Positions 1 through 64,000 of a DNA stretch of 64,000 bases are shown here, one piece after another. The position numbers and the translations under genes were made by a program. Within the stretch, counting starts at the first letter, position 1. Every line of letters begins with the position of its first letter. Below the pieces are notes generated by a model. It saw only the letters and a program-made list of their open reading frames with translations, ran no database searches and had not been told where the DNA came from. The stretch covers positions 1,925,501 to 1,989,500 of the forward strand of contig NZ_CP011770.1 of NCBI RefSeq assembly GCF_001028705.1, in the 5' to 3' direction. The stretch is from Croceicoccus naphthovorans. GTDB taxonomy: Bacteria > Pseudomonadota > Alphaproteobacteria > Sphingomonadales > Sphingomonadaceae.

Positions 1-36
1 AGATTACGGCGAAATTATGGCATAAAGGAGATAGAA

Positions 37-936
37 ATGCGGCGGATAGACTTGGCAAAGTTGGCTGCTGGCCCGGTTCTTGTCCTTGTCGTGACCGGCT
101 GTGAGAGCGGTGGACGCGTGAGCGACAGTTCCGAAATGACCTCTGCCGACATTGCCGAGCCCGCTGCCGTCGAAGAGCGCATGAACGCCGGCGAAGATTC
201 ATCCGCAGATGAGATTGCGGTCTCTCTTCCCAAGATCGCCTATGTCTACAGCTTCGGCTATCGCCTTTCCCCAAATGCGATTGCGCCGCTCCAGATGGCG
301 CAGGCCGACTTGTGCGAAGCGCAGGGTCCGCGCACCTGCCGCATCCTCGATATGCGGCAAGCGGGGATGGAAGGGCAGTTCTCATCCGGCTCGCTTACCC
401 TCGCCGTTGCTGCCCCGCAGGCCCGGGCGTTCGGGGCGAAGCTCATGACACTCGCCGATGATGCGGGCGGATCGCAGATTTCAAGCGCGATCGGCGGCGA
501 AGACCTGTCGAAACAGATCGTCGATACCGAAGCCCGCGTCCGCGCCCGTACCATTCTGCGCGACCGGTTGCTGGAAGTGCTGGCCACGCGCAAGGGCACC
601 GTGGCCGAGCTGGTTGAAGCGGAGCGCGCCGTCGCGCGGGTGAATGAGGAGATCGACCAAGCGAAGGGCTGGCTGGCCGAGATGCGCCAACGCGTCGATT
701 ACAGCAGGATGGAAATCACCTACCGTTCCGGGATGCCTGAAACCGGCGGCTTCATGACCCCGGTGCGACAAGCAATTTCGAGCATCGCCGCGATCCTTGG
801 CAATATGCTGGCCTTTGCGGTTGTCGCGCTGACGGTTCTGCTTCCGCTCGGCCTTGTCGGGTGGGCCGTCTGGCGGCTGGTGCGCCGATTGCGCCATGCA
901 GAGGGCACCGCGCTCGAAAATCCACGATCGCCATGA
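37..936 (+). CDS. DUF4349 domain lipoprotein
   Basis: A 299-aa exported protein. The N-terminus is a hydrophobic signal ending in a lipobox (VTGC, Cys at about residue 22), so it is probably lipid-anchored. The middle (about residues 70-235) fits the DUF4349 family: a beta-rich segment followed by a charged helical, coiled-coil-like stretch rich in Arg and Glu (ARVRARTILRDRLLEVL). One strong transmembrane helix lies near the C-terminus (about residues 255-280) followed by a basic tail, which is the usual DUF4349 layout. The start is well supported by AAAGGAGA about 6 nt before the ATG. The function of the family is not established. A following gene on the same strand begins 99 bp later and may be separate. 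Confidence 0.8.
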   Translation: MRRIDLAKLAAGPVLVLVVTGCESGGRVSDSSEMTSADIAEPAAVEERMNAGEDSSADEIAVSLPKIAYVYSFGYRLSPNAIAPLQMAQADLCEAQGPRTCRILDMRQAGMEGQFSSGSLTLAVAAPQARAFGAKLMTLADDAGGSQISSAIGGEDLSKQIVDTEARVRARTILRDRLLEVLATRKGTVAELVEAERAVARVNEEIDQAKGWLAEMRQRVDYSRMEITYRSGMPETGGFMTPVRQAISSIAAILGNMLAFAVVALTVLLPLGLVGWAVWRLVRRLRHAEGTALENPRSP

Positions 937-1035
937 CTGATCGAAGCTGCGCCTCGCCCCGTCCTATGCGGCGGAACGTGAGCAAGTCGGCTCCGTTGGT
1001 CAGGCAAATAGACACGCAGATCACTGGAGACCACT

Positions 1036-1599
1036 ATGACCCGCAAGGTTCTTATCATCGCCACCAATGGCTTCGAACAATCGGAGCTTCTGGAACCGCG
1101 CAAGGCGCTCGAAAACGCCGGCATTGAAACTACGCTCGCCAGCCCGGAAAGTGGCAGCATCAAGGGTTGGAACAAGAAAGACTGGGGCAAGAGCGTGGAT
1201 GTCGACTGCTCGGTCAGTTCGGTTTCTGTCGACCAGTTCGATGGATTGATGTTGCCCGGAGGACAGATGAACCCGGACATCCTGCGCATGAATGAAAAGG
1301 TTGTAGATCTTGTCAGGCAGTTTGCGGCCAGCGGAAAGCCGGTCGCGGCTATCTGTCATGCTCCATGGTTGCTGGCCGAGGCGGATCTTCTCCGCGGGAA
1401 AACGGTGACCGGCTGGCCCTCGATACGAACCGACCTCAAAAACGCAGGCGGTATCGTGAAGGAGCAGGAAGTCGCTATCGACGGCAACCTGATTACAAGC
1501 CGCAACCCGGACGACATTCCGGCTTTCAGCAAAGCGCTTATTTCGGCGCTTGAAGGTAGCAGCGTTGCCCAATCGCCCGAGCTCGAAACGGCGCACTAA
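1036..1599 (+). CDS. DJ-1/PfpI (type 1 glutamine amidotransferase-like) protein
   Basis: A 187-aa cytosolic protein of the DJ-1/PfpI superfamily. The N-terminal beta strand leads into NGFEQSEL, with the conserved Glu at residue 14. The nucleophile-elbow motif AICHAP places the reactive Cys at 107, followed by the family signature PWLLAEADLLRGKTVTGWPS. Members are annotated as general-stress proteins, deglycases or intracellular proteases; the exact activity cannot be assigned from sequence. The length is typical. The start follows GGAGACCACT. A GC-rich hairpin lies 40 bp after the stop and may terminate transcription. Confidence 0.9.
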   Translation: MTRKVLIIATNGFEQSELLEPRKALENAGIETTLASPESGSIKGWNKKDWGKSVDVDCSVSSVSVDQFDGLMLPGGQMNPDILRMNEKVVDLVRQFAASGKPVAAICHAPWLLAEADLLRGKTVTGWPSIRTDLKNAGGIVKEQEVAIDGNLITSRNPDDIPAFSKALISALEGSSVAQSPELETAH

Positions 1600-2137
1600 A
1601 CACGCTGAATCACAGCATTCGCCCTGTGGATAACCATGCCCCGGCAGCCGCCAATCGGCTGTCGGGCCTTTGGTGCCAGCCGTGACGCGACTCGCTTCCG
1701 GACATTGCCCGAGTCGCAGCTTGGTCGAAGCGTTGTTAACCATTTGCGTTAGACATGATAATTTTATTGCGGCGCCACCCGCATTTGCGGGAACCAAATC
1801 AATTATCGTTTATTTTCAATTGACTGTGATCAAGGTCACAGACACTTGGGAACGCTCAATCCCAATATGGGGCACACCTGAAAGCCGGGTTGAATCAATG
1901 GCTTTAACTAGAGGATATTAATGGCCTAAGGTACAAACCTTAAAGGGCCAGTAGATCGAATACTGAAGTAGCAAGTCGGGGGGCACGCTGCTTAGCCAAG
2001 CTCCTCGATATACGCGCCACGCAAATTGCGGCGCGCGCTTCTTCTCGAATGCACCCGAGCGGGCAGCCGGATGTTCCGGACTGCTCCTTTGTTGAAATCC
2101 GGTCGCGTCAAACGCGCGATCATGCGGTGACGAGGCG
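1600..2137 (+). promoter_or_regulatory. Regulatory gap before the giant adhesin gene, with CRP/FNR-like site
   Basis: This 538-bp gap has no credible gene. Its middle (about 1735-1945) is much more AT-rich than the flanks. It contains TTAACCA at 1736-1742 (a CtrA-type half site by resemblance). TGTGATCAAGGTCACA at 1825-1840 matches TGTGA-N6-TCACA on both arms. Overlapping it, TTGACTGTGATCAA at 1820-1833 is one base from the FNR/FixK consensus TTGAT-N4-ATCAA. A short inverted repeat TAAGGT-acaa-ACCTTA lies at 1927-1942. The CRP-like site ends about 300 bp before the adhesin start, so a long leader or a second promoter is likely. No promoter has been mapped; the regulator identity is inferred. 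Confidence 0.55.
1640..1666 (+). terminator. Possible terminator hairpin after the PfpI gene
   Basis: A 10-bp GC-rich stem (1640-1649 with 1657-1666, one G-T pair) closes a 7-nt loop. It is followed only by CCTTT rather than a long T run, so it is a weak or rho-assisted terminator candidate. Confidence 0.4.
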
Positions 2138-5100
2138 ATGACGATGGACTTTCAGTCAAACGGCGGCAACGACGGCCAGGCCAATGGCAACAGCGAAACC
2201 TTCGGCCTTGCCGAGGCGACGCCGATCTTCAACGGCGCCAGTAACGTCAAGCGCGTGATTGCCGACCCGGCCCGTGAAAACGTCCTTGTCCTGCCGGAAG
2301 GCGTCGGCCTCGACGACATTTCGGTCGAGGGTAACAACCTCGTCATTGCCCTGCCCGACGGCACGACGATGGTTGTTATCAACGGTGCGGTCTACGTTCC
2401 CGAAATCGTGATTGACGGCGTCACCGTCCCGCCGATGAACATCGCTGCGCTGCTCGATACCGACACGCCCGAACCGGCCGCCGGCAACCAGCAGAGCTCT
2501 GGCGGCGACTTTGCCGATCCGGTCAACCCGATCGATCCCGCCTACGATCTGGGCGATCTCCTTCCCTACACCGAACTGTTCTTCCCGCAGCCTGAGAATG
2601 AAGAAATCATTCCCTACCTGCTGAATGAAGTACCTGAAATCACGTTCATACCCGATACGGGCGATGGCACGATCGTGGATGAAGACGGTCTTCAGGGTAA
2701 CACCGACGAACGCCCGGAAACCCCGGGCACGATGGATGAAACCGACGACGAATCGACCACAGGTACGATCCGTTACGTCTCTCCCGACGGCACCGACAGA
2801 CTGCTGATCGATGGCCAGGACATTTTTGAAATCGTCGACGGCGAGGTTGTCATCCTCGAACCTTTCGTCAGCGGTTACGAGATGACCTACGGTACGCTGG
2901 TCATCAATGCGATCGACCTCGAAACCGGTTCGATAACCTATACCTACACGCTGACCGACAACACTGTTGGCGACGGTGTGCAGGACAGCTTCGACATCAC
3001 GGTCATTGACCCGCAAGGCGATTCCGATACCGGCACCGCCTTTATCGACATCATCGATGACGTGCCGTTCACCAATGACGATGGCGTCATCGCAACAGTC
3101 GACGACAACGCGACCGCGGTCGACGTCGGCTCGGTCGATCAATTGCTGATCAACGACGAATATGGTGCGGACGGCGTCGGCACGCCAGCCGTCACCATCG
3201 TCGGGCTAGGCAGCAACGGCGGCACGATCGAGATTGTCGACGGTCGCCTGATCTATAATTCGACCACCAACGTCGCTCCCGGTGAAACGGATTCAGAGAC
3301 GTTTACCTACATCATCACCGATAGTGACGGCAGCGAGAGCAATCCTTCGACCTTCACCATCAACCTAACCGATGAAGGCCCGACGATTGGCGATCCCGAT
3401 GGCGTCGCTGCGACGGTTGCGGTTGACGAAGAAGGCCTTGGCGGTCTGGCCGGTGGTCCGGAAAACGACCTGCCGGGCGAAGCCACGACGCAAAGCGGCA
3501 CGCTGTTCGGACTGGATTTCGGGTTCGATGGGCCGGGCGATGTGGTTCTGACCGGCACGACGTACGACAACCTGGTGACCCCTGACGGCAACTCGGTCGT
3601 CACGACCTGGGATGCTGACACCCACACCCTGACCGGCACGGACTCGGTCACCGGCGCGGAAATCTTCACCGTCGAACTGACCGTCGACGAAGACGGCATC
3701 CCGACCGGCGAATATACCTTCACGCTGATCTCGAACCTGACCCACCCTGCTGGCGACGGTGAGAATGATGTGAACTTCTCAATTGAAGTTGTCGTCACCG
3801 ATGCAGAAGGCGATCCCGCAACCGGCTTCATCAACGTGACGGTCGATGACGACAGTCCCGTGATCGAAGTGAACACGGATGCTCCGGTTGCGACGCTGGT
3901 TCTGGACGAGTCGCCGATTGGCGAGGATTCGGGCGATGACAGCGACGGCGGCACGCCGGTTGCGCCGGTTGGCCGTGCGACGATCACCGCCGACTTCTCG
4001 GGCAACTTCACGCTCTCCAACACCGACCCGAACGACCCGAACTTCGGTGCGGATACGCCCGGATCGGTTGCCTATACGCTGGTTCTGACGGGTGAAGATG
4101 TCGCGTCGGGCATGTTCACGCTCGACGATGTTTCCATCGTCCTCAATCAGGATGCCGATACCGGTGTCATTACCGGCTCGGCCGATGGCGTGGACTACTT
4201 CACCATCTCGGTCGATGCCGACACGGGCGTGGTTACTTTTGCCTTTACCGATGCCTATGCGAACATTGCGCATGACAATGCAGACTTCGACGATGACACC
4301 GCTGGCATCACGCTGACCGAAGGCACGCTGGTCCTGAACGCAACCGCCACCGACTTTGACGGTGACGATTCCCCGGCGGCCAGCATCGATCTTGGCGACA
4401 ACGTCTTCCAGATCCAGGACGACGGGCCGAGCCTGACGCTCAGCACCATCTCCGAAGATGACGATGGCGATCTCGTCACGATGACGAGCGATGCCGACAT
4501 CACTGATGTCGATGCGACGCTCAGCCTCTCCTCGTTCTTCTCGATCGGGTCGTCCGACTATGGCACCGATGGCGCCGGTTCGACGGTCGTGACCTATGGT
4601 CTGAACATCATCGGCGGCGGCGTCACGACGCTGACCAGCGGTGACGCGGCCATCACGCTTTACGAAGGCGAAGACGGCACGATCATCGGCTCGACCGCAG
4701 GCGATGCGGATTCGATCACCGACGAGAACACGATCTTCACCGTCTCGGTCGATAGCGAGACCGGCCTGATCACGCTGACCCAGAGCGGCCCGATCGACCA
4801 TGCCGACGACAGCGACCTCGCCTACCTTGGCGAAGGCGTGCTGGAAGGCACCTACAATGTCGTCGTCACCGATGCCGACGGCGATACCGAAACCGAAAGC
4901 TCGTCCATCGACCTTGGCGACAATATCGCGTTCGGTGATGACGCGCCGGTGATCGAAGTGAACACGGATGCTCCGGTTGCGACGCTGGTTCTGGACGAGT
5001 CGCCGATTGGCGAGGATTCGGGCGATGACAGCGACGGCGGCACGCCGGTTGCGCCGGTTGGCCGTGCGACGATCACCGCCGACTTCTCGGGCAACTTCAC

Positions 5101-8100
5101 GCTCTCCAACACCGACCCGAACGACCCGAACTTCGGTGCGGATACGCCCGGATCGGTTGCCTATACGCTGGTTCTGACGGGTGAAGATGTCGCGTCGGGC
5201 ATGTTCACGCTCGACGATGTTTCCATCGTCCTCAATCAGGATGCCGATACCGGTGTCATTACCGGCTCGGCCGATGGCGTGGACTACTTCACCATCTCGG
5301 TCGATGCCGACACGGGCGTGGTTACTTTTGCCTTTACCGATGCCTATGCGAACATTGCGCATGACAATGCAGACTTCGACGATGACACCGCTGGCATCAC
5401 GCTGACCGAAGGCACGCTGGTCCTGAACGCAACCGCCACCGACTTTGACGGTGACGATTCCCCGGCGGCCAGCATCGATCTTGGCGACAACGTCTTCCAG
5501 ATCCAGGACGACGGGCCGAGCCTGACGCTCAGCACCATCTCCGAAGATGACGATGGCGATCTCGTCACGATGACGAGCGATGCCGACATCACTGATGTCG
5601 ATGCGACGCTCAGCCTCTCCTCGTTCTTCTCGATCGGGTCGTCCGACTATGGCACCGATGGCGCCGGTTCGACGGTCGTGACCTATGGTCTGAACATCAT
5701 CGGCGGCGGCGTCACGACGCTGACCAGCGGTGACGCGGCCATCACGCTTTACGAAGGCGAAGACGGCACGATCATCGGCTCGACCGCAGGCGATGCGGAT
5801 TCGATCACCGACGAGAACACGATCTTCACCGTCTCGGTCGATAGCGAGACCGGCCTGATCACGCTGACCCAGAGCGGCCCGATCGACCATGCCGACGACA
5901 GCGACCTCGCCTACCTTGGCGAAGGCGTGCTGGAAGGCACCTACAATGTCGTCGTCACCGATGCCGACGGCGATACCGAAACCGAAAGCTCGTCCATCGA
6001 CCTTGGCGACAATATCGCGTTCGGTGATGACGCGCCGGTGATCACTGTCGTTGCAGCGGCCGGTGATGCAATTCTCGACGAATCCCCCGCCGGTACCGAC
6101 GAGGGCGACGATCAGGATCCGGGCTCGCCCTACGCGCCAGACGGCATCGCCAGCGACACGTTCGACTTCTCGGACAACTTCTCTCTGTCGAATGACGATC
6201 CCGATGCCGATGGCTTCGGCAACGACGTCCCCGGTTCGGTCAGCTATGCGCTGGTCCTGACGGGCGAGAACGTGGGTTCGGGTCTCTATGCTCTTGAATT
6301 CACCGATAGCGTCGTGGATGCCGACGGCTACGGCCAGGGCGATGAGATCATGCTCGCCCAGCTCGCCGACGGTACTATCGTTGGTTACATCGGCTCGGTC
6401 CCGACCGAAGCTGATGCCGACAACGTGTGGTTCACCATCACGGTGGACGGTGACACGGGCGTCGCGACCTTCACGCAGCTGCAGAACGTGTGGCATGCGT
6501 CTACCACCAGCGATGACGACACTTCGGTCATGGACATCACCGGTGGCACGCTGACGCTGGATGCCACCGCGACCGATTTCGACAACGACGATTCAACCTC
6601 GGCCTCGCTCGACCTGAACGGTGTGTTCCAGATTCAGGACGACGGCCCGGCCATACTTGGTGAAATCGACGACAACGTCGATGCCAGCATTGCCGACGAT
6701 CAGGCGACCGGCAACTTGCTGAACGCCACTTATGTCGACATCGGCACGGACTCGAGCGATAGCTTCGCAGGTCGCATCACGGCGATCACCTTTACCGATC
6801 CCGATACGATGGCCGTCAGCAACGACGACCTGTCGGGCGGCTATCCGCTGACGATCAACACCGCCTATGGCGATCTGGTCGTGACGGAAGATGGCCAGTA
6901 CACCTTCACGCTGGACGAAACGAACCCCGACGTCGTGGCACTGGGCACCGGTGACGTCATCGATCTCAGCTTCGGCTTCACGCTGACCGACGCCGACGGC
7001 GACCCGGAAAGCAACGTCCTCAACATCACCATCAAGGGCTCCAACCAGCCGCCCTATGGCGAAGTGCAGAATGCGGTCGTGTCGGAAGAAGGGCTCGACA
7101 ACGGCAACGAAGACGAAGTCGGCGTTCCGCAAGACGATACGGACAGCGCAAGCTTCAGCGGCACGTTTGCCTATGACGCGGTGACGAACCCCGGCGGGTT
7201 CCAGGACCCGGATGGCGACAACCTGAGCTTCACGATCGGCGTACCCACTGGTGACTATTATAGCGCCGACGGCACCCTGATCGTTTGGGAAGTCGGCGAA
7301 ATTGACGCCATCACCGGCGAGCAGGTTGTGACCGGTACTGCTGGGGAAGACGGCCCCTCGGTCGTCCGCGTCGTGCTCGATACCGAAACCGGCGACTACG
7401 ACGTCTATCTCGATGGTCCCGTCTATCACCTTGGCGAACCGAGCGAGACAGACGGCATCCCCGACGGCGACGGCAATATCGAGAGTGAGTTCAGCATCAC
7501 CTTCCCGGTTGTCGTGTCGGATGGCGTCATTGCCGACAACGTCGATACTTCGCTGATCGTCCAGATTGAGGACGACAGCCCGGTCGTCGCTGCGGCGGAC
7601 TTCGACCCAAGTCCTCTGGTAGTGGACGACTCCGATTTCGGCACCGACGCGACTTCAAGCTTTGCCGACGCTTTCGACATCGAATTTGGCGGTGACGGCG
7701 AATTCGACACGTTCTACACGCTGGGCGTCAGCGCGCAGGGCGCGGCAAGCGGGTTGACCGAAACGATCAGCGGCCTTGGCATCAACCTCTTCCTGATCGA
7801 TGGCGTGGTTTATGGCTCGACCGCGACGGACGTTGGCGACGTCGACGTAGGTGGCGGCAGCAACATTGCCTTCACCATCAGCGTCGATACCGACGGCGAC
7901 GTTACGCTCGACCAGTCGCAGCCGGTCGTTCACGATCTGGAAGGCTCCAGCGCCCTTGCCCTGGAAGAAGGCTATGCCGATGGTGAGGCCGAAGGGCTGA
8001 GCGCTGCCGATCTGGTAACGCTCACCGCCACGGCCTACGATCAGGACGGCGACAGCGCGAGCGAAACGATCGATATCGGCGACGCCTTCTTCTTCGAGGA

Positions 8101-11100
8101 TGACGGCCCCTACATCGAAGCCGCCGATCCAGTCGATGCCGGTTCGCTGATGACCAGCGACGCGGAGATTGTCGACGCCGACGGGACCAGCATCGATCCC
8201 GACGTAAAGCTCAATCTGGCCAATGTCTTCAGCTACACGGGCGCGGACGGCGGCAACGACGGGACGCAATCGATCGTCGAGAGCTATGGCATTGCGCTGC
8301 AGGTTGACGAAGGAACCGCAAGCGGCCTGTTCAGCGGTGGCGACCCCGTCTATCTGTACATTACCGACAGCGGCGTCGTGATCGGCTCTACTTCAGATAG
8401 CGAAGTTGCCATCGATGATCCCAGCGTCGTCTTCACGATCAATGTGAACAGCGATACCGGCTTTGTCGGGCTTGTTCAGGAACAGCCACTCGATCACACC
8501 GATGGCGGTGCCTTCGATGATGTTTTGCCGCTTCCAACTGGCTTGGTCGAGGCAACCTACACCGTCACCATCACCGATGGCGACAACGACACGGCGACGG
8601 CGAACCAGACTTACGATCTTGGCGGCAGCATAAACTTTGCAGACGATGTCCCGACGGAGCTGGCCGAAAGCGTTTCCGTGTCGGTTGCAGAAGATGAACT
8701 GCCCGGCGGCAATCCCGACGACGATGGTATCAACACCACGGCGACCGGATCGTTTGGCGCGCTGGTCGATGCGGGCAACGACCTTCCCGGTACGTTCGCT
8801 TTCGACCTTTCGGGTTTTGTCGATCCGGGCCTGACGTCGGGTGGCGATACCGTCTTGTGGACGGTAATCGGCGATGGCGCGACACTGGTCGGATATACCG
8901 GTGACACCGTACCGACGGACGTGACCGACGCTGGCGTCGTGCTGACCGTTGCAATCACCGATGCGCAAAGCGGGGCTTTCACCGTTACGCTTCGCGATCA
9001 GGTCGATCACATTCCGAACGATCCGGCCAACGACGACAACCAGACCCTGTCGATCGATATCGCCAGCGGCATCACCTACACCGACTATGACGGTGACACG
9101 GTTTCGCTGGCCACGGTTATCGAGGGCGAGGATACCAATGCCACCGCGATCATCGTGATCGAGGACGATATCCCGGTCATCTTCACGCCAGATGCGGCAA
9201 CGCTGACCAACGCGGACGAGGCGACTTTCACCGGCAAACTCGATCTAGACGATAACATCCTGAACAACCTTGGCGCGGATGGCGGATCGGTAGTCTTCTC
9301 CGACACGCTGGAAGGTGCGGACAGCGGGATGGAAGCAGGCGGACAGCCGATCATCTACTCGCTGTCGGATGACGGCCAGACGCTGACCGGTACGGCCAAC
9401 GGCAACACGCTCTTCACGATCACGATCAATCAGGATAACTCCGAATACACGGTCGAAATGTTCGGCAAGGTTGACGCCTTTACCGAAGTCAACTTCACCG
9501 ACGCCAACTATGACTTCATCGGCGGCAACGACGGTTGGTTCGGCATCGTACCCAATGGTGAGATTTCAGATCCGATCGCCAACAATTCGCAGGATGTGCT
9601 GATCACGCCGATCGGCGGTCCGTCGGTCAACACATCCGGGATTCTGGGCGGTGTGGATACTGGCCAGTCAGTCGGCCCGAGCGAAGGTTTCCGGATCGAC
9701 TACGTCGTCGATCTGACCGGTTCTCCACCGAACAACTACACGGATGGTCAGGTCAATAATCACACGTTTGAAGGTCACTGGACCACAAATGGTGCATCGG
9801 TAAGCTTCCGCCAGTCGACGGGAACCACCCTGCGCTTCAGCGCCTATGACGACAACGGCGACACGGGCACCGACGGTAACGACATCGTGGGCGACGGTGT
9901 CCAGGACACGATCACCGGCATCGTCATCTCGTACAACGGTGTCCAAAGCGCGGACCTGACCCCAACCGGTTCGTTACAGACTGTCACCATTTCGGGACGG
10001 ACGTTCAGCTATCAGCTCGACGGCGACGGCGGCGTGGTCATCGGCAACATAGGTGGTGCCAACGGGAACAGCGGTCCGCCCGAAACGACGGTCGCGATCT
10101 TCACCGCCGACGGATACAATTCGATGGAGGTCGACTATGTGTCTGGCCAGACCATCAAATTCTCGGGCTTTGGCGCCGCTACCGAATCGCAGGATCCGGT
10201 CGACTTCTCGGTGCCGCTGCTGATCGTCGATGGCGACGGCGATACGACCGATACGGTAGACCTTGATGTCACGCTAAACCCCGAAATGGTCACTCCGCTG
10301 GTTCTTGACCTCAATGGCGAAAACGGTGCGGAGATCGTCGGTCACGAAGCTGGCTTCACCTACGACTATGGCGATGGCCTGATGGCGACGGCATGGGTTG
10401 GCGAAGGCGACGGCATTCTCGCCCACAACGGCGAAGATGGCATCAATTTCGTTTTCGGTGGCGAGGGTGTGACCGATCTGGAAGGGCTTGCCGTCTACGA
10501 CAGCAATGGCGACATGCTGCTCGATAGCAGCGATGCCGAGTGGCTGAATTTCGGTGTCGTTCTGCAGAACGGCGACTTCGTGACGCTTGCTGACGTGAAC
10601 GTCACCTCGATCAGCCTCGAAGGCGACGACACGCCGTATTACACCGCCGGTGGCGATGCGATCGTGTTCCAGACTTCAAGCTTCACGCAGACGATCGAAA
10701 CCGAGGTGGAAGGTGAAACCGTCGAGGTTGAGGTCGAGCGGACCACTGCCGACGCCGGCTTCCTGATCGCCCCGGCTAACGACGACGAGGTGCAACAACC
10801 GATGCGTCAGGCAGAGGCGGCGCTGATCGCTGCGGCTGCTCCGGGCCTGCTGGTGGCGGCTTCGCTCCACAACACGCCGCTTTTCGATGACGATGGAATG
10901 GTTAATTTCGTCCCAACCGACATCGAATTCGCAACAGCTGTGAATGCGATCACACCGAACGAGGTCGATCTGTCGCATGTCTCTCCCATGGCAGGGATGG
11001 ATAACGACGCTGAACCGGAAGCGATGGCGACGGGTGGTTCGCACCTCTCGAATGATGGCGGGTTCGAAGCCGCGTCGTTCGGTGGAGGCGAAGGACCTGC

Positions 11101-11506
11101 ACACCACGCAGCCGATCTGGGTGCGTCTGCAGAGGCAGTGGTTAATTTCGCGCCAACGACTACCCCGGTCTCCGGACCGGAAGTCGGTGCCGAGGTTCTT
11201 GCCGCCCTGCTCGACATGGGTGCACCCGCGGCAACGCCGAACGGCGATGCAGAGGGTTCCGATGTCGGCGTGCCAGAAGCAGTCGTCGCTGCACTTGAAG
11301 AAGTCACCGGCAGCGATCCGATCTCCGAACTGGTAGAGCAAGTTGTTGACACGGCTCCTGAATCGGCACACCACGCCGTTGCAGGAACCGACGTGATGGA
11401 AGCGCTGCTGAACAGTGGGGTTGCAGGGCATCACTTCCAGATGGCGTCGCCGGTTGCGGTTGAGCATGCAGACGATGCCGCTCAGCTTGCCGCGGCGGCA
11501 GCCTGA
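2138..11506 (+). CDS. Giant LapA-type repeat adhesin secreted by type I system
   Basis: A 3122-aa, very acidic, Asp/Gly/Thr-rich protein in which I found no cysteine. Residues 1-110 resemble the retention module of LapA-type adhesins. A dialanine motif PAAG sits at residues 113-116, where LapG-type proteases cut. From about residue 215 to 2500 it is built of roughly a dozen beta-rich modules of the T1SS-143/VCBS/DUF5801 kind, most ending in a D-D-x-P motif. Residues about 575-1302 are a perfect 363-aa tandem duplication. Near residue 2720 is a VLDLNGENG domain typical of calcium-binding secreted proteins. The C-terminus is Ala-rich and has no GGxGxD nonapeptides. It should be exported by the ABC/HlyD/TolC genes downstream and held at the surface until cut. 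The ATG at 2144 has better spacing from GAGG (8 nt) than 2138 and may be the true start. Confidence 0.88.
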   Translation: MTMDFQSNGGNDGQANGNSETFGLAEATPIFNGASNVKRVIADPARENVLVLPEGVGLDDISVEGNNLVIALPDGTTMVVINGAVYVPEIVIDGVTVPPMNIAALLDTDTPEPAAGNQQSSGGDFADPVNPIDPAYDLGDLLPYTELFFPQPENEEIIPYLLNEVPEITFIPDTGDGTIVDEDGLQGNTDERPETPGTMDETDDESTTGTIRYVSPDGTDRLLIDGQDIFEIVDGEVVILEPFVSGYEMTYGTLVINAIDLETGSITYTYTLTDNTVGDGVQDSFDITVIDPQGDSDTGTAFIDIIDDVPFTNDDGVIATVDDNATAVDVGSVDQLLINDEYGADGVGTPAVTIVGLGSNGGTIEIVDGRLIYNSTTNVAPGETDSETFTYIITDSDGSESNPSTFTINLTDEGPTIGDPDGVAATVAVDEEGLGGLAGGPENDLPGEATTQSGTLFGLDFGFDGPGDVVLTGTTYDNLVTPDGNSVVTTWDADTHTLTGTDSVTGAEIFTVELTVDEDGIPTGEYTFTLISNLTHPAGDGENDVNFSIEVVVTDAEGDPATGFINVTVDDDSPVIEVNTDAPVATLVLDESPIGEDSGDDSDGGTPVAPVGRATITADFSGNFTLSNTDPNDPNFGADTPGSVAYTLVLTGEDVASGMFTLDDVSIVLNQDADTGVITGSADGVDYFTISVDADTGVVTFAFTDAYANIAHDNADFDDDTAGITLTEGTLVLNATATDFDGDDSPAASIDLGDNVFQIQDDGPSLTLSTISEDDDGDLVTMTSDADITDVDATLSLSSFFSIGSSDYGTDGAGSTVVTYGLNIIGGGVTTLTSGDAAITLYEGEDGTIIGSTAGDADSITDENTIFTVSVDSETGLITLTQSGPIDHADDSDLAYLGEGVLEGTYNVVVTDADGDTETESSSIDLGDNIAFGDDAPVIEVNTDAPVATLVLDESPIGEDSGDDSDGGTPVAPVGRATITADFSGNFTLSNTDPNDPNFGADTPGSVAYTLVLTGEDVASGMFTLDDVSIVLNQDADTGVITGSADGVDYFTISVDADTGVVTFAFTDAYANIAHDNADFDDDTAGITLTEGTLVLNATATDFDGDDSPAASIDLGDNVFQIQDDGPSLTLSTISEDDDGDLVTMTSDADITDVDATLSLSSFFSIGSSDYGTDGAGSTVVTYGLNIIGGGVTTLTSGDAAITLYEGEDGTIIGSTAGDADSITDENTIFTVSVDSETGLITLTQSGPIDHADDSDLAYLGEGVLEGTYNVVVTDADGDTETESSSIDLGDNIAFGDDAPVITVVAAAGDAILDESPAGTDEGDDQDPGSPYAPDGIASDTFDFSDNFSLSNDDPDADGFGNDVPGSVSYALVLTGENVGSGLYALEFTDSVVDADGYGQGDEIMLAQLADGTIVGYIGSVPTEADADNVWFTITVDGDTGVATFTQLQNVWHASTTSDDDTSVMDITGGTLTLDATATDFDNDDSTSASLDLNGVFQIQDDGPAILGEIDDNVDASIADDQATGNLLNATYVDIGTDSSDSFAGRITAITFTDPDTMAVSNDDLSGGYPLTINTAYGDLVVTEDGQYTFTLDETNPDVVALGTGDVIDLSFGFTLTDADGDPESNVLNITIKGSNQPPYGEVQNAVVSEEGLDNGNEDEVGVPQDDTDSASFSGTFAYDAVTNPGGFQDPDGDNLSFTIGVPTGDYYSADGTLIVWEVGEIDAITGEQVVTGTAGEDGPSVVRVVLDTETGDYDVYLDGPVYHLGEPSETDGIPDGDGNIESEFSITFPVVVSDGVIADNVDTSLIVQIEDDSPVVAAADFDPSPLVVDDSDFGTDATSSFADAFDIEFGGDGEFDTFYTLGVSAQGAASGLTETISGLGINLFLIDGVVYGSTATDVGDVDVGGGSNIAFTISVDTDGDVTLDQSQPVVHDLEGSSALALEEGYADGEAEGLSAADLVTLTATAYDQDGDSASETIDIGDAFFFEDDGPYIEAADPVDAGSLMTSDAEIVDADGTSIDPDVKLNLANVFSYTGADGGNDGTQSIVESYGIALQVDEGTASGLFSGGDPVYLYITDSGVVIGSTSDSEVAIDDPSVVFTINVNSDTGFVGLVQEQPLDHTDGGAFDDVLPLPTGLVEATYTVTITDGDNDTATANQTYDLGGSINFADDVPTELAESVSVSVAEDELPGGNPDDDGINTTATGSFGALVDAGNDLPGTFAFDLSGFVDPGLTSGGDTVLWTVIGDGATLVGYTGDTVPTDVTDAGVVLTVAITDAQSGAFTVTLRDQVDHIPNDPANDDNQTLSIDIASGITYTDYDGDTVSLATVIEGEDTNATAIIVIEDDIPVIFTPDAATLTNADEATFTGKLDLDDNILNNLGADGGSVVFSDTLEGADSGMEAGGQPIIYSLSDDGQTLTGTANGNTLFTITINQDNSEYTVEMFGKVDAFTEVNFTDANYDFIGGNDGWFGIVPNGEISDPIANNSQDVLITPIGGPSVNTSGILGGVDTGQSVGPSEGFRIDYVVDLTGSPPNNYTDGQVNNHTFEGHWTTNGASVSFRQSTGTTLRFSAYDDNGDTGTDGNDIVGDGVQDTITGIVISYNGVQSADLTPTGSLQTVTISGRTFSYQLDGDGGVVIGNIGGANGNSGPPETTVAIFTADGYNSMEVDYVSGQTIKFSGFGAATESQDPVDFSVPLLIVDGDGDTTDTVDLDVTLNPEMVTPLVLDLNGENGAEIVGHEAGFTYDYGDGLMATAWVGEGDGILAHNGEDGINFVFGGEGVTDLEGLAVYDSNGDMLLDSSDAEWLNFGVVLQNGDFVTLADVNVTSISLEGDDTPYYTAGGDAIVFQTSSFTQTIETEVEGETVEVEVERTTADAGFLIAPANDDEVQQPMRQAEAALIAAAAPGLLVAASLHNTPLFDDDGMVNFVPTDIEFATAVNAITPNEVDLSHVSPMAGMDNDAEPEAMATGGSHLSNDGGFEAASFGGGEGPAHHAADLGASAEAVVNFAPTTTPVSGPEVGAEVLAALLDMGAPAATPNGDAEGSDVGVPEAVVAALEEVTGSDPISELVEQVVDTAPESAHHAVAGTDVMEALLNSGVAGHHFQMASPVAVEHADDAAQLAAAAA
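2474..2485 (+). other. Predicted LapG cleavage motif PAAG in the adhesin
   Basis: These four codons encode Pro-Ala-Ala-Gly (residues 113-116), between the folded N-terminal region and a Ser/Gly/Asp-rich linker. LapG-family proteases cut between the two alanines of [T/A/P]-A-A-[G/V]; in Pseudomonas LapA the site is at about residue 108. The position and the presence of a LapG homologue 7 bp past the secretion operon make this the likely release site. It is inferred, not shown. Confidence 0.65.
3860..6043 (+). repeat. Perfect 1089-bp tandem duplication inside the adhesin gene
   Basis: The stretch 3860-4954 recurs at 4949-6043 with an offset of 1089 bp (363 codons, in frame). Every segment I compared was identical, and the peptides in the real frame and in several other frames are identical, so third-codon positions match too. 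Each unit holds two beta modules, one ending IQDDGP and the other GDDAP. The perfection at silent sites points to recent unequal crossing-over or gene conversion. Confidence 0.93.
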
Positions 11507-11518
11507 TCCGTTCCGATA

Positions 11519-11541
11519 AAAAGGTATTAAGGGGGCCTTTT
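11519..11541 (+). other. Hairpin between adhesin and OmpA genes
   Basis: AAAAGG at 11519-11524 can pair with CCTTTT at 11536-11541. The loop carries AAGGGGG, which is the ribosome-binding site of the next gene (ATG at 11545). It could be a partial terminator or could modulate OmpA translation. The stem is short, so this is tentative. Confidence 0.3.
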
Positions 11542-11544
11542 ACG

Positions 11545-12240
11545 ATGAAAACCTGGCAAATCCTCGCTTCCGCCTCGGCGATTGCGACGGTCGCATCCAG
11601 CCCTGCCCTTGCGCAGGACGCGGTCGACCTGATGTCGCTCAGCGACTCTGAACTGAAAACAGAGCTGGAGATGCGTTACGACACGTCTCTGGCCGCGACG
11701 CTGGATCCGGCGATCGTGAATTCGACCGACACCCGTTATATGTGGGCCTCAGAGGCGAAAGTGCAGTGCGCGATCGCCATCGGGTTCATGAAGAACGATC
11801 TGCGCGACGAAGACTCGATCCGCAAATGCGACGCTGCATGGCTGCGCTGGCAGGCTGCTCCTCCGCCGCCTCCCCCGCCGCCACCGCCTCCGCCGCCCGC
11901 GGTTTGCAACACCGGCAACTTCATCGTGTTCTTCGACTGGGATAGTTCGACAATCACGCCCGAAGCGGCCAGCACGCTTGATGGCGCCATCGCCGGTCTG
12001 GCCGATTGCGACACCGTATCGGTTCAGCTTGGCGGCTATACCGACACCTCCGGCTCGGACACCTACAACATGGGCCTTTCCGAACGCCGCAACGATGCGG
12101 TCGAATCCTATCTGACCGCGCGCGGCGTTACCGACAGCGCGATCAACAGCGCCGCATTCGGCGAAAGCAACCCGCGCGTTCCAACCGCCGATGGCGTGCG
12201 CGAGCTGCAGAATCGCCGCGTCGAAATAATGGTCCAGTGA
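11545..12240 (+). CDS. OmpA-family peptidoglycan-binding protein
   Basis: A 231-aa exported protein. A clear signal peptide ends at ALAQ (about residue 24). A short N-terminal region with two Cys is followed by an uninterrupted run of about 13 prolines (about residues 110-123). The C-terminal OmpA domain (about residues 128-231) has the motif TDTSGSDTYNMGLSERRNDAV, which in this family binds diaminopimelate in peptidoglycan. It lies 38 bp after the adhesin stop and 11 bp before the TolC gene, on the same strand. OmpA-like genes recur in type I adhesin loci, where they may tie the secretion machine to the wall. The ribosome-binding site AAGGGGG is strong. Confidence 0.85.
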   Translation: MKTWQILASASAIATVASSPALAQDAVDLMSLSDSELKTELEMRYDTSLAATLDPAIVNSTDTRYMWASEAKVQCAIAIGFMKNDLRDEDSIRKCDAAWLRWQAAPPPPPPPPPPPPPAVCNTGNFIVFFDWDSSTITPEAASTLDGAIAGLADCDTVSVQLGGYTDTSGSDTYNMGLSERRNDAVESYLTARGVTDSAINSAAFGESNPRVPTADGVRELQNRRVEIMVQ

Positions 12241-12251
12241 GGGGGACGGAC

Positions 12252-13652
12252 ATGAAAACCTATCTCAAGTTCGCCGCCGCTGCCGCAGGCCTGCTTTGCG
12301 CCTCGGTTTCCGGCACCGCGCTCGCTCAGGGCGCTCCCGTCTCGCTGCAGGAAGCCGTCGCCGTGGGCGTCGATTCCAACCCTGAAATCAGCCAAGCGCA
12401 GATGAACAAGGAAGCCATCCAGTTCGAGCGCAAGCAGGCGCAAGGGCTGTACGGTCCGCGCATCGACATCGAAGGATCGATCGGTGCCCGCAACCTTGAA
12501 AACCCGACGCGCCGTTCGCTTGGGATCGCCAGCGACTGGCTCTACCCGATGGAAGCGAAAGTTGCCGCCGACTGGGTGGTGATCGACTTCGGTCGTCGCC
12601 GCGGCGAGCTGCTGCGTCAGGCATCGCGCGTCGACGGCGCCTCGCTGCGTGTTCTGGAACGTTCGGAATTCGTCGCCCTGCAGATTGCGCGTCAGTATCT
12701 GGATGTGATGCTGCAACAGCGCGTGATGGCCGCATCGATGGACAACACCGCGTTCCACCGCGAACTGGTGGGCAGCCTGACACGGGGCGTCGATCAGGGC
12801 TCGATCTCTATCGCCGACCAGCAGCAGGCAGAGGAACGCCTTCAGGCCGCCCTCGTCCGGGAAGCGGAATCGGCGGAAACGCTGAAGAACGCGCAGATCC
12901 GCCTGCAGTCGCTGACGGGCCTGACAATCGACAACGTCATGACCCCGCCGAACCTGTCGGCCATGATGCCGACTGGTGAGGAAGACGCGATCGGTCTTGC
13001 CCGCACCCGCAACCCGCTGGTGTTGGAAGCCAAGGCCGACGTCGATGCGGCGCGCGCGCTCGCCGAGAGCGCGAAGGGCGATCTTTACCCGACGATCGGC
13101 GTCGATGCCTATGCCCGCACGGGTGACGATATCGACGGTTTCAAGGGAACGACGAACGACCTGATGGCCCGCGCCTATCTGAAGTGGAACATCTTCGACA
13201 GCGGTATCAACCATGCCAAGTATCAGGAGATGGTCCGCCGTTCGAGCGAGGCCCGCTTCCGCCTGCACACGCGTGAGCGTGAGGCGGAAGAGGACGTGCG
13301 CATGGCGTGGAACGGGCTGCAGACGCAAACCCGCATCGTTGGCGATCTGACGACGCAGAGCAGCGTGACCGACGGGTTGCTGGAATCCTATCAGGGCCAG
13401 TTCAACGTGGGTCGCCGTTCGCTGCTCGACGTGCTGGATGCGCAGAACACCCGCTATAACGTGCAGGTCCGCCTTGAAACCGCGCGCTTCTCGGAAATCT
13501 TTGCCCAGTATCAGGTGCTAGCCGCAACCAACCGCTTCCTTGAAGCGCTGTCGGTTCCGCCGCACTATGGCGCGGGCGAGACCGAGCGTGATCGGTTCGA
13601 TTACGGCCCGCATATCCCGGCCGAACGGGAAAGCCGGGTCTATCCGAAGTAA
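12252..13652 (+). CDS. TolC-family outer membrane protein of the type I system (LapE-like)
   Basis: A 466-aa outer-membrane channel protein. The signal peptide ends at ALAQ (about residue 26). Two TolC/OEP repeats follow, rich in long amphipathic helices; the conserved GRRSLLDVLDAQNTRYNVQV stretch near residue 385 is typical of TolC/AggA-type exit ducts. The ATG at 12252 follows GAGGGGGACGGAC. It forms the outer part of a tripartite exporter with the ABC protein and HlyD-type adaptor encoded next, and its expected substrate is the giant adhesin. The C-terminal 30 residues are charged and may be disordered. Confidence 0.9.
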   Translation: MKTYLKFAAAAAGLLCASVSGTALAQGAPVSLQEAVAVGVDSNPEISQAQMNKEAIQFERKQAQGLYGPRIDIEGSIGARNLENPTRRSLGIASDWLYPMEAKVAADWVVIDFGRRRGELLRQASRVDGASLRVLERSEFVALQIARQYLDVMLQQRVMAASMDNTAFHRELVGSLTRGVDQGSISIADQQQAEERLQAALVREAESAETLKNAQIRLQSLTGLTIDNVMTPPNLSAMMPTGEEDAIGLARTRNPLVLEAKADVDAARALAESAKGDLYPTIGVDAYARTGDDIDGFKGTTNDLMARAYLKWNIFDSGINHAKYQEMVRRSSEARFRLHTREREAEEDVRMAWNGLQTQTRIVGDLTTQSSVTDGLLESYQGQFNVGRRSLLDVLDAQNTRYNVQVRLETARFSEIFAQYQVLAATNRFLEALSVPPHYGAGETERDRFDYGPHIPAERESRVYPK

Positions 13653-13694
13653 GGGCTGCGCCTGCGCAGCTTTAAGGAACTGAGGTCAAACTCC

Positions 13695-15866
13695 GTGAAT
13701 TCCGCTGCGCCGGAAAAGTTCGAGGCGTCTTCGGCCAAGCCGGAGACAAATGCAGCCAGGCAGGTCGATCCGCTGATCGCCTGCCTGGCTCGCATCGCCC
13801 GGCATTTCGACACACCGTTCGCCACCGCGACACTGGCATCATCGCTGGCATTCGCGCCGGATGGCACCCTGCCCTGGCACCAGGCCGGACCGGCGCTGGA
13901 ATTGCTGGGCCTGAATTACGACGAGAGCCCGGCAAAGAAGCTGCCGCTCGTCAATTCATTCTATCCGCTGATCCTGCGCGATGCCGAGGGCGGTCTGACC
14001 GTCCTGCTCGACCGCAATGGTGATGACGTGCTGGCGTGGCAGCCGGGCGATGAAAAGGATGCGTGGCGCCCGGCAAGCGATCTGGCCACCGGCGGCAAGC
14101 TTACGCTGCTCTCAATCGAAGGCGACCCGTCCGCCCTGCGCGATGCGGGGCAGCCGTGGCACCAGCGCGCGCGTGCGCACTGGTTCTGGTCTGAAATCAG
14201 CAAACGTCGCCGTGAATTCTGGCCGGTGATCGTCGCGTCGGTTGTGATCAATTTCCTTGCGGTCGCGCTGCCGATCTTCACGATGAACGTGTACGACCGC
14301 GTGATCCCGAACCGCGCCGGTTCCAGCCTGTGGGTGCTGGCCATCGGTGTGCTTGTCGCCTTCACGCTGGAGTTCTTCCTGCGCAAAGCGCGAACCAACG
14401 TGCTGGACGAGATCAGCCGCGATATGGACATCAGCCTGTCGCAGAAGATCTACGCCCGCGTGATGTCGACGCCGCTGGCGGCAAAAACCGGGCATACCGG
14501 CAACCTTGTCGCGCGGGTCAGCGAATATGCCATCGTGCGCGATTTCTTTGCGGCGACGACGATCACGTTGATGGTCGACGTGTTTTTCCTGTTCATCTTC
14601 ATCGGCTTTATCGCGATCATCGCCGGCCCGCTGGCGCTGATCCCGCTCGTTATCATCACCGGCATGATTTTGCTCGGCATCCGCCTGCAACGCCAGATCA
14701 CTGACAGCACGCGCGATGCGCAGGCCGATTACGGGCTACAACAGACGCAGTTGGTCGAGTCCATCGCCGGTCTCGAAACGCTGAAGTCCATCGCCGGCGA
14801 AGGCGAAATGCTGGGTCGCTGGCGGCGCATTTCCGACATGGCGAGCCGCTCGCAAAAGCGGCTGCGCGAGGTCAACTCGACCGCTATCGGCGCGGCGGCG
14901 ACGTTCCAGCAGATTTCAACGATCTCGCTGGTCATCGGCGGCTATTACCTGTTCGATGCGGGCGTGATTTCAATGGGCGCGATCATCGCCATCGTCATGC
15001 TCGCCTCGCGCGCTCTCGCCCCGGCTGGGCAGTTGGCCTACCTCCTCACCCGCTGGAAGCAGGCGAGCGAAACGCTGGATTCTATCGAACATCTCTGGGA
15101 CGGCCCGGATGAGCGCCGAATGGGCAGTTCCTCGCTGCCGCCGCAGGTGCGCAACGCGAATATCGCGCTTCAGGGCGTAAACTTCTCCTACCCCGGTTCA
15201 AGCGTCCCTTCGCTGAAAGACGTGAACCTGACGATCCGCCCCGGCGAGCGCATTGCGATCATCGGGCGTGTCGCGGCGGGCAAGTCGACGCTGGGCCGCA
15301 TCCTGTCGGGCCTGTTCGAGCCGGACGAAGGCGCGATGCTGATCGATGGGATCGACTCCCGCCAGTATCGCCCGCACGACATCCGCCGCAATTTCCGTTT
15401 CGTGGCGCAGGATTCGAACCTTTTCTCGGGTACCATCAAGGACAACCTCGCCCTCGCAGGGGCGCGGGCGAGCGAACAGCAGTTGATCGGCGCGCTGCGC
15501 AAGGTCGGTGCAGATCGCTTCCTGTCGCGCGATGCGGGCGGTTTTGATCGTGCAATTGGCGAAGGTGGGCGCGCACTCTCGGGCGGGCAACGCAACTTCC
15601 TTGCCCTCGCCCGCGCGTTCGTCGCGCCCAGCCACTTGCTGTTTCTGGACGAGCCGACCGGCGCGATGGATCAGCAGACCGAGAAACTGTTTATCGAGTG
15701 CCTGTCACAAAGTCTGACACCCACGCAAACGCTGGTTGTGGCGACTCACCGTCCCGCGTTATTTGCGTTGTGTGAACGGGTTATCGTTGTGAACGACGGT
15801 CGTATCGTCGCCGACGGACCCAAGGACGAGGTTATCAGAAGTGCCGGAATCGACCGTGCCAGCTAG
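13695..15866 (+). CDS. Type I secretion ABC transporter, LapB-like
   Basis: A 723-aa inner-membrane permease/ATPase. Residues 1-150 form a C39-peptidase-like domain without the usual catalytic Cys context, as in exporters of large adhesins and RTX proteins. Residues about 165-440 are the six-helix transporter domain. The ATPase domain follows, with Walker A GRVAAGKST (about 523), signature LSGGQ (about 630) and Walker B LLFLDEPTG. The start is GTG with AGG upstream; no ATG fits better. The stop lies 26 bp inside the next gene, which suggests translational coupling. Its likely substrate is the adhesin encoded upstream. Confidence 0.9.
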   Translation: MNSAAPEKFEASSAKPETNAARQVDPLIACLARIARHFDTPFATATLASSLAFAPDGTLPWHQAGPALELLGLNYDESPAKKLPLVNSFYPLILRDAEGGLTVLLDRNGDDVLAWQPGDEKDAWRPASDLATGGKLTLLSIEGDPSALRDAGQPWHQRARAHWFWSEISKRRREFWPVIVASVVINFLAVALPIFTMNVYDRVIPNRAGSSLWVLAIGVLVAFTLEFFLRKARTNVLDEISRDMDISLSQKIYARVMSTPLAAKTGHTGNLVARVSEYAIVRDFFAATTITLMVDVFFLFIFIGFIAIIAGPLALIPLVIITGMILLGIRLQRQITDSTRDAQADYGLQQTQLVESIAGLETLKSIAGEGEMLGRWRRISDMASRSQKRLREVNSTAIGAAATFQQISTISLVIGGYYLFDAGVISMGAIIAIVMLASRALAPAGQLAYLLTRWKQASETLDSIEHLWDGPDERRMGSSSLPPQVRNANIALQGVNFSYPGSSVPSLKDVNLTIRPGERIAIIGRVAAGKSTLGRILSGLFEPDEGAMLIDGIDSRQYRPHDIRRNFRFVAQDSNLFSGTIKDNLALAGARASEQQLIGALRKVGADRFLSRDAGGFDRAIGEGGRALSGGQRNFLALARAFVAPSHLLFLDEPTGAMDQQTEKLFIECLSQSLTPTQTLVVATHRPALFALCERVIVVNDGRIVADGPKDEVIRSAGIDRAS

Positions 15867-16929
15867 CCCCGGATCCACCGGCAGGCCCACCAAGCGCCGC
15901 TTTGGCGCGCAGGCAATTGCGCTCTGGCTTTTTCTGGCCGCGCCGCTGCTCATCTTCGGCGGCATGTCCGTGTTTCCCGTTGGCGTCGACGAAGCGAAGG
16001 CCGTCTCGCTGCCGATGGAGACAGTTCGCGAACAAAAGCGCGAAGTCGTCGCCCTGACCGAAGGCAAAAGCCGCGCCCTACTTGCCAAGGGCGATGGGGC
16101 GAAAGAGCGCAACGCGACCATCGCTTTCTCATCTCAGCCGGTCGAAACCATGCGCGGCTTTGTGGCTGCCAACGTCCCTGCCAATGCACAACGCTGTTTG
16201 ACCCAGGCCATCTATTACGAAGCGGGTTTTGAACCGGAAGACGGCAAGCGCGCGGTGGCGCAGGTCGTTTTGAACCGCGTGCGGCATCCGGCCTATCCGA
16301 ACTCGGTCTGCGGCGTCGTCTATGAAGGTTCGAACCAGCGCGTCTGTCAGTTCAGCTTTACTTGCGACGGCGCTCTCAGCCGCCCGCCCGCCGCTGGTGC
16401 ATGGGCATCCGCCAATCGCATCGCGAGAGAGGCACTGGCAGGCCGCGTGGAAAAGAGCGTCGGCAGCGCGACTCACTACCATGCCGATTACGTCGTGCCG
16501 CGCTGGGCCTATTCATTGGGCAAGGTGCGCCAATTGGGCAGCCATATCTTTTATCGCTTCAACGGCGGGCTTGGCAGCGCAAGGGCATTCAGCGCGCTTT
16601 ACAGCGGGTCTGAATCGATCCCGTCTGTGCGTATGGCGGACACCCCAACGAGCGGTGGCCCCGACCCGCAGACTGGCCGCTATGAAAACGGTTTGACCGT
16701 CGCGCCCGACGTCAAGGACCGTCACGCCAGCAGCGACATCGGCGGAAGGTTGGACACAACGAAGGAATGGCGGCTCGAATTGCCAAAGGCTGGCCGGTAC
16801 AAACAACTGGTTGCGGCGCATGGCGATGCGAAGGCGCCGGCCAAGGCTGAGCCCGCCAAAACCGCAACCGCAACCGCCGCACCGGGTTTTGGCGATCTGC
16901 TGACAGAGGACGCGGAACCGGGCGCATGA
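15841..16929 (+). CDS. SleB-type cell wall hydrolase embedded in the secretion operon
   Basis: A 362-aa protein starting at GTG inside the 3' end of the ABC transporter gene. A single membrane anchor or signal helix lies at about residues 20-42. The catalytic SleB/Hydrolase_2 domain spans about residues 105-235 and shows the family signatures CLTQAIYYEA (catalytic Glu) and AVAQVVLNRVRHPAYPNSVC. The C-terminal 120 residues are low-complexity, rich in Ala and Lys. The family comprises lytic transglycosylases and spore-cortex or wall hydrolases. It overlaps the ABC gene by 26 bp and the adaptor gene by 4 bp (ATGA), so it is probably co-translated with them and may open the wall for the exporter. 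That role is inferred. Confidence 0.87.
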   Translation: MPESTVPASPGSTGRPTKRRFGAQAIALWLFLAAPLLIFGGMSVFPVGVDEAKAVSLPMETVREQKREVVALTEGKSRALLAKGDGAKERNATIAFSSQPVETMRGFVAANVPANAQRCLTQAIYYEAGFEPEDGKRAVAQVVLNRVRHPAYPNSVCGVVYEGSNQRVCQFSFTCDGALSRPPAAGAWASANRIAREALAGRVEKSVGSATHYHADYVVPRWAYSLGKVRQLGSHIFYRFNGGLGSARAFSALYSGSESIPSVRMADTPTSGGPDPQTGRYENGLTVAPDVKDRHASSDIGGRLDTTKEWRLELPKAGRYKQLVAAHGDAKAPAKAEPAKTATATAAPGFGDLLTEDAEPGA

Positions 16930-18197
16930 TCGACAGGTTGAAGGCACGCTGGGCACGACTTGATTCAAGTCGCAGGCTGATCGTCGTGGCGGCGATCGGG
17001 CTGGTCGTCCTGATCGTCTGGGCCGCATTTGCCCCGCTGGACGACATCACGCGCGGCCAGGGCAAGGTCATCCCCAACAGCAAGGTGCAGCTGGTCCAGG
17101 CCGCCGACCCCGCTACCGTCGAGGAAATCCTTGTTCAGAACGGCGAACAGGTGAAACGCGGGCAATTGCTGGTCCGTCTGAACGACAGCGAGAGCGCGAG
17201 CCAGCTGGGTCAGCTGGAAACCGAGACTGCGCGCCTGTCGCAACGTGCCGACCGCTTGCAGCGCGAAGCCAGCGGCAGCGGCACCGGTTGCGAGCCGGGC
17301 AGCGTTTGCGCAGAAGAACAACGCTTGCAGCAGGTTCGCCAAGCTGCCGCACGCAGCCGCCAGCAGGCATTGGCCGCCGCGGTCGAACAGCGCCGCCGCG
17401 ATCTTAGCGAGGGTCAGGCCACCGCGCAGTCGCTGGAGAGCAGCCTAGCCCTGGCCCGCGAACAGGTGCGCATGCTGGAGCCGCTCGCCAAGCAGGGCAT
17501 CGTACCGCAGACCGAACTGATCACCGCACAGCGCGATGTGGTGGATATGCAGGGCCGCCTCTCTGCCGCGCGTCAAAGCGTGCAGCGGGCCAGCGCAGCC
17601 GTGCGCGAAGCACAGGCTGACCTGTCCAGCGCCCGGCTCGACTTCCAGCAGCAGGCACTTAACGAGCGCAGCGAACTCGCAACCCGGATCGCGGTGAACG
17701 AGGAGTCGATAAAGGGCGCCGCCGCACGCGTTTCGCGCAACGAATTGCGCGCGCCCGTCGATGGCATCGTCAACGATCTGCAGGTCACGACGGTAGGCGG
17801 CTTCGTCTCACCGGGTGAACAGATCATGCAGGTCGTACCCACCGGCGACCGCCTGTTGGTAGAGGCCAAGATCCGCCCATCCGACATCGCGTTTATCAAG
17901 GTGGGCGACCCGGCCAATGTAAAGGTCACCGCCTTCGACTTCTCGATCTACGGTGGCCTGCGCGGCAAGGTCCGGCAGATCAGCGCTGACAGCGTCTATG
18001 ACGAAAACGAGCGTGAGAGCTATTACCTTGCCCAGATCGAAACCGACCGTGCTTTTATCGCGCATGGCGGGCAGAGGCTGGCGATCATGCCCGGCATGAT
18101 TTGCGAGGTTGAGATCATCACCGGCCGCAAGAGTGTGCTGACCTATCTGTTGAAGCCGATCACGCGCGGGCTGAACACCGCGCTCACCGAGAAATAG
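16926..18197 (+). CDS. HlyD-family type I secretion adaptor, LapC-like
   Basis: A 423-aa periplasmic adaptor. A short basic N-terminus precedes one transmembrane helix (about residues 18-38). Next come the biotinyl-lipoyl half (TRGQGKVIPNSKVQLVQAAD), a long alpha-helical hairpin with many Gln/Arg/Ala (about residues 95-275), the second lipoyl half and a beta-barrel domain. The C-terminal RLAIMPGMICEVEIITGRKS motif is the HlyD signature. The ATG overlaps the wall-hydrolase stop (ATGA). It completes the exporter with the LapB-like and TolC-like proteins and is the last gene of the unit; the convergent protease gene ends 7 bp further on. Confidence 0.92.
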   Translation: MIDRLKARWARLDSSRRLIVVAAIGLVVLIVWAAFAPLDDITRGQGKVIPNSKVQLVQAADPATVEEILVQNGEQVKRGQLLVRLNDSESASQLGQLETETARLSQRADRLQREASGSGTGCEPGSVCAEEQRLQQVRQAAARSRQQALAAAVEQRRRDLSEGQATAQSLESSLALAREQVRMLEPLAKQGIVPQTELITAQRDVVDMQGRLSAARQSVQRASAAVREAQADLSSARLDFQQQALNERSELATRIAVNEESIKGAAARVSRNELRAPVDGIVNDLQVTTVGGFVSPGEQIMQVVPTGDRLLVEAKIRPSDIAFIKVGDPANVKVTAFDFSIYGGLRGKVRQISADSVYDENERESYYLAQIETDRAFIAHGGQRLAIMPGMICEVEIITGRKSVLTYLLKPITRGLNTALTEK

Positions 18198-18204
18198 CGT
18201 CTGC

Positions 18205-19143
18205 TTAAAACCCGTGGAGAAAGCGCTTGTCGGCGCTGAACGACAGGATCGGGCGGTAGTCGTTGGCGACATCGCCATCGAGCAACGCGTCGCTCGCATT
18301 ATCGAGCATTACCGAGCGACCTTCGATCTTGACGATCAGCACCGCGTGATCTGCGCGACGGACCAAATCGCGCGCGATGGTCAGGTACATGTCATCGCGT
18401 GGAACACCCAGCCCCGCGAGCAATTCCATCTTGGCGATCGCATAGTCTTCACAATCGCCCTTGCCTCGTGAAAGCGTTTCGCTGGCCGTCGCCCAATAAT
18501 CGGTCTTGCCATAAAGCTTTGCGTCGTCGGTAAAGGCGACGCGCGCGTTGACCCAGGCGTTGACCCTGGCAATGCGCTTTTCAAGCGATGCCTCGCCCGC
18601 ATCAATCGCGGACAATGCGGCCGTGTTCAGTCCGGAACCCGCCCCACTCACCCGGCGCCAGTCGGCATCGAAGTTGGTCTTCGAGATCGGTACGACGCGG
18701 CTTTGCAGAAAGTCGAACCGCTTCGCTTTTACGACGGGGCGCGCCGATACGAACGGCTTGGCGCAAGTGATGCCGATATAGGCGGAGGGTTGTAGCGATG
18801 CGCTGGCCGCCTGTGCAGCGATGGCAGGCATATAAGACGGGCGGTTCTCAATGGCGGCGGTTTGTGCGGCGCTTAGCGTGAAAGAAGGGTTTGCCTGTTT
18901 CGCGCGCATCGCTTCCAAAGCCGACATCGGCTTGGCTCGAGAGATGTGCGAAGTAGCGATTGGCGCGGCGGGTGCGCTGGCTTTGCAAGCCACGGAGCTG
19001 GCGAAATTGGTCACTGCCGAAGCGATGATGGCCGATCCTGCAACCGGAGCCTGCGCCTGCGAAGCGACCGGCACGAAGGCGGCCGCTGCGAAGGCGAGCT
19101 TGGCAAGGCTGCGAACCTTGGGGGAAAGGGGCGCACTGGGCAT
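18205..19143 (-). CDS. lapG: LapG-type periplasmic cysteine protease (transglutaminase-like)
   Basis: A 312-aa exported protein of the bacterial transglutaminase-like cysteine protease (LapG) family. The signal peptide ends near ASQAQA. The C-terminal half carries the catalytic set: Cys231 in GKGDCEDYAIAK, His266 in RRADHAVLIV and Asp281 in VMLDN. The spacings (35 and 15) are close to those of Pseudomonas LapG. The Asp before the Cys fits the calcium-binding site of LapG. The ATG at 19143 has AAAAGGG upstream and is preferred over a GTG 24 bp earlier. The N-terminal 140 residues are longer than in Pseudomonas LapG. The gene faces the adhesin secretion operon, and its predicted target is the PAAG site of the adhesin. 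Its usual controller LapD is not in this window. Confidence 0.87.
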   Translation of the reverse strand: MPSAPLSPKVRSLAKLAFAAAAFVPVASQAQAPVAGSAIIASAVTNFASSVACKASAPAAPIATSHISRAKPMSALEAMRAKQANPSFTLSAAQTAAIENRPSYMPAIAAQAASASLQPSAYIGITCAKPFVSARPVVKAKRFDFLQSRVVPISKTNFDADWRRVSGAGSGLNTAALSAIDAGEASLEKRIARVNAWVNARVAFTDDAKLYGKTDYWATASETLSRGKGDCEDYAIAKMELLAGLGVPRDDMYLTIARDLVRRADHAVLIVKIEGRSVMLDNASDALLDGDVANDYRPILSFSADKRFLHGF

Positions 19144-19200
19144 GAAGCCCTTTTGGCCCGGCACCACTCAAGGATTGCTTGTCGGATATGCTTGCCCGAA

Positions 19201-19347
19201 TTGGTTAACGTCGCGGACGTAGAATTGCGGAACTTCGCGCGCTTAAACGACGTATGGATCGCTGGCTTGTGTGCCAAAACAAGCGCATCGGACAGGTCAG
19301 CGTTTGGTTAACGCTGAGCGCGGAAACGGCCCAGCCATTGGTTAACG
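19201..19347 (-). promoter_or_regulatory. Three copies of CGTTAACCAA upstream of lapG
   Basis: The 10-mer TTGGTTAACG (CGTTAACCAA on the lapG strand) occurs exactly at 19201-19210, 19304-19313 and 19338-19347. The nearest copy is 58 bp from the lapG ATG. The middle copy sits in an inverted repeat AGCGTT-N5-AACGCT (19299-19315). TTAACCA resembles the CtrA half site of alphaproteobacteria. This is the only notable content of the 255-bp gap between lapG and the ferredoxin gene. Confidence 0.5.
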
Positions 19348-19398
19348 CCGGGAACTTTCGCGATGCCCGGGATAAATATCTGGCTTCGAAACCGGCTC

Positions 19399-19731
19399 TT
19401 ACCCGCGCTGTACGTCATGAACCTGAGACGGAATCCGCACCTCCAGCCCGTCCAGTGGGGCGTCGAGCACGATCTGGCACGACAGACGGCTGGTCCCCTG
19501 CACATCGGCGGCAAGGTCGAGCATATCCTCCTCGTCCTCAGACGAGATTGGAAGCTTTCCGAACCACGCCGGAGCGACCACGACATGGCAGGTTGAACAG
19601 GCCATCTGCCCCTCGCACGTCCCTTCTAGCGGCATTCCGACAGCCTGGGCGACCTTGAGCAGGCTGTCACCCTCAGCAGCTTCGGCTTCCACCTTCTCGC
19701 CCTTTGCGGTCACGAAGTTGACGTGCACCAT
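19399..19731 (-). CDS. Adrenodoxin-type 2Fe-2S ferredoxin
   Basis: A 110-aa soluble ferredoxin. The cluster ligands are Cys39, Cys45, Cys48 and Cys85 (C-X5-C-X2-C-X36-C), the vertebrate-type/adrenodoxin pattern used in Fe-S assembly and with cytochrome P450s. The start follows AAGGA. The gene lies 4 bp after the stop of a cysteine desulfurase gene on the same strand, so a role as electron donor in Fe-S cluster assembly is likely; a P450 redox partner is the alternative, but no P450 is visible here. Confidence 0.92.
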   Translation of the reverse strand: MVHVNFVTAKGEKVEAEAAEGDSLLKVAQAVGMPLEGTCEGQMACSTCHVVVAPAWFGKLPISSEDEEDMLDLAADVQGTSRLSCQIVLDAPLDGLEVRIPSQVHDVQRG

Positions 19732-19735
19732 GTGG

Positions 19736-20820
<1,085 letters not shown>

Positions 20821-20824
<4 letters not shown>

Positions 20825-21864
20825 GCCGCCGCCTGCTGCGCCAGCGGTCGCCATGCTTCGAGGAAGCGACCGATGTCCTCCTCGGTCGTATCGCGCCCGA
20901 TCGATACCCGGATCACCTCGCCCGCCGCCTTTTCGTCAATGCCCATCGCAGTCAGGACATGGCTGGCCTTCAGCGATCCCGAAGAGCAGGCGCTCCCCGC
21001 CGAAACCGCGATGCCCGCCGCGTCCAGCCGGATCAGCTGCGCCGCCGCCGAAAATCCGGGAATGCGATAGGACCCGATGGTGGCAATGCGCGGGCTGGCG
21101 GCAGCGATAACTTGGCCGCCCGAGTCGATCACCGCATCCTCCAGCATGGCGCGAAGGCGGAGCGCCTCGTCCATCCAGTCGTGCCCCATCTCCAGCGCCG
21201 TCGCCATCGCCATCGCGCCCGCCACGTTCTCCGTACCGCCCCGATAGCCGCGTTCCTGCCCGCCGCTAGGCGCGATCAGGCCGAGGTCGCGGACCAGCAA
21301 TGCGCCGATCCCCGGCGGCCCACCAAATTTGTGCGCACTGATCGCGGCCATGTCGCACGGCGGTAGGGCAACTTTGCCCGCCCCCTGCGCGCAATCGGCC
21401 AACAGCACGCCGCCCTGCGCCCGCACGACATCGTAGAGCACACCCAAAGGCTGCATCACGCCCGTCTCGTTGTTCACTTGCTGCACGGCCACCAGCGTAT
21501 CCATCGCATCCTGCACCGCATCGGCAGCCACCAATCCGCCCGCATCGACCGGAATGAAGCGCGCACCCGGCGCTTGCCGCGTAACCGCCTCGTGCTCCAC
21601 CGCGCTGACCATCCTGCGTGTCGCGTGCGACCGGCCCAGTGCAATGCCCAGAGCCTCGCTCGCCCCGCTTGTAAAGATGACCTCGCCCGACCAGCCCAGC
21701 GCCCGCGCCACCCGTTCGCGCGCATTTTCGAGTGCGCGCCGCGCCGCGCGGCCCGCTGCGTGCGGGCTGGACGGGTTGGCCGAAAGCACCAGCCCTTCGC
21801 GCATGGCCTCCAGCGCCTCAGCCAGCACCAGGGCCGTCGCCGCGTGATCCAGGTAAGTTCGCAT
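20821..21864 (-). CDS. Cysteine desulfurase family protein, first of a pair
   Basis: A 347-aa class V aminotransferase similar to, but clearly diverged from, the next gene. It has the N-terminal TYLDHAATA, the PLP lysine in SAHKFGGPPGIG and the sulfur-accepting Cys loop SAGSACSSGSLKAS, so both paralogues look catalytically complete. It heads a three-gene unit with the second desulfurase (4-bp overlap) and a ferredoxin. One copy may serve cluster assembly and the other tRNA thiolation; the sequence does not decide which. Confidence 0.88.
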
Positions 21865-22027
21865 TCGAGGGTCTAGACCAATCCGCTTCGTTTCAGGGCA
21901 GGCAAAACAGTAGTATTCGCCCGCAATTGCCTTTACGCGCGCGGTTTCTATATAGGCTTCGCACCAAAGTCACACCCCGCCCCGGTTTCTGTGTGACTGG
22001 CCGAATTTTTTCAAAGCGAGGATCCAC

Positions 22028-22684
22028 TTGCCCTCCGTAATCTTTCCCGGACCAGAAGGTCGCCTCGAAGGTCGCTTTCACCCTGCCCCCCGCCCGCGCG
22101 CTCCGCTGGCGATGATCCTGCACCCGCACCCGCAGGGCGGCGGCACGATGAATGAGCGGATTACGCAGGCGCTGTTCAAGGACTTCGTGTCGCGCGGCTT
22201 TGCCGTGCTGCGTTTCAACTTCCGCGGCGTGGGCCGCAGCCAAGGCAGCTTCGACAACGGTATCGGCGAATTGTCCGACGCCGCCGCCGCGTTGGACTGG
22301 GTGCAGACCATCCATCCAGAGGCGCAGGTGACGTGGATCGCGGGCGTTTCGTTCGGCGCGCTGATCGGCATGCAGCTGATGATGCGCCGCCCGGAAATCC
22401 GCGGCTTCATCTCGATCGCGCCGCCCGCGAACATGTACGATTTCTCATTCCTCGCCCCCTGCCCTGCTTCGGGCATCATCATTCAGGGTGCGGCGGATAC
22501 GGTGGTGACGCCGAACGCGGTGCAAAAGCTGGTCGACAAGCTGCGCACGCAAAAGCACATCACGATCCACCATGACGAGATTCCGCGCGCGAACCACTTC
22601 TTCGAGCATGAGTTCGACGAGCTGATGCGCTCGGTCGACAATTACCTGAATTTCCGTCTGAACCCGGATTGTCCGATCCGCTAA
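22028..22684 (+). CDS. Alpha/beta hydrolase (COG2945-like)
   Basis: A 218-aa single-domain alpha/beta hydrolase. The nucleophile elbow GVSFGA (Ser near residue 109) and HPHPQGGGTMNERI near residue 35 are typical of a small family of uncharacterised bacterial esterase-like proteins. The C-terminal His lies in RANHFFEHE. The start is a TTG at 22028 with GAGG 5 nt upstream; there is no suitable ATG. It is transcribed divergently from the cysteine desulfurase pair, with a 163-bp gap that shows no other feature. The substrate is unknown. Confidence 0.82.
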   Translation: MPSVIFPGPEGRLEGRFHPAPRPRAPLAMILHPHPQGGGTMNERITQALFKDFVSRGFAVLRFNFRGVGRSQGSFDNGIGELSDAAAALDWVQTIHPEAQVTWIAGVSFGALIGMQLMMRRPEIRGFISIAPPANMYDFSFLAPCPASGIIIQGAADTVVTPNAVQKLVDKLRTQKHITIHHDEIPRANHFFEHEFDELMRSVDNYLNFRLNPDCPIR

Positions 22685-22705
22685 CGGCGCGCGTGGATTG
22701 GGCGA

Positions 22706-23059
22706 TCAGTCGGCGTGCAAGTTGACCCGATCACCGTCCCGCCACTGCGGCGGTGCGAGCTGAACGCGCCCGCTGCAATGGCGGACGAGCAGTTCGAGCT
22801 GATCCGCCTCTACCGCGCTTGTGAATTCGAAGCCGGCGCAAACGCCCCGATCATGCCAGCGGACCACCGCGGCGAGCGGGTACAGCCCGTCGATGAAGAC
22901 GGTAACCTCATCCCCGATGAAGAGATTGCGTGATGGGTTCAACAGGCGACAACCCCATGCGGACACGTCGCTGACCGAGACGAAGACATCCCCGCCCATG
23001 GGCGAGCGATAGCAACCCGCTACGCGAATTTCCCACCGCTCATTCCTGCGCCGTCCCAT
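22706..23059 (-). CDS. PilZ domain protein
   Basis: A 117-aa single-domain PilZ protein, a likely c-di-GMP receptor. The N-terminal Arg-rich RRRNERWEIR and the later DVSAWGCRL correspond to the RxxxR and D-x-S-x-x-G ligand motifs. No other domain is present, so the partner it regulates cannot be inferred. It lies convergent to the hydrolase gene and upstream of two tRNA genes. The window holds two further PilZ loci. Confidence 0.82.
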   Translation of the reverse strand: MGRRRNERWEIRVAGCYRSPMGGDVFVSVSDVSAWGCRLLNPSRNLFIGDEVTVFIDGLYPLAAVVRWHDRGVCAGFEFTSAVEADQLELLVRHCSGRVQLAPPQWRDGDRVNLHAD

Positions 23060-23129
23060 GGGTGTGCCATAACAGCGGGTGACGTAACGGAATCTGGTCC
23101 GATAATTAAGGGATTGCCCGTAAACGCGC

Positions 23130-23203
23130 TGGAGCGGGCGAAGGGAATCGAACCCTCGTCGTAAGCTTGGGAAGCTTCTGCTCTACCATTGAGCTACGCC
23201 CGC
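23130..23203 (-). tRNA. tRNA-Gly (anticodon CCC)
   Basis: The reverse strand folds as a complete cloverleaf: acceptor GCGGGCG/CGCCCGC, D-arm GCTC-AATGGTA-GAGC, anticodon loop TTCCCAA giving CCC, and T-loop TTCGATT. The CCA end is encoded (23132-23130). Confidence 0.95.
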
Positions 23204-23229
23204 AAACCGCAATTTCGCGCTGTTTTGGA

Positions 23230-23306
23230 TGGTGGGCGGTAACGGGTTCGAACCGCTGACCCTCTCGGTGTAAACGAGATGCTCTACCAGCTGAGCTAAC
23301 CGCCCC
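23230..23306 (-). tRNA. tRNA-Val (anticodon TAC)
   Basis: The reverse strand forms a cloverleaf with acceptor GGGCGGT/ACCGCCC, D-arm GCTCAGCTGGTAGAGC, anticodon loop TTTACAC giving TAC, and T-loop TTCGAAC. CCA is encoded. It lies 26 bp upstream of tRNA-Gly and probably shares its transcript. Confidence 0.95.
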
Positions 23307-23354
23307 AATCCAGACACGCGCCGTTACAGCGGCTTGGCGACAACCGCAAGGGGT

Positions 23355-25445
23355 TCAAACGCGATCTGCCTGTGCAACCGCATCGCTGGCACGCAACGCG
23401 CTGATCATGCGGGTCAGATGGGCGAGGTCGCGTACCTCTATGCCAACCTCGTAGGTGCCGAACAGGTCATCGCGTGAATTCAGGCTGAGCTGCGTGATGT
23501 TGGCGTGATTCGCCGCAAAAACGCCGGTCATTTCGGAAAGCGTACCCAGCCGGTTGTATAGCATCACCCGCAACAGGCCCGTCGCGCCATCGCTGCGCGG
23601 GTCCCACGAAAGATCGATCCAGCGTCGGTCGTCCTGCTCTCCCAGTGTCAGGCAATCGATCGTGTGCACCTCGATCCGGCGACCATCCTTCACGCCGACG
23701 ATGCGGTCGCCCGGCACGGGGTGGCAGCATTCGGACAGGGTAAACTCGGCATTCTTGGGCAACCCCCGCAACCGGACGGACCGTGCCGGTGCCTGCCAGA
23801 AGCTGTCGTCGGGCAATTCGGCGGCGCTGCCGGGGACGAGCGCCTCCATCACGTCTTTCTCGGTCAGCTTGGCGCTGCCGATGGCCAGCATGAGGGCGGT
23901 GTCGTCATCCAGATCGAGCCGCTTCAGCGCGCCGTTCAACGCTTTCTTGCCGATCTTCATCGGCATGCGCGCGACGATGGATTCGTAAAGCTCCTGCCCG
24001 ATGCGCGCGGTTTCCTCGCGCTCTTTCTGGCGAACAGAACGCCGGATCGCGGCGCGGGCCTTGGCGGTGACGACGAAGGACAGCCACGACAGTTGCGGCT
24101 CGCTGTCCGCCCCCTTGATGATCTCTACGATATCGCCGTTCGCCAATGGCGTGCGCAGGGGCATGTGCCGCCCATTGATCTTGCAGCCCACTGCGCTAGC
24201 GCCAAGGTCGGTGTGGACCGAAAACGCGAAGTCCACCGGCGTCGCGCCTTTCGGCAACTGGTACAAGGCACCCTTGGGCGTAAACGCGAAGATGCGGTCC
24301 TGATAGATCGCCAACTTGGCGTGCTCGAGCAGTTCCTCGGCATCGGCCGCGGTATCCAGAATCTCGATCAGGTCACGCAACCAGCCGACCTGCCCGTCCG
24401 GCCCATCGCCCCGTTGCTTGTAGGCCCAGTGTGCAGCGAGGCCGAATTCGTTGGTTCGGTGCATGTCGTGGGTGCGGATCTGCACTTCCACGCGCATCGA
24501 ATTTTCGTAGATCAGCGAGGTATGGAGCGAGCGATAGCCGTTCGACTTCGGCGTAGAGATATAATCCTTGAACTTGCCCGGAATCATCGACCACGTCCGG
24601 TGCAAAACGCCCAGCGCGCGATAGCAATCCTCTGTGCTGTCGGTCAGCACACGAAACGCCATGATGTCGGTGATCTGCTCGAAACTGACATGTCGTTCGG
24701 CCATCTTGCGCCAGATCGAATAGGGGTGCTTTTCGCGGCCCGATACCTCGACCTTGACCCCGCCCTCGGCCAGCGCCTGTTTTATGTGCAGGGCGATCTC
24801 GTCGACCTGTCCGCCCTCGGTGCTGCGGATCTGCGCCAGCCGCCCGGTGATGGTGGCATAGGCCTCGGGCTCCAGCTGCTCGAACGCCAGCAACTGCATT
24901 TCGCGCATATATTCGTACATGCCCACGCGCTCTGCCAGCGGGGCGTAGATATCCATCGTCTCACGCGCGATGCGGCGGCGCTTGTCGGGGTTGGATATGA
25001 AATGCAGCGTGCGCATGTTGTGGAGCCGGTCGGCCAGCTTGACCAGCAAGACGCGCAAATCCTCGCTCATGGCCAGAAACAGCTTGCGCAGGTTCTCCGC
25101 CGCGCGCTCATTCTCTGGCATCTGCTCGATCTTCGAAAGCTTGGTCACGCCGTCGACAAGGCGGGCGACGTCGCTGCCGAAGTTCTTCTCGACATCCTCG
25201 ATCGTGGCCAGCGTATCCTCGACCGTGTCGTGCAACAAGGCAGTGATGATCGTTTCCTGATCCAGCTTCAGATCGGTCATCAGGCCCGCCACCTCAACCG
25301 GGTGGCTGAAGTACGGATCGCCGCTCGCCCGCTTTTGCGTGCCGTGCTTTTGCACCGTGTAGACATAGGCGCGGTTCAGCAGCGCCTCGTCCGCATCCGG
25401 ATCGTAGGCTTTTACCCGTTCGACAAGTTCATACTGGCGCAGCAT
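23355..25445 (-). CDS. Bifunctional (p)ppGpp synthetase/hydrolase (RelA/SpoT homologue)
   Basis: A 696-aa cytosolic stringent-response enzyme. The N-terminal HD hydrolase domain is intact (YFSHPVEVAG and LLHDTVEDT). The synthetase domain (about residues 190-350) carries DIMAFRVL and KDYISTPKSNGYRSLHT. TGS (about 375-440), helical and C-terminal ACT (about 615-690) domains follow. Both catalytic domains keep their key residues, so it should make and degrade (p)ppGpp, as the single Rsh of alphaproteobacteria does. The ATG at 25445 (MLRQYELVERV) matches the family; an upstream ATG at 25466 would add seven residues. Neither has a strong ribosome-binding site. Confidence 0.93.
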   Translation of the reverse strand: MLRQYELVERVKAYDPDADEALLNRAYVYTVQKHGTQKRASGDPYFSHPVEVAGLMTDLKLDQETIITALLHDTVEDTLATIEDVEKNFGSDVARLVDGVTKLSKIEQMPENERAAENLRKLFLAMSEDLRVLLVKLADRLHNMRTLHFISNPDKRRRIARETMDIYAPLAERVGMYEYMREMQLLAFEQLEPEAYATITGRLAQIRSTEGGQVDEIALHIKQALAEGGVKVEVSGREKHPYSIWRKMAERHVSFEQITDIMAFRVLTDSTEDCYRALGVLHRTWSMIPGKFKDYISTPKSNGYRSLHTSLIYENSMRVEVQIRTHDMHRTNEFGLAAHWAYKQRGDGPDGQVGWLRDLIEILDTAADAEELLEHAKLAIYQDRIFAFTPKGALYQLPKGATPVDFAFSVHTDLGASAVGCKINGRHMPLRTPLANGDIVEIIKGADSEPQLSWLSFVVTAKARAAIRRSVRQKEREETARIGQELYESIVARMPMKIGKKALNGALKRLDLDDDTALMLAIGSAKLTEKDVMEALVPGSAAELPDDSFWQAPARSVRLRGLPKNAEFTLSECCHPVPGDRIVGVKDGRRIEVHTIDCLTLGEQDDRRWIDLSWDPRSDGATGLLRVMLYNRLGTLSEMTGVFAANHANITQLSLNSRDDLFGTYEVGIEVRDLAHLTRMISALRASDAVAQADRV

Positions 25446-25548
25446 CGCGGGCCACGATGTGCGCATTCATCGCTGCGATGCAATGGGAATATCGCGTTTT
25501 TGCGCGCTGTTGTGGCCCTTGTGCGGACCGGATGCGTGCCAACTGCGA

Positions 25549-26763
25549 TCAGATGGCGATCAAGGGTGCCGGAACCTTGATGTTCAAGACCGCGACCGGG
25601 ACAAAATCCACCGCCGCCGTTTCGTCGAACTCGTCTTCAACGATAGGTATTTCCGCTTCGGGCTGGGTTTCCTCCACCGCCTCAGGTTTGGTCACCTCAT
25701 CCATCTCGGGCTCGACCGGATCAAGCCCGTCCGCATTACCCGATTCGCCAGTCATCAGCGTCGTGTTCTGCCTGATGAAGTCATCGCCGTCACGCACCCC
25801 AGCGGTGAAGACGTCGATGTCGCAATTGAACTCCAATCGCTCGGCAATCTCGCTAAGGCTCTTCACTTCCTTGTTGCGAAGCGCGTTGATGCGGGCCTGA
25901 CGCTGCAACAGGTAGATGTCGCGCGTGGCGGCATAATCGTCGCCGCAGCGTTCGCGAATCGTGTCGATCTGCGCATCGGTCTGCACGCGATCTTCCAGCG
26001 AATGCAAAGCACCCAGCGGCAGCGAATAGTACGGGCTGTTGAAAGGAGGCCCTGCGATGGCGGGCACGATCGAAAGATCGACCACGCGCCCGAAAAGATC
26101 GCGCACCGTCGTCGATCCGATCAGCGGCAGATAGAGATAAGGGCCCGACCCCACGCCATAATAGCCCAGCGTATTGGCGAACCCGTTCCGCTCATGCGGA
26201 ATGTTGAAAGGTGCCTTGCTGGCGTGATCGAACAGGCCGCCGATGCCCAGCGTGGAGTTGATCGCGAAACGCCCTGCCGCCTTGAACGCGCGACCCGGTT
26301 TCAGCTGAAGCGTGAAGTTGATGAAATTCACCACTTCGCCAAGGTTCGACAGGAAATTGCCAACGCCATCGCGGATGGGTTTTGGCAGACCCTTGTCATA
26401 GGCGTGCGCCAGCGGTTCGACCACAGCCTCGTCCACCGCCTGCGCCGCCTTGTAGGTCTGGACATTCACCGCCTCTGCCGGATCGCCTTCGGGCGCGCCG
26501 ACTTCGCCGGTGACGAGGATCGCCTCGCCCTCATCTGCCGTAGCCTCTACCTCGGAAGTCTCCTGCGTTGCGACCGCTTGTGGCGTCTCAACCGTCTCAT
26601 CGGTTAGCGGCGGTGTAGTCCCCGCCCCTTGCGCCGCAATGGTAACGACAGTCGATTCGACAGGCGATCCACCTTGCATAGCGTCGGCGCAAGCGGCCTC
26701 GGCGGTACAGGCGACTCCGGCATTGCCCAGGAAAACCGCGACGGCGAGAGTAGATACGACCAT
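25549..26763 (-). CDS. mlaA: MlaA/VacJ-family outer-membrane lipid asymmetry protein
   Basis: A 404-aa exported protein. After a signal segment and an acidic, low-complexity region rich in Glu, Thr and Val (about residues 40-115), the MlaA domain runs from about residue 125 to 330. It shows the family stretches FLSNLGEVVNFIN, FAINSTLGIGGLFD and SGPYLYLPLIGSTTVRD. MlaA removes mislocalised phospholipids from the outer leaflet. Long disordered arms on both sides make it longer than the E. coli protein (251 aa). The Cys near residue 19 (GVACTA) might be a lipobox but is not ideal. No other mla gene is adjacent. Confidence 0.87.
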   Translation of the reverse strand: MVVSTLAVAVFLGNAGVACTAEAACADAMQGGSPVESTVVTIAAQGAGTTPPLTDETVETPQAVATQETSEVEATADEGEAILVTGEVGAPEGDPAEAVNVQTYKAAQAVDEAVVEPLAHAYDKGLPKPIRDGVGNFLSNLGEVVNFINFTLQLKPGRAFKAAGRFAINSTLGIGGLFDHASKAPFNIPHERNGFANTLGYYGVGSGPYLYLPLIGSTTVRDLFGRVVDLSIVPAIAGPPFNSPYYSLPLGALHSLEDRVQTDAQIDTIRERCGDDYAATRDIYLLQRQARINALRNKEVKSLSEIAERLEFNCDIDVFTAGVRDGDDFIRQNTTLMTGESGNADGLDPVEPEMDEVTKPEAVEETQPEAEIPIVEDEFDETAAVDFVPVAVLNIKVPAPLIAI

Positions 26764-26901
26764 GATTCCCCAACAAAATTCCGTGCCCGAACCGCAGATG
26801 CGCGGCGCGGGATATGTCTTTGTACCGAATTACAACACCTTGTCGCAATGCGGTAAAGATCGCGTTGCCGCAATGCCACACATTTCGAGGGGGCGCGAAG
26901 A

Positions 26902-27759
26902 TCAGCTCCAGCTAGCTTCCGGCGGCAGGCTCATAAGGATGGCGTCGATGTTCCCGCCGGTTTTCAAGCCGAACAAGGTGCCGCGATCGTAGACGAGATT
27001 GAATTCGGCATAGCGCCCGCGCCATTCCAGCTGGCGGCGCTTGTCCTCGCTATCCCACTCCATGCCAATACGGCGGCGGACGATCCTGGGATAGACTTCC
27101 AGAAACGCGTCGCCCACGTCGCGGGTATAGGCAAAGTTGCGCTCCCAAGCGGCAAGATCTTCGCATTCCAGATGGTCATAGAATATGCCGCCGACCCCGC
27201 GCGAAACACCGCGATGGGGGATGAAAAAGTATTCCTCCGCCCATTTCGAAAACCGGTCGTAATAGGTCGGGTTGTGCTTGGCACAGGCAGCACGGAAGGC
27301 CGCGTGAAACTCTTCGGTATCTTCCTCGTATGGAATCGGCGGGTTCAGATCCGCACCGCCCCCGAACCAAGCGGCTTGCGTGGTAAGGAAGCGAGTGTTC
27401 ATATGCACGGCAGGCACGTGCGGATTTGCCATGTGCGCGACAAGGCTGATGCCGGTGGCTGTGAACTCGGGGTTCTCCTCGCTCGCGCCGTTGATCGTAC
27501 CGGCGAACTGCGGGGCGAAGCTGCCGTGCACGGTCGATACGTTGACGCCGACCTTTTCGAACACCTTGCCCTTCATAACCCCGCGCGTGCCGCCGCCAGG
27601 GTTTTCGTTGCCTTCCTCTTCGCGCGCCCAGCTCGTGTACTCGAACCCGGCGTCGCTTCCCGCCTCGCGCTCGATCGCTTCGAAAGCGGCGCAGATGCGG
27701 TCGCGCAAATCCTCGAACCACGTTTTTGCGGCGGCGGTCTGGTCTGTCCACTGGGTCAT
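26902..27759 (-). CDS. hemF: Oxygen-dependent coproporphyrinogen III oxidase
   Basis: A 285-aa cytosolic haem-biosynthesis enzyme that oxidatively decarboxylates coproporphyrinogen III to protoporphyrinogen IX. Family signatures are GGGTRGVMKGKVFEKVGVN near the N-terminus, AVHMNTRFL, FGGGADLNP and the C-terminal EFNLVYDRGTLFGLKTGG. The length is normal. The start at MTQWTDQTAA fits; longer versions run into the divergent pdeM promoter. It is divergent from pdeM, with only 46 bp between start codons. Confidence 0.95.
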   Translation of the reverse strand: MTQWTDQTAAAKTWFEDLRDRICAAFEAIEREAGSDAGFEYTSWAREEEGNENPGGGTRGVMKGKVFEKVGVNVSTVHGSFAPQFAGTINGASEENPEFTATGISLVAHMANPHVPAVHMNTRFLTTQAAWFGGGADLNPPIPYEEDTEEFHAAFRAACAKHNPTYYDRFSKWAEEYFFIPHRGVSRGVGGIFYDHLECEDLAAWERNFAYTRDVGDAFLEVYPRIVRRRIGMEWDSEDKRRQLEWRGRYAEFNLVYDRGTLFGLKTGGNIDAILMSLPPEASWS

Positions 27760-27805
27760 GCAGATGCGCTTGCCAAAGTGGGGGCGCTGCGGCAATAGCC
27801 GGTGT

Positions 27806-28504
27806 ATGGTTCCCGTTTCGTTCGCCCCTTTTTCTTTTGCGCAAGATGAATGGCGCATGGTCGATGGCCGTGCGCTGTTCTGGCCGAGAGAGAATGCGCT
27901 GCTGGTCGCGGACCTGCATCTCGAAAAAGCGAGCTTTTACGCAAAGGCGGGCCAGCCCCTCCCCCCTTACGACAGCCGCGAAACGCTGGAGCGGGTGGCG
28001 GGCGCCATCAAGGCGACGGGCGCACGGCGGGTGTTCACGCTGGGCGACAATTTCCACGACGGCGAAGGTCCGGACCGGCTGGAGCCGCACGCGAAGGGCA
28101 TGCTCGATGCGCTGACCCGCGCGGTCGACTGGGTCTGGATCACCGGCAACCATGACGAGAAGGACGGACTGCGCCGCGCCCCCGGCGGAACGCAGCTCGG
28201 CGAACTGGCCGTAGGCGGCGTCTTGCTGCGTCATAGGGCAGAGACTGGCGAAACCCGGCCCGAACTTTCTGGCCATTTCCATCCGCGCCTGCAGGTATCA
28301 ATCCGGGGCCGCCGCATCGTGCGCCCTTGCGCGGTGCGCAGCGAAAGTCGCCTTGTCCTGCCCGCTTTTGGATCGCTGACCGCTGGAATGGATGCCGCCG
28401 ATCCGGCGATCCGCGCCGCGCTGCAACCCGCGCGAGAGGCCGACGCCATCGTCCCGGCGGCCGGAAAGTTGCTACGATTCCCCTTGTGGAGCGCGGCGGC
28501 ATAG
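27806..28504 (+). CDS. pdeM: Ligase-associated DNA damage response endonuclease PdeM
   Basis: A 232-aa metallophosphoesterase. The metal-binding motifs are visible in order: ADLHLEK, LGDNFHDGE, TGNHDEK and SGHFHPR, which match the PdeM family linked elsewhere to an ATP-dependent ligase, exonuclease and helicase set. None of those partners is next to it here. The ATG at 27806 was chosen because the domain starts right after it. It is divergent from hemF. Confidence 0.9.
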   Translation: MVPVSFAPFSFAQDEWRMVDGRALFWPRENALLVADLHLEKASFYAKAGQPLPPYDSRETLERVAGAIKATGARRVFTLGDNFHDGEGPDRLEPHAKGMLDALTRAVDWVWITGNHDEKDGLRRAPGGTQLGELAVGGVLLRHRAETGETRPELSGHFHPRLQVSIRGRRIVRPCAVRSESRLVLPAFGSLTAGMDAADPAIRAALQPAREADAIVPAAGKLLRFPLWSAAA

Positions 28505-28520
28505 CCACATTCCCGGTGGA

Positions 28521-28537
28521 ACCCGCGCCCTGCGGGT
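28521..28537 (+). terminator. Possible hairpin after pdeM
   Basis: ACCCGC (28521-28526) pairs perfectly with GCGGGT (28532-28537) around a 5-nt loop. The following CATATACCCTTT lacks a proper T run, so termination is uncertain. Confidence 0.3.
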
Positions 28538-28650
28538 GCATATACCCTTTAACTGACGCGCGTTTGTCGATATGAGCGCGCGCGGAAGGGGACCGTAAGC
28601 ATTGCCGTTTTACGGCCCAACCACCATATTTGATTTACGTAAGCCGCCAC

Positions 28651-28667
28651 AAGGAGAAGGCCCCATA
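28651..28667 (+). promoter_or_regulatory. Strong Shine-Dalgarno before a non-canonical ATA start of infC
   Basis: AAGGAG at 28651-28656 stands 8 nt before ATA (28665-28667), in frame with IF-3. The only canonical-like alternative is a TTG at 28602 with poor spacing. Rare start codons are known to let IF-3 repress its own synthesis (AUU in E. coli). Confidence 0.65.
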
Positions 28668-29207
28668 GCACGTCCACCCCGCCGCTCGCTGCAACCGCCG
28701 GTCAAGAGCGGGCCGCGCTTTAACGAATTCATTCAGGCGGACAAGGTTCGCGTCATCGATGACGAAGGCGAGAATCTGGGTGTGCTGTACACCCGCGAAG
28801 CGATCGAGCGTGCGGCTGACGCCGGGCTCGACCTGGTAGAGGTTTCTCCCAACGCCGATCCGCCGGTCTGCAAGTTCCTCGACGTCGGCAAGTTCCGGTA
28901 CGAGGCGCAGAAGAAGGCGAACCTCGCCCGCAAGACGCAAAAGACGCAGGAACTCAAAGAGATCAAGATGCGTCCGAACATCGACGATCACGATTACGAT
29001 GTGAAGATGCGCAACGTCGTCAAGTTCCTCGACAATGGCGACAAGGTGAAGTGCACGCTTCGCTTCCGCGGTCGTGAGATGGCGCACCAGGAACTGGGTA
29101 TCGAACTGCTCAACCGCGTGCGTGCGGACGTTGACGAAATCGCCAAGGTAGAGGCATTTCCCCGCCTTGAGGGCCGTCAGATGGTGATGGTGCTCGCGCC
29201 CAAGTGA
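28665..29207 (+). CDS. infC: Translation initiation factor IF-3
   Basis: A 180-aa factor that binds the 30S subunit, blocks premature subunit joining and checks the start codon and initiator tRNA. The N-terminal domain ([20 protein letters not shown]) and the C-terminal domain ([31 protein letters not shown]) are complete. I place the start at ATA 28665, because a strong ribosome-binding site stands there and the resulting [18 protein letters not shown] matches the short N-terminus usual for the family. A TTG at 28602 would add 21 residues. The 98-bp region after pdeM and the leader hold a CCGTAA-N11-TTACGG hairpin (28593-28615). Confidence 0.9.
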
Positions 29208-29228
29208 GCCCTGACTGGAGCCTGCCCG

Positions 29229-29618
29229 TCAGTCGGCGGGCGGCTCCCACAATTCAATCGCATTACCCTCCGGATCGTGAATGCGGGCGAATCGCCCGGT
29301 TTCAGGCGAGTCCCAGTCGGCCCGTCGTTCCGCCACGATTCCCGACACCTCCAAACGTGCGACCAGCGCTTCGAGGCCGGACACGCGGAAATTCAGCATG
29401 AACGCCTTGTCGGCAGCGAAATAATCGCTGTCGGCGGGAAAAGGCGCGAAGACCATCGGCCCGGCCTGCGGATGCCAGAACCATTCGGCTCCAGCCGCAT
29501 CGCCGCCATTACCGCAACCGGCTCCGACCGACAGGTGATCGCGATACCACGCCGCCAGCGCTTCGGGGGCTTTCGCCCGAAAGAACAGCCCACCCATGCC
29601 AAGCACTTTGCCGTCCAT
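29229..29618 (-). CDS. VOC (glyoxalase-fold) family protein
   Basis: A 129-aa protein of the vicinal-oxygen-chelate superfamily with one betaalphabetabetabeta repeat pair: GGLFFRAKAPEALAAWYRDHL at the start and FARIHDPEGNAIELWEP near the end, the latter giving the usual metal-ligand Glu. The substrate is unknown. GGGGAG precedes the ATG. It converges on infC with a 21-bp gap. Confidence 0.8.
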   Translation of the reverse strand: MDGKVLGMGGLFFRAKAPEALAAWYRDHLSVGAGCGNGGDAAGAEWFWHPQAGPMVFAPFPADSDYFAADKAFMLNFRVSGLEALVARLEVSGIVAERRADWDSPETGRFARIHDPEGNAIELWEPPAD

Positions 29619-29718
29619 CTTACTCCCCGATCGCTGACCCGCGCGGATAAGGCGCGACGGTCACCGGAAACGCAAGCCTTGTTGCATTGCAGCACACTTC
29701 GTGCGTTACTCTGCGGCT

Positions 29719-32700
29719 ATGATCCGCGCCGCCCTGCACCACGCCACGAGTTACCACTATGACCGCCCGGTCCAGCTTGGACCGCAAGTCGTTCGATTGC
29801 GACCCGCACCGCACAGCCGGACTGCGATACCCAACTATTCACTGAAGATCGGACCAGCCGGGCACTTCCTGAACTGGCAGCAGGACCCGCACGGCAACTG
29901 GCTGGCCCGCATCGTCTTTCCCGAGAGGGTGACGAAATTCTCGATAGAGGTGGACCTGATCGCGGACCTGACCGTGATCAACCCATTTGACTTTTTCGTC
30001 GAGGAAAGCGCCGAAGAAGTCCCCTTCGCTTACGAACCCGAGCTTGCCGAAGAACTGTCGGCCTATTTCGAGGCGGAACCGGCTGGCCCGCTGTTCGAAG
30101 CACTCGTCGAGGAATTTCGCGACTGGACGGGCCGCACCATCGATTTCTTTGTGGCCGTCAATCAGGCGCTCGAACAGAAGATCGGCTATGTCGTGCGGAT
30201 GGAACCGGGCGTGCAACCGCCCGAGGATACGCTCTCGCTCGGCACCGGATCGTGCCGCGATACGGGCTGGTTGCTGGTCAACTTGTTACGCCGCCTCGGC
30301 TATGCCGCGCGGTTCGTGTCGGGCTACCTGATCCAGATGAAGGCCGATGTGGAGCCGGTCGAGGGACCGAAGGGGCCGGAAGCGGACTTCACCGATCTGC
30401 ATGCATGGTGCGAGGTCTATGTGCCCGGCGCGGGCTGGATCGGGCTGGACCCGACCAGCGGGCTGTTCGCGGGCGAAGGACACATCCCGCTGGCCGCCGC
30501 GCCGCATTACCGCTCCGCCGCGCCGATTACCGGCGTAGCCGAACCGGCGGAGGTCGATTTCCACTTTGCGATGAACGTCGACCGCGTGCACGAAGCGGTC
30601 CGGATCACGAAACCTTTCACCGACACCCGCTGGGAAGCGCTACTGGCGCTGGGCGACAAGGTGGACGAGGACCTGATCGCGCTAGACTGTCGCCTGACGA
30701 TGGGAGGCGAGCCGACCTTCGTTGCTGCCGACGATCCAGAGGCTGGCGAGTGGAACGGCGATGCCGTGGGGCCGACGAAGGCGAAATATGCCGACAAGCT
30801 GATCCGCAAGCTTCGCACCCGGTTCGCGCCGGGCGCGTTGCTGCATCACGGTCAGGGCAAGTGGTATCCCGGCGAAAGCCTGCCGCGCTGGGGCTATACG
30901 CTTTACTGGCGCAAGGACGGCAAGCCGCTGTGGTCGAACCCCGACCTGATCGCCGTCGATCCTGACGAAGACGCCGAAGCGAACCTCGACGCAGGGTCTG
31001 CGGGGCAGTTCCTGAACGCCGCAGCCTCGCAGCTCGGGGTTCAGGCGGAATACGTCCAGCCAGTATACGAAGACCCCGAAAAGTGGGTGGAGCGCGAGGG
31101 CGAACTTCCCGTCAACGTCGAGCCGGGCGATCCCAAGATCGACGATCCCGAAGAACGCGAACGCATTGTCCGCACTTTCACGCGCGGGTTGTCCAAACCG
31201 GTCGGCTATGTCCTGCCGATCCAGAAATGGCAGGCCCGACCCGCGAAAGGCCCACGCTGGAAGTCCGAGCAATGGACGGTGCGCAAAGGCAAGCTGACCG
31301 CGGTGCCGGGCGATTCCGCGCTGGGCTATCGCCTGCCGCTCGGTTCGCTGCCTTGGGTGTCGAAATCGGAATATCCCTACATCCACCCGCGCGTGGAAAC
31401 CGATGCGCAGGCCCCGCTGTCGGACTATCGCGAGCAAGCTGCGCGGAAAGGCCGCGACGATGCCGAGCGCATGACCGAAGGTGGCGGCGATCAGCGCTTC
31501 GAACGCGTCGAGACTGTCGGTGCGGCGCATCAGGATCGCGTGGAGCAAGAGATTATCGCCGGGGCCGTGCGCGCCGCGATGACGGTCGAACCGCGCGGCA
31601 CGTACCTTTCGGTTTTCATCCCGCCGCTGGAATCGATGGAGGATTTCCTCGAACTTGTCGCCGAGATCGAGACGGTGGCCGAAAAACTGCAGATGCCGGT
31701 TCGGATCGAAGGCTATCCACCTCCGCCCGACCCGCGTGTGCAGGTTCTGAAAGTCACGCCCGACCCCGGCGTGATCGAGGTGAACATTCACCCCACGGGT
31801 TCATGGCGCGAACTGGTCGACGTGACCGAGGGACTTTACGAAGACGCCCGCGAAGTGGGGCTCACCGCCGACAAGTTCATGGTCGACGGTCGTTCGGTCG
31901 GCACTGGCGGTGGCAACCACCTCGTCATGGGCGGGGCGACCTTCCCCGACAGCCCCTTCATTCGCCGCCCGGACTTGCTGAAGAGCTTCGTTCTCTACTA
32001 GCAGCGGCATCCCTCGCTGTCCTACCTGTTCTCCGGCCTGTTTATCGGCCCAACCAGCCAAGCGCCTCGCATCGACGAGGCGCGGCACGACAGCCTCTAC
32101 GAACTTGAAGTCGCTCTGAGCCAGGTGCCCCCGCCCGGCGAGCCGCCGAAGTTTCCGTGGATCGTCGACCTGTTGTTCCGCAACATGCTGGTCGATGTGA
32201 CGGGCAACACCCACCGCACCGAGATCTGCATCGACAAGCTCTATTCACCCGATGGCCCGACCGGACGCCTCGGCCTGGTCGAATTTCGCGGGTTCGAGAT
32301 GCCACCAGACCCGAAGATGAGCGTCGCCCAGCAACTTCTCCTCCGCGCCCTGATGGCTTGGTTCTGGCGCGAACCGCAGGATGGTAGCCTCGTCCGCTGG
32401 GGCACCAGCCTGCACGACCGGTTCCTGCTTCCGCACCACTGCTGGACCGATTTTCTCGAGGTGCTGTCCGATTTGCGTCACGCCGGGTACGACTTCGACC
32501 CGCAGTGGTTCGAGGCGCAACGCCAGTTCCGCTTTCCCACCCACGGGGGGATCGAGGCTGGCGGTGTCGTCCTGGAAGTCACCCACGCGCTCGAACCGTG
32601 GAACGTGCTGGGCGAAACCGGCGCGATCGGGGGCACGGTGCGTTACGTCGATTCCAGTACCGAGCGGTTGCAGGTTTCCGCGCGCGGCCTCGTCCCCGGC

Positions 32701-33084
32701 AGGCACGTGATCGGCTGCAACGGCAGGCGCGTGCCGATGCATCCGACGGGGCGGCCCGGAGAGGCTGTCGGCGGCGTGCGTTACAAGGCTTGGGCCCCGC
32801 CCTCGTGCCTGCATCCGCTGCTCCCTGCGGATGCTCCGCTAACCTTCGATGTGTTCGATACTTGGAACAATCGCTCGCTGGGCGGTTGTGTCTATCATGT
32901 GGCACACCCGGGTGGACGTGCGTATGATGATGTTCCGGTCAACAGTTACGAGGCCGAGAGCCGCCGCAGGGCGCGCTTTCAGGACCACGGGCATACGCCG
33001 GGCAATGTGGACGTTCCGCCAGAAGAACACGGGGGAGAATTTCCGATGACGCTGGACCTGCGCCGCCCGGCGGGACTGCACTGA
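29719..33084 (+). pseudogene. Transglutaminase-DUF2126 gene interrupted by an in-frame TAG
   Basis: A continuous reading frame of 1121 codons is broken only by TAG at 31999-32001 (codon 761). N-terminal part: a transglutaminase N-domain, then a core with Cys in [11 protein letters not shown] and His in DLHAWCEVY, then the first part of DUF2126. After the stop the same frame continues with [20 protein letters not shown] and the rest of DUF2126 to the normal end. TGG (Trp) is expected at this place, so a single G-to-A change explains the break. The 360 codons after it show no decay, so the lesion is recent, suppressed or a consensus error. Without read-through, a 760-aa protein lacking half of DUF2126 is made. 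The ATG at 29719 is preferred over a GTG at 29701. Confidence 0.85.
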
Positions 33085-33098
33085 GGATGTAAGGCCAG

Positions 33099-35588
33099 AT
33101 GGCCACGCAAGACCTTTTCGGACCCGACCCGGCGATGGACCCGCTGGCATGGTACACGCCCGACAATCCGGGCGCGGACCTGTTCGCCTCTTCCCCGCCG
33201 GATATTGCCAAAGCGTGGCAGGCGTTTGCGGCGGGTATTGCCGCGCTTCCCGGCGGGCTTGGCGAAGTGCAGGGCTGGGTCGACCGGCATGTGCAGGATC
33301 TGGGCCTCGCCTTCCGCCTGACCGGCGATGTCGAGGAACGGGCATGGCCGCTCTCCCCCCTCCCCGTGGTGATCGGGGCGGAGGAATGGCAGACGCTGTC
33401 CAACGGACTGATCCAACGCGCCGATCTGCTGGAGGCGGTAGTTGCCGACATCTATGGCCCGCAAAAGCTGATTACCGACAGCCACCTGCCTGCCGCAGCT
33501 ATTTCCGGCAGCGCCGATTTCGCGCGGCGTATGGTGGGATTGCCGCCGACCGGCGGGCGGCACCTGAAGGTTTGCGCCATCGATCTTGCGCGTGGGCCGA
33601 CCGGAGAGTGGCGCGTGCTGGCGGACCGCGTGCGCCTGCCCATCGGCATCGGCTATGTGCGCGAAAACCGGCTGGCGCTGCTGCGCACGACCGGACCGCT
33701 CTTGGGCGAGATGAATGCGCGGCGGTTGCTCGATTTCTACAACACGATCCGCGACGGCATCGCCGCGACCTGCCAGCGCGCCGATCCGCGCATCGCATTG
33801 CTGACGCCGGGGCGGTTCACGCAGTCCTATCCTGAACAGGCGCACCTTGCCCGCCACCTCGGCTTTTCGCTGGTAGAGGGCCGCGATCTGGTAGAGCGGG
33901 AAGGCAAAATCTACGTCCGCACCATCGCCGGTTTGAAGCGGATCGATGCACTGTGGCGCTGGATCAACACGCGCGATATCGACCCGCTGGCTTTCGATGC
34001 CCGGTCGGAGATCGGCGTCCCGAACCTGCTCAACGCCTGCGCGACCGGAGGGCTGGTCATGGCCAACTGGCCCGGGGCTGGCGTGGTCGAGGCGCGGGTG
34101 ATGTCCGCCTTCCTGCCCGCGTTGTGCAAGACGCTGTTCGACCAGCCCCTCGCCCTGCCCAACGCGGCAACCTGGTGGTGCGGACAACCGACAGAGCGGG
34201 CGCATGTCCGGCAGAATTTTGCCAATCTCGTCATCGGCCCCGCGTTCCGCTTGCCTGTCGCCGGCCTGCCCGACGGTCGTAGCAAGGTCGTCGCGAACCT
34301 GACCGACGATGAGTGCGAAACGCTATTGAACGCGATAGAGCGCCGCCCGATGGACTATGTCGGGCAAGAGATTGTCGATATTTCCACCACGCCGACGGTC
34401 GTCGGCAATCGCATCGAACCGCGCGGTTTCACCCTGCGCGCCTTCCTTGCCCGCGATGCGGACGGGATGTGGCAAGTCCTTCCCGGCGGGTTCGCGCGTA
34501 TTTCGGCAGACAATGAATTGCGCACCGCGCTGATGGGTGAGAACGACCTTTCCGCCGACCTCTGCATCGTCGATCCCGCCCATGCCCAGCGCACCGCAAC
34601 TCCGCCGCCGATGCAACCCCCGGCGGTGCGGCGACAACAGGGGTTGTTGCCCAGTCAGGCCGCCGACAACCTGTTCTGGCTTGGCCGCTATTCAGAGCGG
34701 GCGAACCAGACAGCGCGCCTGATCAGGGTGCTGCTCGATTCCGGCAATGTCGCGGCCATAGACCCGAAGCTGGAGGGTATTTCCAGCCCGGTACGCCGGA
34801 TTTCCGGCCTGCTCGACCGGCTGGGCGCGGCGAGCGTCAGCGAGGAGCAGCGCGGGCCGCTGGAATTGGCAGAGCCGGCGTTGAACGATGCTTCGCTACC
34901 CGGTTCGGTCGCGTCGCTGGCCATATCGGGACGCAAGGTGTCGCTGCTCTTGCGCGACCGTTTGAGCCACGATGCGTGGCGCATTCTCAACCGTCCTGTG
35001 CCGACTTGCGGTCAGGACGCGGAATCGCTGAGCGCCGCGTGCGACATCCTGATCGAACGCTATGCCGCGCAGACGCAGATGATGGCCGACACGATGGGTC
35101 GCGGCCCGGCGTGGCACTTTCTGCAAATGGGCACGGCGGTAGAGCGGGCGAACATGATCCTGCAATCGGCGATGGCGATGGTACCCGGGAAGGCCAGCGC
35201 CGAAGACCTTGCCGCCCTGCTCGATCTGGTCGAGGGGCAGGCCGCCTATCGCAGCCGCTATCTCGCCATGCCGTTCATCGCGCCGGTGCTCGATATCGTC
35301 CTGCTCGATCCGGCTCAGCCCGGCAGCCTTGCCTTTCAGGCCGACCGCATTGCCGAACATCTCTCCGCCTTGCCCCCTATGCGCGAAGACGGCATGACAG
35401 AGCCTGCCTTGATCGCCGCACGGCAACTGGTCGCACAGTTGGAGGGGCTGGAGGCCGACAGCCTCGATCCCGACAGATTGGACGACCTGCTCTCCCGCCT
35501 GCGCGGCATTTCGGAGGCGATTTCCGAACGCTATTTCCTGCAAGTCGCCCCGCCAGAGGACGACGGCAAGGCTCCGCTGCTGGGATGA
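33099..35588 (+). CDS. Circularly permuted ATP-grasp fused to alpha-E domain
   Basis: An 829-aa two-domain protein. Residues about 1-490 are a circularly permuted ATP-grasp (DUF404/DUF407) with the typical GGRHLKVCAIDLARGPTGEW and IGYVRENRL stretches. Residues about 515-820 are an alpha-E (DUF403) helical domain beginning LLPSQAADNLFWLGRYSERA. In many bacteria these are two adjacent genes; here they are fused. Comparative genomics links them to transglutaminase-like proteins in a predicted peptide-ligation or -modification pathway whose product is unknown. The gene follows the DUF2126 gene by 14 bp and overlaps the next transglutaminase gene by 4 bp. Confidence 0.9.
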   Translation: MATQDLFGPDPAMDPLAWYTPDNPGADLFASSPPDIAKAWQAFAAGIAALPGGLGEVQGWVDRHVQDLGLAFRLTGDVEERAWPLSPLPVVIGAEEWQTLSNGLIQRADLLEAVVADIYGPQKLITDSHLPAAAISGSADFARRMVGLPPTGGRHLKVCAIDLARGPTGEWRVLADRVRLPIGIGYVRENRLALLRTTGPLLGEMNARRLLDFYNTIRDGIAATCQRADPRIALLTPGRFTQSYPEQAHLARHLGFSLVEGRDLVEREGKIYVRTIAGLKRIDALWRWINTRDIDPLAFDARSEIGVPNLLNACATGGLVMANWPGAGVVEARVMSAFLPALCKTLFDQPLALPNAATWWCGQPTERAHVRQNFANLVIGPAFRLPVAGLPDGRSKVVANLTDDECETLLNAIERRPMDYVGQEIVDISTTPTVVGNRIEPRGFTLRAFLARDADGMWQVLPGGFARISADNELRTALMGENDLSADLCIVDPAHAQRTATPPPMQPPAVRRQQGLLPSQAADNLFWLGRYSERANQTARLIRVLLDSGNVAAIDPKLEGISSPVRRISGLLDRLGAASVSEEQRGPLELAEPALNDASLPGSVASLAISGRKVSLLLRDRLSHDAWRILNRPVPTCGQDAESLSAACDILIERYAAQTQMMADTMGRGPAWHFLQMGTAVERANMILQSAMAMVPGKASAEDLAALLDLVEGQAAYRSRYLAMPFIAPVLDIVLLDPAQPGSLAFQADRIAEHLSALPPMREDGMTEPALIAARQLVAQLEGLEADSLDPDRLDDLLSRLRGISEAISERYFLQVAPPEDDGKAPLLG

Positions 35589-36499
35589 ACGGCGAAACGC
35601 GATATCGCATTCGGCACGAATCGAGCCTGGGCTACGGCAGCGGCGTTGCCGATGCGCGCCTGAATCTGCGGCTGATGCCGGTGCTGTGGCCGGGGCAGGA
35701 TCTGATCGAGCACGACTTTTGCATCACCCCGGTGCCGACCGAGCGGCGCGATACGTTCGGACCTTACGTGGTCAACGTTACGACCATCGGCTTCACCGGC
35801 AATGTGACCGAGGTAACGGTCGAGAGCGTGATGATTGTCGCGGTAACACCCCCGCCCCTTCCCGCCTCCACGCCGACCGTCGGCGAAGTTCGCGATGCCG
35901 CCCTGCTTGCACCCGATCTCTCGCCACTGTCGCCCGCGCCATACCTCTACGGATCGCGCATTGCCGCGCCCGACGCCGACATCGCTGACTGGGCGGCGCC
36001 GCTGCTTAGCGATGACCGATCCATTCTCGAAGCCGCGCAGGCCTTGTGCAGCGCGATCCACGAGCAGTTCACCTACGATCCGCACGCAACCGACAGCGGC
36101 ACCAGTCCCGCCGAGGCTTTCGCCGCCAAGTCGGGCGTCTGTCAGGATTTCGCCCACGTCATGATCGTCGCCCTGCGCGGCCACGGCATTCCGGCCAGCT
36201 ACATCAGCGGATACCTGCGCACGCAGCCGCCGCCGGGGATGGACCGGCTGGTCGGGGCCGATGCCATGCATGCTTGGGCCGCCGTTTGGTGCGGGCCGCA
36301 TGTCGGTTGGATCGGGTTGGACCCAACAAACGATTGCCTTGCGCGCGAGAACCACGTCGTCGTCGCGATGGGTCGCGACTATGCCGATGTCGCGCCGGTC
36401 GATGGGGTGTTCACCGGCTCTGCGGTGCAGACGATGCGCTATTCGGTCGATGTCGCGCCGATCGATGAGGCGGCCACGCAGGAACCCGGTATCGCGTAA
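35585..36499 (+). CDS. Transglutaminase family protein
   Basis: A 304-aa cytosolic protein with a bacterial transglutaminase-like N-domain (residues about 5-85) and a transglutaminase core. The triad is visible: Cys in AKSGVCQDFAHVMIVALRG, His in ADAMHAWAAVW and Asp in WIGLDPTN. ATGA overlap with the ATP-grasp/alpha-E gene indicates coupled translation. Proteins of this family sit with ATP-grasp/alpha-E genes in many bacteria and may act as a peptidase or amide-forming enzyme in that pathway. No signal peptide is seen. Confidence 0.9.
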   Translation: MNGETRYRIRHESSLGYGSGVADARLNLRLMPVLWPGQDLIEHDFCITPVPTERRDTFGPYVVNVTTIGFTGNVTEVTVESVMIVAVTPPPLPASTPTVGEVRDAALLAPDLSPLSPAPYLYGSRIAAPDADIADWAAPLLSDDRSILEAAQALCSAIHEQFTYDPHATDSGTSPAEAFAAKSGVCQDFAHVMIVALRGHGIPASYISGYLRTQPPPGMDRLVGADAMHAWAAVWCGPHVGWIGLDPTNDCLARENHVVVAMGRDYADVAPVDGVFTGSAVQTMRYSVDVAPIDEAATQEPGIA

Positions 36500-36538
36500 G
36501 ACCGTTCGACTCCGCGTAAAGACAAGGAGTCACCACAC

Positions 36539-37387
36539 ATGGCCGCGCGCGCCTATTGGCAGGGCCAGATCCGCCTCGCCCTCGTATCCATCCCGGTCGA
36601 AGCCTATTCGGCGACGAAATCGGGAGCGAAGATCAGCTTCAACCAGATTCACGAACCCAGCGGCAAGCGGATCAGTTACGAGAAGGTCGTGCCCGGTATC
36701 GGCCCGGTGGACCGCGACGAGATCATTCGCGGTTACGAAGTCTCAAAGGGCAACTACGTCCTGCTGGAAGACGAAGAGATCGAGGCGGTGAAGATCGAGA
36801 GCAAGAAGACGCTCGAACTGGTCCAGTTCGTCGAGGCTTGCGAGATCGACCCTCTCTATTTTGAAAAACCCTATTACGTCGCGCCCGCAGACGATCTGGC
36901 CGAAGAGGCCTTCGTCGTGCTGCGGGAAGCGCTTCGAAAGGCGAAGAAGGTCGGCATTGGCCAGCTTTCCGTGCGCGGTCGCGAAACGCTGGTCGCGATA
37001 AAGCCCTGCGGCAAGGGGCTGCTGATGGAAACGCTGCGCTATGCAGACGAGGTGCGGCAGGGGCAGGCGTTCTTTTCCGAGATCGGGACAAGCAAGCCGA
37101 AGAAGGAACTGCTGGACCTGGCCACCGCGCTGATCGACCAGCGCAGCGCGCCTTTTGACGCCAGCGAGTTTCATGATCGCTATTCCGATGCTTTGAAAAA
37201 GCTGATCGACAAGAAGGCGAAGTCGAAGAGCGGCAAGAAAATACTGGAAGATGTCGACGATCCGGGCGACGCATCGGGTTCGAATGTTATCGACCTGATG
37301 GCGGCCCTCAAGAAATCGGTCGATGGCGACAAACCGGCTGCAAAAAAAGCCCCGACGCGCAAGGCCGCCAGCCGTAAGCGGGCGTAA
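36539..37387 (+). CDS. ku: Ku protein of non-homologous end joining
   Basis: A 282-aa bacterial Ku homologue that would bind DNA double-strand ends as a homodimer and recruit LigD. The Ku core covers residues about 1-255 (ARAYWQGQIRLALVSIPVEA, then the beta-barrel arm). The C-terminus is a Lys/Ala-rich tail as in other bacterial Ku proteins. The ATG follows AAGGAG with good spacing. It begins a three-gene run with mgtC-like and ligD genes, 4 bp before the former. Confidence 0.95.
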   Translation: MAARAYWQGQIRLALVSIPVEAYSATKSGAKISFNQIHEPSGKRISYEKVVPGIGPVDRDEIIRGYEVSKGNYVLLEDEEIEAVKIESKKTLELVQFVEACEIDPLYFEKPYYVAPADDLAEEAFVVLREALRKAKKVGIGQLSVRGRETLVAIKPCGKGLLMETLRYADEVRQGQAFFSEIGTSKPKKELLDLATALIDQRSAPFDASEFHDRYSDALKKLIDKKAKSKSGKKILEDVDDPGDASGSNVIDLMAALKKSVDGDKPAAKKAPTRKAASRKRA

Positions 37388-37391
37388 CGCA

Positions 37392-37892
37392 ATGGAATTG
37401 AACGACGCTACCGCACTGCACTGGCTTGATTTTCAGGTCCTGCTGCGCCTGTCGATTGCCGCCGTGCTGGGCCTGTTGCTGGGGCTGGATCGCGAATTGC
37501 GCGGCCATGCCGCCGGGATGCGCACGCACGGGTTGGTCTGCTTTTCCGCCGCCGCGACAACGATTTCCATCATCGCGCTGTACCTGCAACTGGGCCCAGC
37601 GCAGATGGACCCGCTGCGCCTGTTCGAAGCCGTGGGCGCGTTCATCGGAATCGTGGGCGCGGGACTGATCGTCTTTTCCAAAGGTCAGCTGCACAATATC
37701 ACGACGGCGGCACACCTGTGGCTGGCGGCGGTTATCGGCATCGCGTGCGGAGCGGGACAATGGCCGCTGGTCGCGATCGGGTTCGTGATTTCTGTCGTGA
37801 TGGTGACGGTGCTTCGCTTCGTCGAAAAGTTCATGGGCGAGGATCGCGTGCTGGACGAGGACGGCGAGAAATCGGGCAAGAGCGAGCCGTGA
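37392..37892 (+). CDS. MgtC/SapB family membrane protein
   Basis: A 166-aa inner-membrane protein with four hydrophobic helices and the family motifs LGLLLGLDRELRGHAAGMRTHG and EAVGAFIGIVGAG. MgtC-type proteins affect magnesium homeostasis, ATP synthase activity or acid tolerance. It sits between ku and ligD, 4 bp after ku and overlapping ligD by 4 bp (GTGA), which suggests co-translation with a DNA-repair enzyme. The short C-terminal tail is acidic. Confidence 0.87.
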   Translation: MELNDATALHWLDFQVLLRLSIAAVLGLLLGLDRELRGHAAGMRTHGLVCFSAAATTISIIALYLQLGPAQMDPLRLFEAVGAFIGIVGAGLIVFSKGQLHNITTAAHLWLAAVIGIACGAGQWPLVAIGFVISVVMVTVLRFVEKFMGEDRVLDEDGEKSGKSEP

Positions 37893-40420
37893 CGAAAACC
37901 AGGTCTGCCCCTGACCCGCTGGCCGAATACAACGCCCGGCGCAATTTTGCGAAAACGGCCGAACCGGCAGGCAAGCGCGGCAGGGCGCGGGAAGGTGCAG
38001 AGGGCGGACGCTTTATCGTGCAGAAGCACGACGCCACACGGCTTCACTGGGACTTGCGGCTGGAGGCGGACGGCGTCCTGAAAAGCTGGGCCGTCACCAA
38101 GGGCCCCTCGCCCGATCCCGATATCAAACGGTTGGCTGTGCGAACCGAGGATCACCCGATGTCCTACGCCGAGTTCGAAGGCGTGATCGCCAAGGGCGAA
38201 TACGGTGGCGGCACGGTGATGCTGTGGGACAAGGGCACCTGGGCTCCGATCGCTGGCAAGTCGTGGCGCGACATCGACGATGGCCACCTGCACTTCACGC
38301 TGAATGGCGAGCGAATGAAAGGCGAATGGCTGCTAATCCGCTTGAAACCGCGCAAGGGCGAGAAACGCGAGAACTGGCTGCTGCGCAAGATACGGGACGA
38401 TCATGCCGAAGACGGCGATCCCCTGATCCAGCACGAATTGACCAGCGTGCTGACGGGGCGATCAATGGCGGAGATCGCGGCCGACAAGCAGGGCAGGTAC
38501 TCGCTGGCGGGAAAGAAAGACGCGGACTTCGCGGCGCAGATGGCCAAAGCCGCCGACCGCAACGAAGCCAAGGCGAAGCCCCGCAAGCGCAGGGCGGCTG
38601 GCCAGCCGAAATTCCGCAAGCCGCAGCTTGCCACGCTGGTCGATGCGGTGCCCGCCGGGAACGGCTGGATGCACGAGATCAAGTTCGACGGGTATCGCGC
38701 GATGATTGCGGCGGCAGGTAACAAGGTTACCGTCTGGACTCGCAGCGGCAAGGACTGGACCGACAAGTTCGGGCCGCTGGTAGACGCACTGGCCGCGCTG
38801 GACCTGCCGCCCTGCCTCATCGATGGCGAGATCGTCGCTTACGACAGGGGCGGCAACCCCGACTTTTCCACTCTGCAGGCCGTGCTAAAGCGCGGACACG
38901 GATCGCAAGGCGTTGGCGATAAGCTAGGCCTGCATTGTTTCGACCTGCTGGAGATTGACGGCGAGGACATAACTGCGCGCCCCAATATCGAACGCAAGGA
39001 AAGGCTGGAGGCCCTGCTGGCCCACGCTGAGCCACCGATCCTCGTGGCCGATCACGTCATCGGTGCTGGCGAAAAGCTTTACGACACGATGTGTAAAGCC
39101 GGTCAGGAAGGCATCATCGCAAAGCGGATCGACGCGCCCTATCGGTCATCGCGGACGAAGAACTGGGTGAAAGTGAAATGCACCCGGCGGCAGGAATTCG
39201 TCCTGATCGGCTGGAAGAAATCCAGCGCCAAGGGCCGTCCTTTCGCCTCGCTGCTGCTGGCACAGAGCGAGGGCGATGCGCTGGTTTACAAGGGCAATGT
39301 CGGCACGGGGTTTAGCGCCGACGCGATGGACGATCTCGCCGCGAAAATGGCGCGGATCGAGCGCAAGACACCGCCCGCCGAAGTCGACAAGGCCAGCGCG
39401 CGCGGGGTCACGTGGCTGACGCCGAAACTGGTCGCGGAAATCGCATTCGCCGAGTTCACTGCCGACGGGAATTTGCGCCACGCCAGCTTCCTCGGCCTGC
39501 GTAGCGACAAGGATGCGAATGCAGTGAAACCCGAGCAGGCTAGCGCGGCGCCCAAAGAAGACGCCGTCGAAATCTCCAGCCGTGACCGTATTATCTTCCC
39601 CGACATTGGCCAGACAAAGGGGCAACTGGCCGACTACTACACGGCCATCGCACCCCTGATGCTGCCCTTCGCCGCGCAACGTCCGGTCAGCCTTGTCCGC
39701 TGTCCGCAAGGGCGCGCGAAGAAATGCTTCTTCCAGAAACACGACAGCGGATCGTTCGGCCCGCACGTTCACCACGTGCCGATCCGAGAAAAGGACGGCG
39801 GAACGGAAGACTACCTCTACATCGAGGACACCGCCGGACTGCTCGCCTGTGTGCAGATGGGCACGATCGAGTTTCACGGCTGGGCCGCGCGCAGCGACGA
39901 TGTCGAAGCGCCCGATCGCATGATCTTCGATCTCGACCCTGACGAGGGGCTCAACTTCGACGCAGTGAAAAAAGCCGCCCGCGACATCCGCGACCGATTG
40001 GCCGATCTGGGCCTTGTCAGTTTTGCCATGCTCTCGGGCGGCAAAGGCGTGCACGTCATTGTCCCGTTGGAACCCGACCATTCGTGGGACGCGCACAAGG
40101 ACTTCGCCCGCCGTTTTGCCGAGGCGCTGTCCATGGCCGAACCGGACCGCTTTACGGCAACGATGAGCAAGGCCAAGCGCAAGGGCAAAATCTTCATCGA
40201 CTGGCTCCGCAACCAGCGCGGCAGTACCGCCGTGGCGCCCTACTCCGCCCGCGCTCGACCCGGCGCGCCCGTCGCGGTACCGGTCGCGTGGAATGAATTA
40301 CGCGATACGGACAATGCCCACCCGTTCAGCATCGATGATGCAGACAAACTGCTGAAACGCGCGCGATCGAAGGCGCTGCACGGCTGGGGCATGGCGGCGC
40401 AGCGCCTGCCCGACGTTTAG
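37889..40420 (+). CDS. ligD: DNA ligase D, three-domain NHEJ enzyme
   Basis: An 843-aa enzyme with domain order phosphoesterase-ligase-polymerase. The 3'-phosphoesterase (about residues 35-190) shows FIVQKHDATRLHWDLRLE. The ATP-dependent ligase (about 240-530) has the nucleotidyl-accepting Lys265 in EIKFDGYRAMI and the EGIIAKR motif. The primase-polymerase (about 550-840) shows KCFFQKH, MIFDLDPDEG and LSGGKGVHVIVPL. All three appear catalytically complete. The start is GTG at 37889, overlapping the mgtC-like stop. With Ku it provides end joining. Its 3' end overlaps the convergent sulfotransferase gene. Confidence 0.95.
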   Translation: MTKTRSAPDPLAEYNARRNFAKTAEPAGKRGRAREGAEGGRFIVQKHDATRLHWDLRLEADGVLKSWAVTKGPSPDPDIKRLAVRTEDHPMSYAEFEGVIAKGEYGGGTVMLWDKGTWAPIAGKSWRDIDDGHLHFTLNGERMKGEWLLIRLKPRKGEKRENWLLRKIRDDHAEDGDPLIQHELTSVLTGRSMAEIAADKQGRYSLAGKKDADFAAQMAKAADRNEAKAKPRKRRAAGQPKFRKPQLATLVDAVPAGNGWMHEIKFDGYRAMIAAAGNKVTVWTRSGKDWTDKFGPLVDALAALDLPPCLIDGEIVAYDRGGNPDFSTLQAVLKRGHGSQGVGDKLGLHCFDLLEIDGEDITARPNIERKERLEALLAHAEPPILVADHVIGAGEKLYDTMCKAGQEGIIAKRIDAPYRSSRTKNWVKVKCTRRQEFVLIGWKKSSAKGRPFASLLLAQSEGDALVYKGNVGTGFSADAMDDLAAKMARIERKTPPAEVDKASARGVTWLTPKLVAEIAFAEFTADGNLRHASFLGLRSDKDANAVKPEQASAAPKEDAVEISSRDRIIFPDIGQTKGQLADYYTAIAPLMLPFAAQRPVSLVRCPQGRAKKCFFQKHDSGSFGPHVHHVPIREKDGGTEDYLYIEDTAGLLACVQMGTIEFHGWAARSDDVEAPDRMIFDLDPDEGLNFDAVKKAARDIRDRLADLGLVSFAMLSGGKGVHVIVPLEPDHSWDAHKDFARRFAEALSMAEPDRFTATMSKAKRKGKIFIDWLRNQRGSTAVAPYSARARPGAPVAVPVAWNELRDTDNAHPFSIDDADKLLKRARSKALHGWGMAAQRLPDV

Positions 40421-41694
40421 GCGGTGCGCCGCTCGCGCTGTTCCACTCGCACGCCGTAAGTTTCGACGTAATCCGACAGGCGTTCCAGCACGTCGCCTTC
40501 GTCCAGTCCGAATTCGGCGAGGCTATAGCGGTGCGGCTTGCGCTTCAGCGCGCGGCTGCGGGCCATGAAGTCTTCCATGCCGGGCAGCGCCGGCTCGATC
40601 TCCATGCCAAGGAACTGGTAGATTCGCGTCATTACGCCGGGCCAGTCCCGGTCCATCTCCTCAAAATGCACGTCGATCCGGCGCTTGCTGTCGATCCTGT
40701 CGCGCGCGCGGCGCATGCGGGCGATCTGCTGCTCGGTCTTGTGCAGCCATTCGCGGCCAACGGCATGGGCATCGGCATGATCGGAATAGATGATCGTCTG
40801 GTTCCACGCGAGCGAGGCGGCGCTGCCCACAACCGCCTTGGGATCGCGGTGCGTGAAGATAAATCGCGCATCGGGGAACGTGTCGATCACCGCATCAAGA
40901 TCCAGCATATATTGCGGGGTCTTCAGGATCCACGGCTTCAGGCTGGACTTCTGTTGCGACCAACTGACCAGCTTCAATAGCCGCGCCAGTTGGCGATAGG
41001 CCGGGCGCGAATCCTCTTGCTCACACCATCGACCATAGGACGGGATCGCCCATTGCGCCTCGTGCTTCATGCCCCAGAAACTGTTGACCAGCAGGCCCAG
41101 CTCTTCCTCCGGCTGATCCGGCCCCGTCGGGTGGATCGACAGGGTGCGCGGGTTGGCCAGCCGCGCCATGCGCTGAATTTTGCGTGCATCTACCAGCCGC
41201 TGATCATGCTCATCCCCCGGCTCGAAATCGCGGGGCGGCACGGGGCTGATTGTTTCGAAGCTGCGCAGGTTCTGAAAGCGATGGTCGGCGGCAAGCAAGC
41301 GGTGCATCCGCGTCGTGCCGGACCGCATCGGACCGACCACGATCACCGGGCGCGGCAGGGCGCGCTCAAGAATTTCGGGATGCCGCCGGAACCAGTCTTG
41401 CGCCAGCAAGCGGTCTTTCAGCACTTTTTCGAACTGCATTTGCGCGACGAAATCGCCCGCGCGGTTCAGGCGCGCCTCTTCCCGAATGGCATCGACCAGC
41501 GCGTCGTATGGCCGGTGAAACCACGGGTCGCCGAAATCGTCCAGCCCCGTTTCCTCGGTGCATTTCTGCATCAGGGTTTCGCGGTCGAACGTCGCTCTTT
41601 TCATCAGGCCCGCCGCTTGCAGCACGGCGAAATAACGGTTCGCCGCGCCGATGAACGGCGTGCGACGAGGCGGCTTGATGATGTCTTCTTCCAA
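40417..41694 (-). CDS. Sulfotransferase family protein
   Basis: A 425-aa protein related to PAPS-dependent sulfotransferases. The 5'-phosphosulfate loop is PMRSGTTRMHRLL and the 3'-phosphate motif is FIFTHRDPKAVVGSAAS. Upstream is a helical region of about 100 residues typical of the large bacterial members of unknown acceptor. The start is uncertain: TTG at 41694 has AGGGA upstream and gives LEEDIIKPPRRTPFIGA; TTG 41751 or ATG 41604 are alternatives. It converges on ligD with a 4-bp overlap of the two stop regions. Confidence 0.82.
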   Translation of the reverse strand: MEEDIIKPPRRTPFIGAANRYFAVLQAAGLMKRATFDRETLMQKCTEETGLDDFGDPWFHRPYDALVDAIREEARLNRAGDFVAQMQFEKVLKDRLLAQDWFRRHPEILERALPRPVIVVGPMRSGTTRMHRLLAADHRFQNLRSFETISPVPPRDFEPGDEHDQRLVDARKIQRMARLANPRTLSIHPTGPDQPEEELGLLVNSFWGMKHEAQWAIPSYGRWCEQEDSRPAYRQLARLLKLVSWSQQKSSLKPWILKTPQYMLDLDAVIDTFPDARFIFTHRDPKAVVGSAASLAWNQTIIYSDHADAHAVGREWLHKTEQQIARMRRARDRIDSKRRIDVHFEEMDRDWPGVMTRIYQFLGMEIEPALPGMEDFMARSRALKRKPHRYSLAEFGLDEGDVLERLSDYVETYGVRVEQRERRTA

Positions 41695-41845
41695 GGGGCT
41701 GTCCCTGTATTGTTTGGACCGATTGCGTGGGGGACGGCCCCAGTGGCGCAATCGGCGCTGAAAAGTCTACCCCTCGGCGTCGATGCGGTTCCCGGCTGTA
41801 TCTTCTCTGGACAGGAAGGCAGCGCCCGCGCCATAGCGCGCAGCC

Positions 41846-43120
41846 ATGCACGACATTCGCCTCGTCCGTTCCGACCCCGATGCCTTCGACGCCGCGCTGG
41901 CCAAACGCGGAGCCTCACCTGCCGCCGATGCAATCCTCGCCCTGGACGAGGAGCGGCGTGCGGTTCAGACCCGGATGCAGGAAGGGCAGACCCGCCGGAA
42001 CGAAGCCTCGAAAGCCATCGGCAAGGCCATGGGTCAGGGCGATACCGCAACGGCAGAGGCGCTGAAGGCCGAAGTCGCTGGGCTGAAGGAAACGCTGCCC
42101 TCGCTTGAGGCCGAGGAGAAGGCGCTGTCGGCGAAGCAGGCCGATGCGCTGGCCGCCCTGCCCAACCTGCCCGCAGACGATGTGCCACAGGGCGCGGACG
42201 AGAACGACAATGTCGAGGTCAGTCGCTGGGGTACGCCGCGAGAGTTCGATTTCGAGCCGCAGGAACATGCCGATTTCGCACCCGCTCTGGGCCTCGATTT
42301 CGAAACGGCAGCGGAGATCAGCGGGGCGCGGTTCGTATTCATGCGCGGCCAGATGGCGCGGCTGAACCGGGCGCTGGGCGCGATGATGCTGGATATGCAG
42401 ACGGCGGCGGGTTTCGTTGAATGCGTTCCGCCACTGCTTGTGAAGGACGATGCGCTGTTCGGCACCGGACAGTTGCCCAAGTTTGCCGAGGACCTCTTCC
42501 GCACCACCGACGATAAGTGGCTCATCCCCACGGCCGAAGTCAGCCTGACCAACGCGGTGCGCGAGCAGATCCTCGACCCGCAAGCGCTGCCGATGAAGCT
42601 GACCGCCCTCACTCCCTGTTTCCGGTCCGAAGCCGGGGCGGCGGGCAAGGATACGCGCGGCCTGATCCGTCAGCACCAGTTCGACAAGGTGGAACTGGTC
42701 GCCATCACCGCACCCGACCAGTCGGAGGCGATGCACGAAGCTATGTGTACAGCGGCAGAAGCTGTGCTTCAGGCGCTGGATCTGCCCTATCGCAAGGTCT
42801 TGCTCTGCACCGGCGACATGAGCTTTTCCGCGCGGAAAACCTATGATCTTGAAGTCTGGCTGCCCGGCCAGAACACCTATCGCGAGATCAGCTCGATCTC
42901 GAACTGCGGCGATTTCCAGGCGCGGCGCATGAACGCCCGTTTCAAGCCCGAAGGGTCCAAAAAGACCGAGTTCGTGCACACCCTCAACGGCAGCGGCCTT
43001 GCCGTGGGCCGCACGCTGGTCGCGGTGCTGGAAAACGGGCAGAACGCCGACGGATCGGTCACATTGCCGTCCGCACTCGTCCCCTACATGGGCGGGATCG
43101 ACAAGCTGGAGCCCGCCTGA
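41846..43120 (+). CDS. serS: Seryl-tRNA synthetase
   Basis: A 424-aa class II aminoacyl-tRNA synthetase that charges tRNA-Ser and tRNA-Sec. The N-terminal coiled-coil arm (about residues 30-105) grips the tRNA long variable arm. The catalytic core holds motif 2 ([25 protein letters not shown]) and motif 3 ([17 protein letters not shown]). The length is normal. The stop overlaps the surE start (TGATG), so the two are probably co-translated. Confidence 0.97.
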
Positions 43121-43893
43121 TGCGCATTCTTCTGACCAACGACGACGGTATCCACGCGCGCGGGCTAAAGGTGCTCGAGGCGATCGCCCGGCAATTGACC
43201 GACGACATCTGGATCTGCGCGCCGAGCGAGGAACAGTCGGGCGCGGGTCACTCGTTGACGCTGACTCGCCCGGTTCGTCTGCGCCGCCACGACGACCGGC
43301 GCTTTTCCGTCACCGGCACGCCGACCGATTCGGTGACGATGGCGCTGAAAAAGGCGATGCCCGAACCGCCCGACCTGATTCTGTCAGGCGTCAATCGCGG
43401 GGCCAATCAGGGGGATGACGTGACCTATTCGGGCACCGTTTCCGCCGCGATGGAGGGTGCGCTGGCCGGGGTGCGATCCATCGCGCTCAGCCAGATTTAC
43501 GACCGCGAAGGCGCCGGGGAAAATGTGTCTTTCGACGCGGCAGAGCAATGGGGCGCGAAAGTGCTGCGCCCGCTGCTCGAGATGCCTTTCGCACCACGCA
43601 CGCTGGTCAACGTGAACTTCCCCGCCGTCGCGGCCGATGCGGTCAAGGGCGTGCGCGTCGTGCGGCAGGGCTTCCATGACTATGGTCGCGGTACCGTGGT
43701 CGAGGGGATGGACCCGCGCGGCTATCCCTATTTCTGGTTCGGACTCGAACCGGCAGAGCATACGCCGGGGCACGAGACTGACCTTGAGATTACGCAGGAC
43801 GGTTACATCGCGGTTACGCCGTTGCAACTCGACCTGACGCACTATCCCTCGCTGGAATTGCTGGCGGAACGTTTCGGACAGGCGCAGGTCTGA
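43120..43893 (+). CDS. surE: 5'/3'-nucleotidase SurE
   Basis: A 257-aa metal-dependent nucleoside monophosphatase. The N-terminal [16 protein letters not shown] metal-binding Asp pair, the APSEEQSGAGHSLT loop and the SGVNRGANQGDDVTYSGTV motif are all intact. Linked with serS by a 1-bp overlap. SurE is a survival/stress nucleotidase acting in the cytosol; in many proteobacteria it neighbours pcm, which is not found here. Confidence 0.95.
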   Translation: MRILLTNDDGIHARGLKVLEAIARQLTDDIWICAPSEEQSGAGHSLTLTRPVRLRRHDDRRFSVTGTPTDSVTMALKKAMPEPPDLILSGVNRGANQGDDVTYSGTVSAAMEGALAGVRSIALSQIYDREGAGENVSFDAAEQWGAKVLRPLLEMPFAPRTLVNVNFPAVAADAVKGVRVVRQGFHDYGRGTVVEGMDPRGYPYFWFGLEPAEHTPGHETDLEITQDGYIAVTPLQLDLTHYPSLELLAERFGQAQV

Positions 43894-43897
43894 TCGG

Positions 43898-44950
43898 ATG
43901 GCGCGGCGCAAGGCACTTCGGCTTCAGCGCCACCGCACCCTCCGGCGGAGGCTCAGCCTGCCGGTCTGGGCAGACCTGTTCATCAGGCTGGGCGCAGCGC
44001 TGGCCCTCGTATTTCTTGTTGTGTTCATCCACTGGTGGGATCGATCGGGACTGGTCGACAATCTCGACGGGCATGTCAGTTTCCTCGACGTCGTCTATTT
44101 CACGATGATCTCGATCACCACGACCGGGTTTGGCGACATCGCCCCCGTTTCGGACCGCGCGCGACTGGTGGAGGCGGTGATCGTCACGCCGATCCGTTTC
44201 GCGGTACTCTTCATTTTCGTCGGCACCGCCTACAATTTCGTCATCAAGAGAAGCTGGGAGAAATTCCGCATGGCCCGCATTCAGGACCGCCTGACCAACC
44301 ATGTCGTCGTTCTCGGCTTCGGCGTTTCGGGGTCGGAGGCCGTTGCCGAACTGATCGCGCGCGGCACCGACGCCGACTGCATCGTGGTGATGGACACAAG
44401 CGAGGATCGCCTGTCGCTTGCCGAAGAAATGGGCTGCAACGTCATCAACGCCGACGCAACGCGTGACGAATCGTTGCAGGACGTTCGGATCAATGAGGCG
44501 TCGACCGTGCTGGTATCTGCAGGCCGCGATGACAGTTCGATCCTGATCGTGCTGACCGTACGCCACCTTGCACCCGATGTGCCGATCACCGTCGTCGTGC
44601 GCGCACCGGATAACGAGTTGCTGGCTCGCCAGGCCGGGGCGACCAACGTCATCAACCCCGTGCGCTTCACCGGGCTTTTGCTGGCGGGCAGCGCCAGCGG
44701 GATGCATACCGCCGACTATCTGGCCGACCTCGCCTCTGTCACCGGCCGGGTACAGTTGCTGGAGCGTGAGGCACGGCCAGAAGACATCGGCAAGGGCCTT
44801 CGCGAACTGGGTTCGGGCAGCATGGGCCTGCGCCTCTATCGCAATGGCGAGGCGTTCGGATACTGGGAGCCTGAGGGGCAGCGGATCGAAAAGGGCGACA
44901 TGATCGTCGTGATCCGCCCAACGCCCGAATGCGGTCCCGGCATCATCTAG
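43898..44950 (+). CDS. Potassium channel with RCK/TrkA domains
   Basis: A 350-aa protein with two transmembrane helices (about residues 28-48 and 95-115) flanking a pore loop with selectivity filter TTTGFGDI. The filter is a Gly-Phe-Gly variant of the common GYG. A Rossmann RCK/TrkA-N domain begins VVVLGFGVSGSEAVAELI, and a C-terminal TrkA-C-like lobe follows. It is the architecture of MthK/Kch-type ligand-gated K+ channels. It starts 4 bp after surE and converges on the DUF1761 gene with a 4-bp overlap. Confidence 0.9.
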   Translation: MARRKALRLQRHRTLRRRLSLPVWADLFIRLGAALALVFLVVFIHWWDRSGLVDNLDGHVSFLDVVYFTMISITTTGFGDIAPVSDRARLVEAVIVTPIRFAVLFIFVGTAYNFVIKRSWEKFRMARIQDRLTNHVVVLGFGVSGSEAVAELIARGTDADCIVVMDTSEDRLSLAEEMGCNVINADATRDESLQDVRINEASTVLVSAGRDDSSILIVLTVRHLAPDVPITVVVRAPDNELLARQAGATNVINPVRFTGLLLAGSASGMHTADYLADLASVTGRVQLLEREARPEDIGKGLRELGSGSMGLRLYRNGEAFGYWEPEGQRIEKGDMIVVIRPTPECGPGII

Positions 44951-45345
44951 CTGCGGATCAAAAAGACCAACCCCATCGCCAGATAGGCGAAGAGCCAGAA
45001 CCCCGCGTCGATCAGCGCGATGGCGCGCGGATTGCGTTGGTGCAGGTAATTCGTCCAGAGCGCAGGGATCACGAAGAACAGCGCGATCCCGCCGCTCATC
45101 ATCGGATAAAGCCACCATTTCGACGGATCCGACAATCGCGCGAACATGTGGCCCAGCATTGCGGCGCTGACCAGCACCAGCATGAACGTGCCGACGATCG
45201 TCCGCAAAGGCTTGCGCCGCACTTCCAATCCGCCCGGCCCGGCCAGCATCGCCAGCGGTTTGCCGAACACGCGATACCAACCGGCAGCCACCGCCATCGC
45301 CGCGAACGCGGCCAGAATTACGCCAACCCAGTCGACCGGTCCCAT
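44947..45345 (-). CDS. DUF1761 membrane protein
   Basis: A 132-aa protein with four predicted membrane helices, beginning [16 protein letters not shown], which is the DUF1761 signature start. The ATG at 45345 has GGGAGGA upstream. Function unknown. The stop codon overlaps that of the convergent K+ channel gene. Confidence 0.78.
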
Positions 45346-45497
45346 CGGTCCTCCCGTCAGTTCGTCCGCCAGTCTTGGCGGACAAGGATACCCCTGCCAA
45401 TGCGTCGTACACGCGAACCATTCAGAATTTAAGGCCCCCCGCCCTGCAACGGAACGGCTGGCGCGCACGGCCCGCCGCGTGTAGGGCCGGGGCCGTA

Positions 45498-46880
45498 ATG
45501 AGCGAGATTACCGAACAGACCAGAATCGCCCCCGCCCCCAAAGTGGGCATGGTCAGCCTTGGCTGTCCCAAGGCGCTTGTCGATTCCGAACGCATCCTGA
45601 CCAAGCTGCGCGCCGATGGCTATGCGATGAGCCCGGATTACGAAGGCGCCGACGTCGTGCTGGTGAACACCTGCGGCTTCCTCGATTCCGCGAAGGAAGA
45701 GAGCCTTGAGGCGATCGGCGAGGCTATCGCCGAAAACGGCCGCGTGATCGTGACCGGCTGCATGGGGAACGAGGCGGAGCTGATCCGTGCGCGCTTCCCC
45801 GACGTTCTCGCCGTGACCGGCGCGCACCAGTACGAGCAGGTCGTCGATGCGGTCCACGAAGCCGCACCGGCGGAGCGGGGGCCGTACGTGGACCTGGTGC
45901 CTCAGCCCGACATCAAGCTGACCCCGCGCCACTACAGCTATCTGAAGATTTCAGAGGGCTGCAATCACTCCTGCGCGTTCTGCATCATTCCGGACTTGCG
46001 CGGAAAGCTGGCAAGCCGCCGGATCGATGCCGTGCTGCGCGAAGCGGAAAAGCTGGTCGCGGCGGGGACGAAAGAACTGCTGGTCATCTCGCAGGATACG
46101 TCGGCCTATGGCGTCGATGTCCGGCACGAAGAACGCCAGTGGAAGGGACAAGCGGTCCGCACCCACATGACCGACCTTGCCCGCGAACTGGGCGGATTGC
46201 GCACCTCAGAAGGCGTCCCGCCGTGGGTCCGGTTGCACTACGTCTATCCCTATCCGCATGTCGACGCGGTGATTCCGCTTATGGCGGAAGGGCTGATCAC
46301 GCCCTATCTCGACATCCCTTTCCAGCATGCCAGCCCATCGGTCCTGCGCGCGATGAAGCGTCCGGCGAACGAGGCACAAGTGCTCGACCGCCTGAAGGCT
46401 TGGCGCGACATCTGCCCCGACATCGCGGTGCGGTCCAGCTTCGTGGTCGGATTCCCCGGAGAGACCGAGGACGATTTCAAGTACCTGCTAGACTGGCTGG
46501 AAGAAGCGCAGCTCGACCGCGTCGGCGGATTCCGGTTCGAACCCGTAGAAGGCGCTCAGGCGAATGCCCTGCCCAATCCGGTGCCCGAGGCGGTGAAGGA
46601 AGAACGCTACGCCCGGCTGATGGAAGTGACCGAGCGGATCAGCGCCGCCAAGCTGGCCGCCAAGGTAGGACGCCAGATCCCCGTCATCATCGACGAGGTT
46701 GGCGAACCCGACGAAGACGGCGACATCGGTGCCACCGCACGCAGCCAGGCCGACGCGCCGGAGATCGACGGCAACGTCTTCCTGCGCAACGTTCCCGCCA
46801 CGCTGGCACAAGGCGATTTCGCGACCGCGACTATAGAGGAAGCCGACGCGCACGACCTGTTCGGCTTTATCGCGGGCTGA
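45498..46880 (+). CDS. rimO: Ribosomal protein S12 methylthiotransferase
   Basis: A 460-aa radical-SAM methylthiotransferase that modifies an Asp of ribosomal protein S12. The N-terminal UPF0004 domain ([17 protein letters not shown]) holds the auxiliary-cluster cysteines. The radical SAM motif is CNHSCAFC (about residue 155). The C-terminal TRAM region ends at DLFGFI. Signature [12 protein letters not shown] favours RimO over MiaB. The ATG at 45498 removes a 41-codon leader that runs into the upstream divergent region. Confidence 0.95.
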
Positions 46881-46890
46881 CACCGCGCTA

Positions 46891-47661
46891 ATGCATTCGG
46901 CAATGAACGATTCACGCATCTGGACGGCCGCCCTGATCGTCATCGGCGACGAGATTCTCTCTGGCCGCACGCATGACAAGAACATCGCGCAAATCGCCAA
47001 GTGGCTGGGCGTGCAAGGCATCCGGCTGAAGGAAGTGCGCGTCATCGCCGACGATGTGGACGCTATTGTCGAAGGCGTGAACGCGCTGCGCGCTCGGAAC
47101 GATTACCTGTTCACCACCGGCGGCATCGGCCCGACGCACGACGATATCACCGTCGACGCAGTGGCCAAGGCGCTGGGCGTAGCGGTCATAGTCCATCCGG
47201 AAGCGCGGCGAATTCTCGAGGATTACTACGCCGACAAGGGCGGCGTGAATGAAGGGCGGTTGCGCATGGCCCGCGTCCCAGAGGGGGCAGACCTGATTCC
47301 GAACCGCTATTCCGGCGCGCCGGGCATTCGCATGGATAACGTGTTCCTGATGGCGGGCGTACCGCACATTACCGCTGGCATGCTGGATGCACTGACGGGA
47401 CAGTTGCAAGGCGGTGCACAGCTGATTTCCGACACTGTCGGTGCATGGGTGCCCGAAAGCGAAATTGCGGGTCTGCTGATGGAGGTGGAGCGTGCGCACG
47501 ACGGGTCGCAGATCGGGTCCTATCCCTTCTTTCGCGAAGGTCGGGTGGGCGCGAACTTTGTCGTTCGATCGACCAATGCAGACACCGTGAAGAGCTGCAT
47601 CGACAGCCTTTGCGAAGGGCTTGGCGAGATGGGGTATGACTTCACGCCAGGCGGGATCTGA
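46891..47661 (+). CDS. CinA-like molybdopterin-binding domain protein
   Basis: A 256-aa protein with the MoCF_biosynth/CinA N-terminal domain (ALIVIGDEILSGRTHDKN, TTGGIGPTHDDIT). It lacks the C-terminal amidohydrolase (PncC) domain of full CinA, as in the short family members common in alphaproteobacteria. The fold binds a nucleotide-like ligand; the reaction is unassigned. It starts 10 bp after rimO and may be co-transcribed. Confidence 0.85.
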   Translation: MHSAMNDSRIWTAALIVIGDEILSGRTHDKNIAQIAKWLGVQGIRLKEVRVIADDVDAIVEGVNALRARNDYLFTTGGIGPTHDDITVDAVAKALGVAVIVHPEARRILEDYYADKGGVNEGRLRMARVPEGADLIPNRYSGAPGIRMDNVFLMAGVPHITAGMLDALTGQLQGGAQLISDTVGAWVPESEIAGLLMEVERAHDGSQIGSYPFFREGRVGANFVVRSTNADTVKSCIDSLCEGLGEMGYDFTPGGI

Positions 47662-47778
47662 CACGCGTTCGGCGATAACGGTCATTGTCACGCCCCTGGC
47701 GATCGATCTTAGACCGGTACTTACCACTCATTAATCGTGTTAACTTAGATCAACCCTCGAATTTTGGGGGGTTCGATC

Positions 47779-48641
47779 ATGGATTCGCGGCTGGCGGAAC
47801 GCATCTCGGTTTCGGCGCGCGGCAGCTTTCGCCGGGGTGTAGGACTGGCGCAGACGGTGACGTTTGCCGATCTGACGCGCGAAGGGTGTCGCCTGATCGA
47901 CATCCCGCGCTCGCTGTCGCGCGGAGAGCGCATCTCGCTGCGCATCGGCAACGTCGGGCCGATTGTGGCGCAAGTCTGTTGGCTGCGGCTGGGGCGGGAA
48001 GCGGGACTGGCGTTCGAACAACCGTTGAGCGAGCAGGTCTACGACCTCCTCACCACCCAAGCCCGCGTGCAGATGCAAAGCGCCTATCGCGCCGAGATCA
48101 TGGGACTGCACAACAGCTTCACTCCCGAGAAAAGCGCGGTCGAGGATCCGGAACGCCGGACAACGTTGTTCCCCTTCACAGCGACATCGAACCGGATGCC
48201 GACCGCAGGATCGACAAACGCACCGCCAGCAACGAACCTGCGATACTGATCGATGCGGTCCAGCAGGCAACCGAAGTGCGCCTTGTCGATGTATCAACCT
48301 CCGGAATGCGGCTCTCGCACGAAGGAACATTACCCGCGGTCGGGGCGATATTGGAGCTGGTCTTCGCCGATCACCGCATCGCACGCGGCGAAGTGCGCTG
48401 GGCCGAAGATAGCCAGATCGGCCTGCACGTTGTGCCCGAGATCGAAGAAGCGGCGTTGGCCGAAAATGAGCCAGTGGCGGAACCAGCAACGCCGGCCGCT
48501 CTGCCCGAACTGCCTAAGGATCAGCTCGCCAGATTCATGGACTTGTTCGAAGCCGCGAAATTGAGCGGTTTTTCGGTCGTCAAACTGCGCGTCGATGCGG
48601 ATGCCATAGAGATGGTCGTCTCGACCGATCCGGCCCGCTAG
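47779..48641 (+). pseudogene. Double PilZ gene split by a frameshift
   Basis: Two PilZ domains lie in different frames. The first (47779 onward) has RISVSARGSFRRG and DLTREGCRL and is read to about 48165; its frame then becomes nonsense and stops at 48249. The second frame carries NVVPLHSDIEPDADRR, then the PilZ segment LVDVSTSGMRLS, and runs to the stop at 48641. No start codon with a ribosome-binding site precedes the second domain. Restoring one base between about 48140 and 48170 joins them into a 287-aa tandem PilZ protein. The lesion may be real or a sequencing error. The ATG at 47779 follows a GGGGGG tract. Confidence 0.65.
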
Positions 48642-49366
48642 CGAGCGAAGCGCCGCCACCAGAAGAACGCGGTTCCCACGACCAACAACAGGGCCGCGCC
48701 TATGGCCATCGCAAAGTTGCGGCGTTCCATTTCCGCCTCCTTCGCGGCAACCTCCTCTCGCAGCGCCTTGTTCTCTCGATCGAGGCGCGCCAGCTGCTCC
48801 AACCGCCCGCGATCGATCTCTCGCCGTGCCAGTTCCTGGCGGCGCTCGGCATTGAACCAGTCGGCGTCATCAGGCACAGGTCTACCCGCCAGAACCGCCT
48901 CAACGGCGGCCTGCGTACTGCTGGCATAGGGCAACAGGAACGGCGCCGAGCAGGACTCTTGCAGCACTGTCGCCTCCGGCAAATCGCGCGAGGCAAAGGC
49001 AGACTGCGCTCGGCCCGGCGTATGCCCCCCTTCGCTGGCGACCGTAGCGACGATCATCCGGCGCAAGTCCGGCGACAATTGTTCCGGAGCACCGAACGTC
49101 GAATTGCCCCACACCAGTTGCAGGCGCAGCGGCGACTTGCCCTTGATGTTGTCCACCACGGTAACCGTGATCAGGCCGTAGTTGGCAGGCACTTGCGGCG
49201 GATCGGCACGGATGACCTCATACCCGCTCAACGATGCGACAAACACGGCGTCGGCCTGCCGGACATAGGATGGGTCGAACGGTTCCGGCACGATACAGGC
49301 AACGGCGGGCGAAGCTGCCAATACGGCCCCCGCCAACACCGGCCAGCACGCCAGAATCCGCCCCAT
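48638..49366 (-). CDS. Exported membrane-anchored protein of unknown function
   Basis: A 242-aa protein that I do not recognise. It has a signal peptide ([10 protein letters not shown]), a periplasmic domain of about 150 residues beginning [20 protein letters not shown], a charged coiled coil (about residues 180-215, many Arg/Glu) and a C-terminal transmembrane helix ending WWRRFAR. Cys residues at the mature N-terminus and in LQESCSAPF could form a disulfide. The start at 49366 is chosen for its signal peptide; an ATG at 49444 would run into the rplA terminator. The gene's 3' end overlaps the PilZ locus by 4 bp. Confidence 0.65.
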
Positions 49367-49395
49367 CAATCCACGCACATCCACCCCGGACAAGA

Positions 49396-49431
49396 AAAAG
49401 GCCGCGAAGGCATTTACCTTCGCGGCCTTTT
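49396..49431 (-). terminator. Intrinsic terminator of rplK-rplA
   Basis: A perfect 15-bp stem (49396-49410 with 49417-49431) with a 6-nt loop. On the minus strand it is followed by a T-rich run (CCTTTTTCTT). It is 24 bp downstream of the rplA stop. The A run on the other arm could let it work in both directions. Confidence 0.9.
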
Positions 49432-49454
49432 CTATTCGCTTCAAGCCGGGGCGA

Positions 49455-50153
49455 TCAGACGCCTGCGACTTCCGCCGTGTCGATCTTGAGGCCCGGACCC
49501 ATCGAGGACGTGACCGTGATCTTCTTCACGTACTTGCCCTTGGCGCCGGACGGCTTCGCCTTGACGATCGCATCGACGAACGCATCGAAGTTCGCCTTCA
49601 GCGCGTCGTCAGAGAACGACAGCTTGCCGATGCCGGAGTGGATGATGCCCAGCTTTTCGACGCGGAATTCGACCTGGCCGCCCTTGGCGTCCTTGATGGC
49701 CTGTTCCACGTTGGGGGTGACGGTGCCCAGCTTCGGGTTCGGCATCAGGCCCTTGGGGCCCAGCACCTTACCAAGGCGGCCGACGACGCCCATCATGTCC
49801 GGCGTGGCGATCACGCGGTCATAATCGAGGTTGCCGTTCTGCATGTCTTCCATCAGGTCTTCGGCACCGACCTTGTCGGCACCGGCGGCCAGCGCCTTTT
49901 CGGCGTTGTCGCCGCGCGCGAACACGGCGACGCGAACGTCCTTGCCGGTGCCCGAGGGGAGCGAGACCATGCCGCGGACCATCTGGTCTGCGTGACGCGG
50001 ATCGACGCCAAGGTTCATCGCGACTTCGACGGTTTCGTCGAACTTCGCGCTCTTCAGGTCGCGCAGCGTCTGGATCGCTTCGTTTACGCCGTACAGCTTT
50101 TCAGCGTCCAGCTTTTCGGCCAGCGACTTCTGCTTCTTGGTCAGCTTTGCCAT
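49455..50153 (-). CDS. rplA: 50S ribosomal protein L1
   Basis: A 232-aa ribosomal protein of the L1 stalk, which guides release of deacylated tRNA. The sequence is full length and typical ([40 protein letters not shown]). GGAGGG precedes the ATG. It follows rplK by 4 bp and ends before a strong terminator, so rplJ-rplL are not in the same transcript here. Confidence 0.98.
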
Positions 50154-50157
50154 GTGA

Positions 50158-50589
50158 TCAGCCCTCCACCACTTCGAGGCCCATCGAGCGCGCGCTGCCC
50201 TCGATGATCTTGGTGGCCTGCTCGATATCGTTCGCGTTCAGGTCGGCCATCTTCTGTTCGGCGATGGCGGCGACGTCGCTGCGCTTGATGGTTCCGGCCG
50301 AAACCTTGCCCGGCTCTTTCGAACCCGACTTCAGCTTGGCTGCCTTCTTCAGCAGGAACGATGCCGGCGGCGACTTCGTCGTGAAGGTAAAGCTGCGATC
50401 CGCATAGACCGTGATGGTCGTCGGGATCGGCATGGACTTTTCAAGGTCCTGCGTCGCGGCGTTGAACGCCTTGCAGAATTCCATGATGTTGACGCCGCGC
50501 TGACCCAGCGCAGGGCCGATCGGCGGCGACGGATTGGCAGCGCCCGCAGGCACCTGGAGCTTGATATAGCCCTCGATCTTCTTGGCCAT
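50158..50589 (-). CDS. rplK: 50S ribosomal protein L11
   Basis: A 143-aa ribosomal protein of the GTPase-associated centre, needed for RelA-type activation and factor binding. Motifs [33 protein letters not shown] and the C-terminal rRNA-binding domain are intact. AAGGAGG lies upstream of the ATG. The gene upstream in many bacteria (secE-nusG) is absent; a 660-bp repeat-bearing gap is found instead. A palindrome GCGGCCA-A-TGGCCGC (50655-50669) lies in its leader. Confidence 0.98.
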
Positions 50590-51255
50590 GATGGCCTCCT
50601 TTCACACTGTCGGGCGGTCCTTCTCGAAGCGCCCTCATGATAAGTGGTCGAACAGCGGCCAATGGCCGCCTCCCACACGGGTACGCCCGCCCGAGGGCAA
50701 GCGAAGGCGCGCGTATAGCGGGGTTGCGCGGATTTGCAAGGGTTTGCGGGTGGGGGTTCTTGGGGCGACGGTGTGGAACGCGGCTGGCTTGGTGGTGCCG
50801 CAGGTTGCGGTGCGGGCCTTGTGGCCCGTGAGACGGTGGTGAGTGGGGCCTTATTTTTGCTTTGGACCCTCAAACGCCGGGCGCCGGGCGTCCGCCCGGC
50901 TTGGCTTCCTCGCATAAGCTCGGGCGGCCGTTCGGCCTTGCGGGAGTCACCTCCGGTGCCCCGGGAATGATTGCTATTTGATCCCTCAAGCGACGGGCGC
51001 GGGCCATCCGGCCCGCTTGGCTTCCTCGCATAAGCTCGGGCGGCCGTTCGGCCTTGCGGGAGTGACCTGCGGTGCCCCGATTCAATGCTGCACAGAAAGG
51101 TGGGTTTGGCTGGAAGTTGACAAAGTTGACACGGGTTTGAAAAATCCCCTCTATCAATAGCCGGGAACTAATCGAACCGGTCGATCAGACAGACTGACGA
51201 TGCGAAAGAGCGGGGCCCACCATGCCAGCCGCCACCGGTGTAGGACAGCGCCGCC
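50590..51255. other. Gene-free gap upstream of rplK
   Basis: 666 bp without a credible gene. It should hold the rplK promoter near 50600-50720. It holds two copies of a 103-bp repeat (listed separately) and, at 51117-51131, a tandem TTGACAAAGTTGACA that resembles two overlapping -35 boxes; I see no convincing -10 element at the right distance. Short frames on both strands in the repeat are low-complexity shadows. Confidence 0.6.
50861..51079. repeat. Two tandem copies of a 103-bp GC-rich intergenic repeat
   Basis: Copy 1 spans 50861-50963 and copy 2 50977-51079, with a period of 116 bp. The right 65 bp differ at only two positions; the left 38 bp differ at several, some of them paired changes that keep an inverted repeat (GGGCGTCCGCCC in copy 1, GGGCCATCCGGCCC in copy 2). 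A second inverted element GGGCGGCCGTTCGGCC lies in both. Conserved hairpins suggest a mobile or structural intergenic element family. No terminal direct repeats or transposase are visible. Confidence 0.8.
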
Positions 51256-52023
51256 CTAAATCCCGGCCCACCACTGGTATCCCGCGCGGTCTTCCCAAAA
51301 ACCACCCTTGCCGCCCGCGATCTGGCGGTAATCGGCGATGGCCTCGATCCCGGTCACGTATTTCGCGTGCTTGTACCCCAGTTGCCGCTCTACCCGCAGG
51401 CGTAGCGGCGCGCCGTGGCGTTCGGGGAGCGGTTCGCCGTTCATGCGCCAGGCCAGGATCGTCTGCGGGTGGAATGCCTCGATCAGGTCGATGCTCTCGT
51501 AATAAGGCGTGTCGCCAAAGCTGTCGGCACAGCGGAACAGGATGTAGCGCGCCCCGCCCCGGATCTGCGCCATGTCGAGCAAAAGGCCCAGCGGCGTGCC
51601 GGTCCATTCGCCGATCGCGCTCCACCCCTCTACGCAGTCGTGCCGCGTGATTTGCGTGCGCGCGGGCAGGCGTTGCAGCGCGGCCAGTGACAGGCTCATC
51701 GGTTTTGCCACCAGTCCGCCGATGGTCAGCCGCCAATCCGCGAAACCGCGTGCCAGATGCTGACGATATTCGGGCGTATCGACGGTGCGCGATCCGTTGG
51801 CGCGGAAATCGGGGCTGCGCTCGTGCGGTGCATACTCGCGGGCCAGCGCGGTCGGCCTCGTTACCAGCCGCTGCGCATCGCGGGTGAACAGGTCCAGCGA
51901 ACTCGCCACCTCGTCAACCGGGCCGGTTTCCAGAATTTTCTGGCACCCGCCCAGTGCGATCCCCGCGCCCAGAACCACCCCGCCGCGAAGCCCGGCCAGC
52001 AGCTTGCGCCGATCCATCGTCAT
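51256..52023 (-). CDS. Tat-exported molybdopterin oxidoreductase (sulfite-oxidase/YedY fold) lipoprotein
   Basis: A 255-aa protein with the SUOX/MsrP-like molybdopterin-binding fold. The N-terminus DRRKLLAG looks like a twin-arginine signal followed by a lipobox LGGC (Cys27). The probable Mo ligand is Cys130 in TRHDCVEGWSAIGEW. The C-terminus YKHAKYVTGIEAI is family-typical. It overlaps the cytochrome b gene (ATGA), so it probably passes or receives electrons through that protein. It may be a periplasmic sulfite or sulfoxide enzyme; the substrate is unknown. Confidence 0.87.
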   Translation of the reverse strand: MTMDRRKLLAGLRGGVVLGAGIALGGCQKILETGPVDEVASSLDLFTRDAQRLVTRPTALAREYAPHERSPDFRANGSRTVDTPEYRQHLARGFADWRLTIGGLVAKPMSLSLAALQRLPARTQITRHDCVEGWSAIGEWTGTPLGLLLDMAQIRGGARYILFRCADSFGDTPYYESIDLIEAFHPQTILAWRMNGEPLPERHGAPLRLRVERQLGYKHAKYVTGIEAIADYRQIAGGKGGFWEDRAGYQWWAGI

Positions 52024-52865
52024 GCCGCCTCCTCCGCTGGTGCCTTGCGTTCGGCCGGCAGGCGGAAGCGGCCCGTGATCATCGAGCGAACCTCGTTCAC
52101 CGGCCCCGCGATCACCACCATGATCAGGTGGACGACGATGAACAGCACGATGCCTAGCCCCGCGATAAAGTGGACAGACCGCGCCGATTGCCGCCCGCCG
52201 AACAGGTCGAGTATCCAGCCCCACGACGCGTTCATCGTCGGGCTCATGCCCAATCCCGTCAAGACCATCGCGGGCAGCAGAACGAACAGCACCAGAAGAT
52301 AGGCCAGTTTCTGCAAGACGTTATACCGCGCCGCCGCCTCTCCGCGCGGCAGGCGCAGGCGCGCATGGTCCTTCACGTCCTGCCACAAGTGGGGCGGCGA
52401 CAACTCGCCCCGTTTCGGCAGAAGATCGCGCCAGACATGCCGGTTGAGCAGCGACCAGATCAGGTACAGCACGCCCCCCACGATCAGCAGCCACGCGCCC
52501 AGAAAGTGATACTTGCGCCCGGCGGCAAGGCTGTAATTCGCGGGCAGCGTCGCCCAGTGTGGGAACGCGCGCGACCGGGTCTGCCCATCCTTTTCCCAAA
52601 CGCCCAGCACGCCGGTCGTCTCGATCTCGATACCGCCGACGCGCAGGAACCCCTCTCCCCCGCGCGTCGCCCCGATATGCAGCCACGGCGCATCGGGATT
52701 GGCCCCGTATTGCCCCCAATAAAGGCGGGGATGCGCGTTGAATATGGTCAGCCCGCTCATCAGCAGGGTGAATACCGCCACCACGTTCAGCCAGTGCCAT
52801 GCCCGCGTCGACAGGCGATGCCGTTTGACGACCTTGGGCGGCGGATCGGTATGGTCAGCCGACAA
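52020..52865 (-). CDS. Cytochrome b561-like membrane protein
   Basis: A 281-aa di-haem-type membrane cytochrome. At least four helices are visible: LNVVAVFTLLMSGLTIF, HFLGAWLLIVGGVLYLIWSLL, LAYLLVLFVLLPAMVLTGLGM and SVHFIAGLGIVLFIVVHLIMVVIAG. The His residues in RAWHWLN, KYHFLGAW, SVHFIAG and VVHLIMVV are likely haem ligands. An insert of about 60 residues between helices 1 and 2 is periplasmic. It overlaps the molybdoenzyme gene by 4 bp and the upstream lipoprotein gene by 11 bp. Likely role: quinone-linked electron partner of the molybdoenzyme. Confidence 0.9.
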   Translation of the reverse strand: MSADHTDPPPKVVKRHRLSTRAWHWLNVVAVFTLLMSGLTIFNAHPRLYWGQYGANPDAPWLHIGATRGGEGFLRVGGIEIETTGVLGVWEKDGQTRSRAFPHWATLPANYSLAAGRKYHFLGAWLLIVGGVLYLIWSLLNRHVWRDLLPKRGELSPPHLWQDVKDHARLRLPRGEAAARYNVLQKLAYLLVLFVLLPAMVLTGLGMSPTMNASWGWILDLFGGRQSARSVHFIAGLGIVLFIVVHLIMVVIAGPVNEVRSMITGRFRLPAERKAPAEEAA

Positions 52866-53364
52866 TGATTTCCAGTCTGTAATCGGCGGTTTCCTCGCGC
52901 CGCGCGGCGCTGCGCATCATGTAGACGCGCACGCGATAATCGCCGGACTTGGCCGCGGTCCCTTCGAACATGTTCTCGCCCATAGAGCCGTTGAACACGG
53001 CGACGTCTGTTTCGCCGGGTTCGATCAGGTTGAAATAGGTCGCCGTGTGCTGCGTGGCCATCGAAATGTTGAGCGGGTCGCCCTCGCTGGCGCGAAAGAC
53101 ATAGTCGATGGTCGCGTATCCGGTGATCGAACCTTCGATCGTGGTCGCGTTGTTGCCATCCTCGAATCCGACACGCTCTATCGGGATGTCGGCGACTTGC
53201 TCTGCCGGGACGTAGTTTTCGTCGGGTGCGGCTTCAGCGGACGGTGCCGCCGATTCGCTCGGCTCTGGCGTGGCGACGGCTTCGGTTTCGGTTTCGGTTT
53301 TGGCGGTGCAGGACATGATCGCGGCGGCCAGCAACGGCAGCAGCGCAACGGAAACGGTCTTCAT
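52855..53364 (-). CDS. Secreted lipoprotein of unknown function
   Basis: A 169-aa protein with a lipobox IMSC (Cys about 19), a linker of Thr/Glu/Pro/Ala (about residues 20-55) and a beta-rich domain (about 85-169) containing YATIDYVFRASEGDPLNISM and SGDYRVRVYMMRSAARR. The pattern recalls inhibitor-of-g-type-lysozyme/PPC-like beta domains, but I cannot name a family with certainty. GGAGG precedes the ATG. It starts the three-gene unit with the cytochrome b and molybdoenzyme genes. Confidence 0.72.
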   Translation of the reverse strand: MKTVSVALLPLLAAAIMSCTAKTETETEAVATPEPSESAAPSAEAAPDENYVPAEQVADIPIERVGFEDGNNATTIEGSITGYATIDYVFRASEGDPLNISMATQHTATYFNLIEPGETDVAVFNGSMGENMFEGTAAKSGDYRVRVYMMRSAARREETADYRLEIIVG

Positions 53365-53533
53365 CGTCAAAGCCTCCCCAAGGCAGCAACGCGGCGTAGA
53401 TTGCCCCAGAGCCGTTGCCCCCGCAAGGCCCGGTTCGATGCCAATGTTGTGCAATTTCGGCGGAGAATTGCGAACATTGCGTTGGGGCAATGTGCAGAAC
53501 TTCTTAACGGGCGAATCGGTAAAACCACGGTTC

Positions 53534-53842
53534 ATGACGTACCGTACCGATCCCCGCAGCCCCGTCGCCATTCCGGCGGAATACAGGCTGGACGACGGCG
53601 AAGAGGTTGAGACTTCGGTCATCGACCTCTCCGAGACCGGATGCCGGATGCGTGCGGGGGTCGGCTATCTCAAGCCGGGTACGGGCCTGTCGCTGGCCAT
53701 CGGCAACATGGCGCCGGTTTCGGCCTATGTGCGCTGGCAATACGGCACCTATTTCGGCGTGGCGTTCACCCGCCCGATGGAGCGGCAACTGGTCGACTAC
53801 CTGCGCCACGTTCATGCTCGCGGGCCCCTGACACGGCACTAA
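53534..53842 (+). CDS. PilZ domain protein
   Basis: A 102-aa single PilZ domain with YRTDPRSPVAIPAEYRL, VIDLSETGCRM (D-x-S-x-x-G) and VRWQYGTYFGVAF. It probably binds c-di-GMP or is a degenerate relative; the RxxxR motif is not perfect. It converges on fdsD (5-bp gap) and is divergent from the lipoprotein gene. The 169-bp gap on its left is AT-richer near 53495-53510 and could hold both promoters. Confidence 0.78.
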   Translation: MTYRTDPRSPVAIPAEYRLDDGEEVETSVIDLSETGCRMRAGVGYLKPGTGLSLAIGNMAPVSAYVRWQYGTYFGVAFTRPMERQLVDYLRHVHARGPLTRH

Positions 53843-53847
53843 CCGCG

Positions 53848-54126
53848 TCAACCCGCGTCCGAACGTCCGCCCTCGTCCACATCGTTGAACACCGTCGCCC
53901 GCGTTTGCGGTGCGGGTGCGCCCTGTTCGCGCAGGATGGCAAAGGCTCTGGCGGCGACCGGCGACAGCTCCGCCTCGTCACCGCTCACGCCCGCCTTCAT
54001 GCGCGGGTCCCAAAACTGCGCGATATGATCGGCGGTCGCGGCGGCGGCGGCATCGTGGTCCAGCGCGCAGAAGTTCCGCGCGATCTGGTTCGCCATGTAG
54101 ATCAGTCTCGCATGCGTATCGCTCAT
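53848..54126 (-). CDS. fdsD: Formate dehydrogenase delta subunit
   Basis: A 92-aa small subunit of NAD+-dependent formate dehydrogenase. The family start THARLIYMANQIARNF and DHIAQFWDPRMKA are clear. Its ATG overlaps the fdsA stop (ATGA). Delta subunits assist assembly of the Mo-cofactor enzyme. It is the last gene of the formaldehyde/formate unit. Confidence 0.9.
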   Translation of the reverse strand: MSDTHARLIYMANQIARNFCALDHDAAAAATADHIAQFWDPRMKAGVSGDEAELSPVAARAFAILREQGAPAPQTRATVFNDVDEGGRSDAG

Positions 54127-56981
54127 TCTGCGGGCTCGTGCGTGATGCGGCGGGATCGTTCGGTCAGGTCGGCATAGTCTTCCTGCCAATCGGTCGGGCC
54201 GTTGCTGGGCATGACCTGCACCGCCGTCACCTTGTATTCGGGGCAGTTGGTGGCCCAATCGGAATAGTCGGTGGTGACGACATTCGCCTGCGTCTCCGGG
54301 TGGTGGAACGTGGTATAGACCACGCCCGGCGCGACGCGTTCGGTGACCTTGACACGCAGCGTCGTCTCGCCCTTGCGGCTCGTCAGCTTCGCCCAGTCGC
54401 CATCGTTCAGCCCCCGGTTCTCCGCATCGGTCGGGTGCATTTCCAGCAGGTCTTCCGGGTGCCACGCGGTGTTCGCTGTGCGCCGCGTCTGCGCCCCGAC
54501 GTTATAGTGCGACAGGATGCGCCCAGTGGTCAGCAACAGCGGGAACCGCGGGCCGGTCTTCTCATCGGTCGGCACGTACTCGGTGACGACGAAGTGCCCT
54601 TTCCCGCGCACGAAGCCGTCGACGTGCATCACCGGCGCGCCATCGGGGTTCGCCTCGTTCACCGGCCATTGCAGCGAACCTTCGTCGCACAGCCGTTCCC
54701 ACGTCACGCCCGCGAATGTCGGGGTCAGGCGCGCGATCTCGGACAGGATTTCCTTGGGATGGCCGTAATCCCAGCCCAGCCCCATCGCATTGGCGAGCAG
54801 CTGGGTCACTTCCCAGTCTTCGTACCCGTTGGCGGGGTCCATCACCCGGCGCACCGGCTGGATCCGCCGTTCGGCGTTGGTGAAGGTGCCGTTCTTTTCA
54901 AGGAACGTGCTGCCCGGCAGAAAGACGTGCGCGTAGTTCGCGGTCTCGTTCAGGAACAGGTCGTGGACGATGACGCAGTCCATCGCCTCCAGCCCCGCCG
55001 CGACGTGCTTCGTATCGGGGTCCGACTGAAGGATGTCTTCACCCTGGATGTAGATCGCGCGGAACGTACCGTCGCAGGCGGCGTCGAGCATGTTGTTGAT
55101 GCGCAGGCCGGGTTCGGGGTCGAGCGTCACGCCCCAGTCCGCCTCGAACAGCGCGCGCGTCTCCGCGTCGGAGATATGGCGATAGCCCGACAGTTCGTGC
55201 GGGAAGCTGCCCATGTCGCAGGCGCCCTGCACGTTGTTCTGGCCGCGCAGCGGGTTCACGCCGACGCCGGGTCGACCGATGTTGCCGGTCGCCATGGCAA
55301 GGTTGGCGATGGCCATGACCGTGCTAGAACCCTGCGAGTGTTCGGTAACGCCAAGGCCGTAATAGATCGCTCCGTTCCCTCCGGTGGCGAACAAGCGCGC
55401 GGCGGCGCGCAGGTCCTCGGCGGGCACGCGGGTAACGGCCTCCAGCACTTCGGGCGAATGCTTCTCGTCGGCCACGAACCTCGCCCAGTCCTCGTAGGCA
55501 TCGATTTCGCAGCGCTCCTGCACGAACTGCGTATCGACCAGCCCTTCGGTCACGATCACGTGCGCCATCGCGGTCAACACGGCGACGTTCGTGCCGGGTT
55601 GCAACGGCAGGTGATGCTGCGCCTGAATGTGGGGCGAGCGGACGAGGTCGATCCGGCGCGGGTCGATCACGATCAGCTTCGCGCCTTCACGCCCGTCCTC
55701 GCCGCGCAGCCGCCGCTTCATGCGGCTGGCGAAGACGGGGTGCGCATCGGTGGGATTGGCGCCGATGACGAGGATGACATCGCTGTGCTCGACGCTGTCG
55801 AAGTCCTGCGTGCCCGCGCTGGTGCCGAAAGTGGTTTTCAGGCCATAGCCAGTCGGCGAGTGACAAACCCGCGCGCAAGTATCGACGTTGTTCGACCCGA
55901 ACCCGCCGCGCACCAGCTTCTGGACAAGGAAGGTCTCCTCGTTCGTGCAGCGGCTGGAGGTAATGCCGCCCAGCGCCCGCGCGCCGTGCTCGTCGCGAAT
56001 GTCCTTGAGCCGACCGGCTGAATAGCTGATCGCCTCGGCCCAGCTGACCTCGCGCCAAGGTTCGTCGATCGAATCGCGGATCATCGGCGTGGTGATCCGG
56101 TCCTTGTGGTTGGCATAGCCCCATGCGAAGCGGCCCTTGACGCAGGAATGGCCGCGATTGGCCTTGCCGTCCTTCCACGGCACCATGCGGACCAGCTGCT
56201 CGCCGCGCATCTCGGCGCGGAACGTGCAGCCGACGCCGCAATAGGCACAAGTCGTGACGACCGAGCGTTCGGGCTTGCCGATCTCGATCACGCTCTTTTC
56301 CATCAGCGCGCTGGTCGGGCAGGCCTGCACGCAGGCGCCGCAGGATACGCATTCGCTGGACAGGAAATCGTCGCTGGCCGTGCCCGCGCTGATCTTGCTG
56401 GCAAAACCGCGTCCGTCGACCGTCAGCGCCAGCGTGCCCTGCACCTCGTCGCACGCCCGCACGCAGCGTGAACAGACGATGCACTTGTCTGCTTCGAACG
56501 CGAAATAGGGGTTCGACGTGTCGTCCGTCTGCCCCAGATGGTTCGCGCCGTCATAGCCGTAGCGAACATCGCGCAGGCCGACATCGGCGGCCGCGTCCTG
56601 CAGCTCGCAATCGTTGTTCGCGCTGCAGGTCAGGCAGTCGAGCGGATGGTCGGAGATATAGAGCTCCATCACCCCGCGCCGCAGTTTTTCCAGACGCGGG
56701 GTCTGCGTCTTGACCACCATGCCGTTGGTGACGGGCGTGGTGCAGGACGCCGGCGTGCCGCGCATCCCTTCGACTTCGACCAGACAGAGCCGGCAGGAAC
56801 CGAAGCTTTTCACCATGTCTGTCGCGCACAACTTCGGGATGTCGCCGCCGATCCGGGCCGCAGCGCGCATCACGCTGGTGCCTTCGGGCACGGTTACTTC
56901 GCGCCCGTCGATGGTGAGCGTGACCGGCACGTCCGAGCGCGAGGCCGGGGTGCCGAAATCGGGCTGTTTCTGATAGCCCAT
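54123..56981 (-). CDS. fdsA: NAD-dependent formate dehydrogenase alpha (catalytic) subunit
   Basis: A 952-aa cytosolic molybdenum/tungsten bis-MGD enzyme that oxidises formate to CO2. In order: a 2Fe-2S domain (about residues 20-95, CATDMVKSFGSCRLC), a His/Cys 4Fe-4S segment (HPLDCLTCSANNDC), two 4Fe-4S ferredoxin clusters (CIVCSRC, CVSCGAC), a further 4Fe-4S (CAYCGVGC) and the molybdopterin oxidoreductase domain. The Mo ligand is Cys373 in RVCHSPTGYGLK, with the catalytic His beside it; it is a Cys, not a selenocysteine. The C-terminal Molydop_binding domain is complete. The gene is coupled to fdhD (1-bp overlap). Confidence 0.96.
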   Translation of the reverse strand: MGYQKQPDFGTPASRSDVPVTLTIDGREVTVPEGTSVMRAAARIGGDIPKLCATDMVKSFGSCRLCLVEVEGMRGTPASCTTPVTNGMVVKTQTPRLEKLRRGVMELYISDHPLDCLTCSANNDCELQDAAADVGLRDVRYGYDGANHLGQTDDTSNPYFAFEADKCIVCSRCVRACDEVQGTLALTVDGRGFASKISAGTASDDFLSSECVSCGACVQACPTSALMEKSVIEIGKPERSVVTTCAYCGVGCTFRAEMRGEQLVRMVPWKDGKANRGHSCVKGRFAWGYANHKDRITTPMIRDSIDEPWREVSWAEAISYSAGRLKDIRDEHGARALGGITSSRCTNEETFLVQKLVRGGFGSNNVDTCARVCHSPTGYGLKTTFGTSAGTQDFDSVEHSDVILVIGANPTDAHPVFASRMKRRLRGEDGREGAKLIVIDPRRIDLVRSPHIQAQHHLPLQPGTNVAVLTAMAHVIVTEGLVDTQFVQERCEIDAYEDWARFVADEKHSPEVLEAVTRVPAEDLRAAARLFATGGNGAIYYGLGVTEHSQGSSTVMAIANLAMATGNIGRPGVGVNPLRGQNNVQGACDMGSFPHELSGYRHISDAETRALFEADWGVTLDPEPGLRINNMLDAACDGTFRAIYIQGEDILQSDPDTKHVAAGLEAMDCVIVHDLFLNETANYAHVFLPGSTFLEKNGTFTNAERRIQPVRRVMDPANGYEDWEVTQLLANAMGLGWDYGHPKEILSEIARLTPTFAGVTWERLCDEGSLQWPVNEANPDGAPVMHVDGFVRGKGHFVVTEYVPTDEKTGPRFPLLLTTGRILSHYNVGAQTRRTANTAWHPEDLLEMHPTDAENRGLNDGDWAKLTSRKGETTLRVKVTERVAPGVVYTTFHHPETQANVVTTDYSDWATNCPEYKVTAVQVMPSNGPTDWQEDYADLTERSRRITHEPAE

Positions 56982-57796
56982 CAGGCGTCTCCTTCAAGGG
57001 CAAGAATACCATGCGGATCGCCGAAGATCAGCGCGGAATCGCGGCGGGCCAAGGCGACGAGTGCAAGGCCCGACTGCGCGGCACGCTCGACGGCAAGGCT
57101 GGTCGGCGCGGATATCGTGACAAGCAACGGGCAACCCGCCCGCACGGTCTTTTCGACCAGTTCGAAGCTGCACCGCGCAGAGAGGAGCATGAAGCCTTCG
57201 CCCGCGTGCAGCCCCTGTCGCGCCATCGCGCCGATCAACTTGTCGAGCGCGTTGTGCCGCCCGACATCTTCGGCAGCGGCAAGGATCGACCCGTCGGACG
57301 CGCAAAAGGCGGCGGCGTGCATCGCGCCGGTTTCGCGGCCCATCGGCTGATGCGCGGACAGCCCGTCCAGCGCGGCGGCGATGGCATCGCGGGTAACGGT
57401 AAGCTGCGCCGAGACCGGCGGCAGGGGCCGCAAGACTTCGGCGATGTTGTCCATGCCGCACAGACCACAGCTCGATTCCGAGACGCGGGTGCGGGCGCGG
57501 GCAATCACCCGCTCCATGCTCTGATGCGGCAAGGCGATCCGCAGGATCCAGCCGCCGGGCAGTTCGTGCGGATCGATGGCCTCGATCTCGGTCACGCTTG
57601 CCACCAACCCTTCGGAGAGGGTGAAGCCGCGCGCATAGTCCTCAAGGTTTTCAGGCGTCGCCATCATCACGGCATAGCCCAGCCCGTTGTACTCGATGGC
57701 CACCGGCGCCTCGACCGGGACTGTGCGGTCCAGCCGGTCGTCGCCCGCCTCGGCCAAGCCAAGGCGGCGCGGGCGGGTGTCCATCGTGCCGATCAT
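56981..57796 (-). CDS. fdhD: Formate dehydrogenase accessory sulfurtransferase
   Basis: A 271-aa protein that transfers sulfur to the Mo-bis-MGD cofactor before it enters formate dehydrogenase. The sulfur-relay motif CGLCG is present (ESSCGLCGMDN), as are the GDP-like site stretch CASDGSILAAAEDVGRHNALDK and LLSARCSFELVEK. The ATG at 57796 overlaps the fdsB stop (ATGA); a longer frame starting at 57916 would run into fdsB. It lies inside the fds operon between fdsB and fdsA. Confidence 0.93.
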   Translation of the reverse strand: MIGTMDTRPRRLGLAEAGDDRLDRTVPVEAPVAIEYNGLGYAVMMATPENLEDYARGFTLSEGLVASVTEIEAIDPHELPGGWILRIALPHQSMERVIARARTRVSESSCGLCGMDNIAEVLRPLPPVSAQLTVTRDAIAAALDGLSAHQPMGRETGAMHAAAFCASDGSILAAAEDVGRHNALDKLIGAMARQGLHAGEGFMLLSARCSFELVEKTVRAGCPLLVTISAPTSLAVERAAQSGLALVALARRDSALIFGDPHGILALEGDA

Positions 57797-59331
57797 GCGG
57801 GCACGGCCTGTTTCGTCAGGCCGAAATCCTCCGGCCAATGGCGCAGCGCGGACAGCACGGGATAAGGCGTGAAGCCGCCCAGCGCGCAGAGCGAGCCGAA
57901 CTTCATCGTCTCGCACAGGTCTTCCAGCAAGGCGACCTGATCTTCAAGGCTGCGATCCGCATCGCGCACATTGTGCATCTGGGGCAGCACTTCGACCGCG
58001 TCGGCCTTGCGACCGCCCGCCAGGATACGCTCGATGATCTCCATGCCCCGCACTGATCCGATGCGGCACGGCGTGCATTTGCCGCACGATTCCGCGGCGC
58101 AGAATTCCATGGCAAAGCGCGCCATCGCCGCCATGTCGGCACTGTCGTCGAAGACCACGATGCCGCCATGGCCGATCAGTGCATCGGCCCCTGCATATTC
58201 CTCGTACCCGAACGCGATGTCGAACTGGTCCGGGTGGAGATAGGCGCCCAGCGGCCCGCCGACCTGCACCGCCTTGACCGGTCGGCCCGATGCGGTCCCG
58301 CCGCCAATATCGTAAACCAACTCGCGCAAGGTCACACCAAACGCGGTTTCGTAGAGGCCGCCGTGCCTGACGTTGCCCGCGATCTGAATCGGCATCGTGC
58401 CTTTCGACCGGCCCAGGCCGAGCGCGTCGTAATGCGCCGCGCCGCCCTCTGCCAGTATATGCGGCACGGCGGCGAGCGTGAGGACATTGTTGACCACCGT
58501 CGGCTGCCCGAACAGCCCTGCAATGGCGGGCAGCGGCGGTTTCGCCCGCACTTCGCCGCGCTTGCCCTCAAGACTGTTGAGCAGCGAGGTTTCTTCGCCG
58601 CAAACGTATGCCCCGGCCCCAACCCGCACTTCCATGCGAAAAGGCGCGATACGCTCGGCGGCAAGGTCGATCGCCGCGTTCATCTTGGCGATGGCGTCGG
58701 GATATTCGCTGCGCAGGTAGACATAGCCCTGCCCCGCCCCGACGGCATGGGCGCAGATCGCCATGCCCTCGATCAGCGCGAAGGGATCGCCTTCCATCAC
58801 CATCCGGTCGGCGAAAGTGCCGCTGTCGCCCTCGTCCGCGTTGCAGACGACGTACTTGCGGTCGCCGGGTGCCTTGGCGACGGTCTGCCACTTGATCCCG
58901 GCGGGGAACCCCGCACCGCCGCGACCGCGCAGGCCGGACTGGGCCATTTCGGCCAGCACCTGTTCGCTGCCGATGGCACGGGCGCGGTCCAGACCGGCCC
59001 AGCCGCCGCTATTCGCGTAATCGTCCAGGCTCAGCGGACGCGTCTTGCCCGCGCGGGCAAAAGTCAGGCGCTGTTGGCTGGCGATGAAGGGATGGACCGC
59101 GACCGGGCCGATGCACAAGTCGTCCGCGCCGCCCTCGGCAATTTCGGCCACGCGATCCGGCGTTACCGGCCCCCAGCCGACGCCGTTTACTTCGGCCAGC
59201 GGTTCCAGCCAATGCATGCCCCAGCTCGACACGCGCTCGACCGTCCAGCCCAGCTTTGCGAAAGCATCCGACACGCGGTCCGCCCCGCAGGCGCGGGCGA
59301 CGGCGTCGTCGGAGATGCGAACCGTGCTCAT
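57793..59331 (-). CDS. fdsB: NAD-dependent formate dehydrogenase beta subunit (NuoF-like)
   Basis: A 512-aa FMN- and NAD-binding subunit. Residues 1-130 resemble a thioredoxin-like NuoE remnant; the rest is NuoF-like: GRGGAGFPAGIKW (NAD/FMN), DEGDSGTFADRM, EETSLLNSLEGKRGEVR, and the 4Fe-4S ligands in ESCGKCTPCRIG. It passes electrons from FdsA to NAD+. It overlaps fdsG and fdhD by 4 bp each. Confidence 0.95.
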   Translation of the reverse strand: MSTVRISDDAVARACGADRVSDAFAKLGWTVERVSSWGMHWLEPLAEVNGVGWGPVTPDRVAEIAEGGADDLCIGPVAVHPFIASQQRLTFARAGKTRPLSLDDYANSGGWAGLDRARAIGSEQVLAEMAQSGLRGRGGAGFPAGIKWQTVAKAPGDRKYVVCNADEGDSGTFADRMVMEGDPFALIEGMAICAHAVGAGQGYVYLRSEYPDAIAKMNAAIDLAAERIAPFRMEVRVGAGAYVCGEETSLLNSLEGKRGEVRAKPPLPAIAGLFGQPTVVNNVLTLAAVPHILAEGGAAHYDALGLGRSKGTMPIQIAGNVRHGGLYETAFGVTLRELVYDIGGGTASGRPVKAVQVGGPLGAYLHPDQFDIAFGYEEYAGADALIGHGGIVVFDDSADMAAMARFAMEFCAAESCGKCTPCRIGSVRGMEIIERILAGGRKADAVEVLPQMHNVRDADRSLEDQVALLEDLCETMKFGSLCALGGFTPYPVLSALRHWPEDFGLTKQAVPA

Positions 59332-59744
59332 GCCTCTTCCACCAGCTTGGCCAGCGCATCGGAATCCAGCCGCGCATGCAGGTCGTCACCGATCCGCGCG
59401 TTGGGGCCGACGCTGCACAGGCCGAGGCAATAGACCGTCTCGATCCGCACCCGGTCGCCCGCCGCATTTTCCGCGCCGCGCATCATCGCCTCTATCCCGC
59501 GCGCCTGACACGCCTCTGCCCGGCAGACCTGCACCACCGGGCGCGGGTCGGCCTTCGCCGTGAAATCGTGATAGAAGCTGACCACCCCGTGCACTTCGGC
59601 GCGGGTCAGGTTCAGCAGCTCTGCGATCCGCGTCTCGGTCGCCGCGTCAACGGCACCGATTTCCGCCTGCACGTCATGCAGGATCGGCAAAAGCGGGCCT
59701 TCCCGGTCGGCATGACGCAAAACGATGTCTTCGATCCGGTTCAT
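59328..59744 (-). CDS. fdsG: NAD-dependent formate dehydrogenase gamma subunit (NuoE-like)
   Basis: A 138-aa thioredoxin-fold 2Fe-2S subunit, with cluster ligands in VCRAEACQARG and YCLGLCSVGPN. It joins FdsB and FdsA for electron transfer. The start codon region is duplicated: ATGAACCGGATCGAA also occurs 20 bp upstream and begins a 7-codon frame whose stop overlaps this ATG. The gap to the NTF2-like gene upstream is only 24 bp. Confidence 0.93.
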   Translation of the reverse strand: MNRIEDIVLRHADREGPLLPILHDVQAEIGAVDAATETRIAELLNLTRAEVHGVVSFYHDFTAKADPRPVVQVCRAEACQARGIEAMMRGAENAAGDRVRIETVYCLGLCSVGPNARIGDDLHARLDSDALAKLVEEA

Positions 59745-59764
59745 GGGGTTTCGATCCGGTTCAT
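59730..59764 (-). repeat. 15-bp direct repeat duplicating the fdsG start, with a mini-ORF
   Basis: TTCGATCCGGTTCAT occurs at 59730-59744 and 59750-59764 (period 20). On the minus strand the upstream copy reads ATG AAC CGG ATC GAA ACC CCA TGA, a peptide MNRIETP whose TGA overlaps the fdsG ATG (ATGA). It may couple fdsG translation to upstream ribosomes. No strong ribosome-binding site precedes the mini-ORF. Confidence 0.6.
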
Positions 59765-59768
59765 AACG

Positions 59769-60173
59769 TCAGGCAGTCTGAACCTGCCGGGTCCAGTCCG
59801 CAAGGTTGTAGTGGTTCGAAACCCGCGCAATCAGTCCATCGGAAAATTCGAAGAACGCCCCGACGCGCAGCGCATATTGCTGGCCGGTCGCAGCCGGAAG
59901 CCCCTCGTCCGTTTCCAGATAACGCCCGGTCAGCTGAAATTCCGCCGCACCGCGCGATCCGTCTTCGCTGGCCATGAACACAGGATCGATCACCTGTTCG
60001 GCATAGCACCGGTTCATGTGCGACAGGAACGCGCGGAACGCATCCTTGCCGTGCCGCGGTTCGCCCTGACTGGGTTCGTGAACGACATCGTCGGACAGCA
60101 AGGCAAGCATGCCCTCCGCATCCTGCCGGTTGAACGCCGCGTAATAGGCGTTCAGCGTGTCTACGACGCTCAC
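59769..60173 (-). CDS. NTF2-like (SnoaL/ketosteroid isomerase-type) protein
   Basis: A 134-aa cone-fold protein of the NTF2-like superfamily, beginning VVDTLNAYYAAFNRQDAEGMLALLSDDVVHE; the sequence RVGAFFEFSDGLIARVSNHYNLADW closes the fold. The GTG at 60173 overlaps the fghA stop (GTGA). Relatives are isomerases, hydrolases or binding proteins; its place between formaldehyde and formate genes is the only functional hint. Confidence 0.85.
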   Translation of the reverse strand: MSVVDTLNAYYAAFNRQDAEGMLALLSDDVVHEPSQGEPRHGKDAFRAFLSHMNRCYAEQVIDPVFMASEDGSRGAAEFQLTGRYLETDEGLPAATGQQYALRVGAFFEFSDGLIARVSNHYNLADWTRQVQTA

Positions 60174-61009
60174 GCCTTCAGCCTTTCGGCATGCCATGCG
60201 ACATGTTCGGGCAGGAAGGTCGAGATGAAGTAGTACGAGTGGTCGTACCCGTCCTGCATCCGGATCGTCGCGGTCATGCCCGCATCCGCCACCGCCTTTT
60301 CCAGCAGGTGCGTCTTTAACTGCTCTTCAAGGAAATTGTCCGCCCCGCCCTGATCGACCAGCAGGTCGGGCAGTCGCGCACCTTCGGCGATCAGCGCGCA
60401 GGCATCGTATTCCCGCCAAGCCGTGCGGTCGGTGCCGATATAGCCGCTCAGCGCCTTGTCGCCCCACGGGCATGCCAGCGGGCTGGCGATCGGCGCAAAG
60501 GCGCTGGTCGACTTGAACCTCCCCGGATTGCGCAAACTGATAGTCAGCGCCCCGTGCCCGCCCATCGAGTGGCCGGTGATCCCCTGCCGGTCCATGTCGA
60601 CCGGAAAGTTCGCGGCGACGAGTTCAGGCAGATCGTTCTCGATATACGACCGCATCCTGAAGTTCTTCGCCCAGGGCTCTTGCGTCGCGTCGACGTAGAA
60701 GCCCGCGCCCTTGCCGAAGTCGTATCCTTCGTCATCGGGCACATCGTCACCGCGCGGGCTGGTGTCCGGCGCTACGAAGATGATCCCATGTTCGGCACAG
60801 GCCGCGCGGAATTCGCCCTTTTCCGTCACGTTGGCGTGGGTGCAGGTCAGGCCCGACAGATACCACAGCACCGGCAGCTTCGCCCCCGGTGCGTGATCGG
60901 GCACGAATACCGAAAAGGTCATCTCGGTGCCCGTTGCGGCAGAGGCGTGCTTGTACACCCCCTGCACGCCGCCGTGGGCCTTGTTGGTCGATACGGTTTC
61001 CATGGTCAT
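60170..61009 (-). CDS. fghA: S-formylglutathione hydrolase
   Basis: A 279-aa esterase-D-type alpha/beta hydrolase that releases formate and glutathione from S-formylglutathione. Ser148 lies in GHSMGGHG; the acid and His are in LLVDQGGADNFL and GYDHSYYF. The N-terminal PVLWYLSGLTCTHANVTEKGEF is diagnostic. The ATG at 61009 overlaps the VOC gene stop by one base. Confidence 0.96.
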   Translation of the reverse strand: MTMETVSTNKAHGGVQGVYKHASAATGTEMTFSVFVPDHAPGAKLPVLWYLSGLTCTHANVTEKGEFRAACAEHGIIFVAPDTSPRGDDVPDDEGYDFGKGAGFYVDATQEPWAKNFRMRSYIENDLPELVAANFPVDMDRQGITGHSMGGHGALTISLRNPGRFKSTSAFAPIASPLACPWGDKALSGYIGTDRTAWREYDACALIAEGARLPDLLVDQGGADNFLEEQLKTHLLEKAVADAGMTATIRMQDGYDHSYYFISTFLPEHVAWHAERLKA

Positions 61010-61398
61010 TATGTGTCCAGAAATTTCAGCGCGCACAGCTTGTTGCCGTCGGGGTCGCGCAGATAGCCGAGGTAGATCTGCCCGCGCTCGCCACGGTCGC
61101 GCGGCCCCGGGGGATCTTCCACCGAGGTGCCGCCATTGGCGATACCCGCTTCGTGCCATGCATTGCCCTGCTCAACGCTATCGACGCCGAAGCCGATGGT
61201 TACGCCGTTGCCTACTGTTGCGGGCTGACCGTCCAGCGGTTCGCCCACGATCAACATCGCGCCCTTGTGATGATAGAAATACCGGTTGCGGCCCGTGTCC
61301 TTCACGCCCGGCGATCCGCCTATCGATGCCATCAATGCGTCGTAGAACTTGCGGGCGCGCTCGACATCGTTGCTACCGAGGTGGACGTGACTGAACAT
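61009..61398 (-). CDS. VOC family protein in the formaldehyde operon
   Basis: A 129-aa vicinal-oxygen-chelate protein (FSHVHLGSNDVERARKFYDALM; FHDPDGN-like end YLRDPDGNKLCALKF). The gene lies between adhC (14-bp gap) and fghA (1-bp overlap). It may accelerate formation or handling of the glutathione-formaldehyde adduct, or act on glyoxal-like by-products; the role is inferred from position. Confidence 0.85.
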   Translation of the reverse strand: MFSHVHLGSNDVERARKFYDALMASIGGSPGVKDTGRNRYFYHHKGAMLIVGEPLDGQPATVGNGVTIGFGVDSVEQGNAWHEAGIANGGTSVEDPPGPRDRGERGQIYLGYLRDPDGNKLCALKFLDT

Positions 61399-61412
61399 GG
61401 ATTCGCTTTCCT

Positions 61413-62524
<1,112 letters not shown>

Positions 62525-62583
62525 GGGATTTGCTCCTGAGTGGGCCTGAAATTGATTGCCGCCCCTCTAGCAATTGCACTATC

Positions 62584-62621
62584 CGGTGATAAACGGCGTT
62601 TTTGGCAAAGCATTATCACCG
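62584..62621. promoter_or_regulatory. Inverted repeat between adhC and the LysR gene
   Basis: CGGTGATAA (62584-62592) and TTATCACCG (62613-62621) are exact inverted copies separated by 20 bp, inside the 111-bp divergent gap. A LysR regulator could bind here to control both itself and the formaldehyde unit. Symmetry and location are seen; binding is inferred. Confidence 0.5.
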
Positions 62622-62635
62622 AGAGGCAATAATAA

Positions 62636-63529
62636 ATGATCGGAGGCTGGGACGGGATCGAGGAGTTCGTCGCCGTCGCGCGGGCAGGTTCGTTCACCGC
62701 CGGGGCCAAGGCCTTCGGCGCTTCTGTCACGCATATGAGCCGCGCCGTCGCCCGGCTGGAGGCGCGGCTGGAGACGCAGCTGTTCAACCGCACGACCCGC
62801 TCGCTCTATCTTACCGACACGGGGCGCATTTTTCTCGACCAATGCCAGCGGCTGGTGGACGAGCGCGAGGAAGCCATCGCGGGCATCGCATCGCAGGGCG
62901 AGCCGCGCGGGGCCTTGCGGCTAACCTGCTCCTATGCCTTGGGCGAGCAATTCGTCGCGCCGCTGGTCCGCGAATTCGCGCAGGAGAACCCCGGCTTGTC
63001 GGTGACGCTCGACCTCGACAACGATGTCGTCGATATCGTCAGCCGGGGCTACGACCTTGCCGTTCGCACCGGCCACCTTGAAGATTCGCGCCTGATCGCT
63101 ACCCGCGTCGCACAGCGCGAACTCGTCACCGTCGCTTCGCGCCACTACCTGTCCGAACATGGCGAACCGCGAGAGATCGCGGAACTGACCGCGCACGACT
63201 GCCTCGTCGGATCGGCCTCGCAATGGCATTTCCGCCGGGGCCAGACGTTCCGCCCGCATGGCCGTTGGCATTGCAACAGCGGGACCACGGTGGTCGAGGC
63301 CTGCCTTGCCGGAATGGGCGTGTGCCAGTTGCCCGCCTTCTACGTGCGCGAACACATCGCCGCCGGTCGCTTGCAGGAAGTGCTGGAGGACGAGCGGCCA
63401 GAGGACGAGCCGATCTGGGCGATCTATCCCACCCGCCGCCACCTTTCGCCCAAGATCAGCGGCATGGTCGCCCTGTTGCGCAGCGGGTTGCAGGCGCGGC
63501 TGGACGCGGCGAAGAGCCGCTACGCCTGA
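62636..63529 (+). CDS. LysR-family transcriptional regulator
   Basis: A 297-aa regulator with an N-terminal winged HTH (residues 4-63: FVAVARAGSFTAGAKAFGAS, then LEARLETQLFNRTTRSLYLT) and a periplasmic-binding-like effector domain of the type-2 fold (about 90-290). It is divergent from adhC with a 111-bp gap, so it is the likely regulator of the formaldehyde unit; the inducer may be formaldehyde or a glutathione adduct. Its 3' end overlaps the convergent GNAT gene by 10 bp. Confidence 0.93.
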   Translation: MIGGWDGIEEFVAVARAGSFTAGAKAFGASVTHMSRAVARLEARLETQLFNRTTRSLYLTDTGRIFLDQCQRLVDEREEAIAGIASQGEPRGALRLTCSYALGEQFVAPLVREFAQENPGLSVTLDLDNDVVDIVSRGYDLAVRTGHLEDSRLIATRVAQRELVTVASRHYLSEHGEPREIAELTAHDCLVGSASQWHFRRGQTFRPHGRWHCNSGTTVVEACLAGMGVCQLPAFYVREHIAAGRLQEVLEDERPEDEPIWAIYPTRRHLSPKISGMVALLRSGLQARLDAAKSRYA

Positions 63530-64000
63530 AGATCGCGCAGCCAGTACTGCATCGCCTTCTCGGTCTCACCCGCTTCGCGGTGATCCTTCCACGCCAGCCA
63601 CGTGATCAGCCCCGGAACCGGCGCATAGCCCCGCCCTCGCCAGAACGCGTCGAGCGGGCGATAGCCCTCTGGCCGGTCGGGATGACCCTCAGGCCGGATT
63701 ACGGCGGCAAAACAGGTCGTCTTCGCGCCCCATTCGCGCGCCCGTGCCTCGCGGTGGTCGAAGAAGGCATGGCCGATCCCCTGCCCGCGATATCCGGGCA
63801 GCAACACGCTTTCCCCGAAATAGAACATCGTCGCGGTATCCAGTCCGCGTTCCTCGAAAGGCCGCCGAAACTCCGCCTTTTGCGACGGCATCGGCGAAGC
63901 GGTCGCCGCGCCGACGATCCGGTCCCCATCGAACGCCGCGACCATGACCGACCCCGGCTCGGACACGAATTCGCGCAGGTACTCCGCCTCGTAAGCAGGG
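63520..64000 (-). CDS. GNAT-family acetyltransferase, 5' end beyond the window
   Basis: The frame stays open to the right edge of the window, so the protein is N-terminally incomplete here (at least 159 residues). It shows the acetyl-CoA motif in VLLPGYRGQGIGHAFFDHRE and the segment FWRGRGYAPVPGLITWLAWKD. A start within the window (GTG 63966) would remove the first strand. The substrate is unknown. Confidence 0.85.
   Translation of the reverse strand, partial: PAYEAEYLREFVSEPGSVMVAAFDGDRIVGAATASPMPSQKAEFRRPFEERGLDTATMFYFGESVLLPGYRGQGIGHAFFDHREARAREWGAKTTCFAAVIRPEGHPDRPEGYRPLDAFWRGRGYAPVPGLITWLAWKDHREAGETEKAMQYWLRDLQA

Follow-up and report, generated by a model that had tools for sequence, protein, structure and literature searches.

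The locus was analyzed in a window of 64,000 nucleotides (positions 1925501-1989500 on contig 1 of the 3.86-Mb genome of Croceicoccus naphthovorans), to which all coordinates below refer. The gene order was found to be adhesin, OmpA-family protein, TolC, LapB-type ABC exporter, cell-wall hydrolase, HlyD adaptor and a convergent protease. The giant adhesin (2138..11506, + strand) has a length of 3122 aa and carries DUF5801/T1SS-143 repeats. Downstream of it, the + strand also encodes the OmpA-family protein (11545..12240), a TolC-family outer-membrane channel in the LapE role (12252..13652; start set at the ATG at 12252), a LapB-type ABC exporter (TIGR03375; 13695..15866), a cell-wall hydrolase (Hydrolase_2; 15841..16929) and a HlyD-family adaptor in the LapC role (16926..18197). 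The spacing from the adhesin to the HlyD gene is 38, 11, 42, −26 and −4 bp, i.e., small gaps or overlaps. A LapG-type protease (Peptidase_C93; 312 aa) is encoded on the opposite strand (18205..19143, −), convergent to the cassette and 7 bp from the HlyD gene.

The LapB-type exporter scored 692.5 bits, which is 0.6 bits below the subfamily cut-off of 693.1, and the TolC-family protein scored 182.8 bits and is also below its own cut-off (225.15). A type I exporter of the LapB/LapC/LapE type adjoins the adhesin. The first-pass annotation had an exporter trio following the adhesin; all three components are present, but they are not contiguous, since the OmpA-family and hydrolase genes are interspersed.

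The tetrapeptide PAAG, the predicted protease site, occurs once in the adhesin, at residues 113-116 counted from the ATG at 2138 (2474..2485, +), exactly where it had been placed before. In the database copy of the protein (3120 aa, second-ATG start) it would be found at residues 111-114. The more general pattern [TAP]AA[GV] is found twice, at positions 113 and 1306, and 1.2 occurrences per whole protein or 0.06 per 160 residues are expected from the composition. The single motif would be weak by itself; that homologues keep it at the corresponding position is not due to chance. A GGxGxD RTX motif was not detected in the window adhesin.

For the sequence upstream of the site, a structure was predicted using AlphaFold2 with 58 sequences. 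The model contains an N-terminal beta domain (residues 38-97; 2249..2428, +), with a block pLDDT of 79-87 over residues 46-95 and 60 over residues 36-45, and a helix placed like the LapG targeting helix (residues 99-109; 2432..2464, +), where the block pLDDT of 73 falls to 57. PAAG lies in a predicted disordered stretch, and the mean pLDDT is 70.1. Canonical modules, of which 20 sequences were collected with the NCBIfam retention_LapA model, consist of a beta domain, a longer linker, a helix, DPT and TAAG, followed by GGGH.F. In the window type, the beta domain and the helix come before P-[AE]-A-G, often with EP or NP in between, and SSGGNF comes last. A helix near the beta domain and a short linker to the site were also described for DvhA of Desulfovibrio vulgaris (PMC13090378), a likeness of described layout.

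Against the canonical profile the module scored 28.7, with a maximum of 20.8 among 200 column shuffles. The beta domain alone reached 18.1, equalled by 1 of 200 shuffles, and the helix with the site alone 19.0, equalled by none of 200. Since the hhalign probability is low (23% and 32%), homology to the canonical modules is likely rather than proven. The retention_LapA model (NF033682) gave no match in the genome or in the adhesin protein. No match up to E 10 was obtained when solved structures were searched with the module profile, and a fold search of the predicted module, in which the confidence of the helix is modest, returned nothing convincing. When the N-terminal and C-terminal adhesin stretches were compared separately with Pfam, no family appeared up to E 1. 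Residues 64-80 match the BapA prefix-like domain (NF033677) weakly (E 0.039), and the 13.8 bits are far under the 35-bit cut-off, so that membership is not established. The retention-like domain postulated by the first-pass annotation thus agrees with the predicted layout and a weak profile similarity but is not recognized by the family model, and the N-terminus of the adhesin is likely a divergent retention module, as judged from profile comparison and the predicted layout.

The module is 75-78% identical to those from five Croceicoccus genomes. In a table of 80 module rows, which contains the window sequence three times, position 113 is Pro in 78 rows, position 115 Ala in 75 and position 116 Gly in 76. 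Position 114 is Ala in 68 rows and Glu in nine. On the 3′ side of the site, the nearly invariant SSGGDF (residues 120-125; 2495..2512, +) has S120, G122 and F125 in 80/80 rows, and the highly conserved LGDLLPYTEL (residues 138-147; 2549..2578, +) has G139 and L141 in 80/80. A larger set of 105 parsed loci (26 genomes and 80 named loci minus the unparsed L146, some genomes being duplicated) comprised 70 with PAAG or TAAG, 25 with PEAG and 10 with other sequences. Many of the PEAG loci are from Sphingopyxis. The [T/A/P]AA[G/V] site that follows the module in the window adhesin is thus not universal in its homologues: the dialanine holds for the window, but since Glu takes the place of the first Ala in 25 of the 105 loci, A114 is dispensable family-wide.

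LapA is cleaved near residue 108, and canonical LapA-type modules have AAG in 20/20 sequences, which were chosen by a model covering the site. If the cut falls between residues 114 and 115, the PEAG lineages would have a Glu at P1. PAAG itself was identified as the LapG site of Vibrio FrhA, and its change to PRRG made the protein insensitive, according to the part of that study available (PMC6890996).

The distribution of module and protease was analyzed in 149 genomes of the family. The N-terminal module (157 residues) matched 26 of them and Peptidase_C93 was present in 33. All 26 module-positive genomes contain Peptidase_C93, compared to 7 of the 123 module-negative ones (Fisher p 5e-23, kinship ignored). 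In 26/26 module-positive genomes the protease is on one stretch with adhesin or exporter genes, which extends to the family the co-location of adhesin and protease proposed earlier for the window, and the distance between module and protease ranges between 1.4 and 22 kb across 19 same-contig pairs. Among named module-bearing genomes, which overlap in part with the 149, Peptidase_C93 was found in 49 of the 49 searched, which derive from 50 of the 80 named loci. The cassette genes of the window match 17-19 of 19 loci, and in five loci inspected the genes outside adhesin and cassette match at most two other loci. The protease and the adhesin module belong together. A class-wide search with a model from the window's family gave matches in 5 of 385 genomes including the own genome, the other four being weak.

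The cell-wall hydrolase is conserved within the cassette and present in 23 of 26 module-positive stretches; the remaining three (L060, L061 and L071) stop short of its place according to the coordinates as we read them. An OmpA gene beside TolC was not detected in L058, and its place is cut off or absent from stretches L042, L057, L064, L067, L069, L071 and L060. OmpA-like genes occur in some other Lap-type loci. One of the seven genomes with the protease and no module (G122) has kept hydrolase, HlyD and protease but only a fragment of the exporter, adjoining integrase- and transposase-like frames (by eye), and represents a broken cassette.

The protease carries the residues C231, H266 and D281, numbered from the ATG at 19143, and an Asp-Cys-Glu motif. 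The triad and the orientation facing the exporter agree with the first-pass annotation. At 80.7 bits, the protein is not a member of the NF045674 equivalog, for which the cut-off is 320. The solved sequences and folds closest to it are LapG 4u65 and 4fgo/4fgp/4fgq, and the six best fold matches of the predicted protease are all LapG structures, which is consistent with its earlier designation as LapG-like. Catalytic and calcium-motif residues are conserved: Asp-Cys-Glu is kept in 20/20 BLAST-picked cassette proteases, and Asp-Cys-Glu, His and Asp are kept in 71/71 paired proteases, for which the pattern used to choose the ORF includes the catalytic Cys. These 71 module-protease pairs were matched by hand and 14 of them are PEAG. 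Since all 71 proteases keep these residues, an altered site is not equivalent to a dead protease. Of 520 homologues, 120 were listed with shortened names; most of these are variants of “transglutaminase-like cysteine peptidase”, and none of the listed ones says LapG. No literature joining LapG with Sphingomonas was found (subscription journals were largely outside the scope), in line with the earlier remark that such systems are little described in sphingomonads. LapG and LapD occur together with sphingomonads in two papers, in one of them within a reference and a generic figure legend, and together with Alphaproteobacteria in three.

In the Lap system, as in the Dvh system, the periplasmic protease is restrained by a receptor in the membrane that senses c-di-GMP. 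For the identification of such a receptor, the LapD_MoxY_N profile was used, which gave no match in the own genome. In the family, 3 of 149 genomes matched weakly (20-24 bits), and one of these matches just exceeds the cut-off once in-frame neighbours are added. The same profile matched 71 of 249 phylum genomes as a control and none of 14 fixed control genomes. Thirteen of the 71 fall into the window's own class with weak matches throughout (best E 3.4e-10); distantly related domains thus do occur in Alphaproteobacteria. A LapG-like gene adjoins LapD at each of the four best loci from the phylum search. Seven queries, namely the LapD from one such locus plus the six EAL proteins encoded in the window's genome, were run against 38 sphingomonad stretches (26 cassettes and 12 others), and no LapD-like gene was found beside the protease. 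The weak LapD_MoxY_N match of genome G065 was rejected as a candidate, as it belongs to a GGDEF protein whose gene is flanked by one for an OmpA-type lipoprotein and by a further small gene, a set that we take to resemble YfiN/YfiR/YfiB.

The module had been called complete, which is not supported, because LapD was not found in the genome or beside the protease and no HD-GYP protein was found in the genome. The locus is Lap-like in adhesin, exporter and protease, but without a LapD match the term complete Lap module does not apply. Because no regulator was found, release may also be unregulated.

A full c-di-GMP switch with a non-LapD receptor encoded elsewhere, which would be a third, unrecognised receptor type in sphingomonads, is a tenable explanation that we place somewhat below even chances. 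It has a precedent in Desulfovibrio, where LapD is replaced by DvhD, a receptor of unrelated architecture, as far as described in the accessible part of the report (PMC13090378). The same source presents DvhA, DvhG and DvhD as Lap logic outside the Gammaproteobacteria. Furthermore, six EAL proteins are encoded in the own genome, one of which has a large N-terminal region that is CHASE2-like, followed by a degenerate-looking GGDEF domain (both by eye). Against this, the seven EAL queries across the 38 stretches gave a single match, a stretch of 121 aa in L052 that lies roughly 6 kb away from the protease. The CHASE2-like protein was rejected as a substitute for LapD, since it is not tied to the cassette (14 of the 26 genomes with the module have a match, as do 42 of the 123 without it; Fisher p 0.075). 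In addition, and in contrast to the Dvh system with its HD-GYP receptor carrying a dCache domain, no HD-GYP protein (HD_5, PF13487) was found in the own genome, with a control matching 4 of 14.

The best reading of the locus, which we consider highly probable, is that of a Lap-like cassette, in which a retained adhesin is released in a LapG-like manner and this release is controlled independently of LapD. The exporter would pass the adhesin through the TolC channel, and the folded N-terminal module would remain in the periplasm and plug the channel, which would keep the adhesin on the cell surface. After its export to the periplasm, the LapG-type protease would bind the helix ahead of the site and cut at PAAG, by which the adhesin would be freed. 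Control without LapD could be exerted by another membrane receptor, the N-terminal extension of the protease, calcium or transcription.

The parallels to the Lap system of Pseudomonas fluorescens are a giant T1SS adhesin with an N-terminal beta domain, a helix and [TAP]AAG, a LapG-type protease with a C-H-D triad, and an exporter of the LapB, LapC and LapE type. The window differs in that LapD and a retention_LapA match were not found, the adhesin has no RTX motif, the protease gene is convergent and its product has an N-terminal extension, and the cassette includes cell-wall hydrolase and OmpA-family genes. Among relatives of the window, moreover, the first Ala of the site is often Glu. Cassettes with adhesin, exporter and protease but neither of the known receptors raise the question of what restrains the protease.

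One answer could lie in the protease itself. A median of 230 residues precedes the catalytic Cys in 77 protease homologues (our choice among 120 listed of 520 found), compared to 100-106 in four LapD-linked LapGs, for which the starts were chosen by eye. The extension contains two cysteines, C53 (76/77 homologues) and C127 (77/77), and the motif S.LE.MR.QQ. This conserved helix (residues 74-83; 18895..18924, −) has S74 and L76 in 76 and Q83 in all 77 sequences. The AlphaFold2 model shows helices at residues 75-84 and 92-99 within a segment (residues 71-100) of block pLDDT 71-82, flanked by stretches at 41-60. The block at residues 71-80 reaches 82, and the blocks of the catalytic domain are mostly at 84-98. 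A better-predicted helix between poorly predicted stretches suggests that the extension may dock on the catalytic domain. The protease could then be self-regulated, with the extension docked at the substrate-helix site and freed by redox, calcium or processing, an explanation that the conserved residues, the predicted helices and the length of the extension would fit. We regard it as unlikely, however: the second Peptidase_C93 of the genome, which lies in a 3.3-kb stretch without an adhesin or exporter gene (by eye), also has two Cys before the catalytic Cys, so that such an extension may occur generally, and the window copy is without the AILGG part of the extension motif found in many relatives. 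Quite improbable as a whole is the further-reaching idea that sphingomonads have a Lap system free of LapD, where the Cys-pair extension with a substrate-mimicking helix would block the protease until an envelope signal arrives, and in which protease and adhesin would have co-evolved, with some lineages cutting Glu-Ala.

LapG-family proteases of Alphaproteobacteria can serve other ends, as reported for HvyA of Caulobacter in the accessible part of the study (PMC4241560). According to the same part of that source, HvyA is an alphaproteobacterial Peptidase_C93 whose catalytic Cys (C192) is preceded by a long stretch and, at a distance of 14 residues, by a Trp, both as in the window protease. HvyA is encoded in a capsule export locus, whereas the window protease is found in an adhesin export cassette. 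A corresponding role here, in which the protease would have another envelope target, such as the capsule or components of the exporter, with the adhesin simply secreted or left uncleaved on the surface, could be drawn from the action of HvyA in capsulation and from the frequent location of such proteases near transport systems (PMC4241560, as far as available). Since HvyA-like proteases have other contexts elsewhere according to this source, location does not decide on membership in the HvyA group. The tight linkage of the protease to a single adhesin module and the conserved site region speak against such a role, which we therefore consider very improbable, and so does the co-variation of the protease with the site, a lead with the following caveats.

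Column 222 (numbered from the GTG) is basic in 12 of the 16 proteases paired with a Glu site and in 6 of the 55 others; the exceptions are four Glu genomes without a basic residue and these six others with one. For this analysis 60 protease columns were ranked against the site Glu and the top five were subjected to 1000 simulations each. Columns 165, 222 and 285, which carry basic residues along with the site Glu, beat all 1000 simulations, and a weaker signal came from columns 220 (p 0.014) and 201 (p 0.005), with p values uncorrected for multiple testing and a tree built from the protease itself. The site Glu required 5 parsimony changes only, and Sphingopyxis supplies much of the signal. 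As a lead, the basic residues tracking the site Glu suggest that the protease may read this very site. The natural Ala-to-Glu changes with their basic partner residues offer a ready test of LapG specificity. Column 222 (214 from the ATG) sits three residues before the Trp equivalent to HvyA W178, equated by the 14-residue spacing from the catalytic Cys. The W178S variant of HvyA was described as non-functional in the accessible part of the report (PMC4241560).

Four weak relatives of the adhesin's N-terminal retention-like module belong to genomes from other alphaproteobacterial families. The region of the predicted protease site reads NPEAG, APAAG or PEPAAG in three of these four (loci L240, L241 and L242) and is followed by GGGANF or SSGGTF. 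The module design may extend past the sphingomonads.

The protease gene was located upstream of the adhesin gene and divergent from it at two of the compared loci, L060 and L061 (genomes G035 and G118), and not convergently behind the HlyD gene. The cell-wall hydrolase gene (window 15841-16929) is conserved within the exporter operon, and its product perhaps makes the peptidoglycan opening for the secretion channel. Locus L072 (G122) is a broken copy of the cassette, in which the hydrolase, HlyD and protease genes are retained and only a fragment of the exporter is left; integrase- and transposase-like ORFs, identified by eye, adjoin this remnant.

Another Peptidase_C93 protein is encoded in the genome of C. 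naphthovorans itself (G000:C1:2343778-2344125; locus L002), with two Cys residues N-terminal to the catalytic Cys. No adhesin or exporter ORF was found in this 3.3-kb locus when the ORFs were judged by eye.

The adhesin gene contains a direct repeat (window 3840-4139 and 4929-5228) with 98% identity and a spacing of 1089 bp. This pair is a recently duplicated repeat block of 363 aa.
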